DNA of 59,103 nt. Origin: Erysipelotrichaceae bacterium (GTDB taxonomy: Bacteria; Bacillota_I; Bacilli_A; Erysipelotrichales; Erysipelotrichaceae). Where the stretch lies: NCBI GenBank assembly GCA_029101345.1, contig JAQXQU010000139.1, positions 1 through 59,103 of the forward strand. The letters run 5' to 3'. The position numbers and the translations under genes are program-made. Positions 1 to 59,103 of this stretch are shown here, one piece after another. Position 1 is the stretch's first letter. Every line of letters begins with the position of its first letter. The notes beneath the pieces are model-generated. The model ran no database searches, was not told where the DNA came from, and was given only the letters and a program-made list of their open reading frames with translations.

Positions 1-1226
1 GAACAAAACTTGAGACAGAAGAGCAGTTTGCAGTAGCAGCAGAGGTTTGTAAAAACCACGGAATTACAGCTATCGTAATCATCGGTGGTGACGATTCTAA
101 TACAAATGCTTGTACACTTGCTGAGTACATGGCTGCAAACAATACAGGAGTTCAGGTGATCGGATGTCCTAAGACAATCGACGGAGATCTTAAGAATGAA
201 GATATCGAATGTTCATTCGGTTTCGATACAGCAACAAAAACATACAGTGAATTAATCGGAAACATTCAGAGAGATGCAAACTCAGCTAAGAAATACTGGC
301 ACTTTATCAAGGTCATGGGTCGTTCAGCTTCCCATGTTGCTCTTGAATGTGCTCTTGAATGTCAGCCTAATATCTGCCTGATTTCCGAAGAAGTTGCTGA
401 AAAGAAGCAGTCATTAGCAGAAATCACCAACTATATTGCTGATTCCGTTTGTGCAAGAGCAGAAAAAGGCTTGAACTTTGGTGTTGCTGTCATTCCTGAA
501 GGTGTCGTTGAATTCGTTCCGGAATTCAAGGCTTTGATTGCGGAAATCAATGAATTGTTAGCTGGTGAAAAGGCTGATGCTTTCAATGCTCTTCCTACCT
601 GGGATGATAAGCTTGTCTTCATTGGCAAGGGTCTTTCCAAGGAAGCAATGGCTGTCTTTGAAATCCTGCCACAGTTCATTCAGCAGCAGCTGTTCCTGGA
701 CCGCGATCCACATGGCAATGTCCAGGTATCATTGATTGAATCAGAAAAGCTCTTCTCAGCCATGGTTGGTGAAGAGCTTAAGAGAAGAAAGGCTGCTGGC
801 AGATATTGCGGCAAATATGCTACTCAGCATCACTTCTTTGGTTATGAAGGAAGATGTGCATTCCCATCCAACTTTGATGCCGATTACTGCTATTCATTAG
901 GCTATAATGCTTTCATGCTCATCCAGTATGGCTATAATGGTTACCTTTCAAAGGTAGCAAATCTATCAAAACCAGCAGAAGAATGGGTAGCTGGCGGTAT
1001 GCCAATCACTAAGATGATGAATATCGAAAGAAGACACGGTCATGACAAGCCAGTTATCAGAAAGGCCTTAGTTGAACTTGATGGCAAGCCATTCAAATAC
1101 TTTGAAGCAAACAGAGCTACTTGGGCAGTTGAAACCTGTTACAAGTTCCCTGGTGCTATCCAGTATTTTGGTCCATCATCAGTCTGTGATATTACTACCA
1201 GAACTCTAGCTCTTGAAAAGGAGTAG
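1..1226 (+). CDS. pfp: PPi-dependent 6-phosphofructokinase (5'-truncated)
   Basis: The 3' part of a diphosphate--fructose-6-phosphate 1-phosphotransferase gene, which phosphorylates fructose-6-phosphate reversibly with PPi in cytosolic glycolysis. The reading frame is open back to the window edge (codons start at base 3), so the ATG at 129 is internal and the real start lies upstream. Visible motifs are GGDDSNTNA just before base 120 and [10 protein letters not shown] just after. The second Asp of GGDD and the Lys of PKTIDGDL are the known signature of PPi-using enzymes, whereas ATP-PFKs have GGDGS and PGTIDND. The later segment around [15 protein letters not shown] fits the substrate-binding MGR motif. 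The remaining length (about 400 aa) fits the long-type family. A hairpin and a terminator follow the stop, so this is the last gene of its transcript. PPi glycolysis suits an anaerobic fermenter. The family call is secure. Confidence 0.93.
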
Positions 1227-1234
1227 CCACTAAT

Positions 1235-1257
1235 CAAGCAACCCTTTGTGGTGCTTG
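1235..1257 (+). other. Hairpin in 3' UTR of the PFK gene
   Basis: CAAGCAACC pairs with GGTGCTTG across a short loop, with one bulged A. There is no T-run behind it, so it is not a terminator by itself. It sits between the stop codon and the real terminator and may stabilise the mRNA end. Confidence 0.4.
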
Positions 1258-1276
1258 CAAGTTTAATCCAAATGAC

Positions 1277-1305
1277 AAACAGGTGTTATTAAGACACCTG
1301 TTTTT
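1277..1305 (+). terminator. Intrinsic terminator after the PFK gene
   Basis: AACAGGTGT and ACACCTGTT form a stem with a short loop, followed directly by TTTTT. This is a classic rho-independent terminator for the upstream gene. From here to about 1440 I see only a short open stretch ending at 1378 (…SYQLMEADVTAQD), which could be a gene remnant but which I cannot assign. Confidence 0.85.
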
Positions 1306-1440
1306 GCATTAGCCGGCAAAGAACCAGCTATTATTTCATATCAACTTATGGAAGCAGATGTCACAGCTCAGGATTAATGATTGATTGATGATGGTAAATG
1401 AATAATTGCAGTGTTAGAACCAATAGCAAAAATAATTTTA

Positions 1441-1456
1441 TACAATTAATTTGATA
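1441..1456 (+). promoter_or_regulatory. Possible OhrR/MarR-type operator
   Basis: The sequence TACAATTAATTTGATA lies 13 bp before the start of the OhrR-like gene. It resembles, imperfectly on its right half, the TACAATT/AATTGTA dyad known for Bacillus OhrR. Autoregulation is an inference. Confidence 0.35.
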
Positions 1457-1469
1457 GATGAGGTAACAA

Positions 1470-1913
1470 ATGGCTGATGTTTTTAGTATTGAAGATCAAA
1501 TCTGCTTTTCCTTATATGTTTGTTCAAAGGAATTGGTTAAAAGATATAACGAGAGACTTGAAGAATTCAATCTGACCTATACCCAATATTTAGCTTTGAT
1601 GTCACTTTATGAAAGCGGAACAGCCAATGTCAAGGAATTGGGCAAAAAGCTCTTTCTTGATTCAGGAACTTTGACACCACTGTTGAAGTCGCTGGAGAAG
1701 AAGGGCTATCTGACAAGAAACAGATCAATGGAAGATGAAAGACAGCTGATAGTCTCAATTACTGAAGCAGGATGCGCTATTATCAAGAAAGTATCAGACT
1801 TGCCAATCAAACTCAGGGAAGAACTTGTCGAAGATGAGAAAAGCATTGAATGCTTGCAAATAATACTCAGGAAAACACTAAAGAAGCTCAGGGACAAGAA
1901 AGGAAAGGCCTGA
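1470..1913 (+). CDS. MarR-family regulator, OhrR-like
   Basis: A 147-aa winged-helix transcription factor. The N-terminal segment DQICFSLYVCSKEL aligns with the NQLCFLLY segment of Bacillus OhrR, placing Cys12 where OhrR has its peroxide-sensing cysteine. LFLDSGTLTPLLKSLEKKG is the recognition-helix signature of this subgroup, followed by the wing with DERQ. The likely role is a thiol-based organic-peroxide or electrophile sensor that represses its own transcript. A modest SD (GAGGT) precedes the ATG. The next gene starts 1 nt after the stop, so the two are co-transcribed. No ohr peroxidase gene is nearby, so the regulated function may be the adjacent reductase. The family is certain; the OhrR-like sensing is inferred from Cys12. 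Confidence 0.85.
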   Translation: MADVFSIEDQICFSLYVCSKELVKRYNERLEEFNLTYTQYLALMSLYESGTANVKELGKKLFLDSGTLTPLLKSLEKKGYLTRNRSMEDERQLIVSITEAGCAIIKKVSDLPIKLREELVEDEKSIECLQIILRKTLKKLRDKKGKA

Positions 1914-1914
1914 T

Positions 1915-2814
1915 ATGAAAATACTGATAACCGGTGGTACAGCTTTTGTCTCTAAAGCAGTGGCAATGCATTTTGTCAGGCAAGGCTATGATGTTACAGT
2001 TCTGAATCGGAACAATCATCCGCAAATTGAAGGTGTCAGCTTGATTGAAGCTGATCGCCATGACCTAAAGGATAAACTTGAAGGGAAACACTTCGATGCT
2101 ATTCTTGATATCACTGCCTATGATGATGAAGATATCATTGATCTTTTGAATAGTGGAGTGAGCTTTGAAGAGTATCTGCTGGTTTCTTCCAGTGCTGTCT
2201 ATCCCGAAACCAATGCCCAGCCTTTTAAGGAAGATGATCAATTGGGTCCTAATATGTATTGGGGCAAATATGGCACCGATAAGATCAAAGCTGAAAAAGC
2301 TCTTTTGGATCTCGTAAAAGGTGCCTATATCCTTAGACCTCCTTATATCTATGGGCCAATGGATAATGTCTATCGGGAAGCCTTTGTCTTTGATTGTGCT
2401 AATCAGGGACGTCCTTTCTATCTGCCAAAACAAGGCAATCAGAAGCTTCATTTCCTCTATGTCTTTGATTTGGCCAGAATCATGGAAACCATCATTATCA
2501 ATAAGCCTGAAGATAGGATTCTCAATGTTGGCAATGCCTCTTCAATCAGTATCAAGGACTGGGTTGATCTCTGTTATGAGGCAACAGGGAACAGAGCACA
2601 ATTTGTAGAAGTAAATGAAGATATTGCTCAGCGCAGCTATTTCTGTTTTTATGATTACGAATATGAATTGGCTACTGACCTGATGCAGAAGCTTGAAATC
2701 AAACTGACAGATATGAAGGAAGGCCTAAGAGCATCCTATCTTTATTACAATGATCATCAAAATGAGGTCAAGAAGAAGGACTATATCCAGTTTATAGATG
2801 ATAATCTCAGATAA
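1915..2814 (+). CDS. NAD-dependent epimerase/dehydratase (extended SDR)
   Basis: A 299-aa Rossmann-fold protein. The N-terminus ILITGGTAFVSKAVA is the GxxGxxG-type dinucleotide site (here GGTAFVS, a variant spacing), followed by an acidic patch. The catalytic motif is YGTDK (Tyr-x3-Lys) in the segment YWGKYGTDKIKAE, with RPPYIYGP after it, typical of extended short-chain dehydrogenases acting on nucleotide sugars or similar substrates. It most resembles the atypical SDR/'reductase' branch. The start is set by the TGATATG junction with the upstream regulator (1-nt gap), implying translational coupling. The substrate cannot be read from sequence, and linkage to an OhrR-like regulator suggests a stress-related reduction only by association. 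Confidence 0.8.
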   Translation: MKILITGGTAFVSKAVAMHFVRQGYDVTVLNRNNHPQIEGVSLIEADRHDLKDKLEGKHFDAILDITAYDDEDIIDLLNSGVSFEEYLLVSSSAVYPETNAQPFKEDDQLGPNMYWGKYGTDKIKAEKALLDLVKGAYILRPPYIYGPMDNVYREAFVFDCANQGRPFYLPKQGNQKLHFLYVFDLARIMETIIINKPEDRILNVGNASSISIKDWVDLCYEATGNRAQFVEVNEDIAQRSYFCFYDYEYELATDLMQKLEIKLTDMKEGLRASYLYYNDHQNEVKKKDYIQFIDDNLR

Positions 2815-2835
2815 GGCGAAATGTCGCCTTTTCTT
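2813..2835 (+). terminator. Intrinsic terminator
   Basis: The stem AAGGCGA/TCGCCTT with loop AATG overlaps the stop codon and is followed by TTCTTTT. It ends the regulator-reductase transcript. Confidence 0.8.
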
Positions 2836-2908
2836 TTACATCAATTACATAGCAGTTATACATAATGCTTATTGTTTATCAATATAATAAGGAACAGGAG
2901 GTTATTAG

Positions 2909-3565
2909 ATGACATTTGAAGAAATCAGAAACAATGAAAATATCAAAGACTATATAAGAGAAGCTGATCATTATTTAGGAGCTCTAGGCTATACTGAACA
3001 TGGTTTTGCCCATGTGGGCATTGTTGTCAAGAGAACAGAAATGATTCTTAGGACCTTGGGCTTTGATGAAAAGACCATTGAATTAGCTAAGATTGCTGCT
3101 TATCTTCATGATATTGGCAATATTGTCAATCGCAAAGGCCATTCCCAAAGCGGAGCTACGATGGCATTTAGGATTCTTGATAACCTAGGCTTTAGTGCTA
3201 TTGAAATTTCAGCAATCATCTGTGCTATTGGCAATCATGATGAAGGTGATGGATTGCCAGTTTCACCTTTAGCTGCTGCTTTGATCTTAGCTGACAAGTC
3301 TGATGTCAGACGAAGCCGTGTCCGCAATGATGACATTAATGATTTTGATATCCATGACCGAGTCAATTATTCAGTAACTGATACTGATTTATTAATCAAT
3401 AAGGAAGAAAGGGAAGTGGAACTGAGACTTTCCATCGATCATAACATTTCCAGTGTGATGGATTATTTCTCAATCTTCATGCAGCGAATGGAGTTATGCC
3501 AGAAAGCAGCCAATTCCTTGGACATGCGATTCAAATTGGTAATCAATGGCCAGCAGCTCTTCTAA
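2909..3565 (+). CDS. HD-domain phosphohydrolase
   Basis: A 218-aa cytosolic protein with an HD domain. The metal ligands are a His in the EHGFAHVGIVV segment (about residue 31-35), the His-Asp pair in AAYLHDIGNIVNR (about 68-69), a His in RKGHSQSG and a further His/Asp in CAIGNHDEGDG. LILADKSDVRRSRVR provides the last Asp of the fold. HD proteins of this size hydrolyse phosphate esters of nucleotides or related metabolites; the substrate is unknown. A strong SD (AGGAGG) precedes the ATG. It is monocistronic, with a terminator before it and decayed genes after it. Confidence 0.8.
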   Translation: MTFEEIRNNENIKDYIREADHYLGALGYTEHGFAHVGIVVKRTEMILRTLGFDEKTIELAKIAAYLHDIGNIVNRKGHSQSGATMAFRILDNLGFSAIEISAIICAIGNHDEGDGLPVSPLAAALILADKSDVRRSRVRNDDINDFDIHDRVNYSVTDTDLLINKEEREVELRLSIDHNISSVMDYFSIFMQRMELCQKAANSLDMRFKLVINGQQLF

Positions 3566-3605
3566 ATAGCAGCTGAAGGTGCTAAAATCTTAGGCAGAAT
3601 GTAAG

Positions 3606-3671
3606 ATGCAACCGCCAGTTGACAAATTGGCAAGGCTACTTGGTGTCATGCAACAGCATAATTCATTATGA
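3606..3671 (+). pseudogene. Possible HTH gene remnant
   Basis: A 21-codon open stretch starting MQPPVDKLARLLGV. The VDKLARLLGV part resembles the C-terminal edge of a Cro/C1 helix-turn-helix, but nothing readable surrounds it and there is no SD. The gap 3566-3857 appears to hold degraded regulator genes. Weak evidence. Confidence 0.25.
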
Positions 3672-3704
3672 TTCTATTGTCGATGAACATTAGGAGGACA
3701 TATT

Positions 3705-3839
3705 ATGATTTTCGCTGACAAGATAATTGAAGAAAGAAAGAAGAATGGCTGGTCTCAAGAAGAATTGGCTGATATGCTAGGTGTCTTTCGCCAAGCGGCT
3801 TTTGCCGGCATCTTGAGATTGCTGATCAATAAAGACTAA
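3705..3839 (+). pseudogene. Truncated XRE-family HTH gene
   Basis: A 44-aa open frame behind a strong SD (TAGGAGG). It begins MIFADKIIEERKKNGWSQEE and continues LADMLGV, the canonical start of Cro/C1-type regulators. The expected RQAVSKWE recognition helix is replaced by RQAAFAGILRLLINKD and a stop. In the +1 frame the tail reads LEIADQ, closer to the normal family continuation, so a frameshift and/or internal deletion has removed the rest. A DNA-binding domain cut in the recognition helix is unlikely to work. Confidence 0.6.
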
Positions 3840-3857
3840 AATATTCAGGAGGAAAGA

Positions 3858-4373
3858 ATGGAACTGCAAAGACCAGATAAAAGGCATGAAAAGGAAGTCA
3901 TGGCATTAAGAGAACTCTTGTTTGAAAGAAACGAAAGCTTTGATGGCTGCGGAGGACTGGAAGATGTATCTGATTATGATAGCTGGCTAGACTTCAGTGG
4001 ACGCTTGAAAAAGAAGTATGGTGTTTACTATGTGCCATCAGACCTCTATCTGGCTATTGAAGGTGATGAAGTAGTTGGCATTATTGACTATCGTCATCCA
4101 TTATCACCATTTCTTTTGCAATATGGGGGCAATATCGGCTATAGCATCCATCCTGAAAAAAGGAGAATGGGCTATGGTTCCAAGATGCTTTCACTATTGC
4201 TTGATATAATCAGGGAAAATGGGGAAAAGAAGGTCCTAATCACCTGTGATAAGGAGAATATTGCATCAAGAAAGACCATTATCAATAATGGCGGCATTAA
4301 GGAAAATGAAGTAGCTGATACTGAAAATTTAGGCAAGAGTGGCATCATTGAGCGCTATTGGATCAGTTTATAG
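3858..4373 (+). CDS. GNAT-family N-acetyltransferase
   Basis: A 171-aa acetyl-CoA-dependent N-acetyltransferase. The acetyl-CoA pyrophosphate loop is seen in GYSIHPEKRRMGYGSKML (R-R-M-G-Y-G matches Q/R-x-x-G-x-G/A), preceded by the strand VVGIIDYRHPL and followed by KVLITCDKENIASRKTIINNGG, the usual C-terminal beta-alpha pair. The segment NIGYSIHP is typical of the family related to predicted aminoglycoside/peptide acetyltransferases; the substrate is unknown. The SD CAGGAGG supports the start. The next gene starts 8 nt after the stop, so the two are probably co-transcribed. Confidence 0.85.
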   Translation: MELQRPDKRHEKEVMALRELLFERNESFDGCGGLEDVSDYDSWLDFSGRLKKKYGVYYVPSDLYLAIEGDEVVGIIDYRHPLSPFLLQYGGNIGYSIHPEKRRMGYGSKMLSLLLDIIRENGEKKVLITCDKENIASRKTIINNGGIKENEVADTENLGKSGIIERYWISL

Positions 4374-4381
4374 GGGGATTT

Positions 4382-4930
4382 ATGAAGAGGAAAAAGGTTG
4401 CATTCATCTGTGTACATAATTCATGCCGAAGCCAGCTTGCTGAAGCTTTGGGCAAATATTATGCCAGTGATGTCTTTGACAGCTATTCAGCAGGAACGCA
4501 AATCAAAGACAAGATCAATGAGGATGCTGTTCGGATTCTTAAGGAACTATCTGGCATCGACATGATCAGTAATGGCCATTATAGCAAGCTCCTATCGGCA
4601 ATACCTTCACCGGATATTGCCATTTCCATGGGCTGTAATGTGGAATGCCCTTTTGTTGGCCGTTCCTTTGATGATAATTGGCGGCTGGATGATCCAACTG
4701 GCAAGGATGATGAAGTCTTTATCAATACTATCGCTATTATCAAGGATAAGATCCTGAAGCTAAGACAGGAGCTTTTGAAAGAGCAATATGATCTGAAACG
4801 TTTCCTGCTTGCCCAGGAAGCTGATTATGGAAGAGCCTTAAGTGAAATCAGAAATGGTCATAAGATGAGCCACTGGATGTGGTATATCTTTCCACAGATC
4901 AGGAATCTCTTGACAATCGCCGATGGCTAA
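4382..4930 (+). CDS. arsC: ArsC-type phosphatase/arsenate reductase fused to N-terminal DUF1810
   Basis: This start (SD AGGGGG) gives a 182-aa protein. Residues 1 to about 133 are an arsenate-reductase-like low-molecular-weight phosphatase. The P-loop CVHNSCR puts Cys10 and Arg16 exactly as in thioredoxin-coupled ArsC, and MGCNVECP supplies the shuttle cysteines Cys85 and Cys89, followed by LDDPTGKDDE. With no break, residue ~134 onward (YDLKRFLLAQEADYGRALSE, then HKMSHWMWYIFPQ) is the N-terminal half of the uncharacterised DUF1810 family. The frame ends at LLTIADG, while the missing C-terminal half continues in the +1 frame from 4923. The simplest reading is an ArsC-DUF1810 fusion broken by a recent one-base insertion near 4905-4912. 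The ArsC part should still fold. Confidence 0.8.
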   Translation: MKRKKVAFICVHNSCRSQLAEALGKYYASDVFDSYSAGTQIKDKINEDAVRILKELSGIDMISNGHYSKLLSAIPSPDIAISMGCNVECPFVGRSFDDNWRLDDPTGKDDEVFINTIAIIKDKILKLRQELLKEQYDLKRFLLAQEADYGRALSEIRNGHKMSHWMWYIFPQIRNLLTIADG

Positions 4931-5207
4931 GAAATATGCTATCGATGGGCTTGCTGAAGCCAGGGCCTATGTTGGAAATGATCTTTTAAGAAAGAGGCTT
5001 CATGAAATAAGTGAAGCATTACTGATGCTTGCTCAAGATGATATAACTGCTGTTATGGGCTATCCTGATAATCTGAAGCTGCAATCATGCATGACGCTGT
5101 TTGAACTGGCTGAACCTGATTGCAGAATCTATTCCCAAGTGCTTGATAAATACTATCAGGGTGAAAGGGACAGGAAGACTCTCAAATTATTGCAAGTAAG
5201 GCAATAG
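4923..5207 (+). pseudogene. C-terminal half of DUF1810, out of frame with the upstream part
   Basis: A 94-aa frame beginning MAKKYAIDGLAEARAYVG and containing MGYPDNLKLQSCMTLFELA and a C-terminal DKYYQGERDRKTLKLL, the conserved second half of DUF1810. It overlaps the upstream frame by 8 nt and has no SD before ATG 4923. Reading back in this frame gives TGA, then QSP before MAKKY, matching the usual family junction (…RGLGxSxMAKKY). Together with the end of the preceding frame it reconstitutes one complete DUF1810 domain, so this is best treated as one frameshifted gene. Translation by re-initiation to give a split domain cannot be excluded. Confidence 0.7.
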
Positions 5208-5232
5208 GGGAATCAAAAGGATTCCCATTTTT
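5207..5232 (+). terminator. Intrinsic terminator
   Basis: GGGGAATC pairs with GATTCCC around AAAA, followed by ATTTTT. It closes the GNAT-arsC-DUF1810 transcript. Confidence 0.8.
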
Positions 5233-5324
5233 AATGAACATGCAGCTCTTGATAAGGAGGCGAAGATCAAGAGGAATATGAGATAATATCCCGGAAATAG
5301 CAAAGGGCTGTTAAGGAAAAGAAT

Positions 5325-5756
5325 ATGAAAAAGGTTTTGTTTGTATGTCATGGTTCAATCTGCCGAAGTCCCATGGCTGAATTCATCTTCAAGAAGATTA
5401 TCAAGGATAAAGGATTGGAAGATGCCTATTATTGTGAAAGCAGAGCAGTATCAAGTGAGGAATTAGGCAACGACATCTACCCACCTGCCAAAAGATGTCT
5501 GGATAAGCATCAGATTCCCTATAAGCGCCATTATGCCACAAAGATAAGCAATAAGGATTATGAGGAATTTGATGTCATCTTTGTGATGGATGATTCCAAT
5601 CTCTATCGCATAAAAAGGATCATCGATGATGATGAACATAAGATCAGAAAGCTGATGGACGATGATATTGAAGATCCTTGGTGGACTGATAATTTTGATA
5701 AGGTTTATGCAGAGATTGTTGAAGGGATTGAAAAGTATCTAGGGGAGAATCAATAG
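5325..5756 (+). CDS. Low-molecular-weight protein tyrosine phosphatase
   Basis: A 143-aa cytosolic phosphatase. The P-loop CHGSICRS starts at Cys8 with Arg14, the nucleophile and phosphate-binding Arg of the LMW-PTP family; the usual Asn of CxGNICRS is Ser here. The general-acid Asp is in IEDPWWTDNFD near the C-terminus, and the length is standard. These enzymes dephosphorylate tyrosine-phosphorylated proteins, often bacterial tyrosine kinases, but none is in the window. The SD AAGGAAAAG supports the start. It is the second LMW-PTP-fold protein within 1 kb, and unlike the upstream ArsC-type protein it lacks the shuttle cysteines, so it is a phosphatase rather than an arsenate reductase. Confidence 0.9.
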   Translation: MKKVLFVCHGSICRSPMAEFIFKKIIKDKGLEDAYYCESRAVSSEELGNDIYPPAKRCLDKHQIPYKRHYATKISNKDYEEFDVIFVMDDSNLYRIKRIIDDDEHKIRKLMDDDIEDPWWTDNFDKVYAEIVEGIEKYLGENQ

Positions 5757-5782
5757 CAGTTAAGTGTGGTTAATACTTTGAT

Positions 5783-5814
5783 ATATTGACATATATCAAT
5801 ATGTTATCTATAAT
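5783..5814 (+). promoter_or_regulatory. Consensus promoter with overlapping ArsR operator
   Basis: TTGACA (5786-5791), a 17-bp spacer and TATAAT (5809-5814) form a perfect sigma-A-type promoter. The 20-bp inverted repeat ATATTGACATATATCAATAT (5783-5802, arms ATATTGA/TCAATAT) covers the -35 and part of the spacer, where an ArsR repressor would block polymerase. It drives the arsR-arsP-redoxin operon. Confidence 0.88.
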
Positions 5815-5836
5815 GAACCTGTGATTGGAGGTACCT

Positions 5837-6121
5837 ATGGGATATCGGGAAGATGCTAAAGTATTCAAAGCCTTGGCTGATGAAAGCCGCTTGGCCATCC
5901 TTGCCAGTCTTAAGACTGGTGAAAAATGTGCATGCTGCCTGTCAGAGAATCTGAATATATCACAGCCTACACTATCCCATCATATGAAACTGCTGTGTGA
6001 TAGCGGTTTGGTTGATTATGAAAAGAAGGGCAAGTGGATGCATTACAATCTAGCCAAAAGAGGAAAAGAGCTCTTTGACAATATGATGCAAAACTATTTT
6101 GCAAGCGAGGATCATGAGTGA
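5837..6121 (+). CDS. arsR: ArsR/SmtB-family metalloregulatory repressor
   Basis: A 94-aa winged-helix repressor. KVFKALADESRLAILASL opens the domain and NISQPTLSHHMKLLCDSGLV is the recognition helix region. The cluster C31-A-C33-C34 (KCACCLSE) sits in the position of the ELCVCDL As(III)/Sb(III) site, so trivalent arsenic or a soft metal is the likely inducer. The start is ATG 5837, placed by GGAGG at 5827-5831; the upstream in-frame TTG overlaps the SD and is not used. The stop overlaps the next start. The perfect operator just upstream indicates autorepression. Confidence 0.92.
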   Translation: MGYREDAKVFKALADESRLAILASLKTGEKCACCLSENLNISQPTLSHHMKLLCDSGLVDYEKKGKWMHYNLAKRGKELFDNMMQNYFASEDHE

Positions 6122-7125
6122 TGGGCATAATCATTGATTTCTTCTTTAATGAGCTATTGGGAATGAAGTGGCTTCATCGTCTAGTGGGCTCACTACTGAC
6201 TATGATGGGTTTGGATATCAGCAAGCATTTTGTTGCCAGCATCCATTTCTTCATCTATGACCTCATTAAGATCATGGTCCTCTTGGGAGTCCTGATCTTT
6301 ATCATCTCCTATATTCAAAGCTATTTCCCACCAGATAGAACTAAAAGGATTCTAGGTAATTTCAAGGGTCTAAGCGCTAATATCATTGCTGCTTTATTGG
6401 GAACTGTTACACCGTTCTGTTCATGTTCATCCATTCCGTTGTTCATTGGCTTTACAAGTGCTGGCTTGCCGTTAAGTGTCACATTTTCCTTTCTAATCTC
6501 CTCACCAATGGTAGATCTTGGATCATTGGTACTCCTGATGAGCATCTTTGGCCTTAAGGTAGCAGTGGCTTATGTCATTCTGGGATTGGTGATTGCAGTT
6601 GCAGGCGGCACAGTGATTGGCAAGCTGAATCTTGAAAACGAAGTCGAAGAATTCATCAGAAAGGGCAAGGCCATTGATTTGCTAGAGAATGAACTTACAA
6701 AAAGGGATCGTTTGTCCTATGCTTATGATAAGGTCAAGGAAACAGCTGGCAAGGTCTTCCCATATGTCATTGTTGGTGTTGGCATTGGGGCTATCATCCA
6801 TAACTATATTCCTGAGGAACTGGTAATCAGTCTTCTTGGAACAGGCAATCCTTTTGGTGTCTTGATTGCGAGCATCTGTGGTGTCCCCATGTATGCTGAT
6901 ATCTTTGGCTGCATTCCGATTGCTGAAGCGCTTTTGGCAAAAGGCGCCCAGTTAGGCGTAGTTCTTTCCTTCATGATGGCAGTAACTACTTTGTCACTTC
7001 CTTCCATGATCATGTTAAAAAAGGCCATCAAACCGAAGCTTCTCGGAGTCTTTATCGCCATTTGCGTTATTGGCATTATCATTGTCGGCTATGCTTTCAA
7101 TGCATTTCAGGCAATGCTTATATAG
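6121..7125 (+). CDS. arsP: ArsP-like permease (DUF318 family)
   Basis: A 334-aa polytopic membrane protein with about 8-10 hydrophobic segments. The signature TPFCSCSSIPLFIGF (Cys100, Cys102) and a second conserved loop CGVPMYADIFGCIP are typical of the permease family that includes ArsP, an exporter of trivalent organoarsenicals, and other heavy-metal permeases. ATG 6121 overlaps the arsR stop by 1 nt (TGATG); a GTG at 6118 is an alternative. Its position between arsR and a small redox protein matches the widespread arsR-permease-thioredoxin operon. Methylated or inorganic arsenic as substrate is inferred from the family and regulator. Confidence 0.85.
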   Translation: MGIIIDFFFNELLGMKWLHRLVGSLLTMMGLDISKHFVASIHFFIYDLIKIMVLLGVLIFIISYIQSYFPPDRTKRILGNFKGLSANIIAALLGTVTPFCSCSSIPLFIGFTSAGLPLSVTFSFLISSPMVDLGSLVLLMSIFGLKVAVAYVILGLVIAVAGGTVIGKLNLENEVEEFIRKGKAIDLLENELTKRDRLSYAYDKVKETAGKVFPYVIVGVGIGAIIHNYIPEELVISLLGTGNPFGVLIASICGVPMYADIFGCIPIAEALLAKGAQLGVVLSFMMAVTTLSLPSMIMLKKAIKPKLLGVFIAICVIGIIIVGYAFNAFQAMLI

Positions 7126-7134
7126 GAGGTAATC

Positions 7135-7374
7135 ATGCAAAATATAGAAAACATCAAAGTCCTAGGTCTTGGTTGCAAGTCCTGTCATGCCTTTCTTGAA
7201 AATGTCAAGGAAGCAGTAAAAGAGAAGGGATTAAACATTGAAGTTGAATATGTCACTGATCTGGAAAAGATCATGGCTTATGGTGCCATGTCGATGCCGG
7301 TTCTTGTCATCAATGACCAGGTTGTGACAATGGGCAAGGTCTTATCAAGCAAAGAGATAATGAAATATCTATAA
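7135..7374 (+). CDS. Small thioredoxin/glutaredoxin-like protein
   Basis: A 79-aa redox protein of the archaeal/bacterial 'redox-active disulfide protein' type. The active site is GLGCKSCH (Cys14, Cys17), there is a central YVTDL strand, and the cis-Pro loop is MSMPVLVIND. It starts 9 nt after arsP behind AGGAGG, so it is co-expressed. Proteins of this type commonly accompany ArsP-family permeases and probably keep the permease cysteines or the arsenical reduced; that partnership is inferred. Confidence 0.87.
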   Translation: MQNIENIKVLGLGCKSCHAFLENVKEAVKEKGLNIEVEYVTDLEKIMAYGAMSMPVLVINDQVVTMGKVLSSKEIMKYL

Positions 7375-7378
7375 GAAA

Positions 7379-7401
7379 GACGCATCATTTGATGCGCCTT
7401 T
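7379..7401 (+). terminator. Bidirectional intrinsic terminator
   Basis: The perfect dyad CGCATCATTTGATGCG is followed by CCTTTTT. It serves the ars operon and lies directly at the end of the convergent ABC operon. Confidence 0.8.
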
Positions 7402-8190
7402 TTAGTGGATGTCCTTTTTTGGATATTTGAGATAGGCAAGGGCAATGCCTATTAAAGCGAGGATGATTCCAACTGCCAGATATTTCAAGTCAATAGCACC
7501 ACTTTCAATGATGTCAGCTGCTTCACAATAGCCAAATGGTGTGAGATATTTGAGGAATTTAACTGATTCAGCAATATTGGCAATGATATTGAGGAAATAG
7601 AACATAATAGCCAAGCCAATGCCAATGCTTAAGCCACCCTTTCTTAAAAAGGCCGAGATGCCAAAGCAAATGCTGGCCAGTTCCACTTGCAAGAGATAGT
7701 AGGCAAGATGGATGAGCGTTATTTCCTTAAATGGTATTTCTTCACCAATAAAGGCAATTGAACCAAGAGCTACAAGATAGATGAGAAGATTCATGACTGT
7801 TATTTCAATCATCAAGGCCAGCAGCTTCTCACTGATGATGCGTATTCGGCTGATTGGCTGTGAGAGAAGGAATTCAGCTGTTTTATCCTTTTCTTCTTTG
7901 CTTAGAAAGGAAGTAGCAGTCAGTGATGCATATAAGCCACCGCCAAGTCCCAGGATATTGCCACATTCAACGCCATAGAAGCCAATGAGACTGCCAAAAT
8001 TGAGGCGATCCATGCCAAAGGCAGCCGTGAAGGCACCCATTGAGGAAAAGACATCACCAACATCTTCCATCTGTCCCTTCATTTCTGGGAAGAGAATAAT
8101 GCAGATAGCCATCATGAAAGCAATTGAAACAAACCAGATGACAAAAGAGAGGAAACCCTGCTTTAATTCATGTTTGACTAAGGTCATCAT
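7402..8190 (-). CDS. ABC-2 type transporter permease
   Basis: A 262-aa membrane protein with about six hydrophobic segments, an N-terminal MMTLVKHELKQGF cytoplasmic start, and the ABC-2 pattern of paired helices (LLSQPISRIRIISEKLLAL between helices is the typical coupling segment). It overlaps the upstream ATPase gene by 4 nt, so the two form an exporter. Related half-exporters export peptides, antibiotics or lipids or act in stress resistance; the substrate is unknown. Confidence 0.82.
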   Translation of the reverse strand: MMTLVKHELKQGFLSFVIWFVSIAFMMAICIILFPEMKGQMEDVGDVFSSMGAFTAAFGMDRLNFGSLIGFYGVECGNILGLGGGLYASLTATSFLSKEEKDKTAEFLLSQPISRIRIISEKLLALMIEITVMNLLIYLVALGSIAFIGEEIPFKEITLIHLAYYLLQVELASICFGISAFLRKGGLSIGIGLAIMFYFLNIIANIAESVKFLKYLTPFGYCEAADIIESGAIDLKYLAVGIILALIGIALAYLKYPKKDIH

Positions 8191-9065
8191 TCTTCACCAT
8201 CCTTTTCATAATAATGCATGAATACTTCTTCAAGATCTGGTTCACTGATGGTCAGATCCTTGATCTTGCCTTTTGCCAGGACCTTGAGAAGTTCTTCAAT
8301 TTCCCCATTATAGAGGAAAGTGCTGATGCCATTATCCGCTTTGAATCCTTTGATGCCGTTAAGCTTGGACAAATCAATTTCCCCATTTACTACTAGGTGC
8401 TTGGCACTCTTCTTGCATAAGGTTTCAACAGAGTCCAAAGCAATGATTCTTCCTTCCTTGATAATAGCGGCCTTATTGCAATAATGCTCGATTTCTGAAA
8501 GGATGTGGCTGGAAATGAAGATGGTCACTCCTTGCTGGTTCTTTTCCTTGAGGATGTCAAAGAAGACCTTTTGCATCAAAGGATCAAGACCACTGGTTGG
8601 CTCATCCAGGATTAAGAGTTCAGGTTCATGCTGCAAAGCCGCAACAATTCCCACTTTCTTGCGATTGCCAAAGGAAAGTTCATCAATCTTTCGGTTTTCA
8701 TCCAGCTGCAAAAGCGCACAGAGTCTTTGGCTTTCCTTTGTACAATCCTTTTTGTGAAGATCAGCAGAGAGCTTTAGCAGTTCCTTGACTTTCATGCCTT
8801 GATAGAAAATGGCTTCTGATGGCAGATAACCGACATTCATCAGAATCTCTTCCTTGTCCTTGACAATATCCTTATCAAAGATTCTGGCACTTCCACTGCT
8901 TGGTGAAATCAAACCCAAAAGGGTTCTGATGGTTGTGGATTTGCCCGCACCATTAGGACCAATGAAGCCAAAAAAATCACCTTTTTCAACTGCCAAATCG
9001 ACATCGATGATACCACGGCTTTTGCCATAGTGCTTATTAAGCTTTGCTGTTTTGATAATATCCAT
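8187..9065 (-). CDS. ABC transporter ATP-binding protein
   Basis: A 292-aa ATPase with Walker A GPNGAGKSTTIRTLLG, a degenerate signature LSFGNRKKVGI (LSGGQ-type), Walker B LLILDEPTSGLD and the H-loop SSHILSE. It belongs to the CcmA/BcrA/Nat type that pairs with ABC-2 permeases. The ~60-aa C-terminal extension after the H-loop is normal for this group. An SD (AAGGAATA) precedes the ATG, 2 nt after the TetR gene, making a three-gene operon tetR-ATPase-permease. The TetR upstream suggests substrate induction. Confidence 0.88.
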   Translation of the reverse strand: MDIIKTAKLNKHYGKSRGIIDVDLAVEKGDFFGFIGPNGAGKSTTIRTLLGLISPSSGSARIFDKDIVKDKEEILMNVGYLPSEAIFYQGMKVKELLKLSADLHKKDCTKESQRLCALLQLDENRKIDELSFGNRKKVGIVAALQHEPELLILDEPTSGLDPLMQKVFFDILKEKNQQGVTIFISSHILSEIEHYCNKAAIIKEGRIIALDSVETLCKKSAKHLVVNGEIDLSKLNGIKGFKADNGISTFLYNGEIEELLKVLAKGKIKDLTISEPDLEEVFMHYYEKDGEE

Positions 9066-9067
9066 AG

Positions 9068-9679
9068 CTATTCCTTTCTAAGATAGACGCTACGCCAGAA
9101 GTCCATTAGCTTATAGAAGCCCTCTTCCATCTTTTCCATATCAACCTTGCCAAACTGAACCATTTCCCAAAGAAAACCCTCAGACGCCCAATACATGTCC
9201 TGATACATCATCCTGATATCAAGGCCTTCAACAAACTGCTGAGGATCAAGATCAAGGATGGTCCTATCAGCTTTCAGAGCCAAATGCTTTTGATAGCTTT
9301 CATGGACAGCCTGGGCAATCTCTTCATCCTTTTCATAGAAGGCCTTGATCGTAAAGTTGGCCATATCCGGATATTGGTGGATAATCTCCATCTTGGCTTT
9401 CATGCCTCTTTCCATGGAATCAAAGAGATTCTTCTGGTTATAGCAGTCATATTTGGTCAGATATTCAATGGTTACATCTGCACATTTGTTCCAAAGGAAC
9501 AGATAAAGTTCCTTTTTGTTTTTGAAGTAATAGAACAATAGTGATTTGGTAATATTGGCAGCTTTTGCTATTTCGCTCATGGGGGCATTCTTATAGGAAT
9601 TCTCAGAAAAGACCTTGTAGCCGGCATTGATGATGGCTTGCTGCTTAGCTATTGGCAAATGATAGAAGCGCTCATTCAT
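9068..9679 (-). CDS. TetR-family transcriptional regulator
   Basis: A 203-aa repressor. The N-terminal HTH is MSEIAKAANITKSLLFYYFKNKKELYLFLW, the standard TetR motif, and the C-terminal helical ligand domain shows no further similarity I can name. It is first in the operon, with SD GGAGG. A 9-bp inverted repeat sits in its promoter, indicating autoregulation of the whole exporter operon. The ligand is probably the exported compound. Confidence 0.9.
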   Translation of the reverse strand: MNERFYHLPIAKQQAIINAGYKVFSENSYKNAPMSEIAKAANITKSLLFYYFKNKKELYLFLWNKCADVTIEYLTKYDCYNQKNLFDSMERGMKAKMEIIHQYPDMANFTIKAFYEKDEEIAQAVHESYQKHLALKADRTILDLDPQQFVEGLDIRMMYQDMYWASEGFLWEMVQFGKVDMEKMEEGFYKLMDFWRSVYLRKE

Positions 9680-9701
9680 AAAGGACCTCCATTAACCGCT
9701 T

Positions 9702-9731
9702 CGGTCAATATCATTATCATTTTATTGACCG
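9702..9731 (-). promoter_or_regulatory. TetR operator in the exporter promoter
   Basis: CGGTCAATA and TATTGACCG form a perfect inverted repeat with a 12-bp spacer. On the minus strand it covers a GATAAT -10-like element and reaches the weak -35, so a bound TetR dimer would occlude the promoter. Confidence 0.8.
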
Positions 9732-9753
9732 ATTTTGAGAAGACCCCCTACTA

Positions 9754-9777
9754 ATAAAGGGGCATCTGCCCCTTTAT
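9754..9777 (-). terminator. Intrinsic terminator of the lacI-type gene
   Basis: A 10-bp perfect stem, ATAAAGGGGC/GCCCCTTTAT with loop ATCT on the plus strand, overlaps the stop codon of the minus-strand regulator gene. The T-rich arm supplies part of the U-tract, and the poly-U is short. Confidence 0.65.
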
Positions 9778-10754
9778 CTGGATGTTTCGCCCTTTAATAG
9801 TTCAACAGGCAAGAGAATCTGATAGTTATAGGAATTCTGATGCTGGGCTTGCTTATGAAGAAGACGAGCTGCGGATTGCCCCATCTTAAAAGTTGGCAGT
9901 TTCATAGTGGTAATTGATGGCTGGTGCTTAGTGGCTATATCATTGCCATTAAAGCCGACAACTGCAATATCATCAGGACATTTCTTGCCGAAGGCTGTTA
10001 GTATATTGACAACAGCTACAGCCACACTATCAGAACCAGCGAAGATAGCATCGATTTCGGGATGGTTTTTGACAATATCCTCAATACAATCCTTGACCTC
10101 ACTTGGATTCCAATGGCAGTCATAGATATATTCACTACGATAGGGGATGTTACGGATTCTTAAGGCTTCTCTTAAGACAATGGCTCTTACACAATGCTCA
10201 ACATCTTCGCCCCCGCTATCACCACCAATATAGGCAATATTACGATAGCCAGCATCAAGCAGATGGTTGATCAGCAGCAAGTTGGCATGATAGTGGTCAA
10301 AACCAACAACGGTGCTGTTATTGATGTAGCAATCCACAAAGACAAGATTACTGTTGAGTTTCTTAAGCCTTTCAATATTCTGGCTGGTTTCATCAGTTAC
10401 CAACAAACCATCCAGTTCCTGGATTTTCTTTTCAATAGCTGGCGAGAGATTTCTTGACTGCTCATAGGAAATGATCATAGCGATAATGCAGTTATTGGCT
10501 TGGCAATACTCCTGGACACCAGCCAGGATTTCCGTAAAGAAAGGATCATAGTAGTTATAAGTCAAGGACATGATGCAGCCAAAGCTGTATTGCTTTTTAC
10601 GTGACGAAAACTTATAGCCTAGCTTTTTGACGCTTTCATCAATCCTTTTTCTGGTTTCATCCTTGATGATAAGACTAGGATCATTATTAAGATAACGGGA
10701 GACAGTTGCGATGGAGACACCGCTATTTTTAGCTACTTCACGAATACTGCTCAT
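9774..10754 (-). CDS. LacI/GalR-family repressor of the alpha-galactoside locus
   Basis: A 326-aa repressor. The N-terminal HTH reads SIREVAKNSGVSIATVSRYLN, and the hinge and periplasmic-binding-like core carry FGCIMSLTYNYYDPFF, YIGGDSGGEDVEH and DIAVVGFNGNDIATKHQPSITT, all typical of the family. Divergent from melA with palindromic GTTTACTAAAC/GTTTAGTAAAC sites between them, it probably represses both directions until an alpha-galactoside binds. No SD precedes the ATG, and a TATAAT lies only 6 nt upstream, so the transcript is probably leaderless. The start is fixed by the conserved SIREVA beginning. Confidence 0.9.
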   Translation of the reverse strand: MSSIREVAKNSGVSIATVSRYLNNDPSLIIKDETRKRIDESVKKLGYKFSSRKKQYSFGCIMSLTYNYYDPFFTEILAGVQEYCQANNCIIAMIISYEQSRNLSPAIEKKIQELDGLLVTDETSQNIERLKKLNSNLVFVDCYINNSTVVGFDHYHANLLLINHLLDAGYRNIAYIGGDSGGEDVEHCVRAIVLREALRIRNIPYRSEYIYDCHWNPSEVKDCIEDIVKNHPEIDAIFAGSDSVAVAVVNILTAFGKKCPDDIAVVGFNGNDIATKHQPSITTMKLPTFKMGQSAARLLHKQAQHQNSYNYQILLPVELLKGETSR

Positions 10755-10760
10755 GAACTA

Positions 10761-10789
10761 ATTATAGCTTATTGCTGTTTAGTATACAA
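10761..10789 (-). promoter_or_regulatory. Promoter of the lacI-type gene (leaderless)
   Basis: On the minus strand TTGTAT, a 17-bp spacer and TATAAT. The -10 ends 6 nt before the ATG, so transcription should begin at or next to the start codon. The -35 overlaps the operator-like GTTTAGTATAC, consistent with autorepression. Confidence 0.7.
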
Positions 10790-10800
10790 GTTTACTAAAC
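10777..10800. promoter_or_regulatory. Tandem LacI-type operators O1/O2
   Basis: GTTTAGTATAC (10777-10787) and the palindrome GTTTACTAAAC (10790-10800) lie side by side over the regulator promoter. The second matches, apart from the central base, the site at 10920 beside melA, so the two positions may be bridged by a looped tetramer. Confidence 0.75.
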
Positions 10801-10854
10801 AAAAATAATCATAAAAAAGTCATTAGTTGTTCTATAATCCAAAATTTAATTAAT

Positions 10855-10868
10855 TGTAAGCATTTACA
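10855..10868 (+). promoter_or_regulatory. cre-like catabolite-repression site
   Basis: TGTAAGCATTTACA matches the Firmicute cre consensus TGWNANCGNTNWCA except for one base of the central CG. It overlaps the -35 of the melA promoter, as expected for CcpA repression of a sugar-uptake operon. Confidence 0.6.
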
Positions 10869-10891
10869 TTCATAGATAATGGTCATATAAT
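10863..10891 (+). promoter_or_regulatory. melA operon promoter
   Basis: TTTACA (10863-10868), a 17-bp spacer and TATAAT (10886-10891). A second TATAAT at 10833 has no convincing -35. The operator at 10920 lies just downstream of the expected start. Confidence 0.75.
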
Positions 10892-10919
10892 GTAATTACA
10901 AGTTAACATTACAGATAAT

Positions 10920-10930
10920 GTTTAGTAAAC
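10920..10930 (+). promoter_or_regulatory. LacI-type operator O3
   Basis: GTTTAGTAAAC, palindromic around one base, sits between the melA promoter and its SD (AAAGGAG). It is the same site as O2 except for the central base. Confidence 0.75.
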
Positions 10931-10943
10931 GAAAGGAGATAAG

Positions 10944-12299
10944 ATGAAAAAGTTTGCTTTCATTGGCGCTGGATCATTGGACTTCACCAAGGATCTTGTC
11001 CGGGACATCTTGACCTTTGAGGCTTTCAGGGACGCAGAGCTTTACTTGATGGATATCAATCCAACAAGACTTGAATATGCCATCAAAGGTGTTCAGAAAA
11101 TCATTGATGCCGGCCATTATCCAGCAACTGTCAAGGGTACTCTTGATCGCAGGGAGGCCTTGAAGGATGCTGATGGCGTCCTAATCACCATTTTGCAGGG
11201 TGGAGTTGAAGTCTGGCGCTATGATATTGAGATCCCAAAGAAATATGGGGTTGATATCTGTGTAGGCGATACCAGAGGCCCTTCTGGCATCTTCCGCTTT
11301 TTAAGAACTGCACCAGTAATGCTTGATATCATCAGGGATGCCGAAGAAGTCTGTCCAAATGCCATTGTCCTAAACTATACAAATCCAATGGACATGCTGG
11401 TCAGCTTCTTACAGTCAAAGTCCAAGATGAATATCACTGGACTTTGCCACAGCGTTCAAGGCACAGCTGAGATGCTGGCAGGCTGGTTAAATGCCAGTGA
11501 CAAGAAAATTGAATATACTTGTGCAGGCATTAACCATCAGGCATTCTATCTTGACTTCAAGGTTGACGGCAAGGATGCCTATCCTGATCTTCTGGAAGCC
11601 ATCAAACGTGAAGAGGTGGCTAATGAGGAACCGGTACGCATTGAAATGTTCAAGCGTCTAGGGTATTTCAATACTGAATCGTCTGGTCATAATTCTGAAT
11701 ATCTGCCATGGTTCAGAAAGAGAAAGGATCTCATTGAAAAGTACTGTACCCATGGAACAGGCTGGAATCCAGGTGCCTATGCCTATATTCTTGATGAATA
11801 TCTAGGAAGGGAAGACACTTGGGAAAAGGAATATCAGGATTGGCTTGATAATGCTGAAGTGGATCTATCAAGAGGTGAGGAATATGCGTCCAATATCTTC
11901 AATGCCATCTTCGGTGATAATACGCCATACTATTTCAATGCCAATCTGAAAAACAAAAATTATATTACCAATATCAAGCAAGGCTGTTGTGTCGAAGTAC
12001 CGGTTGTCGCTGATAAGAACGGTATTACTTCAACTGGCAGTGTTACCCTTCCGGATCATTTGGCAGTCATGGTCAATAATTCAGCCTTAATTGAGGAATT
12101 GGCTGTCAATGGTGCAATTGCTGGTGATCCTAATATGATTTTCCAGGCCATTCTCTTTGATCCACTGACCAGTGCAGTTCTAAGCATGGAAGAGATTCAG
12201 AACATGGTCCAGGAAATGTTTGACAAGAATGCAGATTATTTGACTTATTTCAAGTCATTGAAAATTGATATGAGGAGAGTACATGAAAAAGATAATTAG
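10944..12299 (+). CDS. melA: GH4 alpha-galactosidase
   Basis: A 451-aa NAD- and divalent-metal-dependent family-4 glycosidase, probably hydrolysing imported alpha-galactosides such as melibiose or raffinose in the cytosol. The Rossmann start is FAFIGAGSLDFTKDL. The metal/catalytic motif CHSVQ (Cys168-His169) is the alpha-galactosidase variant, where phospho-beta-glucosidases have C[DN]xP and alpha-galacturonidases CHE. AGINHQAFY and SGHNSEYLPWF add conserved active-site residues. The length is normal. It starts behind AAAGGAG and overlaps the binding-protein gene by 17 nt, so it heads the operon. Galactoside specificity rests on CHS; I cannot tell which oligosaccharide is used. Confidence 0.92.
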   Translation: MKKFAFIGAGSLDFTKDLVRDILTFEAFRDAELYLMDINPTRLEYAIKGVQKIIDAGHYPATVKGTLDRREALKDADGVLITILQGGVEVWRYDIEIPKKYGVDICVGDTRGPSGIFRFLRTAPVMLDIIRDAEEVCPNAIVLNYTNPMDMLVSFLQSKSKMNITGLCHSVQGTAEMLAGWLNASDKKIEYTCAGINHQAFYLDFKVDGKDAYPDLLEAIKREEVANEEPVRIEMFKRLGYFNTESSGHNSEYLPWFRKRKDLIEKYCTHGTGWNPGAYAYILDEYLGREDTWEKEYQDWLDNAEVDLSRGEEYASNIFNAIFGDNTPYYFNANLKNKNYITNIKQGCCVEVPVVADKNGITSTGSVTLPDHLAVMVNNSALIEELAVNGAIAGDPNMIFQAILFDPLTSAVLSMEEIQNMVQEMFDKNADYLTYFKSLKIDMRRVHEKDN

Positions 12300-13563
12300 T
12301 ATTTTAACGATTTGTTTCTTAGCTTTATGTCTAGTGGGTTGTGGCTCAAATGATGACAAAAACGATGATGTCACAACTGTTACCTGGTGGGTACATCAGG
12401 AAAATTCCTGGAATATTGCACATCAGGAACTAGCTGATGCTTATATGGCTACACATGAAAATGTCAAAATTGAAATTGAAATCTTCCCTTATGATGATTT
12501 CGAATCAAAAGTCCAGACTTCTTTGATCAATGGCGAAGGCGGTGCTGACATCTATGAAATCTGGGGTGGCTGGGGCATTGACTTTGCGCCTACTGGTGCC
12601 CTGTTAAAGCTTGATGATGAATTGGCAAACAAGATCATGGCTGAATCCTATGCGCCTACTTATGGTGCTCTTGTAGCTAATGGTGGATTATATGGTGTAC
12701 CATGTGAATTCAATACGGAAACTGGTGGCCTGCTTGTCAATTATAATGTAGCTAAGGCCAACAATATTGCTAATCCAGTACCTGCTACTTGGGAAGAAAT
12801 GATTGCCAATGCCAAGGCTGTTTCCCAGCTTGATGAAACAAAGGATGTCTTAAAGGGCTTTGACTTTGTAAACTGGGACTCTGTTCCATATCTCTTCCTA
12901 TCAATGATCCTGCAGCAGGGTGGTGAATATCTTGTTTCAGATAATGAAATCAACGTCAATACCGAGGAAGCCAAGACTGCATTTGAAACTTTGACAAATC
13001 TTGTTCTTGTGGATGGTGTCAGCAATCTTGAAGGTTTGACTGGTGGTTCTGATATGGAAGGTTATCAGCAATTATATGCCGGCCGTTGCCTCTATGTACC
13101 ACGTGGTCCATGGTCAGTTGCTGAAGGCGTCAATACCTTTGAACTTGCTTTGGGTGAAGATTTCGGCTATGTTGAGCTTCCTTGGTGGAGTGGCAATGTT
13201 GCCTATGTAGTGGAAAATGGCTGGTCTATTGCCGGCAATGCCAAGACTGCTCATCCAGAAATCGTCAATGACTTCCTGAACTTCGTCTATGAAGATGAAA
13301 ACATGCTTAAGCTGAATGTCGCATGTTCACAGATTCCAAGCAAGCGTTCCATTGCTGAAAGTGATGAATATGTCAGCCAGATGGAATATGTCAAGCCACT
13401 TCTTTCAATCCTTGATGAAGCAGAATTCATTGGCTTCTTCAATACTGACCGCTTGAAGGAAGCTGTCAATGATGCCTTTGTCAACTATTGCCTAGGTGAA
13501 TATGCAAGCGTTGATGATGCATTAGCAGATCTCAATGTCACTTTGAATTCAATTTTTGAATAA
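12283..13563 (+). CDS. msmE: Sugar ABC transporter substrate-binding lipoprotein
   Basis: A 426-aa family-1 extracellular binding protein. The signal peptide ends in the lipobox LVGC (Cys20), so it is membrane-anchored outside the cell. Features include WWVHQENSWNIAHQELADAY, GGADIYEIWGGWG, FLSMILQQGGEYL and ENGWSIAGNAKTAHPEIVNDF, typical of oligosaccharide binders (MsmE/MalE type). The start is inside the end of melA with SD GAGGAG, 17-nt overlap. The likely ligand is an alpha-galactoside oligosaccharide, from context. Confidence 0.88.
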   Translation: MKKIISILTICFLALCLVGCGSNDDKNDDVTTVTWWVHQENSWNIAHQELADAYMATHENVKIEIEIFPYDDFESKVQTSLINGEGGADIYEIWGGWGIDFAPTGALLKLDDELANKIMAESYAPTYGALVANGGLYGVPCEFNTETGGLLVNYNVAKANNIANPVPATWEEMIANAKAVSQLDETKDVLKGFDFVNWDSVPYLFLSMILQQGGEYLVSDNEINVNTEEAKTAFETLTNLVLVDGVSNLEGLTGGSDMEGYQQLYAGRCLYVPRGPWSVAEGVNTFELALGEDFGYVELPWWSGNVAYVVENGWSIAGNAKTAHPEIVNDFLNFVYEDENMLKLNVACSQIPSKRSIAESDEYVSQMEYVKPLLSILDEAEFIGFFNTDRLKEAVNDAFVNYCLGEYASVDDALADLNVTLNSIFE

Positions 13564-13573
13564 TCCATTTACT

Positions 13574-13600
13574 ATAGGAAGGGGAAATACCCCTTCCTAT
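13574..13600 (+). other. Perfect 11-bp intercistronic hairpin
   Basis: ATAGGAAGGGG and CCCCTTCCTAT form an uninterrupted 11-bp stem with loop AAATA, between the binding-protein stop and the permease SD. No T-run follows, so it is not a terminator. It most likely protects the 3' end of the upstream mRNA segment and lets the binding protein be made in excess over the permeases. Confidence 0.75.
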
Positions 13601-13614
13601 GAAAGGAAGATATA

Positions 13615-14490
13615 ATGAAAAACAAGAAATTTGTCTATGGAGTCATGATACCAACCTTGCTGCATATGACAGTCTTCATCATTGCTCCGATTTTCATTGG
13701 GCTCTTTATCTCCTTCTGGAACTATAATCCTCTTTCTTCTGATAACAGTTTTATTGGACTTGAGAACTTTATCAAGCTTTTAAGTGACGCTGATTTCTGG
13801 AAGGCTACGAAGAATACCTTCTTCTTTGTCTTTGTTACGGTATTTTTGAACATTGGCTTGTCATTGATGATTGCCCAGCTGATTTCCTACTTCAAATCCA
13901 ACAAGGTCAGAAGCTTCTTTCGCATGATCTTCTTTCTGCCTTGTATTGCTCCGATGGTTGCCTCTGCCGTTGTTTTCAACCGGTCAATCTTTCCAACAAC
14001 TACCGGTCTTTTGAACATGTTCATCAAAGCTCTAGGCCTTTCACCTATCAACTGGCTTGGAGATCAGAAGGTCATCATGTTTTCTTTGATTGCTTATACT
14101 ATCTGGGTTGATATTGGCTATAATATCATCCTCTTTTCTGCTGGTATTGATGGCATTCCAAATCATATCTATGAAGCAGCTGATCTTGATAATACCAGTG
14201 AATGGCGCAAGTTCACCAAGATGACCTTGCCTCTTTTGTCTAGAACCATGCAGTTTGTGGTAGTGCAGACATTGATTTCACATTTCCAGATGTTTGCCCA
14301 ATTCTCCGTTATGATTACAAAAGATGGACCTAATAATTCGGGTCTAGTCTTATCACGTTATATTTACAAGCAAGCCTTTGAATATAAGAACATGGGCTAT
14401 GCTTCGGCAGTATCCTTTGTCTTATTTATCATTATCATGATCTTCTCACTGATTGAGCATCGGCTCAACAAGTCTGATTGGGAGTATTAG
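13615..14490 (+). CDS. msmF: Sugar ABC transporter permease, MsmF-type
   Basis: A 291-aa inner-membrane permease with six predicted transmembrane helices. The EAA motif is IYEAADLDNTSEWRKFTKMTLPLL, where it contacts the ATPase. N-terminal FVYGVMIPTLLHMTVFIIAPI is the family's first helix. An SD (AAAGGAAG) precedes the ATG. It forms a heterodimer with the next gene product, whose start lies 2 nt after this stop. Confidence 0.9.
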   Translation: MKNKKFVYGVMIPTLLHMTVFIIAPIFIGLFISFWNYNPLSSDNSFIGLENFIKLLSDADFWKATKNTFFFVFVTVFLNIGLSLMIAQLISYFKSNKVRSFFRMIFFLPCIAPMVASAVVFNRSIFPTTTGLLNMFIKALGLSPINWLGDQKVIMFSLIAYTIWVDIGYNIILFSAGIDGIPNHIYEAADLDNTSEWRKFTKMTLPLLSRTMQFVVVQTLISHFQMFAQFSVMITKDGPNNSGLVLSRYIYKQAFEYKNMGYASAVSFVLFIIIMIFSLIEHRLNKSDWEY

Positions 14491-14492
14491 CT

Positions 14493-15329
14493 ATGAATAT
14501 TATCAAAGACAAAAGAAATATCAGAATCCGGGTCTTTTCCTTTATTGTCCTGACAATCCTGACCCTCTTCTTTGTCGCACCTTATATATGGATGTTGCTG
14601 AACTCATTTAAGTCAACAAAGGAAATATTGCTGCATCCAACCAATATCCTGCCTGAGGAATTTACCATCAAGAGTTACCAGAAGGTTCTCTTTGATTCAC
14701 CATTTGTCTATTGGTTCAGGAATTCATTGATTGTCACAGTTGTTGATACAGTAGTCATCCTCTTTACTTCCTCAATCATTGGCTTTGTCTTATCGAAATA
14801 CAAGTTCAAGCTTAACAAGTTCTGCTTCTTTCTGATTCTGGCAACCATGATGATGCCAACAACGGCTGTGATGATTCCAAACTTTCTGATCATTTCCAAA
14901 TTGGGCTGGTATGACAAGATCATTTCCCTGATTGTTCCAACATTCTGCAATGCCTTTGGCATCTTCCTTTGCAAGCAATTCATTGATGATCTGCCAAAAG
15001 AGCTCTTTGAAAGCGCCATGCTTGATAATGCCTCGGATCTCAAGATCTTCTATCGGATTGTCATTCCAGCTATCAAGCCTGCTCTAGGATCGTTGGCCAT
15101 CTTTACCTTCCTTGGCATCTGGAATGATTATCAGACCCCATTGATCTATTTGAATTCAACTAAGAATATGACTTTGCCATTGGCTTTGTCATTCTTCAAT
15201 TCACAGCACCTGTCCGACCTTTCGGCGACGATGGCGGCAGCTGCCCTCATTATGGTTCCTTCGACGGTTGTCTTCCTGATTTTCCAGAAGTACTTCATTA
15301 AGGGCATTGCCATGACAGGCATGAAATAA
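14493..15329 (+). CDS. msmG: Sugar ABC transporter permease, MsmG-type
   Basis: A 278-aa permease with six helices. The EAA loop is LFESAMLDNASDLKIFYRIVIPAIKPAL, and the C-terminus KYFIKGIAMTGMK is the characteristic end of the MalG/MsmG family. ATG 14493 is preferred over an in-frame TTG 15 nt upstream because GGGAG precedes it by the right distance and MalG-type proteins start this way. It partners MsmF. Confidence 0.9.
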   Translation: MNIIKDKRNIRIRVFSFIVLTILTLFFVAPYIWMLLNSFKSTKEILLHPTNILPEEFTIKSYQKVLFDSPFVYWFRNSLIVTVVDTVVILFTSSIIGFVLSKYKFKLNKFCFFLILATMMMPTTAVMIPNFLIISKLGWYDKIISLIVPTFCNAFGIFLCKQFIDDLPKELFESAMLDNASDLKIFYRIVIPAIKPALGSLAIFTFLGIWNDYQTPLIYLNSTKNMTLPLALSFFNSQHLSDLSATMAAAALIMVPSTVVFLIFQKYFIKGIAMTGMK

Positions 15330-15343
15330 AAAGGAGATTACTT

Positions 15344-16441
15344 ATGTCTAATGTCAGATTAGAAAACATCAATAAGATCTATGACAATAATGTCCAGGCG
15401 GTCTTTGACTTTAACCTGGAAATCAAGGATAGGGAATTCGTGGTCTTTGTTGGACCTTCAGGCTGTGGTAAGACCACAACGCTGCGCATGATTGCTGGTC
15501 TTGAAGATATTAGCAGTGGAAAACTCTATATTGATGATGAAGATGTTACAAATGTTGAGGCAAAGAAAAGGGGTATTGCCATGGTTTTCCAGAACTATGC
15601 CCTTTATCCGCATATGAGTGTCTATCAGAATCTGTCCTTCTCCTTGGAAAACAACAAGGTTGATAAGAAAGCTATTGATGAAAAAGTTCATGAAACAGCC
15701 AAGATTCTTGATATTGAAGAATATCTTCAAAGAAAGCCTAAGGCTCTATCTGGTGGCCAAAGGCAAAGAGTAGCTCTAGGCCGAGCGATTGTCCGTGATG
15801 CCAAGGTCTATCTGATGGATGAGCCACTATCCAATCTTGATGCTAAATTAAGAGTCCAGATGCGTACGGAATTAATCAGACTTCATCAGCAGATTGGAGC
15901 TACCACTATCTATGTCACTCATGATCAGACTGAGGCTATGACTATGGCTGATCGCATTGTAGTCATGAACAAGGGAAAGATCCAGCAGGTGGGAACACCT
16001 AGAGAAGTTTATGATCAGCCAATCAATCTCTTTGTCGCATCATTTTTGGGTTCACCACAGATTAATCTCTTAAAAGGTTCCTACAGGGATGGAAAGTTTG
16101 TCCTGGCAAGTGGCCATGAAATTGAAGTTCCTAAGCCACAGCTTGAAAAACTTAAGGAATATGAAGGAAAACCTCTGGTCTTTGGTGTCAGAGCTGAAGA
16201 TGCCCATGCCATTGATGAAGTACTGGATACCTATCCAAGTGCCAGCTTTGACTTTGAAGTTGATGTTATAGAAATGCTTGGGCATGAATATCTCCTCTAT
16301 GGCAAGATTGAAGACATGGACTTTGTTGTCAGTATGACAAAGCACGATACTGATGCCAAGCAAAGAAAGTTCAAGATAGCCTTTGATTTAAACCGTTGCC
16401 ATATCTTTGATGAAGAAAGTGGCAGGAACATTCTGCTTTGA
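15344..16441 (+). CDS. msmK: Sugar ABC transporter ATPase, MsmK/MsmX/UgpC family
   Basis: A 365-aa ATPase with Walker [20 protein letters not shown]-loop FQNYALYPHM, signature LSGGQRQRVALGRAI, Walker B VYLMDEPLSNLD and H-loop THDQTEAM. The C-terminal TOBE/OB regulatory region (from about residue 240) includes FGVRAEDAH. SD AAAGGAG. It energises MsmEFG and may serve other sugar transporters, as MsmX does. The stop overlaps the next start. Confidence 0.92.
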   Translation: MSNVRLENINKIYDNNVQAVFDFNLEIKDREFVVFVGPSGCGKTTTLRMIAGLEDISSGKLYIDDEDVTNVEAKKRGIAMVFQNYALYPHMSVYQNLSFSLENNKVDKKAIDEKVHETAKILDIEEYLQRKPKALSGGQRQRVALGRAIVRDAKVYLMDEPLSNLDAKLRVQMRTELIRLHQQIGATTIYVTHDQTEAMTMADRIVVMNKGKIQQVGTPREVYDQPINLFVASFLGSPQINLLKGSYRDGKFVLASGHEIEVPKPQLEKLKEYEGKPLVFGVRAEDAHAIDEVLDTYPSASFDFEVDVIEMLGHEYLLYGKIEDMDFVVSMTKHDTDAKQRKFKIAFDLNRCHIFDEESGRNILL

Positions 16442-17457
16442 AACTGGAAGAATACAAGCCTCTGACGGAGGCTAAGCTCAAGACAACGGAAATCAAAAGA
16501 GCTAAATATCCCATCTTTGATATTCATACCCATATGGGCAAACTGCTTTTGGGGGATGATTATGACAAGCGCTATGATACGGCGGATTATGTTAATAAAC
16601 TAAGAGAGAAGAATATCGTCAAAGCCGTTAATCTTGATGGCTTTTATGGTGCTGAACTTGTCAAGATGAAAAACAAGATTGGTGAATATTCCGGCTTTTT
16701 CATCAATTTCCTTTGGATTGACCATGAAAATCTTGAAGAGGATTATCTAAGAAAACTGATAGCCGATGCATATGAGAAAGGTTGTCGAGGCATTAAGATC
16801 TGGAAGAATCTGACTTTGGATTATGGCATCAGAACTGATGATGAAAGACTTGATGTGGTCTATGAAATGGCTGCTGATCTGAATATTCCAGTTCTTATGC
16901 ATATAGGTGATCCAACAGCCTTTTTCAAGCCTTTAGCCAATACTAATGAACGCTATGAGGAATTAGCAGCTAATCCCGATTGGCAATTTGCCGATCATAG
17001 CCGTTTTCCATCTTTTGAAGAACTGATGGAAATGCAGGAAAACACCATAGCCAGACATCCAAATACAACTTTCATCATTGCCCATGTTGGCTCCTACAGT
17101 GAAAATCTTGAACAGGTAGGAAAATGGCTAGATGCTTATCCTAATATGCATATTGATATTGCCGCCAGAATTGCTGAACTGGGAAGAGTGCCTTATAGTG
17201 CCAGAAGATTCTTCAACAAGTATTCCAAGCGCATTCTTTTTGGCTCAGATTGTGGCCCACTAAGTCTAGGATCTTATGAATATATGTTTAGATTCTTGGA
17301 AAGTGATGATGAATATTTCCCATATGATGTAGAACTAGGGCAGGGCAGATGGCATATTTATGGACTTTATCTTGATGATGAGGTCCTGAAGGATGTTTAT
17401 TATAAAAATGCCTGTCACTTATTGCATATCGATGAAGAAGAATTCTTGAAAGGATAA
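16438..17457 (+). CDS. Metal-dependent amidohydrolase (TIM-barrel)
   Basis: A 339-aa hydrolase of the amidohydrolase-2 superfamily. Metal ligands are DIHTHMG (His30, His32), LMHIGDP, FIIAHVGS and the barrel-end Asp in LFGSDCGP. These enzymes hydrolyse or decarboxylate cyclic amides, lactones or acids. It starts with TTG overlapping the ATPase stop (TTGA), with only a distant AGGA, so translation is probably coupled. Its place in an alpha-galactoside operon is unusual; a lactone or a modified sugar as substrate would fit, but this is speculation. Confidence 0.75.
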   Translation: MKLEEYKPLTEAKLKTTEIKRAKYPIFDIHTHMGKLLLGDDYDKRYDTADYVNKLREKNIVKAVNLDGFYGAELVKMKNKIGEYSGFFINFLWIDHENLEEDYLRKLIADAYEKGCRGIKIWKNLTLDYGIRTDDERLDVVYEMAADLNIPVLMHIGDPTAFFKPLANTNERYEELAANPDWQFADHSRFPSFEELMEMQENTIARHPNTTFIIAHVGSYSENLEQVGKWLDAYPNMHIDIAARIAELGRVPYSARRFFNKYSKRILFGSDCGPLSLGSYEYMFRFLESDDEYFPYDVELGQGRWHIYGLYLDDEVLKDVYYKNACHLLHIDEEEFLKG

Positions 17458-17459
17458 TT

Positions 17460-18422
17460 ATGTATTATGTATCTGCTGATTGTGGTGGCACCAAGACTGC
17501 TATCGCAATTACTGATGAAAAGGGAAAAGCCATTGCCAGCAGTCTTTTAGGACCAGCCAATTATCTGGTCAATGGCCTTGATAATTCTGTTAAGCTGATT
17601 GCTAATGGTGTTGATGATCTGCTTGAAGAAAACAATCTCAGTCATCAGGATATAGCCTACTTTGTTATTGCCTTAGCTGGTTATGGTGATATTCCAAGAG
17701 AAAAGGAACTGATCAGGAAGGCTTTTGATGAGGTTCTTGATTATCCGTTTTCCTTAGCCAACGACATTGAAAATGCGACAGCAGGCTCTTTGATCAACCA
17801 TAATGGCATTCATCTAGTGGCTGGTACCGGTTCAATTGCAGCCTGCAAGAACAGAAAGGGCGAGATTCTTAGATCTGGCGGCTGGGGCCATTATTTTGGT
17901 GGCGATGAGGGATCAGGCTATTGGATTGGTTCCAAGTTGCTACTAAGCTATTGCAAACAATCAGATGGGAGAAAGGAAAAGACTCTCCTTCATAGCTATA
18001 TCAACGAGCACTATAAGCTGGTAAGTGATGAGGACATCCTATTATTGGTTCTTAATCAAATGGGCATGCGCAGAGAAGAGATTGCTTCCTTTGCACTTGA
18101 TGCGGTCAAGCTCTATGAACTTGGCGATGAAGAAGTAAAGAAGATCTTCTATGAAGCAGGTGAAGAGTTGGGTGAACTGGCCTTATCCTTATATAAAAAA
18201 GGAAAGGATTTTGATCTTCCTTTAAGGATTTCCTATTCGGGTTCCATCTTCAAGTCATTGGATAAGATCAAGGCAGGCCTTGATAATAAGCTTCAGGGCA
18301 TTGATTATCAGCTAATCAAGCCAGGACTATCACCTTTGGCTGGTGGCATTATCATCGCCATGGAAAAGACAAACCAGGAGATCAGTCCTGCTATCATCGA
18401 AAATCTTAAGGAGATTAAATGA
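17460..18422 (+). CDS. BadF/BadG-type ATPase, probable N-acetylhexosamine or sugar kinase
   Basis: A 320-aa protein of the ASKHA fold. The phosphate-1 loop is SADCGGTKTAIAITDE at the N-terminus. LVAGTGSIAACKNRKG is the phosphate-2 loop, GGWGHYFGGDEGSGYWIG the GlcNAc-kinase-like segment, and SGSIFKS with LSPLAGGIIIA the adenosine site. It matches the BadF/BadG/BcrA/BcrD family branch that includes N-acetylglucosamine kinases. SD AAAGGA. Being the last gene of the operon, it probably phosphorylates a sugar released by MelA or the amidohydrolase. Confidence 0.82.
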   Translation: MYYVSADCGGTKTAIAITDEKGKAIASSLLGPANYLVNGLDNSVKLIANGVDDLLEENNLSHQDIAYFVIALAGYGDIPREKELIRKAFDEVLDYPFSLANDIENATAGSLINHNGIHLVAGTGSIAACKNRKGEILRSGGWGHYFGGDEGSGYWIGSKLLLSYCKQSDGRKEKTLLHSYINEHYKLVSDEDILLLVLNQMGMRREEIASFALDAVKLYELGDEEVKKIFYEAGEELGELALSLYKKGKDFDLPLRISYSGSIFKSLDKIKAGLDNKLQGIDYQLIKPGLSPLAGGIIIAMEKTNQEISPAIIENLKEIK

Positions 18423-18447
18423 AGGCTGTCTATTTGACAGCTTTTTT
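18423..18447 (+). terminator. Intrinsic terminator of the alpha-galactoside operon
   Basis: GCTGTC and GACAGC with loop TATTT are followed by six Ts. The convergent LysR gene ends at the same place. Confidence 0.88.
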
Positions 18448-19355
18448 CATCTATTGATTTTCTCCTTTCTTATCATCTCCATCATCTTGGATAAAGCTTC
18501 ATTATCATTGCTTTTCTTATAGAGCAATGTAATGTCCTCATATTCGCCTTCACCTTCCATAGGCACAAAGATGAGATTTTCGGCATTATTAAGCTTTCTT
18601 GTACAATAGTCAGGCAGGATGGAGATGCCTTGTTCGGAAGAAACCATCATCAGGACACTTTCAAAGTCTGAAGTATGGAAGAGGGGTTCGTTATAGATGC
18701 CGGCCTTATGGTAAAGATCCATGAAGAAGAGATCGCCAATGGTGCCAGGTGTTGATGATGGTGACATATAGATGATGTTTTCATCATCTAGCTCGCTTCT
18801 CTTGATGCTTTTTCTTTGTGCTAAGGGGTGACTATTATAAAGAGCCATGACCAAGGGGACTCTTTCATAAAGCAATGAACCATATGCTTCCTTTTTGGCC
18901 AGTTCAGTTGAATCCCAGGTGAAAATGAGATCATATTCATCATTGATAAGACCGGCTTCCAGTTCATCTGAGCTCTTGCGATAGCAGGAAATCAGGATGT
19001 TCTGATAAAGATGATGGAACTTGAGGATCAAGGATGAAAGAGAGCTTCTTTCATAGCCTTTTGTATAGCCGATGCGCAAGATGCCGGAAGTACCAGAAGA
19101 GGCCTCTTTGGTGGCAATGATGGCACTATTCATTCTTTTCAGAATGGCTTTGGCTTCTTTCAGGAAGGTCTTGCCTGCATTTGTCAGCTTCAGGGGGCGA
19201 ATGGAGCGGTCAATGAGCTTGCAACCAAGTTCGTCTTCCAAAAGCTGCATCTGTTGGGAGATAGCGGTTTGGGAAATGTAGTTCTGCTGGCCAGCTTTTG
19301 TAAAGCTCTTGGTTTCGGCAACAGCAATAAAGTATTTGATTTGACTGATATTCAT
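18447..19355 (-). CDS. LysR-family transcriptional regulator
   Basis: A 302-aa LysR-type regulator. The start is placed at MNISQIKYFIAVAETKSF, since this is the normal family N-terminus and the longer frame would run through an operator-like palindrome. HTH: FTKAGQQNYISQTAISQQMQLLEDELG. The effector domain runs from about residue 90 with GILRIGYTKGYERSSL and QGISILPDYC. No SD is visible; TATAGT lies 6 nt before the ATG, so the mRNA is probably leaderless. It is divergent from a YitT-family gene that it probably controls. The ligand is unknown. Confidence 0.88.
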   Translation of the reverse strand: MNISQIKYFIAVAETKSFTKAGQQNYISQTAISQQMQLLEDELGCKLIDRSIRPLKLTNAGKTFLKEAKAILKRMNSAIIATKEASSGTSGILRIGYTKGYERSSLSSLILKFHHLYQNILISCYRKSSDELEAGLINDEYDLIFTWDSTELAKKEAYGSLLYERVPLVMALYNSHPLAQRKSIKRSELDDENIIYMSPSSTPGTIGDLFFMDLYHKAGIYNEPLFHTSDFESVLMMVSSEQGISILPDYCTRKLNNAENLIFVPMEGEGEYEDITLLYKKSNDNEALSKMMEMIRKEKINR

Positions 19356-19364
19356 AAGATTACT

Positions 19365-19379
19365 ATAAGTTAAACTTAT
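19365..19379. promoter_or_regulatory. LysR-type dyad operator
   Basis: ATAAGTTAAACTTAT is a perfect 15-bp palindrome around one A, fitting the T-N11-A LysR box. It overlaps the -10 of the LysR gene, as in LysR autoregulation. The half-site AACTTAT recurs at 19441-19447 over the YitT start. Confidence 0.72.
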
Positions 19380-19399
19380 TTTATCATGCATTATTACGA

Positions 19400-19429
19400 T
19401 TGGAAACTGGAATAGAACACCATTAAAAT
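19400..19429 (+). promoter_or_regulatory. Promoter of the YitT-type gene (leaderless)
   Basis: TTGGAA (19400-19405), an 18-bp spacer and TAAAAT (19424-19429), with the ATG only 6 nt further on and no SD. Confidence 0.5.
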
Positions 19430-19435
19430 AAGATT

Positions 19436-20035
19436 ATGTTAACTTATCGCAAAGTGATTATGAATACGCTGATGGAAATGGCTGGCTGTCTTATCATGGC
19501 CTTTACTGTCAGCAACTTCTACGTCAACAACAGTGTCGCTGTTGGTGGCGCTACAGGTCTTTCCCTGATCATCAATCATTTTACCGATATGCCTTTATCG
19601 ACTTTGGTGCTTCTTGTTAATATTGGATTGCTAATAGCAGGTGGCATATTTGTTGGCTGCCGTTTTGCTCTATCTACCCTTCTTGGTTCCATCATGTTTC
19701 CATTGTTTCTAAGAGTCTTTGAATTATGTCCGGCCAATATTTCCTCTGGCTTATCATCAGTGATTGTTGGCGGAGAACTGATGGGTGTTGCCTGCTCGCT
19801 GATTTTCCTTTCAGGCACCTCAACTGGCGGTTCAGATACGCTGGCTCAGATCATGGCCAAACTCTTCCATCTGCCATGTGATAAGACTATCATGCTCTTT
19901 GATGGTTTGATTTTATTCCTGCTGGCTTTTACCAATGGCTTTTCCTATGTCGGTTATGGTATTATTGCCTTGCTTTTCCAGACTGTGACAATCAGAATCA
20001 TTACGACATATCAGGCAAGGAATTCCCAATCCTAA
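19436..20035 (+). CDS. YitT-family membrane protein
   Basis: A 199-aa integral membrane protein with about six hydrophobic segments. The signature FYVNNSVAVGGATGLSLIINH and the GTSTGGSDTLAQIMAKLFHLPC loop are typical of the YitT/DUF161 family, whose transport function is undefined. The usual C-terminal DUF2179 domain is missing, so this is the short form. ATG 19436 is preferred because a -10 box ends 6 nt upstream; a second ATG (19460) has no SD either. Divergent from the LysR regulator. Confidence 0.78.
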   Translation: MLTYRKVIMNTLMEMAGCLIMAFTVSNFYVNNSVAVGGATGLSLIINHFTDMPLSTLVLLVNIGLLIAGGIFVGCRFALSTLLGSIMFPLFLRVFELCPANISSGLSSVIVGGELMGVACSLIFLSGTSTGGSDTLAQIMAKLFHLPCDKTIMLFDGLILFLLAFTNGFSYVGYGIIALLFQTVTIRIITTYQARNSQS

Positions 20036-20040
20036 AACCC

Positions 20041-20077
20041 AAAGCTCCAGAATCATTTCAGCTTCTGGAGCTTTATT
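20041..20077 (+). terminator. Intrinsic terminator
   Basis: AAGCTCCAGAA and TTCTGGAGCTT form an 11-bp perfect stem with a 10-nt loop, then TATT. Confidence 0.75.
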
Positions 20078-20185
20078 GTCTGAATAAGGTAAAAAATAAC
20101 TGAATATTTGCAACTGTCCTGATATTTGGACCTTTTTCATATACTCATCAGTTATAATTCAATTAAGGAAATCGGGGGATTTATT

Positions 20186-23100
20186 ATGTATCGGAAACTT
20201 TTGTCGGGATTATTATCAGTTCTGATTTTAACGACATCAATCTTTTCTTCTTTGCCAGCAATTGTAAATGCTGAAGATAATGTTGAGGAAGATGCAAATG
20301 GCATCACGGAAGTCATGGAAGAAGCTGATGAAAATGCAGAAGACACGGAACTTTTAGAGACTGATATCGATGAAGAAGCAACTGATAACAGCAATACTTC
20401 TGATGAGGAGCTTATTGATAATGCCGGCAATCAAAGCAATAATGACCAGCCAAAGGAAACAGCAGGAGCGCTAGGTCATATTGATTCTGGCATTGACTTT
20501 GAAATACTAAAACGCGAAGGTAGTGAATATGGCATGAATTATGCCTATCTGCCGGCATCCTATTCGCTTATGGCTGATGATGCAGTAACTGCAGTCAGAA
20601 ACCAGGGCAACTACGGCACTTGCTGGTCTTTTTCAGTTATGGGTTCGGCGGAAAGCATCTATAAGAAAAGGACCGGAATTGAACTGGATCTCTCAGAACT
20701 CCAATTGGCTTGGGGCAATTACAATTCCTATGGCATTCCCGATCCTTTGAAACTGATTGTCATGGATGGTGGCCGTCAGGTCAGCGATGGCCTCAGGGAT
20801 GGCCTTTATATTGGTGGCAATGACGAAATGGCTATCAATACACTATCCTCTGGCATTGGCTTTAGTAAGGAATCTGCTAGCTCCTATTATGAATATGCAA
20901 ATGCCAATGGCTACTATACCTATATTCCAGACGCAGATTATTACAAGCGGGATTTCATGTTGCAGGATGCCACCTACTTCTCAATGAATGATACCACTGC
21001 CATCAAGTCCTTTTTGATGGAATATGGTGCGCTATCTGTTTCTTATTATCATGATGACAACTACTATAATTATTTGACTGATGCTTATTATGATCCGGAT
21101 TATCATGATGGTGGTGGCTATGAAATCATGACCAACCATGCGGTTACGCTGGTGGGTTGGGATGATGATTACCCAGCTAGCAACTTCTCACCATACAAGC
21201 CAGCAAGTGATGGTGCATGGCTTTTGAAGAATTCATGGGGCAACTATTGGGGTGATGATGGCTATTTCTGGATTTCCTATGAAGACCATCATTTGGCTAA
21301 TGGCAGTGCTGTCGGCTATTTCCTGAATGAAGTGCCTCTTGGCAGCGAGGTCTATCAGATTGATGGATCAGGCAGTCCCTATTATTTATCCAATTCCAGC
21401 AAGCAGTTCAGGGAAGCCAATATCTTTACGGCCATTGAAGATACCTATCTCAATCGCATTTCCTTCTATGTCATTGGCCTTGATATTGAATATAAGATTG
21501 AAATCCATACCAATGTAACCAGTGGCAAACCAAAAAGTGGCAATCTGGCATTAAGCCAGGAAGGATTTGTCAGCTATGGTGGCTATCATGTCATCAATCT
21601 GGATGAAGCCATCAAGCTCAAAGCTGGCGAGAATTTCTCAGTAGTCCTTTATTTGCAAAATGAAAAGGGCATGACTATTACAGTTGATGTCAATGAAGGA
21701 AGCCGTTTCATCAATTCAATGAAAACAGGTGAAAGCTTTGGCGGAACTACTTCCTTTGATGATTCCTATAACAAGGGATACTCATTTCGCATCAAGGCTT
21801 TCACTTCCAATATCGATCTAATATTGAGCAAAGCCGGATCGTTTGAACCGATCGACAATCTTGAACTGGATATGGGTGATAGCATTGGACTTAGCTCCAA
21901 CTACGTTGGAACCTGCTGGTCATCCAGTGATGCTGAAAGTCTTAGAGTAGTAGATAATGGTGATGGCACAGCTGTCATTACATTATTAAAACCGCAGAGT
22001 GCTGAGGTGATTGGCGAATTTGCCGGCATCAGGAAAACAATAGCGGTTTCGCCAGTCAAATATCAGATATCCCTAGATCCAAAGGGTGGGCAAATAGGTC
22101 TAAGCAAATTGGAAGTTGCCTATGGAGAGACCATAACTGAACTTCCTGCAGCTGTTCTTTATGGCTATGACTTTGCCTATTGGTCAATAGATGATACAAG
22201 AATTGATCTGCCTTATGTTTTTGACTATAAGGAAAATAAGCAATTGATCGCAAATTATACCAATAAGTCTTCCTATATCATTTTTGATGCCGGCTTTAGC
22301 TTAGATGCTTTTGCAAGCATTGCTTGCCACTATGGCGAAGCAATAGGAGAATTGCCTACTCCTGAACATCTGGATGGCGATGAATATCTATTTGTGGGCT
22401 GGTTTAGCGAAGATGGCCGATTAATTAAGGAAAATGACAGCTTTGACTATCTTCATGATGTCAAAGTGCATGCTAAATATATCAAAAATGAGGTCTTGGC
22501 TGAAGATCTTGCATTGATGCCAGAAAGCATCAAAGAGAACAAATCGGGTCTTTGGGTTGCGGGCTTTGAAAAGGAAATGCTATATACAGGCAAAGCAATT
22601 ACCCAGAATGTCAGGGTCTATGATGGCTATCAGCGTCTAGTCCTAGGCCGTGACTATACGATTTCCCATCGCTTCAATACCAAATTGTCTACCGATAGTT
22701 ATAAGGCCCTGATGACTATCAAAGGCAAAGGCAACTATACAGGTTCCCTGATGGCCAACTTTGATATCATCAGACATGAGGGTGATGAAAAGCCAATCAC
22801 GGCTGTTAAATTCACAGCTCCAGCCATTTCCTATGCCAATTATCTAGCTGGCGATTATGGTGTAATGAAGATCAGGGAGGGACGTCTTGATATTGATTCA
22901 GCAAATTTTGAAATCAATTATCCAAAGGATGCAATGCCTGGCCGCAACTATATCGTCATTAAGGCCAGGGATGGCTCGGGCTATTATGGTGAATTGACAG
23001 TTCCATTTACAATTCTGAAATATGATCTCTTCCTAGATGATGCTAATGCCTTGAGCATCCATATTGAGGATGAATGTGAATATGCCAAGGGTGGAGCAGT

Positions 23101-23875
23101 GCTTAATCCAAGTGTAAGACTGGGCAATATTGAACTAGTCAAGGATGCCGACTACACATTGTCCTATCTTCGTAACAAGGATCTGGGAACAGCAACAGTC
23201 AGAATCAAAGGCAAGGGCAACTTCAAAGGAACCATCGAGCAGTACTTTGAAGTCACAGCAAAACAGCTTGATAAGACTGTAATGTTTGTCGATGATCCGG
23301 TCTATGCGGCAAAGAAGGGCAATTGGAAAGCTAATGTCTCCTTTGTTGATCTTGATGGCAAGAAGCTAGCTAGCCGCCGTGATTATGACTCGGCAATTCA
23401 ATACGTTTATTTAAATGATACTTATGTCATGGACTATACCAATGCCAGAAATCCTGTTCGCATCTTGCGAAAGGCCAATGAACCATGTGGTAAAAATGAT
23501 ATGGTTGAAGCTGGTACAATGATCAAGGTCATTGCCCAAGGTGTCGGAGCATATCAAGGCACAAGTGAGAAGGTTTACCGTGTCGTCAAGGCATCAATTA
23601 CAAAATATCGCATCACTAGTGATGCTATGACATATAATAGAAGCCCTGTAAGTCTTAGCAAGGACAATATCCATATCATGCTCAATAAGACGGATGCACT
23701 AGGTGTTGATAACTATGAAATCGTCTCTTATCTCAATAACACCAAAGCCAGCCGCAGTGCTTCAATAACCATTAGAGGCATTGGCATCTATGGTGGCATG
23801 AAGACTTTAAAATTTACAATCAGTCCAAAGAACTTCCTTCAGGCTGTACTTGTTGTTGAAGGTGACCTATCATAA
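20186..23875 (+). CDS. Secreted papain-like (C1) protease with InlB-type and GKGNYTG repeats
   Basis: A 1,229-aa exported protein. ATG 20186 follows GGGGGA and begins a signal peptide cleaved after about Ala29 (IVNA|ED). Residues ~30-105 are a very acidic linker. A C1 peptidase domain follows (~125-375): catalytic Cys146 in GTCWSFSVMG with the preceding oxyanion Gln in RNQGNYGT, His318 in NHAVTLVGWD and Asn349 in LLKNSWGNYWG. A lectin-like module (~390-530) follows, as in other Firmicute C1 proteases. Next come two InlB/Listeria-Bacteroides-type repeats (~630-780, GYDFAYW and LFVGWFSEDG), then beta-rich modules with [10 protein letters not shown] and RIKGKGNFKG. There is no LPXTG or C-terminal anchor, so the protein is released or held non-covalently. 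It probably degrades host or bacterial proteins at the surface. Confidence 0.88.
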   Translation: MYRKLLSGLLSVLILTTSIFSSLPAIVNAEDNVEEDANGITEVMEEADENAEDTELLETDIDEEATDNSNTSDEELIDNAGNQSNNDQPKETAGALGHIDSGIDFEILKREGSEYGMNYAYLPASYSLMADDAVTAVRNQGNYGTCWSFSVMGSAESIYKKRTGIELDLSELQLAWGNYNSYGIPDPLKLIVMDGGRQVSDGLRDGLYIGGNDEMAINTLSSGIGFSKESASSYYEYANANGYYTYIPDADYYKRDFMLQDATYFSMNDTTAIKSFLMEYGALSVSYYHDDNYYNYLTDAYYDPDYHDGGGYEIMTNHAVTLVGWDDDYPASNFSPYKPASDGAWLLKNSWGNYWGDDGYFWISYEDHHLANGSAVGYFLNEVPLGSEVYQIDGSGSPYYLSNSSKQFREANIFTAIEDTYLNRISFYVIGLDIEYKIEIHTNVTSGKPKSGNLALSQEGFVSYGGYHVINLDEAIKLKAGENFSVVLYLQNEKGMTITVDVNEGSRFINSMKTGESFGGTTSFDDSYNKGYSFRIKAFTSNIDLILSKAGSFEPIDNLELDMGDSIGLSSNYVGTCWSSSDAESLRVVDNGDGTAVITLLKPQSAEVIGEFAGIRKTIAVSPVKYQISLDPKGGQIGLSKLEVAYGETITELPAAVLYGYDFAYWSIDDTRIDLPYVFDYKENKQLIANYTNKSSYIIFDAGFSLDAFASIACHYGEAIGELPTPEHLDGDEYLFVGWFSEDGRLIKENDSFDYLHDVKVHAKYIKNEVLAEDLALMPESIKENKSGLWVAGFEKEMLYTGKAITQNVRVYDGYQRLVLGRDYTISHRFNTKLSTDSYKALMTIKGKGNYTGSLMANFDIIRHEGDEKPITAVKFTAPAISYANYLAGDYGVMKIREGRLDIDSANFEINYPKDAMPGRNYIVIKARDGSGYYGELTVPFTILKYDLFLDDANALSIHIEDECEYAKGGAVLNPSVRLGNIELVKDADYTLSYLRNKDLGTATVRIKGKGNFKGTIEQYFEVTAKQLDKTVMFVDDPVYAAKKGNWKANVSFVDLDGKKLASRRDYDSAIQYVYLNDTYVMDYTNARNPVRILRKANEPCGKNDMVEAGTMIKVIAQGVGAYQGTSEKVYRVVKASITKYRITSDAMTYNRSPVSLSKDNIHIMLNKTDALGVDNYEIVSYLNNTKASRSASITIRGIGIYGGMKTLKFTISPKNFLQAVLVVEGDLS

Positions 23876-23906
23876 TGAAATATCATCGGGAATGATAATG
23901 ACCAAT

Positions 23907-23932
23907 TAAAAACCTGCAATAGCAGGTTTTTA
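23907..23932. terminator. Bidirectional intrinsic terminator
   Basis: AAAAACCTGC/GCAGGTTTTT with loop AATA has T-runs on both strands. It serves the protease gene and the convergent nucleotidase gene. Confidence 0.85.
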
Positions 23933-23945
23933 ATTCTTTTTTAAC

Positions 23946-25307
23946 CTAATCAGTGATTCTCCTGATTCTGGCGGATGAAAAGAGCTCTTCGTCATTAAGA
24001 AAGTGTTCTACTAGATCCCTGATAAACCAGATATGATAGCTGGCTTTTTCATTAGGAACGGCTAAAGATGGATAACCTGTTCCTCTTTGCAGATAATCAT
24101 CAGTAATCAGAAGATAATATTTTTCGCTTTCAATCGGTTTATCATCAATGGTCATAATGAAAGGATCTTTTTTGATTTTGACATTGGATGAAAAACCCAA
24201 GGTGCCAAGAATCCTCCCTCTAAATCCAGGGCCTTTCCCTGGGTCTATGATATGCCCCTCATCAAATGAAAGCTTGGCAGCTTCAAGGATCCTGGAACCT
24301 TTGATTGAATAGCAGGTTGGATTTAGCTTTGAAGGGAAATTCTCAATCAGTGACTTTCTGGAAACGGGTTTAATTAGGGCATTTTCAGAAATGCCAGCAT
24401 GGATGATGGCCAAATCACCGCCAAATTTCTTTTTTAGGCAATCGCAGATGAAATTTGTCAATTCACTTTCCCTTAAAGGATCAAATTGAAGATTGTCAAT
24501 TGTTTCAATTTCCTTTGACAAGAGCTTCTGAGCGTATCTTTCCTTTTCCTCTAGAAGCTTATCAAAATCTTCATCAAGACAGTCATTTAACTTTATCTGT
24601 TCACTTGATACTTCACTAATGCCATTATCATCAATTTCCAGGGTAATTATTCCTAAATATTCACCTTTGCCTGACTGGCTATAGCCTTTCTGACTGACAG
24701 TTTCGTGACTATGGCCGCCAAGAATCAGATCAGGTTTCCTTAATTCCCTAAAAACATAGCCATCACATTTCTGACCAGAATGGGAGAGAATGATGGAATA
24801 GTCATATTGTCCCTCCAACTTATTGAATTCAGCGGCCAGGAGCTCTTCGGGCTTATTGAACATGAGGTTGCCCATCATTGAAAAGACATTATAGCCGCTA
24901 TCAACTAATTTGGCATTATAGAAAGGAGATAGGCCAATGATCAAAAATCTTTTGCCTGACCTTTCAATTATCATCGATGATTTGATATTAGGCAGCTTAT
25001 GTCCGTCATTATCGGTCAGGTTGATGGATAATAGTGGAAGCTTTTCGGCAAGTTTGCAAAGTGCGTCGTAAGACAAATCGACTTCCCCATTGCCAATGGC
25101 CATTGCCGCTAAGGGGATGTCTGTAAAGAGGTCGGCTGCACTTAAGCCCTTGTCGGCTTGGATGATGAGGTCTTTGAGGTCATAGAAGTCACCACTATCA
25201 AGATAGATGTCATTTTCCTTCATATGTTCCTTTAGATAGTTTTTAACATTTTTCAGGAATTGGTAGTTGGCGTGAATGTCATTGGTGTGATAAATCTTCA
25301 TCTGCAT
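23946..25307 (-). CDS. Cytosolic 5'-nucleotidase/metallophosphatase (YunD-like)
   Basis: A 453-aa binuclear metallophosphatase. Metal ligands are in YHTNDIHANY, LDSGDFYDL, IGNGEVD, ILSHSGQ and GGHSHE, followed by a 5'-nucleotidase C-terminal domain (LTNFICDCLKKKFGGDLAIIHAG…). No signal peptide or anchor is present, unlike UshA, so it acts inside the cell, as Bacillus YunD does. ATG 25307 is set by GGAGG 8 nt upstream; the in-frame TTG further out overlaps the SD. The substrate is probably a nucleotide or nucleotide sugar. Confidence 0.87.
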   Translation of the reverse strand: MQMKIYHTNDIHANYQFLKNVKNYLKEHMKENDIYLDSGDFYDLKDLIIQADKGLSAADLFTDIPLAAMAIGNGEVDLSYDALCKLAEKLPLLSINLTDNDGHKLPNIKSSMIIERSGKRFLIIGLSPFYNAKLVDSGYNVFSMMGNLMFNKPEELLAAEFNKLEGQYDYSIILSHSGQKCDGYVFRELRKPDLILGGHSHETVSQKGYSQSGKGEYLGIITLEIDDNGISEVSSEQIKLNDCLDEDFDKLLEEKERYAQKLLSKEIETIDNLQFDPLRESELTNFICDCLKKKFGGDLAIIHAGISENALIKPVSRKSLIENFPSKLNPTCYSIKGSRILEAAKLSFDEGHIIDPGKGPGFRGRILGTLGFSSNVKIKKDPFIMTIDDKPIESEKYYLLITDDYLQRGTGYPSLAVPNEKASYHIWFIRDLVEHFLNDEELFSSARIRRITD

Positions 25308-25334
25308 AAAGCTTGCCTCCAATGCCTCAATTAT

Positions 25335-25363
25335 ATAAAAAAAGCCACTTCAGAAGAAGTGGC
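25335..25363 (-). terminator. Intrinsic terminator of thiT
   Basis: GCCACTTC/GAAGTGGC with loop AGAA, preceded on the plus strand by seven As, which are the U-tract of the minus-strand transcript. Confidence 0.88.
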
Positions 25364-25371
25364 AGCGGTTC

Positions 25372-25935
25372 TTATCCTTTATAGCCAACAAACTTGTTAG
25401 AGCCACGATTAAGGGCTTTGACAAGAATTGGTACCAGTATAACACAGACAATAAGAGTTGCCAGATTGTACCAGAGATTATAGCCTAATGAATAAATCCA
25501 GGAAGCAGCTGAACCAGCATAAGTTGTTTCTGGGAACCAGAAGTAGACACCAGCCAATGTGTGGATGAAATACTTGAGGACCATTGTTACTGTTACACCA
25601 GTGAAGACATTGGAAACCTTTGATACCTTTGGAAAAGCAGCAGCGAAGCCACAGACAATTGCTGGACCAATGTAGTCAAGAATGTACTGGATTGGTGTCA
25701 GATACCATCTGTTCTGACCCATCATGAAGCCAACTAACCACCATAATAGACCAGTGATGATGCCGTTTTTCCAACCTAAATGGTAAGAAGCCATGAAGAC
25801 AGAGATCAATGCAAGATTGATGTTTCCACCTTGTGGCATTTGCAGGAAGGGAATCAGTTCACTGACATAGTCAAGGACGACAGCCAAAGCAACATACATG
25901 GCGATGAAGATTAATGTTCTAGTTTTCCTGTTCAT
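25372..25935 (-). CDS. thiT: ECF thiamine transporter S-component ThiT
   Basis: A 187-aa membrane S-component that binds thiamine and works with the shared ECF ATPases/EcfT (not in the window). Six hydrophobic helices are visible. Family residues include LDYVSELIPFLQMPQGGNINL, QNRWYLTPIQYILDYIGPA and FWFPETTYAGSAASWIYSLGYNL; the aromatic and Tyr/Trp residues near YAGSAAS line the thiamine pocket. SD GGAGG lies 9-10 nt before the ATG, separated by a T-run. It is controlled by the TPP riboswitch immediately upstream. Family and substrate are secure. Confidence 0.95.
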   Translation of the reverse strand: MNRKTRTLIFIAMYVALAVVLDYVSELIPFLQMPQGGNINLALISVFMASYHLGWKNGIITGLLWWLVGFMMGQNRWYLTPIQYILDYIGPAIVCGFAAAFPKVSKVSNVFTGVTVTMVLKYFIHTLAGVYFWFPETTYAGSAASWIYSLGYNLWYNLATLIVCVILVPILVKALNRGSNKFVGYKG

Positions 25936-25944
25936 AAAAAAACA

Positions 25945-25990
25945 CCTCCGATAAACCGCAGGCGTAGGATTGGTATTGAACTCCCTACGC
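25945..25990 (-). promoter_or_regulatory. Translational expression platform of the TPP riboswitch
   Basis: The aptamer's 3' segment GCGTAGG (25984-25990) can pair with CCTACGC (25962-25968). Adjacent to that, the segment 25945-25962 folds so that CCT pairs with the AGG of the SD GGAGG. TPP binding would free CCTACGC and favour SD masking. The T-run lies after the SD, so this looks like translational rather than transcriptional control. The switching is inferred from pairing only. Confidence 0.6.
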
Positions 25991-26050
25991 TAGCATTAAC
26001 TAGATCAGGTGATAAGGGTAATTCTCAGCATTAATATGCACCCCTGTTCA
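25977..26050 (-). ncRNA. TPP riboswitch (THI element)
   Basis: On the minus strand it runs from the P1 strand TGAAC through GGGGTGC, the conserved GCTGAGA and ACCC, then ACCTGATC and GCGTAGGGA, to the P1 partner GTTCA. These are the invariant blocks of the TPP aptamer. It senses thiamine pyrophosphate in the thiT leader. Confidence 0.95.
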
Positions 26051-26074
26051 CTTTTCCTATTATATACTAAAGAT

Positions 26075-26680
26075 GTGAAAAATCTATACATTGTTTGTGG
26101 AATGAAATGTGAATTGCCCGAACTGGAAGGTGATGTTATCGGGGTTGACCGAGGCGCCTATTATCTTTCGATAAAGGGCATTAGGATGAAAGCAGCACTT
26201 GGTGATTTTGATTCCATTAATAAGAAGGAGAGGGAGCTGATTGACCAATATGCCGAAGAGATCATTGCCTATAATCCCATCAAGGATGAAACAGATCTTG
26301 AGGCAGCTGTCTCCTATGGAAAAAGAAATGGATATGAAAAGGTTATTGTCTATGGGGCATTAGGGGGCAGACAGGACCATAATTATGTCAATATCCGGCT
26401 TCTTTCCCTATGTGGACTTGAGATGGAACTTAGGGATGAGAAACATATCCTGAAAGTCTATCGCAAAGGCCAATATGAAATAAAGAAGAAAGGTTTCAAA
26501 TATCTATCATTATTTGCCCTTAAGGACAGCAGAATATCAATTGGTGGTGTTTATTATCCACTGGATGATGTCATTTTGAAAACAACCGACATCTATGCCA
26601 TTTCCAATGAAATTCTAGCTGAAAAGGCAGATCTGATAATTGCTGATGGAGAGGTATTGGTAATCCAAGCCAATGATTAG
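26075..26680 (+). CDS. thiN: Thiamine pyrophosphokinase
   Basis: A 201-aa enzyme that transfers PPi from ATP to thiamine, making TPP. Motifs: VIGVDRGAYYL, the Asp-rich LGDFDSI, and NPIKDETDLEAAV and GALGGRQDHNYVNI, all diagnostic of the family. The protein must begin near KNLYIVCGM to include the first beta-strand, which points to GTG 26075. There is no SD, and TATACT ends 6 nt before it, so a leaderless GTG start is likely. ATG 26102 would cut the fold. Divergent from riboswitch-thiT: uptake and activation of thiamine sit together, but only thiT is behind the riboswitch. Confidence 0.92.
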   Translation: MKNLYIVCGMKCELPELEGDVIGVDRGAYYLSIKGIRMKAALGDFDSINKKERELIDQYAEEIIAYNPIKDETDLEAAVSYGKRNGYEKVIVYGALGGRQDHNYVNIRLLSLCGLEMELRDEKHILKVYRKGQYEIKKKGFKYLSLFALKDSRISIGGVYYPLDDVILKTTDIYAISNEILAEKADLIIADGEVLVIQAND

Positions 26681-26706
26681 AAAAGACAGTGTACTGTCTT
26701 TTCTTT
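26680..26706 (+). terminator. Intrinsic terminator of thiN
   Basis: AAAAGACAGT/ACTGTCTTTT with a 2-nt loop as drawn, followed by CTTTT. It abuts the heat-shock promoter region. Confidence 0.8.
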
Positions 26707-26728
26707 TAGCACTTGATTATCAATAAAA

Positions 26729-26755
26729 TTAGCACTTACCACTTGAAAGTGCTAA
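26729..26755 (+). promoter_or_regulatory. CIRCE operator (HrcA binding site), variant
   Basis: TTAGCACTT-N9-AAGTGCTAA is a perfect 9-bp inverted repeat. It matches CIRCE (TTAGCACTC-N9-GAGTGCTAA) with a compensated C-to-T change in both arms. It implies HrcA control of the hsp20 gene. An extra half-site TTAGCACTT lies at 26706-26714. Confidence 0.93.
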
Positions 26756-26770
26756 TAATTGTTGTAATAT
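26743..26770 (+). promoter_or_regulatory. hsp20 promoter
   Basis: TTGAAA (26743-26748), a 16-bp spacer and TAATAT (26765-26770). The -35 lies inside the CIRCE element, so HrcA would block polymerase. Confidence 0.7.
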
Positions 26771-26814
26771 ATAGTTGTAGGGCGAAAGAAACAACCCTAA
26801 GGAGGTTTAAATAT

Positions 26815-27222
26815 ATGAAGTACTTACCAAGAAACTATGATTTATTCGACACAATGTTTGACAGCTTCCTGCCAACAAATTCCAACAACATGATGAGAAC
26901 TGATGTTCATGAAAAGGATGGCTATTATGATCTTGATATTGAATTGCCAGGCTATAAGAAGGAAGATATCGCTATGGAAATCTCTGATGGCTATTTGAAC
27001 ATCAAGGCTACAAGAACCAATAGTGATGAAGAAAAGGATGAACGTGGCAATCTGATCAGACAGGAAAGGTTCTATGGTTCAATTTCCCGTAGCTTCTATG
27101 TTGGCGATAATATCAAGGCTGAAGATATCAAGGCTAAATATGAAAACGGCATTCTGAATATCAATCTGCCAAGCCGTGAACAGAAGAGAATTGAAACATC
27201 ACAAAAGGTTGAGCTCTTATAA
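26815..27222 (+). CDS. Hsp20/alpha-crystallin small heat-shock protein
   Basis: A 135-aa chaperone that holds unfolding proteins in the cytosol. The alpha-crystallin domain spans ~35-125: VHEKDGYYDLDIELPGYKKEDIAMEISDG, then RSFYVGDNIKAEDIKAKYENGILNINLP, which contains the conserved A-x-x-x-n-G-v-L signature. The C-terminal tail is short and ends near QKVELL. ATG 26815 is set by AAGGAGG. CIRCE upstream marks it as heat-shock controlled, and a terminator follows, so it is monocistronic. Confidence 0.93.
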   Translation: MKYLPRNYDLFDTMFDSFLPTNSNNMMRTDVHEKDGYYDLDIELPGYKKEDIAMEISDGYLNIKATRTNSDEEKDERGNLIRQERFYGSISRSFYVGDNIKAEDIKAKYENGILNINLPSREQKRIETSQKVELL

Positions 27223-27228
27223 GCAATT

Positions 27229-27256
27229 GAGGTCCAATATATGGACCTCTTTTTTA
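27229..27256 (+). terminator. Intrinsic terminator of hsp20
   Basis: GAGGTCCA/TGGACCTC followed by six or more Ts. Confidence 0.88.
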
Positions 27257-27282
27257 AAAAAAGGGATGTCAATTGACATCCG
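27251..27282 (-). terminator. Intrinsic terminator of the cyclophilin gene
   Basis: The perfect palindrome GGATGTCAATTGACATCC (27264-27281) is followed on the minus strand by a run of Ts. Confidence 0.85.
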
Positions 27283-27283
27283 A

Positions 27284-27769
27284 TTAATCGATTATTCTGA
27301 TTGATTCAATGACTGGACAGTCAATTGGACGATCATTTCTGCCAGTCTTGACACTTGCTAGCTGATCAAGGACATCGTAGCCATCAGTCAGTTTGCCAAA
27401 AGCAGCGTATTGGCCATCAAGATATTTGGCATCAGCGTGGCAGATGAAGAATTGGGAAGAGGCCGAATTTGGATTCATGGCACGAGCCATGGAGATAACA
27501 CCTCTTTCATGGGATAGGTTGTTGTAAACGCCATTGCTACGGAATTCACCTTTGATATTGTGCTCTGAACCGCCCATGCCTGTGCCTTCAGGGTCACCAC
27601 CCTGGATCATGAAGCCCTTGATAATGCGATGGAAGATCAGACCATCATAGAATTTGCTTTCTGCTAAATCAACAAAGTTTTTAACAGTGATAGGGGCAAC
27701 TTCGGGATAAAGGACACCCTTCATGACACCGCCATCACGCATCTTGATTTCAAAATTGATAGTTTCCAT
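27284..27769 (-). CDS. ppiB: Cyclophilin-type peptidyl-prolyl isomerase
   Basis: A 161-aa cytosolic prolyl isomerase. Core motifs: TVKNFVDLAESKFYDGLIFHRIIKGFMIQGGDPEGTG (catalytic Arg in FHRI, with FMIQGGDP), MARAMNPNSASSQFFICH and FGKLTDGYDVLD. The start ATG 27769 follows AAGGAG by 7 nt; an upstream in-frame ATG would overlap the divergent promoter. No signal peptide. It assists protein folding, next to hsp20. Confidence 0.93.
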   Translation of the reverse strand: METINFEIKMRDGGVMKGVLYPEVAPITVKNFVDLAESKFYDGLIFHRIIKGFMIQGGDPEGTGMGGSEHNIKGEFRSNGVYNNLSHERGVISMARAMNPNSASSQFFICHADAKYLDGQYAAFGKLTDGYDVLDQLASVKTGRNDRPIDCPVIESIRIID

Positions 27770-27863
27770 TTTTCTACTCCTTGAAATCAATTATAGATTA
27801 ATCACAGGTAAAAATCATCTTTCAACTAATGGTGATGCTTGCAGCCGTTGTACAATAATGATG

Positions 27864-29657
27864 ATGAAAAAGTATCTGCTTGCATTGATAATAACCCTTC
27901 TTTCCATTTTGGTTATGCCATATCATCTTAATGCTTTGGATGATGAAGGCATTGTCATCAAGGGTCTTGTTGAAAAGACCTATTATTCAGGAAAGCCTAT
28001 TACTCTTAATCTGGAATTATATGATCATGATCAAAAGCTTGTTTTGAACAAAGACTATAGCCTTTCCTATAAGAACAATACCAAGGTTGGACAGGCAACA
28101 GTCACCATTAAAGGCAAGGGCAATTATAGTGGGACAATTGTCAAGACTTTTGAAATAGCAAATGTCAACGATGAAGGTGCTATTGCCCTATCAGCCAAAA
28201 AGAATCCCATAGTTTTGGAATACGACAGCATCATTTATTCCGGTTTATCCAATAAGCCTAATGTTGAAGTCAAAGACAAAGAAGGCAATCCATTAGTTGA
28301 AGGAAGAGACTATATCCTGACTTTTGGAGCTAATACCGATGCAGGAAGCGGGACAGTCAATATCATTGGCATCAATGGCTATCAGGGAGTCATAGTGAAG
28401 AAATTCAAGATCTTAGCTTTTCCCATTGCTGAAGCTGTTGTCAGCGGCTCACTTGAACTTGAATATCATAAGACAATGAAGATTAGCGATCTTGATATTG
28501 TGGCCAATGGGAAAAAGCTTGTGATAAATGCCGATTATAAGACTTCAATCAAAGGCCAGATGATCAAGATTACAGGCATTAACAACTATACTGGCAGCTA
28601 TTATCTTCCAATTACTATCAGAAACTGTGATATTTCGACACTGGAAATCGTTGAAAATGATGTCATCTATAAATCAAGAGCCAACAACTTCAGGACGGGC
28701 CTGATTATCAATGATAATGGCAGGAAGCTTAGTCCAAAGACTGATTATGAAAATGTCATCTATACCTATGGGGAAGATACGGAGGTCATCAATCATCTTA
28801 GTTCCAAGAACAAAGTTGTAATTACACGCCTAAAAGGTGAAACGGTATCCAGCAAGGATCAGGTACCTGTTGGCACTCTTATCAATGTCAAGGCTTCAGG
28901 CAAAGGCAAATATGAAGGCATTATTGAAGGGGAATACCGTGTTGTTGAAAAAACCATAGCCAAGACAAAGGCGACAGTAGCGTCATTTTGCTATACAGGT
29001 GAAGAAATCAGGCCTGATAAGTCAGCTATTGTCCTGATGGATGGCAAATATCAGCTTAATGATAGCCAATATGAAATTATTTCCTATGCCAATAATCTGC
29101 AGACAGGCAAAGGCCAGCTGACAATCAGAGGCTTAGGTGAGTATGGTGGCCGCAAGACTATCAGCTTCACTATCGAAAAGAAGGCTTTTGCTTTGGAAAG
29201 AATCGACTTCCTTGAATGCAATATCAGAAGCTATGTGGGCGATGTTTTTCCATCTGAGCGCATCATCAATGATGGCATCATCTATCAAAAAGAAGAAGCC
29301 TATAGCCCTACGGTGGAAATTGGTCTTGTCATATACCAAAGTGCAAATGAGGGAAGCCTTCCTTATGGTTCACTGGTAACTGTCTATGTATCAAAGGGTG
29401 ATGAGCCAAAAGCGGATCTATTATCGCTTGATGATTATCAGTCATTCTGTGCAAAGGAAAGTGCAAATGAAACTAGGGATGCCCTTCTAAAAGTGATGTC
29501 GGCTTTTTCTGATATCAGTTTTTTCTATGAAGATTCGGAATTTGCCATTGGCAGTATCATTTCCATCAGTGTTGATGGTGATTTTAACTATGAACCAGGG
29601 AAATACTACTGTTCAGTGCCAATTGTCATCACAATCACCGATAAGACCGCTGAATAG
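27864..29657 (+). CDS. Secreted repeat protein sharing modules with the C1 protease
   Basis: A 597-aa exported protein. The signal peptide [20 protein letters not shown] ends near HLNA. The rest is four or more ~80-aa beta modules with [38 protein letters not shown] and [15 protein letters not shown], plus a longer module near 265-400 ([30 protein letters not shown]). This order matches the C-terminus of the protease at 20186-23875 module by module, so the two are paralogous outside the catalytic domain. No anchor is seen. Three in-frame ATGs (27858, 27861, 27864) follow TACAAT (27851-27856) with no SD; the third gives a leaderless distance of 7 nt. Function: an adhesive or scaffold role is inferred. 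Confidence 0.75.
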
Positions 29658-29674
29658 GGGTATATAATATTGTT

Positions 29675-32611
29675 ATGAAAAAGGCTAATAATAATCTAAG
29701 AAAGTATCTGGTCTTAATATGCCTTGCGATTTCTGTGGCTGCAATCTTTATCTTTGCCAGCACGCTATTCAGAAGAACAACTAATCAGGAATTTGAAGAG
29801 CGCATCAAGGACAAATGCAACGAATCAGCCCAGGTTCTGGCACGTTCATTAAGCAAAAAACAGGAAACCTTGGATTCCATAGCCTATATTTTTGGGCGCC
29901 AGCATGATTCAGACAGCATTAATCTGGAATTGCTTGATGGCATAGAAAGAGCCAGCGGTTTTGATTATGTCCGCTTTGTTGATGACCAGGGCAACGACCA
30001 TACTGCTGATGGTGAAGTGGCTGATGTCTCAGACCGTGATTATGTCAAAGATGGTTTAAGTGGCAATAAGGGCATTACTGATGTCTTGATTTCCAGAGTC
30101 AATGGTGAGCGGATTGTTGGCTTCTATACACCAATCTATGACCGGAATGAAGATATCTGTGGAGTCATGGTTGGTTTCATGAATGAGAAAAGAGTTGTTG
30201 AAGCAGTCGCTTCAGATATTGATGGTACAAGGATAGAGACATTCATACTCGACCATAATGGCAAGATCATTGACTACTATGGCAATGAATCAATTGATAT
30301 TGACAATGATGAGACAATAAAGGCATTGCTAGCTCCCAATTATGATGAGATTCTGTTGGCCTTAAGCAATAATGATAGCTATTTCTTTATCTGCTCGGAA
30401 GATTCCGACTATCTAAATGGCTGCAGTTATCCAGTAGAAGGCACTGACTGGTCAATTGTCCAGCTGATGCCTAGATCGATTCCTCAGAGGACCATCAGTG
30501 AGATAGAGAAGAATGAATCCCTGATACTTGTACTCTTTGTCTTGTCTTTCATGATCTTTGGTTCTGCATATCTAGGCATTTTGAAGCAGGAAAGAAATTA
30601 CCAGGCCGAAGAAGAAGGCCATAATCGGATCAATGCCCTTTTAAGAAGTTCGGCTGGTGACTATGTGGCTTTGATTGTTGTTGATCTTGAAACTGAACAG
30701 GAAGAGCGTTTCCAGCTGGATGATACGCCTAAGCTAGGTGACTGGTCTCATGGCAATAATGACTATCATTATTGCATTAGAGAATATGCCAATGAATATG
30801 TCGTTGATGAAGACTACGACCGCTTCATTTCCTGCACTACTTTGCCAGTATTGAAAGACTATCTCAAGAATCATGACAGCTATCTGATTGAATATGATGT
30901 AAGGCTTCATGATGGCATCCATCATTTCCTTGGCAAATTCTCCATTGCTGAACTGCAGAACAATCAGCCTAGCCTTCTTATCAGCATTTGTGATATTACC
31001 AATATCCATGAGGAAAAAAGAGCCAGGGAAACGGAAATTGAACTGATAGCTACAGCCGCAAGCACTGTTTACCAGTTCATCATGGAGGAAAACCTGACAA
31101 CTGACGAAGCCACCATTATTCACAACTCCGGTCATATCAAGTTGAGTACACTGACCAAGGCTACAATAGCGGAAGTCAATGAAGATGGTGCCAGTACTAT
31201 TCCAACCGCTAAGGAAAGGGAGGAATTCTTCCGGCATTTCTCAAGAGAAAATCTGCTCAAAGCTTATGAAAACGGTGACACTGAACTTGAATACCGTTTC
31301 CGTCAGAAAGATGAACTTGGCAATATCCACTGGATGAAATCCTATAACATCATTAGGGAAAATGATTTCGGAGATGTCATCTGCATTTCCTTGACCAAAT
31401 CAATCGATGAAGATATTGCCAGAGAAGAAGAACTATCAAGAGCCAAAGAAGCTGCCGATGCGGCTAATAAGGCCAAATCAACCTTCCTTTTCAATATGTC
31501 CCATGATATCAGAACACCGATGAATGCCATTATTGGCTTTGCCAATCTGGCAATCAGACATAAGGACAATAACGAAAAGCTCGATCATTACCTTGGAAAT
31601 ATTCTTAAATCATCAAACAATCTGCTTGATCTCATCAATAATGTTCTGGATATGGCCAGAATTGAAGCCGGCAAGGATTCCTTGGCATTTCAAAATGTCA
31701 ATGTGGATGATTTCATTGATGATATTATGGTCACTTTTGAAGAAGTGGCGAGGGAAAAGGGTATCGAAATCAGAGTGGACCTTGATATCAGACATCATAA
31801 CGTCATTACTGATGCCCTGAAGGTAAGGCAGATTTATCTCAATGTCTTATCCAATGCCGTCAAATATACAAATAATGGCGGGCATATTAACATCAAGCTA
31901 GTGGAAAATGATCTTGGTGATGATGGCTTAAGCATTACAACATCCATCTGTGATGATGGTGTAGGCATGAGTGAAGAATTCCTGCCACATATCTTTGATG
32001 TCTTTGAAAGAGAAAGAAATACCACTTATTCCAATGTCATTGGTTCAGGCTTAGGGATGGGCATCGTCAAGAAAATGATTGATCTGCTTAATGGCAAGAT
32101 TGAAGTCAAATCTGAGCTAGGTGCAGGAACTGAAGTCATCTTTGAAATCAAAGTCCGGCCAACAGAGGACTCCTTAGCTAATGATAGTGATGTTCAGGAT
32201 ATCGATTATGAACTATTCAAAGGCAAGAGAATCCTCTTGACAGAAGACAATGACTTCAATGCTGAAATAGCCAACGATCTGCTTGTCGAGGCTGGCTTTG
32301 TGGTTGAAAGGGCGGTTGATGGTGTTGAAGCCGTCAAGATGGCTAAGGAATATCAATATGATGTCATCATCATGGATATCCAAATGCCTAATATGAATGG
32401 CTATGAAGCTGTCAAGATAATCAGGACTTTGGATGAGCATAATGCCAAGGTACCGATCATAGCTATGACTGCCAATGCTTTCAGAATTGACAGAATCAAT
32501 GCCAAGAAGGCCGGTATGGATGGACATCTCTCCAAGCCTCTTGATGCAGCACTGCTGCTTTTGAAGCTGCAGAAGCTGCTGACTGATAACAAAGAAGCAG
32601 CTGGTTCATAA
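29675..32611 (+). CDS. Membrane hybrid sensor histidine kinase/response regulator
   Basis: A 978-aa signalling protein. TM1 (about 12-30) and TM2 (about 284-302) flank an extracellular Cache-like sensor domain ([25 protein letters not shown] is typical). Two intracellular PAS-like segments follow (~320-560). His[20 protein letters not shown] with phospho-acceptor His610. HATPase: [20 protein letters not shown] and [16 protein letters not shown]. The C-terminal receiver has EDND at its start, phospho-acceptor Asp901 in [12 protein letters not shown], and a late Lys in LSKPLD. No output domain or adjacent DNA-binding regulator, so a separate partner is needed. It starts 17 nt after the secreted repeat protein, with TATAAT ending 6 nt before the ATG and no SD. 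Confidence 0.92.
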
Positions 32612-32632
32612 TAGATCGATGATAAGCTGACA

Positions 32633-32664
32633 CAAGCAGTGGATCTATGATCTGCTGCTTTTTA
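32633..32664 (+). terminator. Intrinsic terminator of the kinase gene
   Basis: AAGCAG-GGATC pairs with GATC-CTGCTT around TAT, with small internal mismatches, followed by TTTTT. The stretch 32665-32839 shows no further gene; it is AT-rich with no clear promoter. Confidence 0.7.
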
Positions 32665-32839
32665 ATTGGGAAACGGCATGATCATGTGCCAAATGGTCAT
32701 TTATTATCTATCGCCGTATTTGGTTCTAGCCGACTCTATAAACTTAAAACGATTTTACAATGCCAATGGTTCATGTTAAGGTTTGTTTAAAGAACTGCAT
32801 ATTTTAAAGTTGATTGGAAGTGAAGAATAATCAAAATCA

Positions 32840-32989
32840 ATGAGCAGATATGCAGTATGGAAAAAGGCTATCAAGCGCTATGATAAAAAAGGCTTTGTGG
32901 ATGTTAATATGGTAAATGCCAAAAGATTTATATCGAAGAGCTTTGCTGTTAAGGAAATGATTGAATTAATGAAGAAGCGGTTGTTATAA
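32840..32989 (+). CDS. Hypothetical 49-aa basic protein
   Basis: A short open frame MSRYAVWKKAIKRYDKKGFV followed by a mostly Lys/Met-rich helical part (KEMIELMKKRLL). It is rich in Lys/Arg and ends 10 nt before the next ATG, its stop overlapping the SD AAGGAG of the HAD gene. Its own SD is weak (GGAAGTGAAG). I do not recognise the family. It could be a small regulator of the HAD gene, a leader peptide or a gene remnant. Confidence 0.35.
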   Translation: MSRYAVWKKAIKRYDKKGFVDVNMVNAKRFISKSFAVKEMIELMKKRLL

Positions 32990-32999
32990 GGAGTAAAAG

Positions 33000-33557
33000 A
33001 TGAACGTTTATGATTTTGATGGCACCATCTTTGAGGGTGATAGTACGGTAAAGTTCATGTGCTATCTCTATAAGAAGCGATTATCACTTAAATACTTATT
33101 TAAAAGTGCAGCATATGGTCTTGGCTATTTGTTGAAGATTGTCAATTTGGAGAAGATGAAGGAGGCCTTCTTCTCATATTGGTCAGAGTTTGACAATATT
33201 GAGGAGCTGGTTGAAGACTATTGGGACCAGAATGAAAAAGGCATCAAGGATTTCTATAAAAAGCAAATGAAAGATGATGACCTGATCATCTCTGCTTCAC
33301 CTGATCTGATTATTGGTCCAATCTGCAAAAGGCTTAATGTTGCTTATATGGCATCACCTAATGATCATAAGACAGGCAAATTCCATGGACACAATTGTGT
33401 TGGTGAAGAAAAGGTCAGAAGATTCCATGAAGCCTATCCTGATGGAATCATTGAAGAATTCTATTCTGATTCATTCAATGATACACCTCTTGCTAAAATA
33501 GCCAAGAAGGCCTATATGGTTAAAGGATTGAAGATTGAGGAGTGGAAGTTCAAATAA
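33000..33557 (+). CDS. HAD-IB family phosphatase
   Basis: A 185-aa HAD hydrolase. Motif I is YDFDGTIFEGD with nucleophile Asp and acid/base Asp two residues on, motif II is ISASPD, and the late GEEKVRRF and FYSDSFNDTPLA provide motifs III and IV. The IB subclass (SerB-like) dephosphorylates small metabolites. The cap is short and helical (residues ~20-90). SD AAGGAG. The last base of its stop codon is the first base of the next gene's ATG. Confidence 0.88.
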   Translation: MNVYDFDGTIFEGDSTVKFMCYLYKKRLSLKYLFKSAAYGLGYLLKIVNLEKMKEAFFSYWSEFDNIEELVEDYWDQNEKGIKDFYKKQMKDDDLIISASPDLIIGPICKRLNVAYMASPNDHKTGKFHGHNCVGEEKVRRFHEAYPDGIIEEFYSDSFNDTPLAKIAKKAYMVKGLKIEEWKFK

Positions 33558-34222
33558 TGATCAAGGCAGTGATTTTTGATATGGATGGTCTGATGTTTGA
33601 TACAGAAAGACTATTCATCAATGGCTTTCGCAAGCTCTTGGATGATGCTAAGATCAAAGCTGATGATTCTGTCATCTATTCTTTGGTGGGAAGGGATTCC
33701 AAATATGTTGATGAACTGGAAAAGGACTATCCCGGCATCAAGGAAGCAATGGCAATCTACAATCGTGATAAGATCAGGATATTCCTGGAAAACTTTAAAG
33801 AAGAAGGTGCTGCCAATAAGAAAGGCTTAAGGGAGCTGATTGAATATCTTGATGATCATTCCCTTCCCTATGGCATTGCTTCCTCATCATATATGAAACA
33901 TATTCTCTTCTTTCTTAGCAAAGCGGGCTTTGAAATAAGACCCCAGGCCATCGTTTCTTCAAAGGATGGCTATCCTTCAAAGCCAGAACCCGGCATCTTT
34001 TTAGCTACAGCTTTGAAGCTTGAAACAAAGCCGGAAGAATGTCTGGTTCTGGAAGATTCCAAAAATGGCATTATCGCTGCAGCCAGGGCCAAGATGGATC
34101 ACATCTATATCCCTGACATGATTACTCCTGACAATGAGATGAAGAGATATCTGAAGAATACCTGTTCAAGTCTTCTGGATGTCATTGAATATATTGAGGA
34201 AACAAATAGGAAGAACCCTTAG
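33557..34222 (+). CDS. HAD-IA phosphatase/phosphoglucomutase-like
   Basis: A 221-aa HAD-IA enzyme. Motif I is FDMDGLMFDTERL, motif II IASSSYM, and motif III/IV KPEPGIFLATALKL and LVLEDSKNGIIAA. DMDGLMFDTE resembles the beta-phosphoglucomutase/sugar-phosphatase branch. ATG 33557 overlaps the upstream stop; GAGGAG lies ~15 nt ahead. The two HAD genes form an operon of unrelated HAD subclasses. Substrate unknown. Confidence 0.88.
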   Translation: MIKAVIFDMDGLMFDTERLFINGFRKLLDDAKIKADDSVIYSLVGRDSKYVDELEKDYPGIKEAMAIYNRDKIRIFLENFKEEGAANKKGLRELIEYLDDHSLPYGIASSSYMKHILFFLSKAGFEIRPQAIVSSKDGYPSKPEPGIFLATALKLETKPEECLVLEDSKNGIIAAARAKMDHIYIPDMITPDNEMKRYLKNTCSSLLDVIEYIEETNRKNP

Positions 34223-34235
34223 GGGTTTCTTTCTT
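34211..34235 (+). terminator. Short intrinsic terminator
   Basis: AACCC and GGGGTT form a short stem with the stop codon in the loop, followed by TCTTTCTTTC. Modest strength. Confidence 0.5.
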
Positions 34236-34275
34236 TCGAAAAGAGCTATAATAGATGGGTATTAAGGAGAAGTTT

Positions 34276-35043
34276 ATGGTCAAAGTATTGAAAATGGATT
34301 TTCCTGGTGTAAATGGTTGGGAAAAGCGCAAGACCTATATCTATTTGCCTAAAAGCTATGGCAAAAGTGATAAGCGTTATCCGGTCCTTTATATGTTTGA
34401 TGGACATAATGTCTTCTTTGATTCCCATGCAACTTATGGCAAAAGCTGGGGTTTGAAGCAATATCTTGATAAAAAGCGCATTGATCTGCTGGTGGTGGCA
34501 GTTGAATGCAATCACGGTCATGACAACGAAAGAATGTATGAGTACTGCCCTTTCCCCTTTGTCTCAAGCTTTCAAAGTGACAGGGGCTATGAGCCATGTG
34601 CTGATACAACCCTTGACTGGTATGCAAATGTCCTTAAGCCTTATGTTGATAAGCACTATCAGACAAATCCTGATCGGGAACATACCTTCCTTGGCGGTTC
34701 TTCAATGGGTGGGCTTATGGCTAGCTATGGACTGGTTCTTTACAATGACATCTATTCCAAGGCCATGGCCATGTCACCTGCCTATTATGTCTGCAAGAAC
34801 TATTCCTATGATTTCTATAAGAACCTTGGCCCTTTGTTGCCAAGTGAAATGTATACCGACTACGGAACCAATGATATCAAGCCTAAGGCTTCGATTCGCC
34901 TCTTCCACCAGGTCAATCGTTTCCTGGAAAGAAGGAATGTGGCAATAACAGAAAGAGTCATTCTGAATGGTGACCATAGTGAAGCCAATTGGGAAAAGCA
35001 ATTGCCAATTGCCATTTCAGCCTTAATGTACAATCTTGACTAG
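34276..35043 (+). CDS. Alpha/beta-hydrolase, putative esterase (IroE/Fes-like fold)
   Basis: A 255-aa intracellular serine hydrolase. The nucleophile elbow GGSSMGG holds Ser143, YPVLYMFDGHNVFFD is the oxyanion-strand segment and ERVILNGDHSEANWEKQLP carries the His near the C-terminus; the acid residue is not certain. It belongs to the predicted esterase-D-like group, related to siderophore esterases and acetyl-esterases. ATG 34276 is chosen for AAGGAG before it; the ATG at 34255 has no SD and lies too close to a TATAAT (34247-34252), which may be the promoter. Confidence 0.85.
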   Translation: MVKVLKMDFPGVNGWEKRKTYIYLPKSYGKSDKRYPVLYMFDGHNVFFDSHATYGKSWGLKQYLDKKRIDLLVVAVECNHGHDNERMYEYCPFPFVSSFQSDRGYEPCADTTLDWYANVLKPYVDKHYQTNPDREHTFLGGSSMGGLMASYGLVLYNDIYSKAMAMSPAYYVCKNYSYDFYKNLGPLLPSEMYTDYGTNDIKPKASIRLFHQVNRFLERRNVAITERVILNGDHSEANWEKQLPIAISALMYNLD

Positions 35044-35066
35044 GGATGCACTCTGCATCCTTTTTT
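35044..35066 (+). terminator. Intrinsic terminator
   Basis: GGATGCA/TGCATCC with a CTC loop and TTTTTT behind it, straight after the esterase stop. Confidence 0.9.
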
Positions 35067-35209
35067 CTTTGCCTATTATGCTGTAATACTGGCATTTATC
35101 CACATGCTGCAGATAAAAAATAACAAATATGAAATAATAACAATATTGCTATATCATTATTTGAAAATAAGTAGTACAATTTAGTTGATGAACAAATGTA
35201 TTGTTTGAT

Positions 35210-35236
35210 TATTTGCGGGATTTGAATACGCAAATA
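35210..35236 (+). promoter_or_regulatory. Inverted repeat in the leader of the surface-protein gene
   Basis: TATTTGCG and CGCAAATA are perfect 8-bp arms around 11 nt, ending 23 bp before ATG 35260. It could be an operator or a 5'-UTR hairpin, as a TACAAT -10 candidate lies at 35175-35180. The remaining spacer from 35067 is AT-rich with no gene. Confidence 0.5.
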
Positions 35237-35259
35237 CAGCAGCACAAGGAGGAAACAAT

Positions 35260-38200
35260 ATGAAAAGGCGTCTCTTATCGATAATCTTTGCAATCTGCTT
35301 GGCGGTATCTTTGATTCCTGCCAGAGCATTGGCAGAAGAAGGCGAGACAGCAGCAGAAACAGAAAGCGTTGTGGAAACAGTCGAATGCTTGGAAGAAGAA
35401 CATCCTGAAGATGCAGCAGATGAAAAAGAGGGAACAGAAACAATCGTTTTGGAAAACACGGAAGAACCTTCAGTTGAAGAAACTGTTATCGTGGAAGATG
35501 AGGAAATCTCAGAAGAAGCTGAAGCAGTTGAAGAAACAGCTGTTGCTGGTACTGTGCTTAATGCCTTATCGGATAATGAAGAGGAAGAAATCGGTACAGA
35601 AGAAGTCTTAAGTGAAGAAACCAGCGAAAATGCAGTTGCAGTCATTGGCGAAGAGAAATATGAAACACTTAATGAAGCAGTTGTAGCAGCGGCTGATGGT
35701 GTCTATACAGAAATCAAATTGCTTAAGAATGCCGTTGGTGGCATTAAGGTTCCAGCTGGCAAGAATATTGATCTAAATCTGAATGGCTTTGAAATTGATG
35801 TTCAGCAGGCAGTGGGATCAACAGGCACTGAAGCCAATGGTCTGCAACTGTTGAAGGGCAGCGCTATTACTATCAGAAATGGTGTAATCAAGGCCAGTAC
35901 CCCAGAAGTCAAGATCATGATCAAGAATTATGCAAATCTGACATTGGATAATGTTGATATCAGAGGTTCAGTCAATAACTGTGGACAGCTTGTGGTTGGC
36001 GGTGCAAATACCCGGATTGCAGTTGATTCAGGCTGGGCAATCTGCACAGGCAACTATGCCAAGGGTGATGTCATTACAACTGTGATCAATGATGGCAATA
36101 TTACAAGCGTTGCCATTGAAACGCCTTTATGGGAAACAGGCGGTGCAACTGTCAATGAATCAGTTACTTCGACCATCAATGGTGGCACTATTGGAAGAAT
36201 TGGCACTTATGACTGGCGTGCTGAATATGGTGGCAGCTATTTGAATGCCCCATTGTTGGAAAATTGGAAGTTTATTGTTAATGGTGGTTCAATAGGCATT
36301 GTTGATTTTGCGGCTAAAGTTGGGAATGCCTATTATTCAGCATTTGCCGATGCAATGGATAAGGCAAACAGCGGCCAGACTGTTGAAATATTAAAAGATG
36401 CTGACCTTGGTGGCAACATCCTCACTCTTGATAAGGCCATTACTATTGATGGTGGCAATGCTAAGCATAGTATCACAAGCACTGCTCTGAATGTCATTCG
36501 TGTCCTTTCGGCAGGTGGTTCATTGGCAGGAACAGTGAAACTGGCTAACCTCAGGATCAATGCGACAAATTCAGGCATGAATGGCCGTGCTATTGGCTTG
36601 GGCAGTGCTAGTCCGATTACCGGCCTGGATCTTGTAATTGAAAACTGTGAAATCAGGACAACCCAGAGAGGCATTACTGTTAATCCTGATAACAATAGTG
36701 GCATCAGCCTGACAGTCAGCAATTCTACTATTTCCCTGACAAATGGCTTAACAAACTACAATGAACAGGTCCATGCGACCAGCAATTACAACAATAGCCG
36801 TGGCATCTCCTTATGGCAGATGGGCAGTTCTACTGTCAATATCATCAATTCCACCGTTCAGGGTTTCTACTATGGCATCAATAATGCCGGTGGTGTAGCT
36901 GATGCAATGAAAGTAACCATCACTGGCAGCAGTATCAAAGGCCGTGCTGGCATTAATGACCATACAAGCGGAACTACCTGGATTTTGAATAATTCCCAGG
37001 TTCATGGCATCAACAACTTTGCCGGATCACAGGAAGCTTTCGCTAATCTTGTTATCACTGGTGGCAATAATACAGTCTCTATTACTGATTGTGCATTTAC
37101 AACCTTCTTTAATGAAAATGGCAGAAACAACCCTAATGCTCTGCAGTCCCTTGTATCTGATCGTGGTGCAGGCAACAGCATTGATGCCTATGGCAATACA
37201 ACCTATCAGATCTATGATCTATCAAAGGGTGGCACTGACTATAATCCAACAGCCTTTGCCAAGAAGTATGAATGTGTCGATGCTGGCTTAGGCAATGGCA
37301 CATACAGGATTCTCATCCATAAGGCTGTTCTTGTAGAGGAAGTAGCACCAACCTGTGTTGATGAAGGAATGAAAGCCCATTATGAATGTGCATCATGTGG
37401 AAGACTCTATATTGATGAAGCAGGTACGGAAGAATATCTTGTCGATGCGAAGGATCTGCTGATCCCAATTAGCGAAATCCATACTCCTGGTGACTGGAAG
37501 GTGGAAGTAGCACCAACTTGTGCAAGAAAGGGTGCTGAAGTACTTCTTTGCAAGCATTGTGAGAAGGTACTTGATACTAGGGAAGTAAAGGCAACTGGTC
37601 TTCACACAGCAGGTGATTGGACTACAGAAAAGAATGCTACTTGCACTGAAGATGGTCTGGAAGAGCGTTTCTGCATCCATTGTGGCAAAGTCCTTGAATC
37701 AAGAGCCATCAAAGCCTTAGGCCATAAGCATAATGATGAAGGTGTTTGCAGCATCTGTGGCCATCTTGATATTGCCAAGACTGAGGAACCCGAAACATCA
37801 GTTACACCTGAACCTGCACCAAATGCCAAGCCAACAGAAGCTGACACCAGCGTTGTTGAAGTTGAAGTGAAGGAAGAAATCGTTGAAATAGTCAAGAATG
37901 AAGTAGTGGTAAATGAAGGTGAGGCAGAAATCAAGGAAGAAGTCATCACCAGTATCGTTGAATCTACGATGGAAGGCGAAGCAATCGTCCTGCCAGTAGC
38001 CAGCAAGGAAGAAGAAATCAATACAGTTGTTCTTCCAGAAGAGACTTTGGAAGCAATCGCCACTAAGGAAGCTGATGTCATCATTCAGCTAAGCGATGCG
38101 ACAATCAAGCTTGATAGTGAAGCTATTGCGGCTGTCAAGGAACAGGCTGAAGGCAAGAAGATTGAAATCCGTGCTATCAAGATTGATGCAGTAAACCTGT

Positions 38201-38622
38201 CAGATACTCAGAAGTCAGCAATTTCCGATCTGGATACAGTGGTTATTGTGACAGCTCAGATCTTTGCGGATGGCAAATATATCGGTAACTTCAACGGTGG
38301 CAGAGCGACAATCGTGTTGCCACTGGAAATTGAAGAAGGAAGATCACCTGAAGACTATAAGGTCTACTATGTAGCAGAGGATGGAAATCTGGAGCTAGTA
38401 GCAGCAGAATATGTCAATGGTCATATGGTCTTTACAACAGGTCACTTCTCTGATTATGCAATTGTCTATGAAGCATCAGCACCAGTATCCAGTGATGCAA
38501 TGGCTTCTCCAGCAGCTCCAGCTGAAGAAACAGCTTCATTCCCAATCATTCCAACAGTGGTTGTGGCAGTTGTGGCTCTATGTGGCATTGCCCTAGTCAT
38601 GAAGAAAAAGCAGACTGCTTAA
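35260..38622 (+). CDS. Surface protein with beta-helix-like domain and Cys-rich repeats
   Basis: A 1,120-aa exported protein with SD AAGGAGG. Signal peptide 1 to ~25 (SLIPARALAEEG). Residues ~25-130 are an acidic Glu/Val/Thr-rich stretch. Domain ~135-690: EKYETLNEAVVAAADG and AYYSAFADAMDKANSGQTV starts, with repeated short beta turns, Asn/Gly-rich, like right-handed beta-helix adhesins. From ~690 to 830 there are four repeats with paired CxxC (PTC…YECASCGR, PTC…LLCKHCEK, ATC…RFCIHCGK, VCSICGH), which could bind metal or form disulfides. Then a Pro/Thr linker, a globular C-terminal module and a TM segment (IIPTVVVAVVALCGIALV) with MKKKQTA tail. No LPXTG. So it is membrane-anchored at the C-terminus. 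An adhesin role is inferred. Confidence 0.8.
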   Translation: MKRRLLSIIFAICLAVSLIPARALAEEGETAAETESVVETVECLEEEHPEDAADEKEGTETIVLENTEEPSVEETVIVEDEEISEEAEAVEETAVAGTVLNALSDNEEEEIGTEEVLSEETSENAVAVIGEEKYETLNEAVVAAADGVYTEIKLLKNAVGGIKVPAGKNIDLNLNGFEIDVQQAVGSTGTEANGLQLLKGSAITIRNGVIKASTPEVKIMIKNYANLTLDNVDIRGSVNNCGQLVVGGANTRIAVDSGWAICTGNYAKGDVITTVINDGNITSVAIETPLWETGGATVNESVTSTINGGTIGRIGTYDWRAEYGGSYLNAPLLENWKFIVNGGSIGIVDFAAKVGNAYYSAFADAMDKANSGQTVEILKDADLGGNILTLDKAITIDGGNAKHSITSTALNVIRVLSAGGSLAGTVKLANLRINATNSGMNGRAIGLGSASPITGLDLVIENCEIRTTQRGITVNPDNNSGISLTVSNSTISLTNGLTNYNEQVHATSNYNNSRGISLWQMGSSTVNIINSTVQGFYYGINNAGGVADAMKVTITGSSIKGRAGINDHTSGTTWILNNSQVHGINNFAGSQEAFANLVITGGNNTVSITDCAFTTFFNENGRNNPNALQSLVSDRGAGNSIDAYGNTTYQIYDLSKGGTDYNPTAFAKKYECVDAGLGNGTYRILIHKAVLVEEVAPTCVDEGMKAHYECASCGRLYIDEAGTEEYLVDAKDLLIPISEIHTPGDWKVEVAPTCARKGAEVLLCKHCEKVLDTREVKATGLHTAGDWTTEKNATCTEDGLEERFCIHCGKVLESRAIKALGHKHNDEGVCSICGHLDIAKTEEPETSVTPEPAPNAKPTEADTSVVEVEVKEEIVEIVKNEVVVNEGEAEIKEEVITSIVESTMEGEAIVLPVASKEEEINTVVLPEETLEAIATKEADVIIQLSDATIKLDSEAIAAVKEQAEGKKIEIRAIKIDAVNLSDTQKSAISDLDTVVIVTAQIFADGKYIGNFNGGRATIVLPLEIEEGRSPEDYKVYYVAEDGNLELVAAEYVNGHMVFTTGHFSDYAIVYEASAPVSSDAMASPAAPAEETASFPIIPTVVVAVVALCGIALVMKKKQTA

Positions 38623-38643
38623 TCGATAATAGCAAATAAAATG

Positions 38644-38677
38644 AAAAAGATGCGCTTCCCCTTTGCGCATCTTTTTT
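38644..38677. terminator. Bidirectional intrinsic terminator
   Basis: AAAAGATGCGC/GCGCATCTTTT with a loop of TTCCCCTTT. Confidence 0.88.
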
Positions 38678-38740
38678 CCAAAAGCCCATTTGCTGTTAAG
38701 GATGATTGATGGAAGATTATTTCCCATGCAAAAAAGAGAA

Positions 38741-38762
38741 GAAAAAGCCACCTGGGTGGCTT
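38741..38762 (-). terminator. Terminator of the HD-GYP gene
   Basis: AGCCACC/GGTGGCT with loop TG, preceded on the plus strand by five As, which are the U-tract of the minus-strand transcript. It overlaps the stop codon of that gene. Confidence 0.75.
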
Positions 38763-40074
38763 AATTGTTTTGGTAGTTCTTTTCAATTTCTGATAGTGAC
38801 TTCTTGAAATATGGATAGAGTCTTTGATCAAAGTGGCTATTGCTTACACTGTCCATATAATCAGCTGCTTCCTTGAAAGAATAAGGATTCTTATAAGGTC
38901 TTTTGGAAACCAGGGCATCATAGACATCGGCCATAGCCACAATTCTTGCTTCAAGTGGAATGTCTTCGCCTTTCAGACCAAAAGGATAGCCGCTGCCATC
39001 GAATTTTTCATGATGATAGAGGGCAATGTTGAGGGCAATCTGATAGAGGTCATTGGGCATGATATCGGAAAAGACAGTTCTGATGATATCAGCGCTCTTT
39101 AATGGATGGGTTTTGATGATATCGTATTCTTCTTTGGTCAAAGGGCCTGGCTTATTTAGGATATCATCAGAAATGGCAATCTTGCCTAGGTCATGGGTTG
39201 GTGCAACTTTCAGGATCATTTCTGCATATTTTTCATCAATTGGGCTGTTTTCATCTTCAACCATCCTGTTTAGGATGATTTCCAAAATATCAACTGTTCT
39301 GCGGACATGCGAACCGGTAGTTGCATCACGGGATTCAATGATATCTGATAATGATGATAACATGCGTTCCTTCATCTTTGTTTCCCAATCCAATTGCTCG
39401 TTGATTCTGCTTGATAGTTCAGCTGCTTCAATCTGGGAATCAAGGGAATCCCTGTTGTTTTTGGTAAGTGCTATTGTTAAGATGCCAATGCCACCAACGA
39501 TGATGGCTGATGGAATTGATAGATATTGGATGATTCTTGTGAGCTTCCCTAATTCAGTCAAGGCAGCGGGTGCCACTTTGACTACATCAAGACCAAAGAC
39601 TGATTCAATGAAGCCCAACTGGAATTTATAGCTGAAAGAGCCAAGATAATAGGAAAAGATTGGCCCAATCAGAGCAATGAGCATTGATAAGATGATAGTT
39701 ACGATAGTAATTCTCTTTGAAGAATATTGTGTTGAAATGATGATGGGAACCAATAGCCCTAATGTTGCATAGATATTCAGAAGGACATAGATGATGAAAA
39801 TCATCAGAAGGCAAATTCCCATGATGATATATTTGGTTTTTGGATTATCAATCAGCTTTTTCTTGCCAATCAAATAGATGATAAGATAGCAGACAATGCT
39901 CGCAATGGCAGAAACGCATATAAAAATATGATTGACTTCAACAAGTCCAAGCAGATTGAAAACGATGAAAATCAGAAGAAGACCAACAATCGTAATGAGT
40001 GCTGCAATATTGTATCGATTTGGTCTTTCATCCAGATGTTTGCGGATAATCTCTTCTTTGGAATTTACGACCAT
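38761..40074 (-). CDS. Membrane HD-GYP domain protein
   Basis: A 437-aa protein with about six to eight N-terminal transmembrane helices (residues ~20-205), a short coiled linker, then an HD-GYP domain (~245-430). Ligands: HVRRTVDIL, the His-Asp of PTHDLGKIAISDDIL, KPGPLTKEEYDIIKTHP, and the HHEKFDGSGYP signature. The GYP motif marks predicted cyclic-di-GMP phosphodiesterases, although some members act on other dinucleotides. No SD; TATAAT ends 8 nt before the ATG, with TTCACA 16 bp upstream of it, so the transcript is probably leaderless. Confidence 0.88.
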   Translation of the reverse strand: MVVNSKEEIIRKHLDERPNRYNIAALITIVGLLLIFIVFNLLGLVEVNHIFICVSAIASIVCYLIIYLIGKKKLIDNPKTKYIIMGICLLMIFIIYVLLNIYATLGLLVPIIISTQYSSKRITIVTIILSMLIALIGPIFSYYLGSFSYKFQLGFIESVFGLDVVKVAPAALTELGKLTRIIQYLSIPSAIIVGGIGILTIALTKNNRDSLDSQIEAAELSSRINEQLDWETKMKERMLSSLSDIIESRDATTGSHVRRTVDILEIILNRMVEDENSPIDEKYAEMILKVAPTHDLGKIAISDDILNKPGPLTKEEYDIIKTHPLKSADIIRTVFSDIMPNDLYQIALNIALYHHEKFDGSGYPFGLKGEDIPLEARIVAMADVYDALVSKRPYKNPYSFKEAADYMDSVSNSHFDQRLYPYFKKSLSEIEKNYQNN

Positions 40075-40082
40075 ACATAAGT

Positions 40083-40110
40083 ATTATAGCATTTGTCATT
40101 TGCTTGTGAA
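40083..40110 (-). promoter_or_regulatory. Promoter of the HD-GYP gene
   Basis: On the minus strand TTCACA, a 16-bp spacer and TATAAT. The expected start of transcription lies at or within 1-2 nt of the ATG. Confidence 0.65.
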
Positions 40111-40190
40111 ATAAATATAAAAGTTCACTTTTAGTTGCAATCGTTTTATAATTAATTTGCTTAGCAAACATTTATTGAGGTTTTTTAATA

Positions 40191-40769
40191 ATGGAAAAAA
40201 TATTAGTTGAAGTATCTGCCCGCCATGTTCATTTGACTCAGGAAGTAATTGATGCCGTTTTTGGTGAAGGCCATCAGTTGACACCTAAGAAATATCTATC
40301 ACAGCCAGGCCTCTATGCCGCTGAGGAAAAGGTCACCGTTGTCGGTCCTAAAGGTTCATTCAAGATGTCAGTTCTTGGTCCAGCCAGAAAATACAATCAG
40401 ATTGAAATCTCCCAGACTGATACTAGAACATTGGGTGTTGAAGCACCTTTAAGGGAATCGGGTTTCGTTGATGGTTCAGCACCATGCAAGATCATTGGTC
40501 CTTGTGGTGAAGTCGAACTGAATGAAGGTGTCATTGTTACCAAGAGACATATTCATATGTCCACTGATGATGCCAAGAACTACAATGTTGAAGATGGTGA
40601 AGTAGTATGTGTCAAGATCAAGACAGTTGGCCGTTCATTGATTTTTGATGATGTTGTCATCAGAGTATCCAAGGATTATGCTTTAGCTATGCATCTTGAT
40701 ACAGATGAAGCCAATGCTGCCATGATCAAAGGCAGTGCTTATGGTACTTTGATCAAACATGCTGACTAG
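40191..40769 (+). CDS. pduL: PduL-type phosphate acyltransferase
   Basis: A 192-aa phosphotransacetylase/phosphotransbutyrylase of the PduL fold. Metal-binding motifs are SARHVHLTQE (near residue 9) and TKRHIHMSTDD; LGPARKYNQIEIS and RTLGVEAPLRESG are conserved. It interconverts acyl-CoA and acyl phosphate, here probably acetyl-CoA and acetyl-phosphate for ATP formation in fermentation. No microcompartment shell genes are near and no N-terminal encapsulation peptide is seen, so it is the cytosolic form. SD GAGGT precedes the ATG after a T-run. Confidence 0.94.
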   Translation: MEKILVEVSARHVHLTQEVIDAVFGEGHQLTPKKYLSQPGLYAAEEKVTVVGPKGSFKMSVLGPARKYNQIEISQTDTRTLGVEAPLRESGFVDGSAPCKIIGPCGEVELNEGVIVTKRHIHMSTDDAKNYNVEDGEVVCVKIKTVGRSLIFDDVVIRVSKDYALAMHLDTDEANAAMIKGSAYGTLIKHAD

Positions 40770-40825
40770 GCATTATTCTTGAATACCAGGCAATAATCTA
40801 GGATAATTTTACTAGGAGGTAAGCT

Positions 40826-41137
40826 ATGAAAGTAGTCAATAAGAATGAATTTGAAACCATCACTAGGAATGGTTATGCATTAGTAGATTTCTATGCTGAC
40901 TGGTGTGGTCCTTGTCGTGCATTAGGACCAGTTCTGGAGGAATTGTCCAAGGAATATCCAAATGTCAGCTTCATCAAAGTCAATGTCGATGAAGAAGAGG
41001 AATTGGCAATGCGCTATCGCATCATGTCCATCCCTGCTGTCTTTATCCTCAAGGATGGAGAAGTGGTAGAGAGTGTGGTTGGCGCCCGCCCAAAGGACGC
41101 AATGAAAGCTGTCATTGACAGTGCATTAAGAAAATAA
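40826..41137 (+). CDS. trxA: Thioredoxin
   Basis: A 103-aa thioredoxin with active site WCGPC (Cys27, Cys30), the buried Asp in LVDFYADW, the cis-Pro in MSIPAVFILKDGE and a normal C-terminal helix. SD AGGAGG. It is a general disulfide reductant; no trxB of standard form is adjacent. It has its own terminator. Confidence 0.96.
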   Translation: MKVVNKNEFETITRNGYALVDFYADWCGPCRALGPVLEELSKEYPNVSFIKVNVDEEEELAMRYRIMSIPAVFILKDGEVVESVVGARPKDAMKAVIDSALRK

Positions 41138-41140
41138 TCA

Positions 41141-41166
41141 AAGAGGGCAATATCAAGCCCTCTTTC
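41141..41166 (+). terminator. Intrinsic terminator of trxA
   Basis: AGAGGGC/GCCCTCT around AATATCAA, followed by TTCT. Confidence 0.75.
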
Positions 41167-41177
41167 TAATTGAACAT

Positions 41178-42530
41178 ATGAGAGATAAGAACACGTTGAA
41201 CATGATTGAAGGATCTTTAGCCCCTAAGATTCTCTTATTTGCTTTGCCGCTGATGTTGTCATCCATCCTTCAGCTGCTTTTTAATGCTGTCGATATTATT
41301 GTAGTAGGGAAGTTTGCTGGTGACGCGTCTCTGGCTGCTGTTTCATCAACAGGTTCACTAGTTAATCTGATGGTTTCCCTTTTCATTGGTTTAAGTGTTG
41401 GCACTAATGTCATTACTGCCAAATATCTTGGGGCTCATCAGGAAGACAAAGTTGAAAATGTGGTGCATACATCAATAGCCATTGGCGTCTATTTTGGTGC
41501 TATTATGGGTGTCATCTGTTCACTGTTAGCCAAGAAGTTTCTGATTCTGATGGATTCGCCTCTTGATGTCATTGACCTGTCAGCCCTTTACTTAGGCATC
41601 TATTTTTTAGGAACGCCAGGCAATCTTGTCTATAACTACGGCTCTGCTCTTTTAAGATCAAAGGGCGATACCAAAAGGCCTCTATACTATCTGTTAGTAG
41701 CTGGTATTGTCAACCTCCTGCTTAATCTTTTTACAGTCATCGTCCTGGGGATGGATGTAGCAGGCGTTGCCATAGCGACAATCGCTTCCCAATACATCTC
41801 GGCTTTTCTGGTTGTCATGGCCCTGGTCAAGGATGAAGGGGCATTGCATTTGAATATCAAGGGACTGCGTATTGAAAAGGAAAGCTTCATTGAAATCATC
41901 AAGGTCGGGCTTCCCTGCGGTCTTCAGTCCTGCCTGTTTTCCTTCTCCAATGCCTTGATTCAATCAAGCATCAATTCCTTTGGCAAGGAAGTCATGGCCG
42001 GCAATGGTGCTGCCAGTTCCATTGAAAACTTTGTCTATGTTTCCATGAATGCCTTCTATCAGGCCAATCAGACCTTTGTTGGCCAGAATCTGGGAGCCAG
42101 AAAATATGAACGCATTGTCAAGTCCAACATCATATCTCTCATCTATGTTACAGTTGTCGGCTTGCTATTAGGCTATGGGGTCTATTATTTAGCAGGTGAT
42201 CTTCTTTATATCTATACTGATTCACCTAGTGTTGTCGCTGCGGGAATTAGCCGTATGGCCATCATCTGCAAGACCTATTATCTCTGTGGCATCATGGATG
42301 TCCTGTGTGGTGGTTTACGAGGTGTGGGCTATTCCCTTATTCCAATGATTTCTTCGCTGGTGGGGGCTTGTGGTCTTAGAATCATCTGGATTGCCTATAT
42401 CTTCAAGGCTTTTCCAACCACTGATACAATCTACTATTCCTATCCACTTAGCTGGATTATTGTCATCATTGCCCACCTATTTACGTTCCTTGCCATTAAG
42501 GGCAAAATCCAAAAACAGTGTGTGCTATAA
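41178..42530 (+). CDS. MATE-family efflux transporter
   Basis: A 450-aa membrane protein with twelve hydrophobic segments in two MatE repeats. Family residues: LPLMLSSILQLLFNAVDIIVVGKFAG in the first repeat and VGLPCGLQSCLFSFSNALIQSSINSFG in the second. Members export cationic drugs or metabolites using Na+ or H+ gradients. No SD is seen before ATG 41178, which begins 11 nt after the trxA terminator; a weak TAATTG 5 nt upstream leaves the start and promoter uncertain. Confidence 0.9.
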   Translation: MRDKNTLNMIEGSLAPKILLFALPLMLSSILQLLFNAVDIIVVGKFAGDASLAAVSSTGSLVNLMVSLFIGLSVGTNVITAKYLGAHQEDKVENVVHTSIAIGVYFGAIMGVICSLLAKKFLILMDSPLDVIDLSALYLGIYFLGTPGNLVYNYGSALLRSKGDTKRPLYYLLVAGIVNLLLNLFTVIVLGMDVAGVAIATIASQYISAFLVVMALVKDEGALHLNIKGLRIEKESFIEIIKVGLPCGLQSCLFSFSNALIQSSINSFGKEVMAGNGAASSIENFVYVSMNAFYQANQTFVGQNLGARKYERIVKSNIISLIYVTVVGLLLGYGVYYLAGDLLYIYTDSPSVVAAGISRMAIICKTYYLCGIMDVLCGGLRGVGYSLIPMISSLVGACGLRIIWIAYIFKAFPTTDTIYYSYPLSWIIVIIAHLFTFLAIKGKIQKQCVL

Positions 42531-42559
42531 TTTACTTATTATTTAATGGAGTACAGCGT

Positions 42560-43045
42560 ATGAATAAAGAGCTTTTGAAACTAATGGAAAAGAATGCCAA
42601 GCTCAGTGTCTGCGATCTGGCAGCCCTTCTTGGCAAAGATGAAAATGAAGTATCGTCAGCAATCACTGAACTTGAAGAAAAGAATATCATTGCTGGCTAT
42701 CATACAGTCATCAACTGGGATAATGCGGATGCCGATGTCTGCAAGGCAGTCATTACTGTTCATGCAACACCGGAAAGGGATAGCGGCTATGACCATATTG
42801 CCTCACTCATTGCCAATTATCCGGAAGTTGACTCCCTTTATCTGATTTCCGGCTCGACAGAATTCCTTTTGATCATCAATGGATCAACGATGAAGGAAGT
42901 GGCTAACTTTGTTGCTCATAAGCTCGCACCAATCGATGGCGTTCACTCAACCGAAACCATGTTCATCCTCAAGGAATACAAGCTCTCCGGTGAAATCATG
43001 AATCGCAAGTCCAGCAGTACAGAAAGGCTGATTGTCACACCATGA
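42560..43045 (+). CDS. Lrp/AsnC-family regulator
   Basis: A 161-aa regulator. HTH: LMEKNAKLSVCDLAALLGKDENEVSSAITELEEKNIIAGY, and the RAM ligand domain follows with AVITVHATPERDSGYD and GSTEFLLIINGS. Lrp-type regulators respond to amino acids. ATG 42560 is placed by ATGGAGT 9 nt upstream; a TATAAT at 42524-42529 may be its promoter. It overlaps the aminotransferase by 4 nt (ATGA), so the pair is translationally coupled and its ligand is probably an amino acid handled by that enzyme. Confidence 0.9.
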   Translation: MNKELLKLMEKNAKLSVCDLAALLGKDENEVSSAITELEEKNIIAGYHTVINWDNADADVCKAVITVHATPERDSGYDHIASLIANYPEVDSLYLISGSTEFLLIINGSTMKEVANFVAHKLAPIDGVHSTETMFILKEYKLSGEIMNRKSSSTERLIVTP

Positions 43046-44211
43046 TTTTCGATGAAGACATCAATAGAATAATCAAGGACATCAAGCCTTCGGGCATCAG
43101 AAAGTTCTTTGATATTGCAACATCAAGAAAGGGTGTTGTCTCTTTGGGTGTTGGTGAACCGGATTTCATTACACCTTGGCATATCAGGGAAGCAGCCATC
43201 TATGCCATTGAGAATGGCAAGACCTTCTATACAGCCAATAAAGGTCTGCCTAAATTGCGAAAGGCAATCTGTGATTATTACCAAAGGCGGTTCAATGCTT
43301 CTTTTGATCCCGATAATGAATGCATCGTAACAGTAGGTGGCTCAGAAGCCATTGACATCATCTTAAGAACCATTATCAATGATGGCGATGAAGTCATTCT
43401 TCCTTCACCTTCCTATGTGGCCTATGATGCCATTATCAAGATGGCAGGTGGCAAAGTTGTAAGTCTTCCCTTATGCAAGGAAGATGAATTCAAGGTCAAA
43501 CCCGAAATCCTTGAAAGCCTCATTACTCCGAAGACCAAGGCTATCATTTTGAACTATCCTGCCAATCCAACTGGCGGTATCATGAGCCATGAGGATTATG
43601 AAAGAATTGTCCCTATTCTAAGCAAGCATCGGATCTATGCCATTACGGATGAAATCTATGCTGAACTGACTTATGGCAGGAAACATTGCACTATAGCTGA
43701 ATTTGAAGAGATCAAAGACCATGTTATTGTCATCAATGGCTTCTCCAAAGCCTATTCCATGACGGGTTATCGTATTGGCTATATCCTGGCTCCTAAGGAA
43801 TTGATTGACATGATGAATAAGGTTCATCAGTATTGCATTATGTGTGCACCTACCATCTCCCAATTTGCCGCTATTGAAGCAGCTGAGAATGGAGATAAGG
43901 ATGTTGAAGAGATGAATATCTCCTTTAGACAAAGAAGAAACTATATAGTCAAGGAATTAAACAGAATCGGCTTAAAGACCAATCTGCCAGAAGGGGCCTT
44001 CTATGTCTTTCCCTATATTGGAAATACGGGATTAAGCTCTTTGGAGTTCTGCAATCAGCTTTTGGATGCTGAAAACCTGGCATTAGTGCCTGGTGATGCC
44101 TTTGGCATTGAGGGAGAGGGCTATGTAAGGATCTCTTATGCCTATTCACTTGATGAAATCAAGGAAGCAATTCGTCGTTTGGAGTCATTTCTTGCAAAAT
44201 TAGGGAAATGA
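43042..44211 (+). CDS. Class I/II PLP-dependent aminotransferase
   Basis: A 389-aa fold-type I aminotransferase. Schiff-base Lys236 lies in GFSKAYSMTGYRIGY. Other landmarks: GVGEPDFITPWHIREA, YTANKGLPKLRKAI, NYPANPTGG and the phosphate-binding Arg in YVRISYAYS. The sequence fits the PatA/aromatic or aspartate-like subgroup (MalY is different). With the coupled Lrp it probably transaminates an amino acid with 2-oxoglutarate. Exact substrate unknown. Confidence 0.9.
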   Translation: MIFDEDINRIIKDIKPSGIRKFFDIATSRKGVVSLGVGEPDFITPWHIREAAIYAIENGKTFYTANKGLPKLRKAICDYYQRRFNASFDPDNECIVTVGGSEAIDIILRTIINDGDEVILPSPSYVAYDAIIKMAGGKVVSLPLCKEDEFKVKPEILESLITPKTKAIILNYPANPTGGIMSHEDYERIVPILSKHRIYAITDEIYAELTYGRKHCTIAEFEEIKDHVIVINGFSKAYSMTGYRIGYILAPKELIDMMNKVHQYCIMCAPTISQFAAIEAAENGDKDVEEMNISFRQRRNYIVKELNRIGLKTNLPEGAFYVFPYIGNTGLSSLEFCNQLLDAENLALVPGDAFGIEGEGYVRISYAYSLDEIKEAIRRLESFLAKLGK

Positions 44212-44214
44212 TTA

Positions 44215-44241
44215 TTGTAATTTGTCATATTTTTCTATAAT
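44215..44241 (+). promoter_or_regulatory. Probable promoter of the pot leader RNA
   Basis: TATAAT (44236-44241) with TTGTAA (44215-44220) 15 bp upstream. The spacer is short, so the -35 is uncertain. The expected start is near 44248. Confidence 0.5.
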
Positions 44242-44247
44242 ATTTAG

Positions 44248-44515
44248 TCGTACGTAATATATGTACAGAAATTGACCGCCTATTATGGGCCAAGGCTACA
44301 CGGACGGCCGGGTCAAATGCCGAAAACTTATCGAAGAGATAAGAACCATGTCTAGTGGGATATGGAAGGTAAGTGATTACCTTATTGATTGAGTTAAAAG
44401 CTCAGTTTTGTGAGATGTTTATGAAAACCTTATGAAATGGTCAATAAGAGCGATTTCTGTACAAGAGGACGCGTGGTATCAGACAGGTGTTTTATAAACA
44501 TGCACCTGTCTTTTG
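44248..44515 (+). ncRNA. Structured leader RNA of the potABCD operon (candidate riboswitch)
   Basis: About 215 nt of ordered RNA follow the promoter. TGTACAGAAAT (44262-44272) and ATTTCTGTACA (44453-44463) form a perfect 11-bp closing helix. Inside are TTGACC/GGTCAA (44272-44277, 44311-44316) with GGCC/GGCC within; the hairpin CTTATC-GAAGA-GATAAG (44327-44343); CCATGTC/GATATGG (44346-44365, one G-U); AAGGTAA-GTGA-TTACCTT (44366-44383, GNRA loop); and ATTGA/TCAAT closing two more small stems. An intrinsic terminator follows before potA. I compared it mentally with T-box, SAM, lysine, glycine, c-di-GMP, ydaO, ykkC, M-box, FMN, cobalamin, THF and ZTP leaders and find no match. Polyamine sensing is inferred from the operon. 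Confidence 0.75.
44482..44515 (+). terminator. Intrinsic terminator in the pot leader
   Basis: GACAGGTG (44482-44489) pairs with CACCTGTC (44503-44510), followed by TTTTGTTTT, just before the SD GGGGGAG. It is the probable regulated terminator. Confidence 0.85.
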
Positions 44516-44533
44516 TTTTGTGGGGGAGAAGAT

Positions 44534-46105
44534 ATGAAGAAGCTGATTGAATTTCGTAATATTGTCAAAGCCTTTGATAACAATGTCGTTCTTAAGGGCA
44601 TCAATCTGGACATCTATGAAAATGAATTTGTTACATTGCTAGGACCATCAGGCTGTGGCAAGACCACATTGCTTAGAATTCTTGGTGGCTTTCTTGATAA
44701 GGATGATGGCGAAGTCATCTTCAATGGGGAAGAGATTTCCGATGTCCCGGCCTATAAGCGTCCCATCAATACGGTTTTTCAGCGTTATGCCTTATTCCCT
44801 CATCTGAATGTCTTTGATAATGTCGCCTTTGGCTTGAAGATCAAGAAGATGCCAAAGGATCTGATTGAACCTAAAGTCAATCGTATGATTTCGCTGGTTG
44901 GCCTTGATGGCTTCCAGAAAAGGGATGTCACTATGCTTTCCGGTGGTCAGCAGCAAAGAGTTGCTATCGCCAGAGCTTTGGTCAATGAACCGGATGTTCT
45001 CTTGCTTGATGAACCTCTTAGTGCACTTGATGCCAAGTTAAGAAAAGAGATGCAGCGCGAATTGAAGCGTATCCAGCAGGAAGTTGGCATTACCTTTATC
45101 TTTGTCACTCATGATCAGGAAGAAGCATTAACCATGTCTGACAAGATTGTAGTCATGAACAAGGGCAATATTGAACAGATTGGCACCCCAACTGATATTT
45201 ATAATGAACCAGTCAATGCCTATGTCGCCGATTTCATTGGTGAATCAAACATCTTTGATGGTGTCATGAAAGATGATTATCGCTTATCATTTGATGGCAA
45301 GGAATATGAATGTCTGGATTATGGTTTCAAGAAGAATGAGGTAGTTGATGTGGTCATCAGACCAGAAGACATTTCCTTAAAGAAGAATGCCAAAGGCAAA
45401 TTGGCTGGCCAGGTCCTATCAGTTGTCTTCAAAGGTGTCCATTATGAAATCATGGTGGAAACCAAGAAAGGTGCTTCCAAGACCATCAAGCTTCATGTTG
45501 TCAAGGACAAGGATGCTGAATCAACGGATGCTTCCATCAAGATGCATGCGACTAACTTCTCCATGGATATTGATGATGTCAAGGATATTACACCACAGCT
45601 GTTGATTGAAAGATCAAATGCCCAGGCCTGGGTAACAGAAACCAATGAAGACATTGCCATCAAGGAGGTCATCTATGACATTCCGGAGGAACCAGGACGT
45701 TATCCAGTCACTTTCATGGCTGAAGGTGGTCTTGAGTTCTCGGTTGTTGTCTCTGTTGTCAGACCGGCAGTTATCAAGGACAAGGAAGACAACATCGGCA
45801 TTCAGGCCTTTGATGTCTACAAGTCGGTTGAGGAAATCAGAGAATCCATGGCAATATCTGTAGATTTGATCAAGTGGGCTGATGCCTATGCCTTCAATCT
45901 TGATACTAATGAAGAAGTTGATATCGATGATGTGCGCTTTGACTTTGATCCAAACGAAATCGTTGAAGGTGACTATGAAGTAACCTTTGTAACAGAAGGC
46001 AAGGTCTTTAAAGTCCATACTACGAAAGCCCAGGAAGAAGGCGATGTCGTCAGTCTGGAATTTAGCAAGGATGCCATTCATGTCATGTCCAAGATGGGGT
46101 ACTAG
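44534..46105 (+). CDS. potA: Polyamine ABC transporter ATPase PotA with extended C-terminal region
   Basis: A 523-aa ATPase, well over the usual ~350-370. Walker [18 protein letters not shown]-loop [10 protein letters not shown], signature [16 protein letters not shown], Walker [15 protein letters not shown]-loop THDQEEAL. After ~235 comes an OB/TOBE region ([23 protein letters not shown]). From about 370 to 505 there are two beta-sandwich-like units ([18 protein letters not shown] and [20 protein letters not shown]), and then the normal TOBE end [12 protein letters not shown]. So the Ig-like pair seems inserted in the TOBE domain. SD GGGGGAG fixes ATG 44534. Powers PotBCD. Confidence 0.9.
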
Positions 46106-46107
46106 CG

Positions 46108-46890
46108 ATGAAGACCTTCTCAAAGATGGCTTGGCCCTATGTGGCCTGGCTTGGTGCCTTTGTTGTCGCACCTATGCTGCTGATACTGCTATATGCCTTT
46201 ACAAAGGAAGGCAATAGTGTCATCACTTTGCATTTCACCCTTGATAATTTCAAGCGTTTCTTCTCTGATTCCATTTTCCCAACAGTCCTCTGGCGTTCAT
46301 TGAAGATTGCTTTTATCACTACTGTCATCTGCATTATCATTGGCTATCCAACTGCATATCTGATTGCCCAGATGGATGAAAGGAAACAGGCCTTCATGAT
46401 TCTGCTGATTACTCTTCCAATGTGGATCAATATGCTGATCAGAACCTATTCCTGGAAGGGCATCCTGTCATATTTTGAACTAAGTTCTTCCATCAAAGTC
46501 ATGATTGGCATGGTTTATAACTTCTTGCCTTTCATGATTCTGCAGATTCATACGGCATTAAACAAGCTTGACCGCAATCTGATTACAGCGGCGGAAGATC
46601 TTGGCTGCAATTCCGTGGAGACTTTCCTGAACGTCACTTTGCCTTTATCAATACCCGGTGTCATCTCAGGCATTACCCTTGTCTTTCTGCCTGCTGTTTC
46701 CTCCTTCTTTATTCCCAAGCTTTTAGGAGGAGGCGAATATGTCCTGATTGGCAATCTCATTGAAAACTACTTCATCTCCGTTGGAAACTGGAATTATGGT
46801 TCCGCTATTTCACTGATTATGGCTCTGGTCATAATCCTGTCCATGTATGTGACCAAGAAGATTGATCGAAAGGTGGGCAGTGAAGAATGA
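46108..46890 (+). CDS. potB: Spermidine/putrescine ABC transporter permease PotB
   Basis: A 260-aa permease with six helices. The EAA motif is ITAAEDLGCNSVETFLNVTLPLSIPGVISG, the coupling loop to PotA. N-terminal VAWLGAFVVAPMLLILLYAF is family-typical. It starts 2 nt after potA and overlaps potC by 4 nt. Confidence 0.92.
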   Translation: MKTFSKMAWPYVAWLGAFVVAPMLLILLYAFTKEGNSVITLHFTLDNFKRFFSDSIFPTVLWRSLKIAFITTVICIIIGYPTAYLIAQMDERKQAFMILLITLPMWINMLIRTYSWKGILSYFELSSSIKVMIGMVYNFLPFMILQIHTALNKLDRNLITAAEDLGCNSVETFLNVTLPLSIPGVISGITLVFLPAVSSFFIPKLLGGGEYVLIGNLIENYFISVGNWNYGSAISLIMALVIILSMYVTKKIDRKVGSEE

Positions 46891-47678
46891 AAAAGCTTAA
46901 AAGCATCTTAAGCAGCGGCTATGTTTGGCTCGTCATGCTGTTCTTCTATTTGCCAATCTTCTATGTCTGCATCTTTTCCTTTAATGAATCAAAGTCATTG
47001 ACAAGATTTACCGGTTTCTCCTTGCAATGGTATCAGAAGCTCTTTGAGACCCGAACCATTCGTGAAGCCATCTATTACACCTTTGCCATTGCCATCATTG
47101 CTACTGTTGTCTCAACAGTTGTCGGCACCCTGACGGCTATTGGCCTATCAAAATCCAAGAAGATATTAAGGGAAGCGGTTCTGCAGGTCAATGATATTCC
47201 AATGATGAATCCTGATATCGTTACTGCTATTGGTTTCATGTTGCTATATACATCTATGAATGTCGAGAAAGGCTTTGGGACCATTCTTCTAGCCCATATC
47301 GTCTTCTGCATCCCTTATGTCATCCTGACGATTATGCCTAGACTTCGCCAGCTTGATGATAATCTGGCTGAGGCTGCCCTTGACTTAGGGGCAACTCCTT
47401 TGCAAGCCTTGACCAAGGTCATCATCCCTCAGCTGAAGTCAGCTATTATCTCAGGTGCTCTGATTGCCTTTACCATGAGCTTTGATGATTTCGTTATTTC
47501 ATTCTTTACATCAGGCCCAGGTATCAATACCGTAGCCATTTATGTCTACTCATCCATAAAGCGTATCAATCCAACCATTAACGCTTTGTCAACAATTATT
47601 GTGGTTGTCGTTACTGTCATCCTTTTGGCTGTTAATGTTATACCAATGATAAAAGAAAGAAAGAAGAAGGTATCATGA
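46887..47678 (+). CDS. potC: Spermidine/putrescine ABC transporter permease PotC
   Basis: A 263-aa permease with six helices. LPIFYVCIFSFNESKSLTRFTGFSLQWY is the typical PotC beginning and LAEAALDLGATPLQALTKVIIPQLKSAI the EAA loop; MSFDDFVISFFTSGPG is also conserved. It overlaps potB and potD by 4 nt each. Confidence 0.93.
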   Translation: MKKLKSILSSGYVWLVMLFFYLPIFYVCIFSFNESKSLTRFTGFSLQWYQKLFETRTIREAIYYTFAIAIIATVVSTVVGTLTAIGLSKSKKILREAVLQVNDIPMMNPDIVTAIGFMLLYTSMNVEKGFGTILLAHIVFCIPYVILTIMPRLRQLDDNLAEAALDLGATPLQALTKVIIPQLKSAIISGALIAFTMSFDDFVISFFTSGPGINTVAIYVYSSIKRINPTINALSTIIVVVVTVILLAVNVIPMIKERKKKVS

Positions 47679-48766
47679 TGAAAAAACTATTGCTTACGTT
47701 AATAACTGTCCTATTATTAGGAACTCTTGCCGGCTGTTCATCAAATGAAAAGAGCGATTTTGACCCAATCGCTGAATTCGGCTCTGATGAACTCTATGTT
47801 TTCAACTGGGGCGAATATATTGGTGAAAACACCATTGAAGAATTTGAAAACAAATATAATGTCAAAGTCTACTACAAGATGTTTGATTCCAATGAAGAAA
47901 TGTATACTTCATTAGTTGGTGGCGATAGCTATGATATCCTGGTACCATCTGACTATATGATTGAAAGGCTGATCAAGGAAGAACGCATCCAGAAGCTTGA
48001 TCTGAACCTGATTCCAAATGCCAATGTCCTGGCTGAAGGTGTCAAGTCACCAGATTATGACCCTAACCATGAATATTCAATGCCATACTTCCAGGGTTCA
48101 GTTGGTATCCTCTATGATACAACCAAGGTCGAATTATCGGAACTTGAAGCTGAAGGCTGGAATATCCTTGTCAATCCAAAGTACAAGGGTGAAATCTTCA
48201 TGTATGATGCTGACCGTGACAACTTCCTGCCAGCCCTAAAGGCTTTAGGCTATTCAGCAAATACAACTGATGAAAAGGAATTGGAAGAAGCTTATCAGTG
48301 GCTGCTTAATCAGGCTAAGACCATGGATCCTGCCTATGTAACTGATGAAGTCAATGATGAAATGATTGCCGGCAATAAGACTTTGGCAGTTGTCTATTCT
48401 GGTGCAGCTGCTTATATCATGTCTGAAAATCCTGATATGGGCTATTATGAGCCTAAACAGGGTACTGATATCTGGTCCGATGGTATGGTCATTCCAGCAA
48501 ATGCCAAGAATGTCAAGTTGGCCCATGCATGGATCAACTTCAATTTGGAGAAGGATATTGCTATTGGCAATGCGACTTATGTTGGCTATACTCCATCCAA
48601 TGCGGAAGCTTTAGAGGAATTGGCCGCAACTGATTTTGATGGCATTTCGGCTTTCATTCCAAGAGTTGGCTATGAATTGGATGAAGAATATCATGATGAT
48701 GTCAAACTGAAGGAAAAGATGGCTGAGATGTGGGTAAATGTCAAGGCCGCTGCAGCAAATAACTAA
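47675..48766 (+). CDS. potD: Polyamine-binding lipoprotein PotD
   Basis: A 363-aa binding protein with lipobox LAGC (Cys21). It starts VFNWGEYIGENTIEEFENKYNVKV, then MFDSNEEMYTSLVGGDSYDILVPSDYMIERLIKE, and YEPKQGTDIWSDGMVIPANAKNV; the Asp, Glu and Trp residues in these blocks line the amine pocket of PotD/PotF. So it binds putrescine or spermidine outside the membrane. Adjacent ATGs (47675, 47678) are both possible, and 47675 overlaps the potC stop. Confidence 0.93.
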   Translation: MMKKLLLTLITVLLLGTLAGCSSNEKSDFDPIAEFGSDELYVFNWGEYIGENTIEEFENKYNVKVYYKMFDSNEEMYTSLVGGDSYDILVPSDYMIERLIKEERIQKLDLNLIPNANVLAEGVKSPDYDPNHEYSMPYFQGSVGILYDTTKVELSELEAEGWNILVNPKYKGEIFMYDADRDNFLPALKALGYSANTTDEKELEEAYQWLLNQAKTMDPAYVTDEVNDEMIAGNKTLAVVYSGAAAYIMSENPDMGYYEPKQGTDIWSDGMVIPANAKNVKLAHAWINFNLEKDIAIGNATYVGYTPSNAEALEELAATDFDGISAFIPRVGYELDEEYHDDVKLKEKMAEMWVNVKAAAANN

Positions 48767-48772
48767 AAAGAC

Positions 48773-48796
48773 AGGCACCCTTAAGGTGCCTTTTTG
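48773..48796 (+). terminator. Intrinsic terminator between potD and aguB
   Basis: AGGCACC/GGTGCCT around CTTAA, then TTTTT. It may give partial readthrough to aguB, whose SD lies immediately after. Confidence 0.82.
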
Positions 48797-48807
48797 AAAG
48801 GAGTCCT

Positions 48808-49683
48808 ATGCGAAAAGTGACAATCGCTGCCATTCAGATGGCATGTGAAAAAAGACAGGAAGACAATCTGCTGAAAGCAGAGAATATGGTAAGAACAGCA
48901 GCTAGGCAGGGTGCTAATGTCATATTGTTGCCAGAACTCTTTGACAGGCCTTATTTCTGTCAGGAAAGACGTTATGACTATTATGCCTATGCTAAAAGCG
49001 CTGATGAACACGAAGCAGTAATAATGGCCAAAAGGCTAGCTAAAGAGCTTGGGGTTGTCATTCCGGTTTCCTTTTATGAACTAGCTGGAAATGAGACCTA
49101 TAATTCCTTGGCTATGATTGACAGTGATGGTGAGAATCTTGGCATCTATCGGAAGATGCATATTCCTGATGACCATTATTATCAGGAGAAATTCTATTTC
49201 AAGCCCGGAAACAGTGGATTCAAGACCTTCAAGACCCATTATGGTACCATTGGCGTAGGAATATGCTGGGACCAGTGGTTTCCGGAAACTGCCCGTTGTC
49301 TGGCGTTAAATGGTGCCGAATATCTCCTTTATCCAACTGCCATTGGCTCAGAACCAATCCTCGAAGTTGATTCCATGCCTCATTGGCAAAGGGCCATGCA
49401 GGGTCATAGTGCATGCAATCTTATGCCCGTCATTGCAGCTAATCGCATTGGCAAAGAGGAAGTCTTGCCAAATGAAGAAAATGGTCAGCAATCATCAGCT
49501 CTTGTCTTCTATGGCTCATCATTTCTGACAGATGAAACAGGAGCGATTATCAAACAGGCTACAAGGGATCAGGAAGAGATTCTGATCAATTGCTACAATC
49601 TTGATGCTATTAGGGAAAAGAGATTATCCTGGGGCATCTTCCGGGATCGAAGAGCAGAATACTATGGCATGATTGCCAAATAA
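48808..49683 (+). CDS. aguB: N-carbamoylputrescine amidase
   Basis: A 291-aa nitrilase-superfamily amidase converting N-carbamoylputrescine to putrescine, CO2 and NH3. The catalytic triad is Glu43 (LPELFDRPYF), Lys116 (YRKMHIPDD) and Cys153 (GICWDQWFPE). FKPGNSGFKTF and AIGSEPILEVDSMPHWQRAMQGHSACN match AguB closely. SD AAAGGAG. It lies right after potABCD, so imported agmatine-derived compound or internal putrescine synthesis is linked to uptake; aguA (agmatine deiminase) is not in the window. Confidence 0.93.
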   Translation: MRKVTIAAIQMACEKRQEDNLLKAENMVRTAARQGANVILLPELFDRPYFCQERRYDYYAYAKSADEHEAVIMAKRLAKELGVVIPVSFYELAGNETYNSLAMIDSDGENLGIYRKMHIPDDHYYQEKFYFKPGNSGFKTFKTHYGTIGVGICWDQWFPETARCLALNGAEYLLYPTAIGSEPILEVDSMPHWQRAMQGHSACNLMPVIAANRIGKEEVLPNEENGQQSSALVFYGSSFLTDETGAIIKQATRDQEEILINCYNLDAIREKRLSWGIFRDRRAEYYGMIAK

Positions 49684-49685
49684 AT

Positions 49686-49717
49686 GAAAAATGCACTAAT
49701 TAGTGCATTTTTCATTT
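49686..49717. terminator. Bidirectional intrinsic terminator
   Basis: AAAAATGCACTAATTAGTGCATTTTT is interrupted here as arms AAAATGCACTA and TAGTGCATTTT with a short AT loop. It serves aguB and the convergent arylsulfotransferase gene. Confidence 0.87.
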
Positions 49718-49733
49718 GGGGAAAAAGCTGCGA

Positions 49734-51158
49734 TTAGACTTTCTCGACGCAGAATGAAGATGATTTGCCAAAGTCCCAAGTACCATCAATGCTGACTTCG
49801 CATTCAAATTCACCGCTTTCAGCATTTTCAAGCCTTAGCTTAGTTGAATCAAGAGGAACAACTGAGCGCTCGGCAGGCTTTGATAACTGGGGGATATAGT
49901 CATACGGAATACGATATGCACGATAAATCATGTTGGTACCCTGATGGAAATAAGGGGATGTATAATCCCAGACGATTTCAAAGTCCTTGGTTACTTCAAA
50001 GGCCCGACCATGGACACCTTCGGTTACCATGGTATTGCCATTTGGCAGACGCTGGGCATTGGAAACAAGTGGGCTATAGAAATAATGGGAATTGAATGGC
50101 GACTTGAAGCCAAATTTATCAGGATTCAGTTCCCAGACGACTTCAAGAGTCTGCGGATTGATTTCCAATACTCTTGAATAGTCTCTTCTTGTACAATTAT
50201 GACCAGTCTGTGAGACCTGATCAGGCATTCCATAACCAGACCAGCCGCCATTGTCAAAGACTAGCAGATTGCCTTCGCCTGGCAAGCCTTTTGGAATGAT
50301 ATGGGCATTATGGCAGCCAATGATGGCACCCATCATCCTTAATTCCTTCTTAGCAGTATAATCTGGGCCAATCTTATAGACAAGCTTGCCGTTCTTCTTG
50401 GAAACAATGAAGATGACACCGCATTCTCTTGAACACATGATGACATTTTCCGGATTGAAACGCTCATCGCCTTCATCAAACCATTTGTTTGGACCGACAT
50501 AGCTTGCTGAATTGATATGGAAGAGGTCACCCTGGCCATGAGGGCCAGAATCAGCAGTATTAGGATTGCGGAAGATGGAATTCTTCTGCACTTCAGTGAA
50601 TTCGAATTCATTGAAGTGATCAGCGCAGTTCCAAGTCCAAAGGACATTGCCCTCTCTGTCAATTTCAATCAGGCTGTCATCTTCCAGCAGCTGGGAAGAG
50701 ATTTTCTTCTTGAGGACATCGCGATGCTTGAGGATCAGCATCTTGCCAAAGTCCGGCTTTACTTCCATATCGGGCACATAATAGCCAACGGGATTGCCTT
50801 CCATCTGGTAATCATGGTGCTGTCTGAGCATCCAGCGAGGTTCAATTCCCGGATCTTCACAGAATTCACCCTGGTCAAAGCTCCAGACAACATTGCCATC
50901 CCAATCAACTTCGACCAAGTCAATGCGGTCCTGATGGGATATTGCCTTATCACGGACGCCACGGCTGCCGATAATATAGCCACCTTTGATGATTTTGTTT
51001 GGTTCACCCTGAATATTCTTGAAAAGGCGGATGGCCTTGCCATTCATATCAATCAGAAGGGCGCCGCTTCCTCTGGCAGGAATCAGAGTATAGCCATTAA
51101 AGCATTTTTCCGGATTATAGTTGGTAACACCGGTATAGAAGACATTGGAACGTGGCAT
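49734..51158 (-). CDS. Arylsulfotransferase-family (ASST) beta-propeller protein
   Basis: A 474-aa protein of the bacterial arylsulfate sulfotransferase type, which moves a sulfate group between phenolic compounds without PAPS. Beta-propeller signals: repeated blades such as DLVEVDWDGNVVWSFDQ, SLIEIDREGNVLWTWN and RVLEINPQTLEVVWELN. Candidate catalytic His residues: RQHHDYQMEGNP, SGPHGQGDLFHINS, CHNAHIIPKG and NSHYFYSP. No signal peptide, so it appears cytosolic, whereas classic ASSTs are periplasmic. It overlaps the upstream thioredoxin by 1 nt (TAATG), with SD GAGGAG. Confidence 0.78.
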   Translation of the reverse strand: MPRSNVFYTGVTNYNPEKCFNGYTLIPARGSGALLIDMNGKAIRLFKNIQGEPNKIIKGGYIIGSRGVRDKAISHQDRIDLVEVDWDGNVVWSFDQGEFCEDPGIEPRWMLRQHHDYQMEGNPVGYYVPDMEVKPDFGKMLILKHRDVLKKKISSQLLEDDSLIEIDREGNVLWTWNCADHFNEFEFTEVQKNSIFRNPNTADSGPHGQGDLFHINSASYVGPNKWFDEGDERFNPENVIMCSRECGVIFIVSKKNGKLVYKIGPDYTAKKELRMMGAIIGCHNAHIIPKGLPGEGNLLVFDNGGWSGYGMPDQVSQTGHNCTRRDYSRVLEINPQTLEVVWELNPDKFGFKSPFNSHYFYSPLVSNAQRLPNGNTMVTEGVHGRAFEVTKDFEIVWDYTSPYFHQGTNMIYRAYRIPYDYIPQLSKPAERSVVPLDSTKLRLENAESGEFECEVSIDGTWDFGKSSSFCVEKV

Positions 51159-51469
51159 TACAGCAGCTCCTCGATGACATCAGCATAGTCATCTGTATCA
51201 TTATTGCCTGCTAAGCGCTTGTATTCTTCGCCATCCTTGAAAAAGAGGACCTGAGGAACGCCTTTGACACCGCACTTGGCCATCAGGCTTTCATTTTCTT
51301 CGCTGTCAACACCATAGAAACTGAAATCGGCATAATCAGCTTCCAGTTCTTCAATCTTTGGCTTGACCTGCTGGCACACAGGACAGCTCTTTCTAGAGAA
51401 GAGAATCAGACATGTTTCCTCTTCATTTTCAATTATCTCTCGATATGCATTGGCATTTAGGTACTTCAT
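51158..51469 (-). CDS. Thioredoxin-family protein with CPVC active site
   Basis: A 103-aa thioredoxin-like protein. Active site SCPVCQQ (Cys29, Cys32), cis-Pro in VKGVPQVLFFKDGEE, standard fold length. Start ATG 51469 has AAAGGA about 10 nt ahead. The CPVC motif differs from the WCGPC of trxA in this window, so the redox potential probably differs. It is co-transcribed with the arylsulfotransferase and divergent from the reductase-like gene, its likely electron donor. Confidence 0.88.
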   Translation of the reverse strand: MKYLNANAYREIIENEEETCLILFSRKSCPVCQQVKPKIEELEADYADFSFYGVDSEENESLMAKCGVKGVPQVLFFKDGEEYKRLAGNNDTDDYADVIEELL

Positions 51470-51571
51470 AGCATTGTTGTCCTTTCTTAGAGTCAATCAC
51501 ATGATATCAAATGCCAATAATGACTATTCATAGTCTTTTTTTATGGGCTCATAAAAATCTTCTATTTTATT

Positions 51572-51587
51572 TGTAAGCGCTTTTGCA
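51572..51587. promoter_or_regulatory. cre-like site upstream of the reductase gene
   Basis: TGTAAGCGCTTTTGCA has the perfect core AAGCGCTT of strong CcpA sites, with mismatches in the last two consensus positions (TG instead of CA). It lies 29 bp before ATG 51616 and suggests catabolite control of the reductase and PTS genes. Confidence 0.55.
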
Positions 51588-51615
51588 AGAAAATAAGGGC
51601 AAAGGAGAAGAGACT

Positions 51616-52752
51616 ATGATAGGCAATGTTTATGATGTGATTATCATTGGCGGTGGTCCAGCAGGACTTGCTGCCGGCATCTATTGTGCAAGAGCCAAAC
51701 GCCAGGTTCTCTTATTGGAGAAGGATCAGTATGGTGGTCGGGCTTATACCACAAGAGAGATTGTCAACTATCCCGGCTTTGCAAGAACAACAGGTCCTGA
51801 GCTTGGTGAAACACTAAGATGTCAGGCGGCTGGCATGGGAGTTGAATTCAAAAGGGAAGCAGTAAGATCTGTTGAACTCGCAGGACTCATCAAAAGTGTC
51901 AAGACCCGCAAGAATGAATATCAGACCAAGACATTGATTATTGCGACGGGTACATCACCACGTATCCTCGGTATTCCTGGTGAAAGGGAATTAGCAGGAC
52001 GTGGGGTAGCTTATTGTGCTACCTGTGATGGCGAATTCTTCAAAGATGAGAAGATTGCTGTCTTAGGCAGTGGTGATCAGGCTATTGAAGAAAGCATCTA
52101 CCTTAGCCGCTTTGTCAGCCATATTGATGTCATCGTCATGCATGATGAAGGCATTCTGGATTGCAATAAGGCTTCAGCTGAACTGGCATATCAGAATGAG
52201 AAGATCAGTTTCATCTTCAATAGCACGATTGATTCCATCAATGGCGAAGATGAAGTTGAAGGTGTGACCTTGAAGAATATCAAGGACGGCACTAAGAAAG
52301 ACCTTGATGTCAAAGGCGTCTTCATGTTTGTTGGCATGGTGCCTAATTCCGCTCTATTCGCAGAAAAACTTGCAAATAGAAGGGGTTGGCTATTGACTGA
52401 TGAAACAATGGAGACCAACTTGGCTGGTGTCTATGCAGTTGGTGATGTCAGAGAAAAATACCTAAGACAAGTTGTCACTTCATGTGCTGATGGTGCAATT
52501 GCTGCTGTTGCAGCAGATCGCTATCTGCAGGAAATGGAAATCGTTGAAAGCAAGCTCTCATCATTTGAAGAAGTTGTTCTTGTCTTCTATGATTCCCGTA
52601 ACAAGCAAAGCACTGATAAGCTCATGGAAATGGGACTTAATGACGAAAATGTCATCAGTGTTGATGTTGCAGTCATGAAGAATCTAGCCAAGCAATACAA
52701 TATCAGTCTTGATGATGAAGTGGTCAAAGCCATTTCAATCACAAGAAACTGA
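51616..52752 (+). CDS. Thioredoxin-reductase-like flavoprotein with C-terminal extension
   Basis: A 378-aa FAD/NAD(P)H disulfide oxidoreductase. FAD loop IIIGGGPAGLAAGIYCARA; redox-active CATCDG (Cys134, Cys137); NAD(P) loop VLGSGDQAIEES; C-terminal FAD motif GVYAVGDVREKYLRQVVTSCADGAIAA. Standard TrxB ends near residue 305. The last ~70 residues (EEVVLVFYDSRNKQSTDKLMEMG…) look like a thioredoxin fold but lack CxxC, so they may dock a partner. The GSGDQA loop lacks the usual GxNSA, so the cofactor is unclear. Start ATG 51616 has AAGGAG. It is divergent from the CPVC thioredoxin. Confidence 0.85.
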   Translation: MIGNVYDVIIIGGGPAGLAAGIYCARAKRQVLLLEKDQYGGRAYTTREIVNYPGFARTTGPELGETLRCQAAGMGVEFKREAVRSVELAGLIKSVKTRKNEYQTKTLIIATGTSPRILGIPGERELAGRGVAYCATCDGEFFKDEKIAVLGSGDQAIEESIYLSRFVSHIDVIVMHDEGILDCNKASAELAYQNEKISFIFNSTIDSINGEDEVEGVTLKNIKDGTKKDLDVKGVFMFVGMVPNSALFAEKLANRRGWLLTDETMETNLAGVYAVGDVREKYLRQVVTSCADGAIAAVAADRYLQEMEIVESKLSSFEEVVLVFYDSRNKQSTDKLMEMGLNDENVISVDVAVMKNLAKQYNISLDDEVVKAISITRN

Positions 52753-52786
52753 GCCTATTATTATCTTTTAAAAGAAGGGGAAAATT

Positions 52787-54220
52787 ATGGAATTTATTAA
52801 CAAGATCTGGACTGCCCTGTTTAACAATGTCATCTCTCGTCCACAGATCTTCATCGGTATCATCGTTATCGTTGGTTATATTTTGATGAAGAAGAAGTGG
52901 TATGAAGTATTTGCTGGTTTTATCAAGGCTGTCGTTGGTTACAAGCTATTGCAGTTAGGTGCTTCCAACCTCTTAGCTACTGTTAACCCAATTATCAATG
53001 GTGTCAAGGCACGTTTTGGCATTCAGGCTGTTGTCGTTGATCCTAACTTTGGTTTGACTGCTGCTCAGGCTGCTCTTGAATCAATCGGTGAATCTGCTTC
53101 ATTTGCAATGCTGACACTGCTAGTAGCATTCTTATGGAACATTCTGCTATTGGTCTTAAGAAAGTTCACAAAGATCAGAACATTGCAGACTACTGGCCAT
53201 ATCATGGTCAAGCAGTCAACTGTTGCTACTTGGTTTGTCTTCTTCCTACTGCCTCAGTTCAGAAATATGACAGGCATTGTCCTTGTTGGTATTCTCTGCG
53301 GTACTTATTGGGCAGTATTCTCTAACCTTACTGTTGAAGCTACACAGGATCTGACTGAACATGCCGGTTTCGCTATTGGTCATCAGCAGATGCTTGGTGT
53401 CTGGTTCGCTGACAAGTTTGCTCATCTGTTCGGCAAGAAGGAAGAGGGTGTTGATAATCTGAAGTTATCTGGCTTCTTCTCAATCTTCGATGATTATACT
53501 GTTGGTACATCCGTTATCATGATGATCTTCTTTGGTACATTATTGCTGATCTGTGGCAAGGATGTCATGATGGAATTCGATAAGAACTGCACTGCTAAAT
53601 TATGGTATGGCATTTATGTCATTGAAACCTGCTGCTCATTCGCTGTCATGCTGGTTGCCTTAAAGACAGGTGTTCGTATGTTCGTCTCTGAAATGGTTGA
53701 ATCATTCAAGGGTATCTCTAGCAAGATGCCAGGCGTCATGCCAGCTGTTGACTGTGCTGCAACTTACAGCTTTGGTGCAACAAATGCTGTTACTTTAGGT
53801 TTCATCTTCGGTGCGATCGGTGAAGTATTGGCTGTTGCATTGCTCGTCATCTTCAAGAATCCATTATTGATCATTCCAGGCTTTGTTCCAATGTTCTATG
53901 ATAATGCTACATTAGGTCTTTATGCTAATAACAAGGGTGGTTTCAAGGCTCTGATTGCTGTCTGCTTAGGCTCAGGTCTCTTACAGGTATTAGGTTCTGC
54001 CTTTGCAATCAATCTGTTTGGCATGGCTGAATTCGGCGGTTATGTTGGTAACCTTGACTATGCAACATTATGGCCAGTCATTGGTTTGGCTATGAAGTAT
54101 CTGGCTGTTCCTGGTATGGTATTGGCAATTGTTGGCATGCTGATCATTCCACAGGTTCAGTATCGTAAGAACAAGGAAAACTACTGGAAGGTTACTGAAG
54201 CTTTAGAGGAAGACCTATAA
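52787..54220 (+). CDS. ulaA: PTS ascorbate-type IIC component (UlaA/SgaT family)
   Basis: A 477-aa membrane transporter of the PTS-AG superfamily with about eleven segments. SRPQIFIGIIVIVGYILMKKKWYEVFAGFIKAVVGYKLLQLGA, GHIMVKQSTVATWFVFFLLPQFRNMTGIVLVGILCGTYWA and HQQMLGVWFADKFAHLFG closely follow UlaA. SD AGAAGGGG. 34 nt after the reductase gene with no terminator between, so co-transcription is likely. It overlaps the IIB gene by 1 nt. The true substrate may be ascorbate or a similar acid. No IIA is nearby. Confidence 0.88.
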   Translation: MEFINKIWTALFNNVISRPQIFIGIIVIVGYILMKKKWYEVFAGFIKAVVGYKLLQLGASNLLATVNPIINGVKARFGIQAVVVDPNFGLTAAQAALESIGESASFAMLTLLVAFLWNILLLVLRKFTKIRTLQTTGHIMVKQSTVATWFVFFLLPQFRNMTGIVLVGILCGTYWAVFSNLTVEATQDLTEHAGFAIGHQQMLGVWFADKFAHLFGKKEEGVDNLKLSGFFSIFDDYTVGTSVIMMIFFGTLLLICGKDVMMEFDKNCTAKLWYGIYVIETCCSFAVMLVALKTGVRMFVSEMVESFKGISSKMPGVMPAVDCAATYSFGATNAVTLGFIFGAIGEVLAVALLVIFKNPLLIIPGFVPMFYDNATLGLYANNKGGFKALIAVCLGSGLLQVLGSAFAINLFGMAEFGGYVGNLDYATLWPVIGLAMKYLAVPGMVLAIVGMLIIPQVQYRKNKENYWKVTEALEEDL

Positions 54221-54510
54221 TGATCAAGGCTTTAGTCGCATGTGGTGCTGGAATGGGCACTAGCCAGATGATCAAAGATCGTGCTGTAAAAGTCTTTGAG
54301 AAGCATCAGGTTGAATATAACATCGATCATACAAGCATTGAATTCGCAAGAAAAGACTATCAGCGTTATGACGTTGTTATTGTTCCACAGGCTTTCACCA
54401 AGTACTTTGACAGCAATAAGGTTGTGGTCGTTGGGCTAAAGAACATCCTTTCTGCCAAGGAAATCCAGGAAAAGCTCATTGAAGCTAAAGTTCTGTCTCC
54501 ATTGGAATAA
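54220..54510 (+). CDS. ulaB: PTS ascorbate-type IIB component
   Basis: A 96-aa cytosolic phosphotransfer protein. The phospho-Cys loop is VACGAGMGTSQMIK with Cys8. The overall fold (DVVIVPQAFTKYF) matches UlaB. It phosphorylates the sugar carried by IIC, and needs a IIA from elsewhere. Terminated by the hairpin that follows. Confidence 0.88.
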   Translation: MIKALVACGAGMGTSQMIKDRAVKVFEKHQVEYNIDHTSIEFARKDYQRYDVVIVPQAFTKYFDSNKVVVVGLKNILSAKEIQEKLIEAKVLSPLE

Positions 54511-54517
54511 GAAATTG

Positions 54518-54546
54518 AAGCTGCCAATATCCTGGCAGCTTTTCTT
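54518..54546 (+). terminator. Intrinsic terminator of the ulaAB transcript
   Basis: AGCTGCCA/TGGCAGCT with an ATATCC loop, then TTTCTT. Confidence 0.85.
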
Positions 54547-54565
54547 GTTATAATTAAAGAAGATT

Positions 54566-55537
54566 ATGAGAACCGAGTATTTGCAATACATACTGGAAGT
54601 CAAGAAGCATAAATCGATTTCCAAAGCGGCCAAGGCTCTTTTTGTGTCCCAGCCTTCTTTAAGCATAGCCATTTCCAATGTTGAAAGTGAGGTAGGATAT
54701 ACCATTTTTGAAAGAAATGTCAAAGGAGTGGTGCTGACTCCTAGCGGGGAAAAGCTCTGTGAAATGGCAGAAAAGATTCTGGATGATGTAGAAAAGCTCA
54801 AACAGTTTAACAACAAGAAGATCAAGAACATCGATATCCTGGCGGTACCAATGATCTGCAACGACTTCCTGATTGATCTTGTTGAAAACAACATCCAGGA
54901 CAATGGTCATGTCATTCTCAATTTCCATGAGATGCGAAACAATAAGGTCATCCGCTCACTGATTGATGGCACAGCATATTTGGGCATCGGCTTTTATACA
55001 AATGCCAATAAGGATAATATCCTCAGCAAGCTTAAAAAGCATAAGCTCAGCTATATTGAATTGCTAAATGATCGCATGATGGCCTTTATCTCCAAGAAGG
55101 ATATCCTCAGCTATGAAGAAAGCATTGTCTTTGAAGATCTGGAAAAGAAGAATGCCATTCTCTTTGTGGATAATGAGCCAATGTATGAGATAGATGATGA
55201 AATCTCCAATAAGGTCAACAAGGGAAATTTCATTTTCTCAGACAAGACTTCTGTCAAATCAGCAATTGCCAAGAATCTTGGCTATGCCATACTGCCAAGC
55301 ATTATGGCGGTTGATGACCTCTATGTGCAAACTGGTTTGATTCGGGTAGTTCCGATCTCCAATTATGTCCAGAAAATCAAGACGATTCTCATCTTTGATC
55401 CAAGCCGGATTGAAGAAGAGGAGAAATATCTGATTGAAGATATCCAGGATGAAGCAGCCCGGATGCAAGAGAAGATAGACGCTCTTGATAAGCCGATTGC
55501 CCAGGAAAAGCTCCTGGATATCCAAATCTATTATTAA
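54566..55537 (+). CDS. LysR-family regulator
   Basis: A 323-aa regulator. HTH: KSISKAAKALFVSQPSLSIAISNVESEVG, then a LysR effector domain starting NNKKIKNIDILAVPMI. A TATAAT (54549-54554) lies 11 nt before ATG 54566 and no strong SD is seen (only AGAAG), so the 5' leader is only about 4 nt. It sits between ulaAB and the sulfite-reductase fusion gene; either or both may be its target. Effector unknown. Confidence 0.85.
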   Translation: MRTEYLQYILEVKKHKSISKAAKALFVSQPSLSIAISNVESEVGYTIFERNVKGVVLTPSGEKLCEMAEKILDDVEKLKQFNNKKIKNIDILAVPMICNDFLIDLVENNIQDNGHVILNFHEMRNNKVIRSLIDGTAYLGIGFYTNANKDNILSKLKKHKLSYIELLNDRMMAFISKKDILSYEESIVFEDLEKKNAILFVDNEPMYEIDDEISNKVNKGNFIFSDKTSVKSAIAKNLGYAILPSIMAVDDLYVQTGLIRVVPISNYVQKIKTILIFDPSRIEEEEKYLIEDIQDEAARMQEKIDALDKPIAQEKLLDIQIYY

Positions 55538-55556
55538 TGGAAAAGATGTGGCAGAT

Positions 55557-55586
55557 GGCCGTATGCCTAGATCTTAAGAAACGGCC
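55557..55586 (+). other. Inverted repeat upstream of the FAD-sulfite reductase fusion
   Basis: GGCCGT and ACGGCC are perfect arms around 18 nt, between the LysR stop and ATG 55623. It may be an operator for the LysR regulator or an mRNA hairpin. No T-run follows. Confidence 0.4.
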
Positions 55587-55622
55587 TAGAAAGAATATCC
55601 ATCAGATTGGATAAAAGAAAAA

Positions 55623-58181
55623 ATGAAGATTCTAGTTATTGGTGGCGTAGCAGCCGGTACAAAAGCGGCAGCCAAGTTACGTCGAGAAAACCCTAAGGCT
55701 GAAGTCAGAATTCTAACCAAGGGCAAAGACATCTCCTATGCTGGTTGTGGTCTTCCTTATTATGTTGGTGGAATCATTGAAAACAGGGAAGAACTGATTG
55801 TCAACACACCAGCCAAGTTTGAAGCATTGACTATGGCCAAGGTGGAAACTGAATGTGAAGTTGTCGATATCGACTTTGAAAACAAAACAGTCAAGGCCAT
55901 CAGGAATGATGAGGAAATGGTTGAAAGCTATGACAAATTGGTCATCGCTACTGGTGCTGCACCTATCATTCCACCTTTGAAGGGCATTGATTTTGAGAAT
56001 GTTTTCTCTATGCGGACACCTGATGACGCCATCAATCTAAGAAAATATGTCAAGGATCATAACTGCCGCAGTGCTGTTGTTGCAGGTGCAGGCTTTATTG
56101 GTCTTGAGATTGCTGAAAACCTCAGAAAACTGGGTTTGAATGTCACTGTTGTTGATATGGCTGATCAGATTCTGCATGGCTTATTTGATCAGGATATGGC
56201 TGATTATGCCATCAGAATGCTAAGAAACAATGGTACAAGAGTCTTGCTGTCTTCAAAAATTGAAGAAATCATGGGTGAAGAAAAGGCAACTGGCATCATT
56301 GCTAGTGGCAATAGGATTGCCGGTGATGTCGTTGTCATGGCTTTAGGCATTAGGCCAGCAACATCCTTTATCAAGGGTCTTGACATGAACAATGGCGCTA
56401 TCGTTGTCAATGAAAAGATGGAGACATCAAAAGAGGATGTCTATGCAGTTGGTGATTGCGTTGTTGTAAGAAACCGATTGACTAATAATCCACAGCGCTC
56501 CCAGATGGGTTCAACTGCCAATATTACTGGTCGTCTATTAGCCAAGAATCTCAATGATAATGGCACTCCATATCATGGCTGCTTGGGAACAGGTGTTGTC
56601 AAACTGATGGATGGTTTCAATGCCGGCAGAACCGGTTTGACTTATAACCAGGCCAAAGATGCTGGCTATGATGTCATCAGTGCAACTGTGGCAGTTGAAA
56701 ACAAGCCACATTATATGCCTAATTCCTCATCACTGATCATCAAGCTGATTGCCGATAAGACAAGCCATCAGCTTTTAGGCATCCAGGTCTTTGGTGATGA
56801 TGGTGTTGATAAGGTTGTTGATGCAATGGTTGTTGGCTTATCGGCCTCTCTTAAGGTTGAGGACTATTACGATCTGGATTTTGCCTATGCTCCACCTTTC
56901 TCAACTGCTATTCATCCATTAACTAATGCTTGCTACGTCTTGGGCAATAAGATGAGTGGTGCACTCGATTCCATTACACCAGCCGAATATGCCAGCGGTG
57001 CTTATAGTGATTATGAAGTGGTTGATGTCCAGGCTATTCCAACTGTTGCAGGTGCCAAGGCAGTGGCTTTGGAAAAGATCAATGGTGAAATATCCGGTCT
57101 AGCTAAGGATGCCAAGATCCTGCTTGTTTGTGCAAAAGGCAAGAGAGCATATCTGGCTCAGAACCGCTTAAAAGGTTATGGCTATACCAATACCAAGGTT
57201 CTTGAAGCTGGTTTGACTTTTACAAATGTCAAAGGAAAAGCGGGTGATGTCATCCCAGCAAGCGAAGTCAAGCGTGTCAAAGGCTTAGGCTGTCTTTGGG
57301 ACAAGCGTTATCCAGATATCTTCAATGTTCGTGTCATTACCAGAAATGGCAAGATTACTGCTGATGAAAATCGTGCTGTAACTGAGGCTGCTGAACTTTT
57401 TGGTTCTGGTGAAGTTGCCATGACAACAAGATTGACTCTGGAAATCCAGGGTGTTCCATATGCCAAGATTGATGATTGCATTGCCTACTTGAAGGAAAGA
57501 GGACTTGATACAGGTGGTACTGGTTCGCTTGTTCGACCAGTTGTCTCATGCAAGGGCACTACTTGCCAGTATGGCTTGCTTGATTCCTATGGCTTATCAG
57601 AAAAGCTGCATAATGAATTCTATATCAAGTGGCATCAGGTTACCTTGCCTCATAAGTTCAAGATTGCCGTTGGTGGTTGTCCAAACAACTGTGTCAAGCC
57701 AGATCTCAATGACTTAGGCATCATTGGCCAGCGTGTACCGGTTATTGATGTCAGCAAGTGCCATGGCTGCAAGGTCTGCCAGATAGAAAATATCTGTCCA
57801 ATCAAGATTGCCAAGGTTGTTGATGGCAAGATTGTCATTGATGATGGTGCTTGTAACCACTGTGGACGCTGTGTTGGCAAGTGCCCATTCAAGGCTATTG
57901 AAGAAGGCACTTATGGCTATAAGATTGCCATTGGTGGCAGATGGGGCAAGAAAGTCAAGCATGGCACGCCACTTAACCGCATCTTTACATCAGAAGAAGA
58001 AGTCATGGCTATTGTTGAAAAGGCCATTCTCCTGTTCCGTGATGAAGGTTTGACGGGTGAAAGATTTGCTGATACGATTGATCGTCTAGGCTTTGATTAT
58101 GTTGAAGACAAGCTCTTGAATGGCACAATCAATAAGGAAGAAATCCTGAAGAAGACTGTCATTGGTGGAGCTAAGTGCTAA
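55623..58181 (+). CDS. Fusion: CoA-disulfide-reductase-like FAD enzyme + rhodanese + sulfite-reductase + 2x[4Fe-4S] ferredoxin
   Basis: An 852-aa cytosolic redox enzyme. (1) ~1-445: pyridine-nucleotide disulfide oxidoreductase like CoA-disulfide reductase, FAD loop VIGGVAAGTKAAA, active Cys42 in YAGCGLPYY, NAD loop GAGFIGLEIAENL. (2) ~470-555: rhodanese-like domain, Cys503 in LVCAKGKRAY. (3) ~560-700: nitrite/sulfite reductase half-domain, with Cys643/Cys648 (SCKGTTC) and Cys686/Cys690 (GGCPNNC) that bind siroheme-coupled [4Fe-4S]. (4) ~705-770: two ferredoxin clusters (Cys713, 716, 719, 725 and Cys744, 747, 750, 754). A probable role is passing NAD(P)H electrons to sulfite or polysulfide. 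No clear SD precedes ATG. The chelatase gene overlaps the end. Confidence 0.85.
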   Translation: MKILVIGGVAAGTKAAAKLRRENPKAEVRILTKGKDISYAGCGLPYYVGGIIENREELIVNTPAKFEALTMAKVETECEVVDIDFENKTVKAIRNDEEMVESYDKLVIATGAAPIIPPLKGIDFENVFSMRTPDDAINLRKYVKDHNCRSAVVAGAGFIGLEIAENLRKLGLNVTVVDMADQILHGLFDQDMADYAIRMLRNNGTRVLLSSKIEEIMGEEKATGIIASGNRIAGDVVVMALGIRPATSFIKGLDMNNGAIVVNEKMETSKEDVYAVGDCVVVRNRLTNNPQRSQMGSTANITGRLLAKNLNDNGTPYHGCLGTGVVKLMDGFNAGRTGLTYNQAKDAGYDVISATVAVENKPHYMPNSSSLIIKLIADKTSHQLLGIQVFGDDGVDKVVDAMVVGLSASLKVEDYYDLDFAYAPPFSTAIHPLTNACYVLGNKMSGALDSITPAEYASGAYSDYEVVDVQAIPTVAGAKAVALEKINGEISGLAKDAKILLVCAKGKRAYLAQNRLKGYGYTNTKVLEAGLTFTNVKGKAGDVIPASEVKRVKGLGCLWDKRYPDIFNVRVITRNGKITADENRAVTEAAELFGSGEVAMTTRLTLEIQGVPYAKIDDCIAYLKERGLDTGGTGSLVRPVVSCKGTTCQYGLLDSYGLSEKLHNEFYIKWHQVTLPHKFKIAVGGCPNNCVKPDLNDLGIIGQRVPVIDVSKCHGCKVCQIENICPIKIAKVVDGKIVIDDGACNHCGRCVGKCPFKAIEEGTYGYKIAIGGRWGKKVKHGTPLNRIFTSEEEVMAIVEKAILLFRDEGLTGERFADTIDRLGFDYVEDKLLNGTINKEEILKKTVIGGAKC

Positions 58182-58837
58182 AGGAATATGATGCTGCAGT
58201 GGTTGCCTGTTTTGGAACAGGCAACCCTGCTCTTTTCAATAAAACCTTTTATCATCTCTATGAAGAACTAAGCAGAAACATCAGGATACCCTGTTATCTG
58301 ATACTGACCAGTTCTTTATTTTTTGATAGCTTAAGGAATAAAGGCATGGTCAAAGGCTTTAAGGAACTAAAGGAACTGGGCTATAGGAGAATTCTGGTTA
58401 TTCCAGCAATTCTGGCTGATGGCAAGGAATATCAAAAGCTGCTAGAGGAAGTGGAAGCTGCTGGCTTTGAAAGGGCCACAGTCTATCGGCCAATGCTCCA
58501 AGAATATGCAGAAGAAATAGCTTCGATGCTTTCTGAGATTTTGCCAAAAGATAAAAGCAGCTACATTCTTCTAGGACATGGCAGTAAGAAGAGCGCAAAC
58601 CAGGAATATGCCAATCTGAAAGAAGAGCTTGTCAGAATCGGAAGAGATGATACTGATGTTTCCCTGATGATTGATGATGAGTACAAAGAAGAAGCCGTTT
58701 ATTTCCCGCTATTTCTTTGTGCTGGGCATCATTATCAGGAATTCATTTCCAAGCATCCGGATAATAAATACTATCAGAAGAGCTTGGCTGAATATGATGA
58801 AATAATCGAAATGATCGGAAAGAGAATTGGAAGATGA
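58175..58837 (+). CDS. CbiK-like sirohydrochlorin chelatase
   Basis: A 220-aa chelatase-fold protein. GHGSKKSANQEYANLKEEL and PLFLCAGHHYQEF are CbiK/HemH-type motifs; the His of GHGS and the HH pair are likely metal/porphyrin contacts. CbiK inserts Co2+ or Fe2+ into sirohydrochlorin; next to a siroheme-type reductase it may supply siroheme, and next to a chelate-binding lipoprotein it could serve cobalamin. It starts with GTG, overlapping the upstream gene by 7 nt. The overall alignment is weaker than the motifs. Confidence 0.72.
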   Translation: MLKEYDAAVVACFGTGNPALFNKTFYHLYEELSRNIRIPCYLILTSSLFFDSLRNKGMVKGFKELKELGYRRILVIPAILADGKEYQKLLEEVEAAGFERATVYRPMLQEYAEEIASMLSEILPKDKSSYILLGHGSKKSANQEYANLKEELVRIGRDDTDVSLMIDDEYKEEAVYFPLFLCAGHHYQEFISKHPDNKYYQKSLAEYDEIIEMIGKRIGR

Positions 58838-59103
58838 AGAAGATTGCTGTCTTGATAATGGTCATGGCCCTATTGTTGTCAGCTTGTGATAAGAAGGAAG
58901 AAAAAAGCGATTGCTATTATCGCTTTGATGATTCCTTAGGCAACGAAGTGGTCTTAGAGGAAAAGCCGCAAAGAGTGGCTGTTTTGTTTTCATCCTATGC
59001 TGAGATCTGGACCTTGGCTAAGGGTGAAATGGTATTGACGGTTGGTGATGCGGTTACAAGAGGTTTTGCAAATGAGGGGATTGAACTTGCCGATAGTGGA
59101 GCG
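58834..59103 (+). CDS. ABC substrate-binding lipoprotein, BtuF/FepB-type (3'-truncated)
   Basis: The first 90 residues of an exported binding protein, cut by the window edge. Lipobox LLSAC (Cys18). The segment FDDSLGNEVVLEEKPQRVAV followed by LFSSYAEIW is the typical N-terminus of periplasmic binding proteins for siderophores, heme or cobalamin. It overlaps the chelatase gene by 4 nt (ATGA), so it is in the same operon, favouring a metal-chelate or tetrapyrrole ligand. Confidence 0.82.
   Translation, partial: MKKIAVLIMVMALLLSACDKKEEKSDCYYRFDDSLGNEVVLEEKPQRVAVLFSSYAEIWTLAKGEMVLTVGDAVTRGFANEGIELADSGA

Follow-up and report, generated by a model that had tools for sequence, protein, structure and literature searches.

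The window analysed here, a stretch of 59,103 nucleotides from the draft genome of an Erysipelotrichaceae bacterium (assembly GCA_029101345.1, contig JAQXQU010000139.1), carries a polyamine import operon preceded by a long leader RNA:

44248-44533, + strand: leader RNA, between an aminotransferase gene and potA
44534-46105, + strand: potA (NF043075 at its cut-off, 550 bits; TIGR01187 over its cut-off)
46108-48766, + strand: potB, potC and potD (best NCBIfam matches PotB, PotC/PotCD and PotD, all below the equivalog cut-offs)
48808-49683, + strand: aguB, N-carbamoylputrescine amidase (TIGR03381, 424.4 bits against a cut-off of 410)

These matches agree with the original prediction, made from the sequence alone, of a potABCD-aguB operon behind the leader, with the reservation that potB, potC and potD are placed by best match. 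The PotA product, of 523 residues, has a C-terminal extension of about 150 residues beyond the PotA models.

Because a promoter scanner gave no match for the leader RNA, its presumed 5' end was placed from a TATAAT box at 44236-44241. At -84.9 kcal/mol, the minimum free energy (MFE, RNAfold) of 44248-44515 lies far below the -60.2 +/- 4.85 kcal/mol of 200 dinucleotide shuffles (z -5.1), none of which folds as low. Positions 44262-44511 are a structured leader, as had been supposed, and the 11-bp closing helix and the hairpins enclosed by it, including one with a GUGA tetraloop, were found exactly as first described. The parts of the leader, named P0 to P5 plus the additional hairpins H1 and H2, are as follows; R1 denotes a covariance model of the P1-P5 core (166 positions, 48 pairs, 29 training sequences), the E-values of which are rough.

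44262-44272 (5' strand) with 44453-44463 (3' strand), + strand: P0, closing helix, exact over 11 bp
44272-44448, + strand: R1 match, P1 to P5 (104.3 bits, E 3.1e-25, the window sequence being among the 29 training sequences)
44273-44323, + strand: conserved core, match to Rfam RF02440, 'SpF59 sRNA (ldcC RNA)' (59.9 bits, gathering score 37.2, E 1.7e-10)
44274-44277 (GACC) with 44311-44314 (GGUC), + strand: P1 (changes on both sides in 4 of 4 pairs, 100% of cells paired)
44278-44290, + strand: P1a hairpin, GCCU/GGGC (both-side changes in 4 of 4 pairs)
44294-44309, + strand: P1b hairpin, GGC/GCC (both-side changes in 3 of 3 pairs)
44327-44343, + strand: H1, extra hairpin of the window subtype, with a conserved GAAGA loop (both-side changes in 5 of 6 pairs among 9 subtype members)
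44346-44365, + strand: H2, extra hairpin of the window subtype (both-side changes in 3 of 7 pairs)
44368-44381, + strand: P2 hairpin, GGUAA-GUGA-UUACC (both-side changes in 6 of 6 pairs across the family)
44382-44389 (UUAUUGAU) with 44440-44447 (GUCAAUAA), + strand: P5 (98% of cells paired; mostly invariant, both-side changes in 2 of 8 pairs)
44390-44404, + strand: P3 hairpin, UGAG/CUCA (both-side changes in 4 of 4 pairs)
44406-44414 (5' strand) with 44429-44437 (3' strand), + strand: P4 (96% of cells paired), the 3' strand being part of the putative antiterminator
44416-44435, + strand: putative antiterminator 5' half (P4 loop and most of its 3' arm), complementary to 44479-44500
44479-44500, + strand: putative antiterminator 3' half (terminator 5' arm and loop), complementary to 44416-44435
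44481-44519, + strand: intrinsic terminator, stem 44481-44489/44503-44511 and U tract 44511-44519

In the MFE structure, UUGACC (44272-44277) pairs with 44439-44444; the comparative data instead pair GACC with 44311-44314, as listed under P1. The ACGGAC motif in the loop of P1b (44300-44305) is invariant in alignment A1. H1 and H2 mark the subtype to which the window RNA belongs, and covary among its members.

About 180 homologues were collected from Bacilli, Clostridia, Erysipelotrichales, Synergistaceae and Spirochaetes, and conservation spans about 200 nt in their alignment. A pattern of the conserved core retrieved at least 120 stretches from named genomes, among the matches listed being Paenibacillaceae, Bacillaceae, Clostridia, Erysipelotrichaceae, Synergistaceae and one Spirochaetes MAG; since the pattern fixes part of the core, conservation there is partly due to selection, a bias from which the whole-genome searches with R1 are free. 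R1 matches 14 of 61 relatives, 37 of 399 genomes from the class of an Alkalihalobacillus genome (a set centred on Bacilli) and 39 of 291 from the class of a Clostridium genome (centred on Clostridia), so that the element occurs in roughly one in ten of the related bacteria sampled. Matching genomes carry one copy each, the only exception being a genome of the same genus (G008) with two: one (locus L142) before the gene of a C26 lipoprotein, the other (L147) a weaker match, at 41 bits, on a contig with a PotD-like gene.

When 32 sequences sharing less than 86% identity are aligned plainly with MAFFT, 21 of 57 pairs show changes on both sides, against 9.6 +/- 1.8 in shuffles, with 90.7% of cells paired; when the partners are slid by 1-3 columns, at most 15 such pairs are obtained, and the covariation score falls from 0.129 to at most 0.073. 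In an alignment of 68 distinct sequences fitted to R1, these figures rise to 95.4% of cells and 34 of 48 pairs, with a covariation score of 0.292, which drops to 0.057 or less (and at most 16 pairs) when the partners are slid. The latter alignment being fitted to the model, the MAFFT alignment is the safer test; both agree on the structure. For P0, which lies outside R1, the 3' strands were exchanged among leaders: native pairs average -10.7 kcal/mol and swapped pairs -7.5 kcal/mol, with 0 of 10000 permutations as low, and a second set (n = 50) gives z -9.9. The same permutation gives z -3.8 for a weaker outer helix. The permutation sets were de-duplicated loosely, not by phylogeny, the main guards against relatedness being the slid controls and the localisation of the antiterminator signal described below. 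Riboswitches in general are conserved, covarying RNAs in the 5' leaders of functionally related genes, and an RNA of this kind is found here; covarying pairs, a lack of which would have counted against the original prediction, are present in both alignments as well as in P0. A CGG/CCG pseudoknot between loop and tail of the core never varies, so that covariation neither backs nor contradicts it. A further pseudoknot, P6 (GAGU/ACUC flanking the 3' strand of P0), drawn from Paenibacillus, is not claimed because it is near-invariant in the common members, shows no excess over permutation (z -0.4) and is unclear in the window subtype.

The terminator is followed directly by a Shine-Dalgarno stretch (44522-44529) and the ATG of potA at 44534, which is the arrangement first described for it. 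A simple terminator scanner did not list the terminator at 44481-44519, its loop of about 11 nt exceeding the scanner's limit of 3-8 nt. Of 179 leaders, 164 have a terminator hairpin beyond the RNA (167 of 176 by a looser test). In the window, the duplex between 44416-44435 and 44479-44500 amounts to -14.9 kcal/mol, and among 47 nonredundant leaders the terminator 5' arm pairs with the loop and 3' arm of P4 at an average of -16.6 kcal/mol in native combinations as against -12.2 kcal/mol in swapped ones (0 of 10000). When the whole element is scanned in segments of 30 nt, this excess is confined to those lying between -50 and 0 relative to the end of UCAAUAAG (z -5.2, -11.7 and -10.9), the remaining segments staying within z +/-1.5. 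P4 and the putative antiterminator are mutually exclusive, and antiterminator and terminator likewise; therefore, a stabilised closed fold should terminate transcription, which would make the element an OFF switch. Such an expression platform, exclusive with the aptamer, is typical of riboswitches in general, and here its signal is reached by no permutation and is localised. The layout of a transcription attenuator, proposed at the outset, hence holds, with a near-universal terminator and a covarying antiterminator. The contact put forward for it is not supported: CTGT in the 3' strand of P0 with ACAG in the terminator shows no excess of native over swapped pairing (z -0.3 to -0.6) and was discarded, the contact that covaries being the one between the terminator 5' arm and the loop and 3' arm of P4. 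A counterpoint to the proposed switch is that simple folding of the full leader, which ignores cotranscriptional timing, favours the terminated over the antiterminated state by about 9 kcal/mol (-84.9 vs -75.9 kcal/mol).

At almost all of the roughly 170 loci examined, the RNA lies in sense orientation directly upstream of an operon, and the first genes make or import polyamines at 91 of 99 and 62 of 68 loci in two sets; the second set comes mostly from whole-genome searches and relatives and shares few loci with the first. At the 99 loci, the first gene encodes carboxynorspermidine synthase (44), AdoMet decarboxylase (35), PotA (8) or an Orn/Lys/Arg decarboxylase (4); at the 68 loci, a decarboxylase (24), CASDH (13), SpeD (13), PotA (12), a C39-like lipoprotein (3) or an unassigned product (3). 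NspC, SpeE or SpeB is encoded second in many operons, and the order OKR-SpeE occurs at loci L181, L182 and L213-L217. A minority of copies precede genes of secreted or lipoprotein hydrolases, namely Peptidase_M28, C39-like, C26 (PuuD-like) and amidohydrolase (L011, L025, L035, L124, L142 (window subtype); L010, L012, L092, L099, L146). These hydrolases, which have no evident link to polyamines, count against a polyamine sensor; as a guess, they might release polyamines from conjugates. A scan of viral_contigs for the C26 lipoprotein found nothing.

Taken together, we consider it likely that the leader is a cis-acting, transcription-attenuating RNA and a candidate polyamine riboswitch, with spermidine as the foremost ligand and putrescine as the next. 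When polyamine is scarce, the P4 loop and 3' arm would pair with the terminator 5' arm, thereby blocking the terminator and allowing potABCD-aguB to be transcribed. When polyamine is plentiful, the ligand would bind directly and stabilise the closed P0-P5 fold; P4 would then stay paired, the terminator arm would be left free, and transcription would stop. Polyamines bind RNA unspecifically, however, so that the neighbouring genes by themselves do not prove an aptamer to be selective.

The same attenuator might instead answer to an RNA-binding regulator protein, for the fold, the antiterminator and the terminator would serve any factor that stabilises P4. Protein-binding leaders usually keep less conservation than a fold of about 166 nt with invariant positions, whereas here such a fold, with the invariant unpaired ACGGAC and AAAUGCCGA, recurs across Bacilli, Clostridia, Erysipelotrichales, Synergistaceae and Spirochaetes, and a protein signal is accordingly regarded as unlikely.

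As to the ligand of the proposed polyamine riboswitch, the window genome (95% complete, 4% contaminated) has no match to OKR_DC_1, AdoMet_dc, Spermine_synth or PAD_porph, the absence of four families from a draft genome being weak evidence by itself. With these synthesis families absent, the polyamine sensed there would be mainly imported, and the bacterium probably depends on such import, a point that makes agmatine or a SAM derivative less likely as ligand. The RNA precedes both spermidine routes as well as the importer: the invariant positions (ACGGAC, GGUCAAAUGCCGA) do not differ between copies that stand before operons of the carboxyspermidine route, SpeD/SpeE operons or importers, and the metabolites common to these are putrescine and spermidine, from which we infer the likely ligands. 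A riboswitch for another ligand or a precursor (agmatine, N-carbamoylputrescine, arginine, lysine, SAM or MTA) might be suspected from aguB in the window operon and from the many copies before OKR decarboxylases. Yet CASDH/NspC operons use no SAM or MTA, SpeD/SpeE operons use no carboxyspermidine, and the invariant positions are unchanged across both and in the window genome, which moreover lacks matches to families that produce or consume agmatine; a ligand of this sort is thus quite improbable. Agmatine, which the original prediction had offered beside polyamines, is an unlikely ligand because matches to the OKR-decarboxylase and agmatine-deiminase families are absent and the RNA stands before CASDH, SpeD and OKR operons alike. 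aguB is present in the operon although the genome has no match to agmatine deiminase or to the Orn/Lys/Arg decarboxylase family; the AguB substrate may be imported.

The leader had been thought to match no known riboswitch class, and this held in so far as cmscan of 44200-44560 gave nothing besides RF02440 up to E = 1; the core, however, matches that family, which Rfam annotates as an sRNA (54 positions; type Gene; sRNA) and not as a riboswitch. In the available passages of the literature, its namesake F59 is an 82-nt RNA between SP0915 and SP0916 of Streptococcus pneumoniae (PMC3395615), SN20 is a 318-nt RNA between SP0915 (-) and SP0916 (+) of the same species (PMC2887815), and F59 appears with a lung phenotype (PMC4387999) and, as late as 2025, among putative sRNAs (PMC12323649). 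The S. pneumoniae F59/SN20 RNA is also named srn235. SP0916 is a lysine/arginine decarboxylase gene, and the Rfam alias 'ldcC RNA' suggests that the RNA has already been linked by someone with lysine decarboxylase genes. The available passages of the F59 and SN20 papers state no polyamine function, and no paper was found that calls the RF02440 RNA a riboswitch, subscription papers and preprints being mostly beyond the reach of the search.

The conserved core is common to RF02440, F59, SN20 and the window RNA, and the 318 nt of SN20 is the size expected of a full leader. P2-P5, P0, the terminator and the antiterminator are missing from the RF02440 model, whereas the window element carries all of them, and RF02440 misses homologues that R1 matches (L213, L142, L143 and others). 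Since its core is already catalogued, and under that alias, the candidate riboswitch class represented by the window RNA is not rated as categorically new. That the S. pneumoniae homologue is reported solely as a small RNA is a counterpoint to the polyamine riboswitch. A trans-acting small RNA that merely sits upstream of potA, which is how F59/srn235 (82 nt) and SN20 (318 nt) are annotated in the passages available, the 2025 list and the lung phenotype included, is nevertheless very improbable: the RNA is sense and directly upstream of the operon almost throughout, its terminator 5' arm co-evolves with it, which is a signature of cis attenuation, and short transcripts are the expected product of a terminated leader.

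Leader-peptide attenuation, in which a translated upstream ORF would sense an amino acid or a polyamine, has its precedent in the leader peptides that serve polyamine operons of other bacteria, but is hardly credible here, for the distance from ACGGAC to UCAAUAAG is 0, 1 or 2 modulo 3 in 41, 23 and 54 leaders, a conserved short coding frame, which would have counted against the original prediction, was not found among the leaders compared, and by eye the short ORFs of the window have no convincing ribosome-binding site.

In TPP, lysine and SAM-I riboswitches that act by attenuation, a conserved aptamer is followed by a mutually exclusive antiterminator and terminator. The window RNA likewise has an aptamer-like domain before such an exclusive pair, its ligand being deduced from gene context; its putative antiterminator draws on a part of the domain itself, the loop and 3' arm of P4, whereas riboswitches of the TPP, lysine and SAM-I type use the closing helix. 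The one validated spermidine riboswitch (Salvail et al. 2023), a SAM-I variant with 13 examples, lies before speE, speB and ldcC, binds a polyamine and acts as an OFF switch by transcription termination (PMC10853860). Association with polyamine genes and a terminator are common to both RNAs; the variant is built on the four-stem fold of SAM-I, whereas the window RNA has a different architecture and a far wider distribution. Identity with the SAM-I variant was rejected, there being no match to a SAM family in the cmscan of 44200-44560 at E <= 1.

Polyamine riboswitches have long been sought, and the discoverers of the spermidine riboswitch hold that further classes surely exist (PMC10853860). 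By comparison, the window RNA is a candidate of far wider occurrence, and the switch proposed for it is precise and testable. It seems somewhat probable that the RNA represents a large and very widespread second class of polyamine riboswitches, unrelated to the SAM-I variant and carried by about a tenth of the sampled species of Bacilli and Clostridia and by some other phyla, which was missed because its core was filed as a Streptococcus small RNA. If so, the element would account for the way in which polyamine levels are set in many Firmicutes of gut and soil, and F59 of the pneumococcus, an sRNA with a listed lung phenotype, would become a cis control element.

A few minor observations may be added. 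At one locus (L212), the place about 300 nt downstream of the RNA where a polyamine gene would be expected is taken by a short ORF that by eye resembles an IS200-type transposase. At another (L130), the first downstream gene encodes a P-II regulator and is followed by that of a PotA-like ABC ATPase. Elsewhere in the window, a TPP riboswitch (74.1 bits) lies at 25965-26055 on the - strand.
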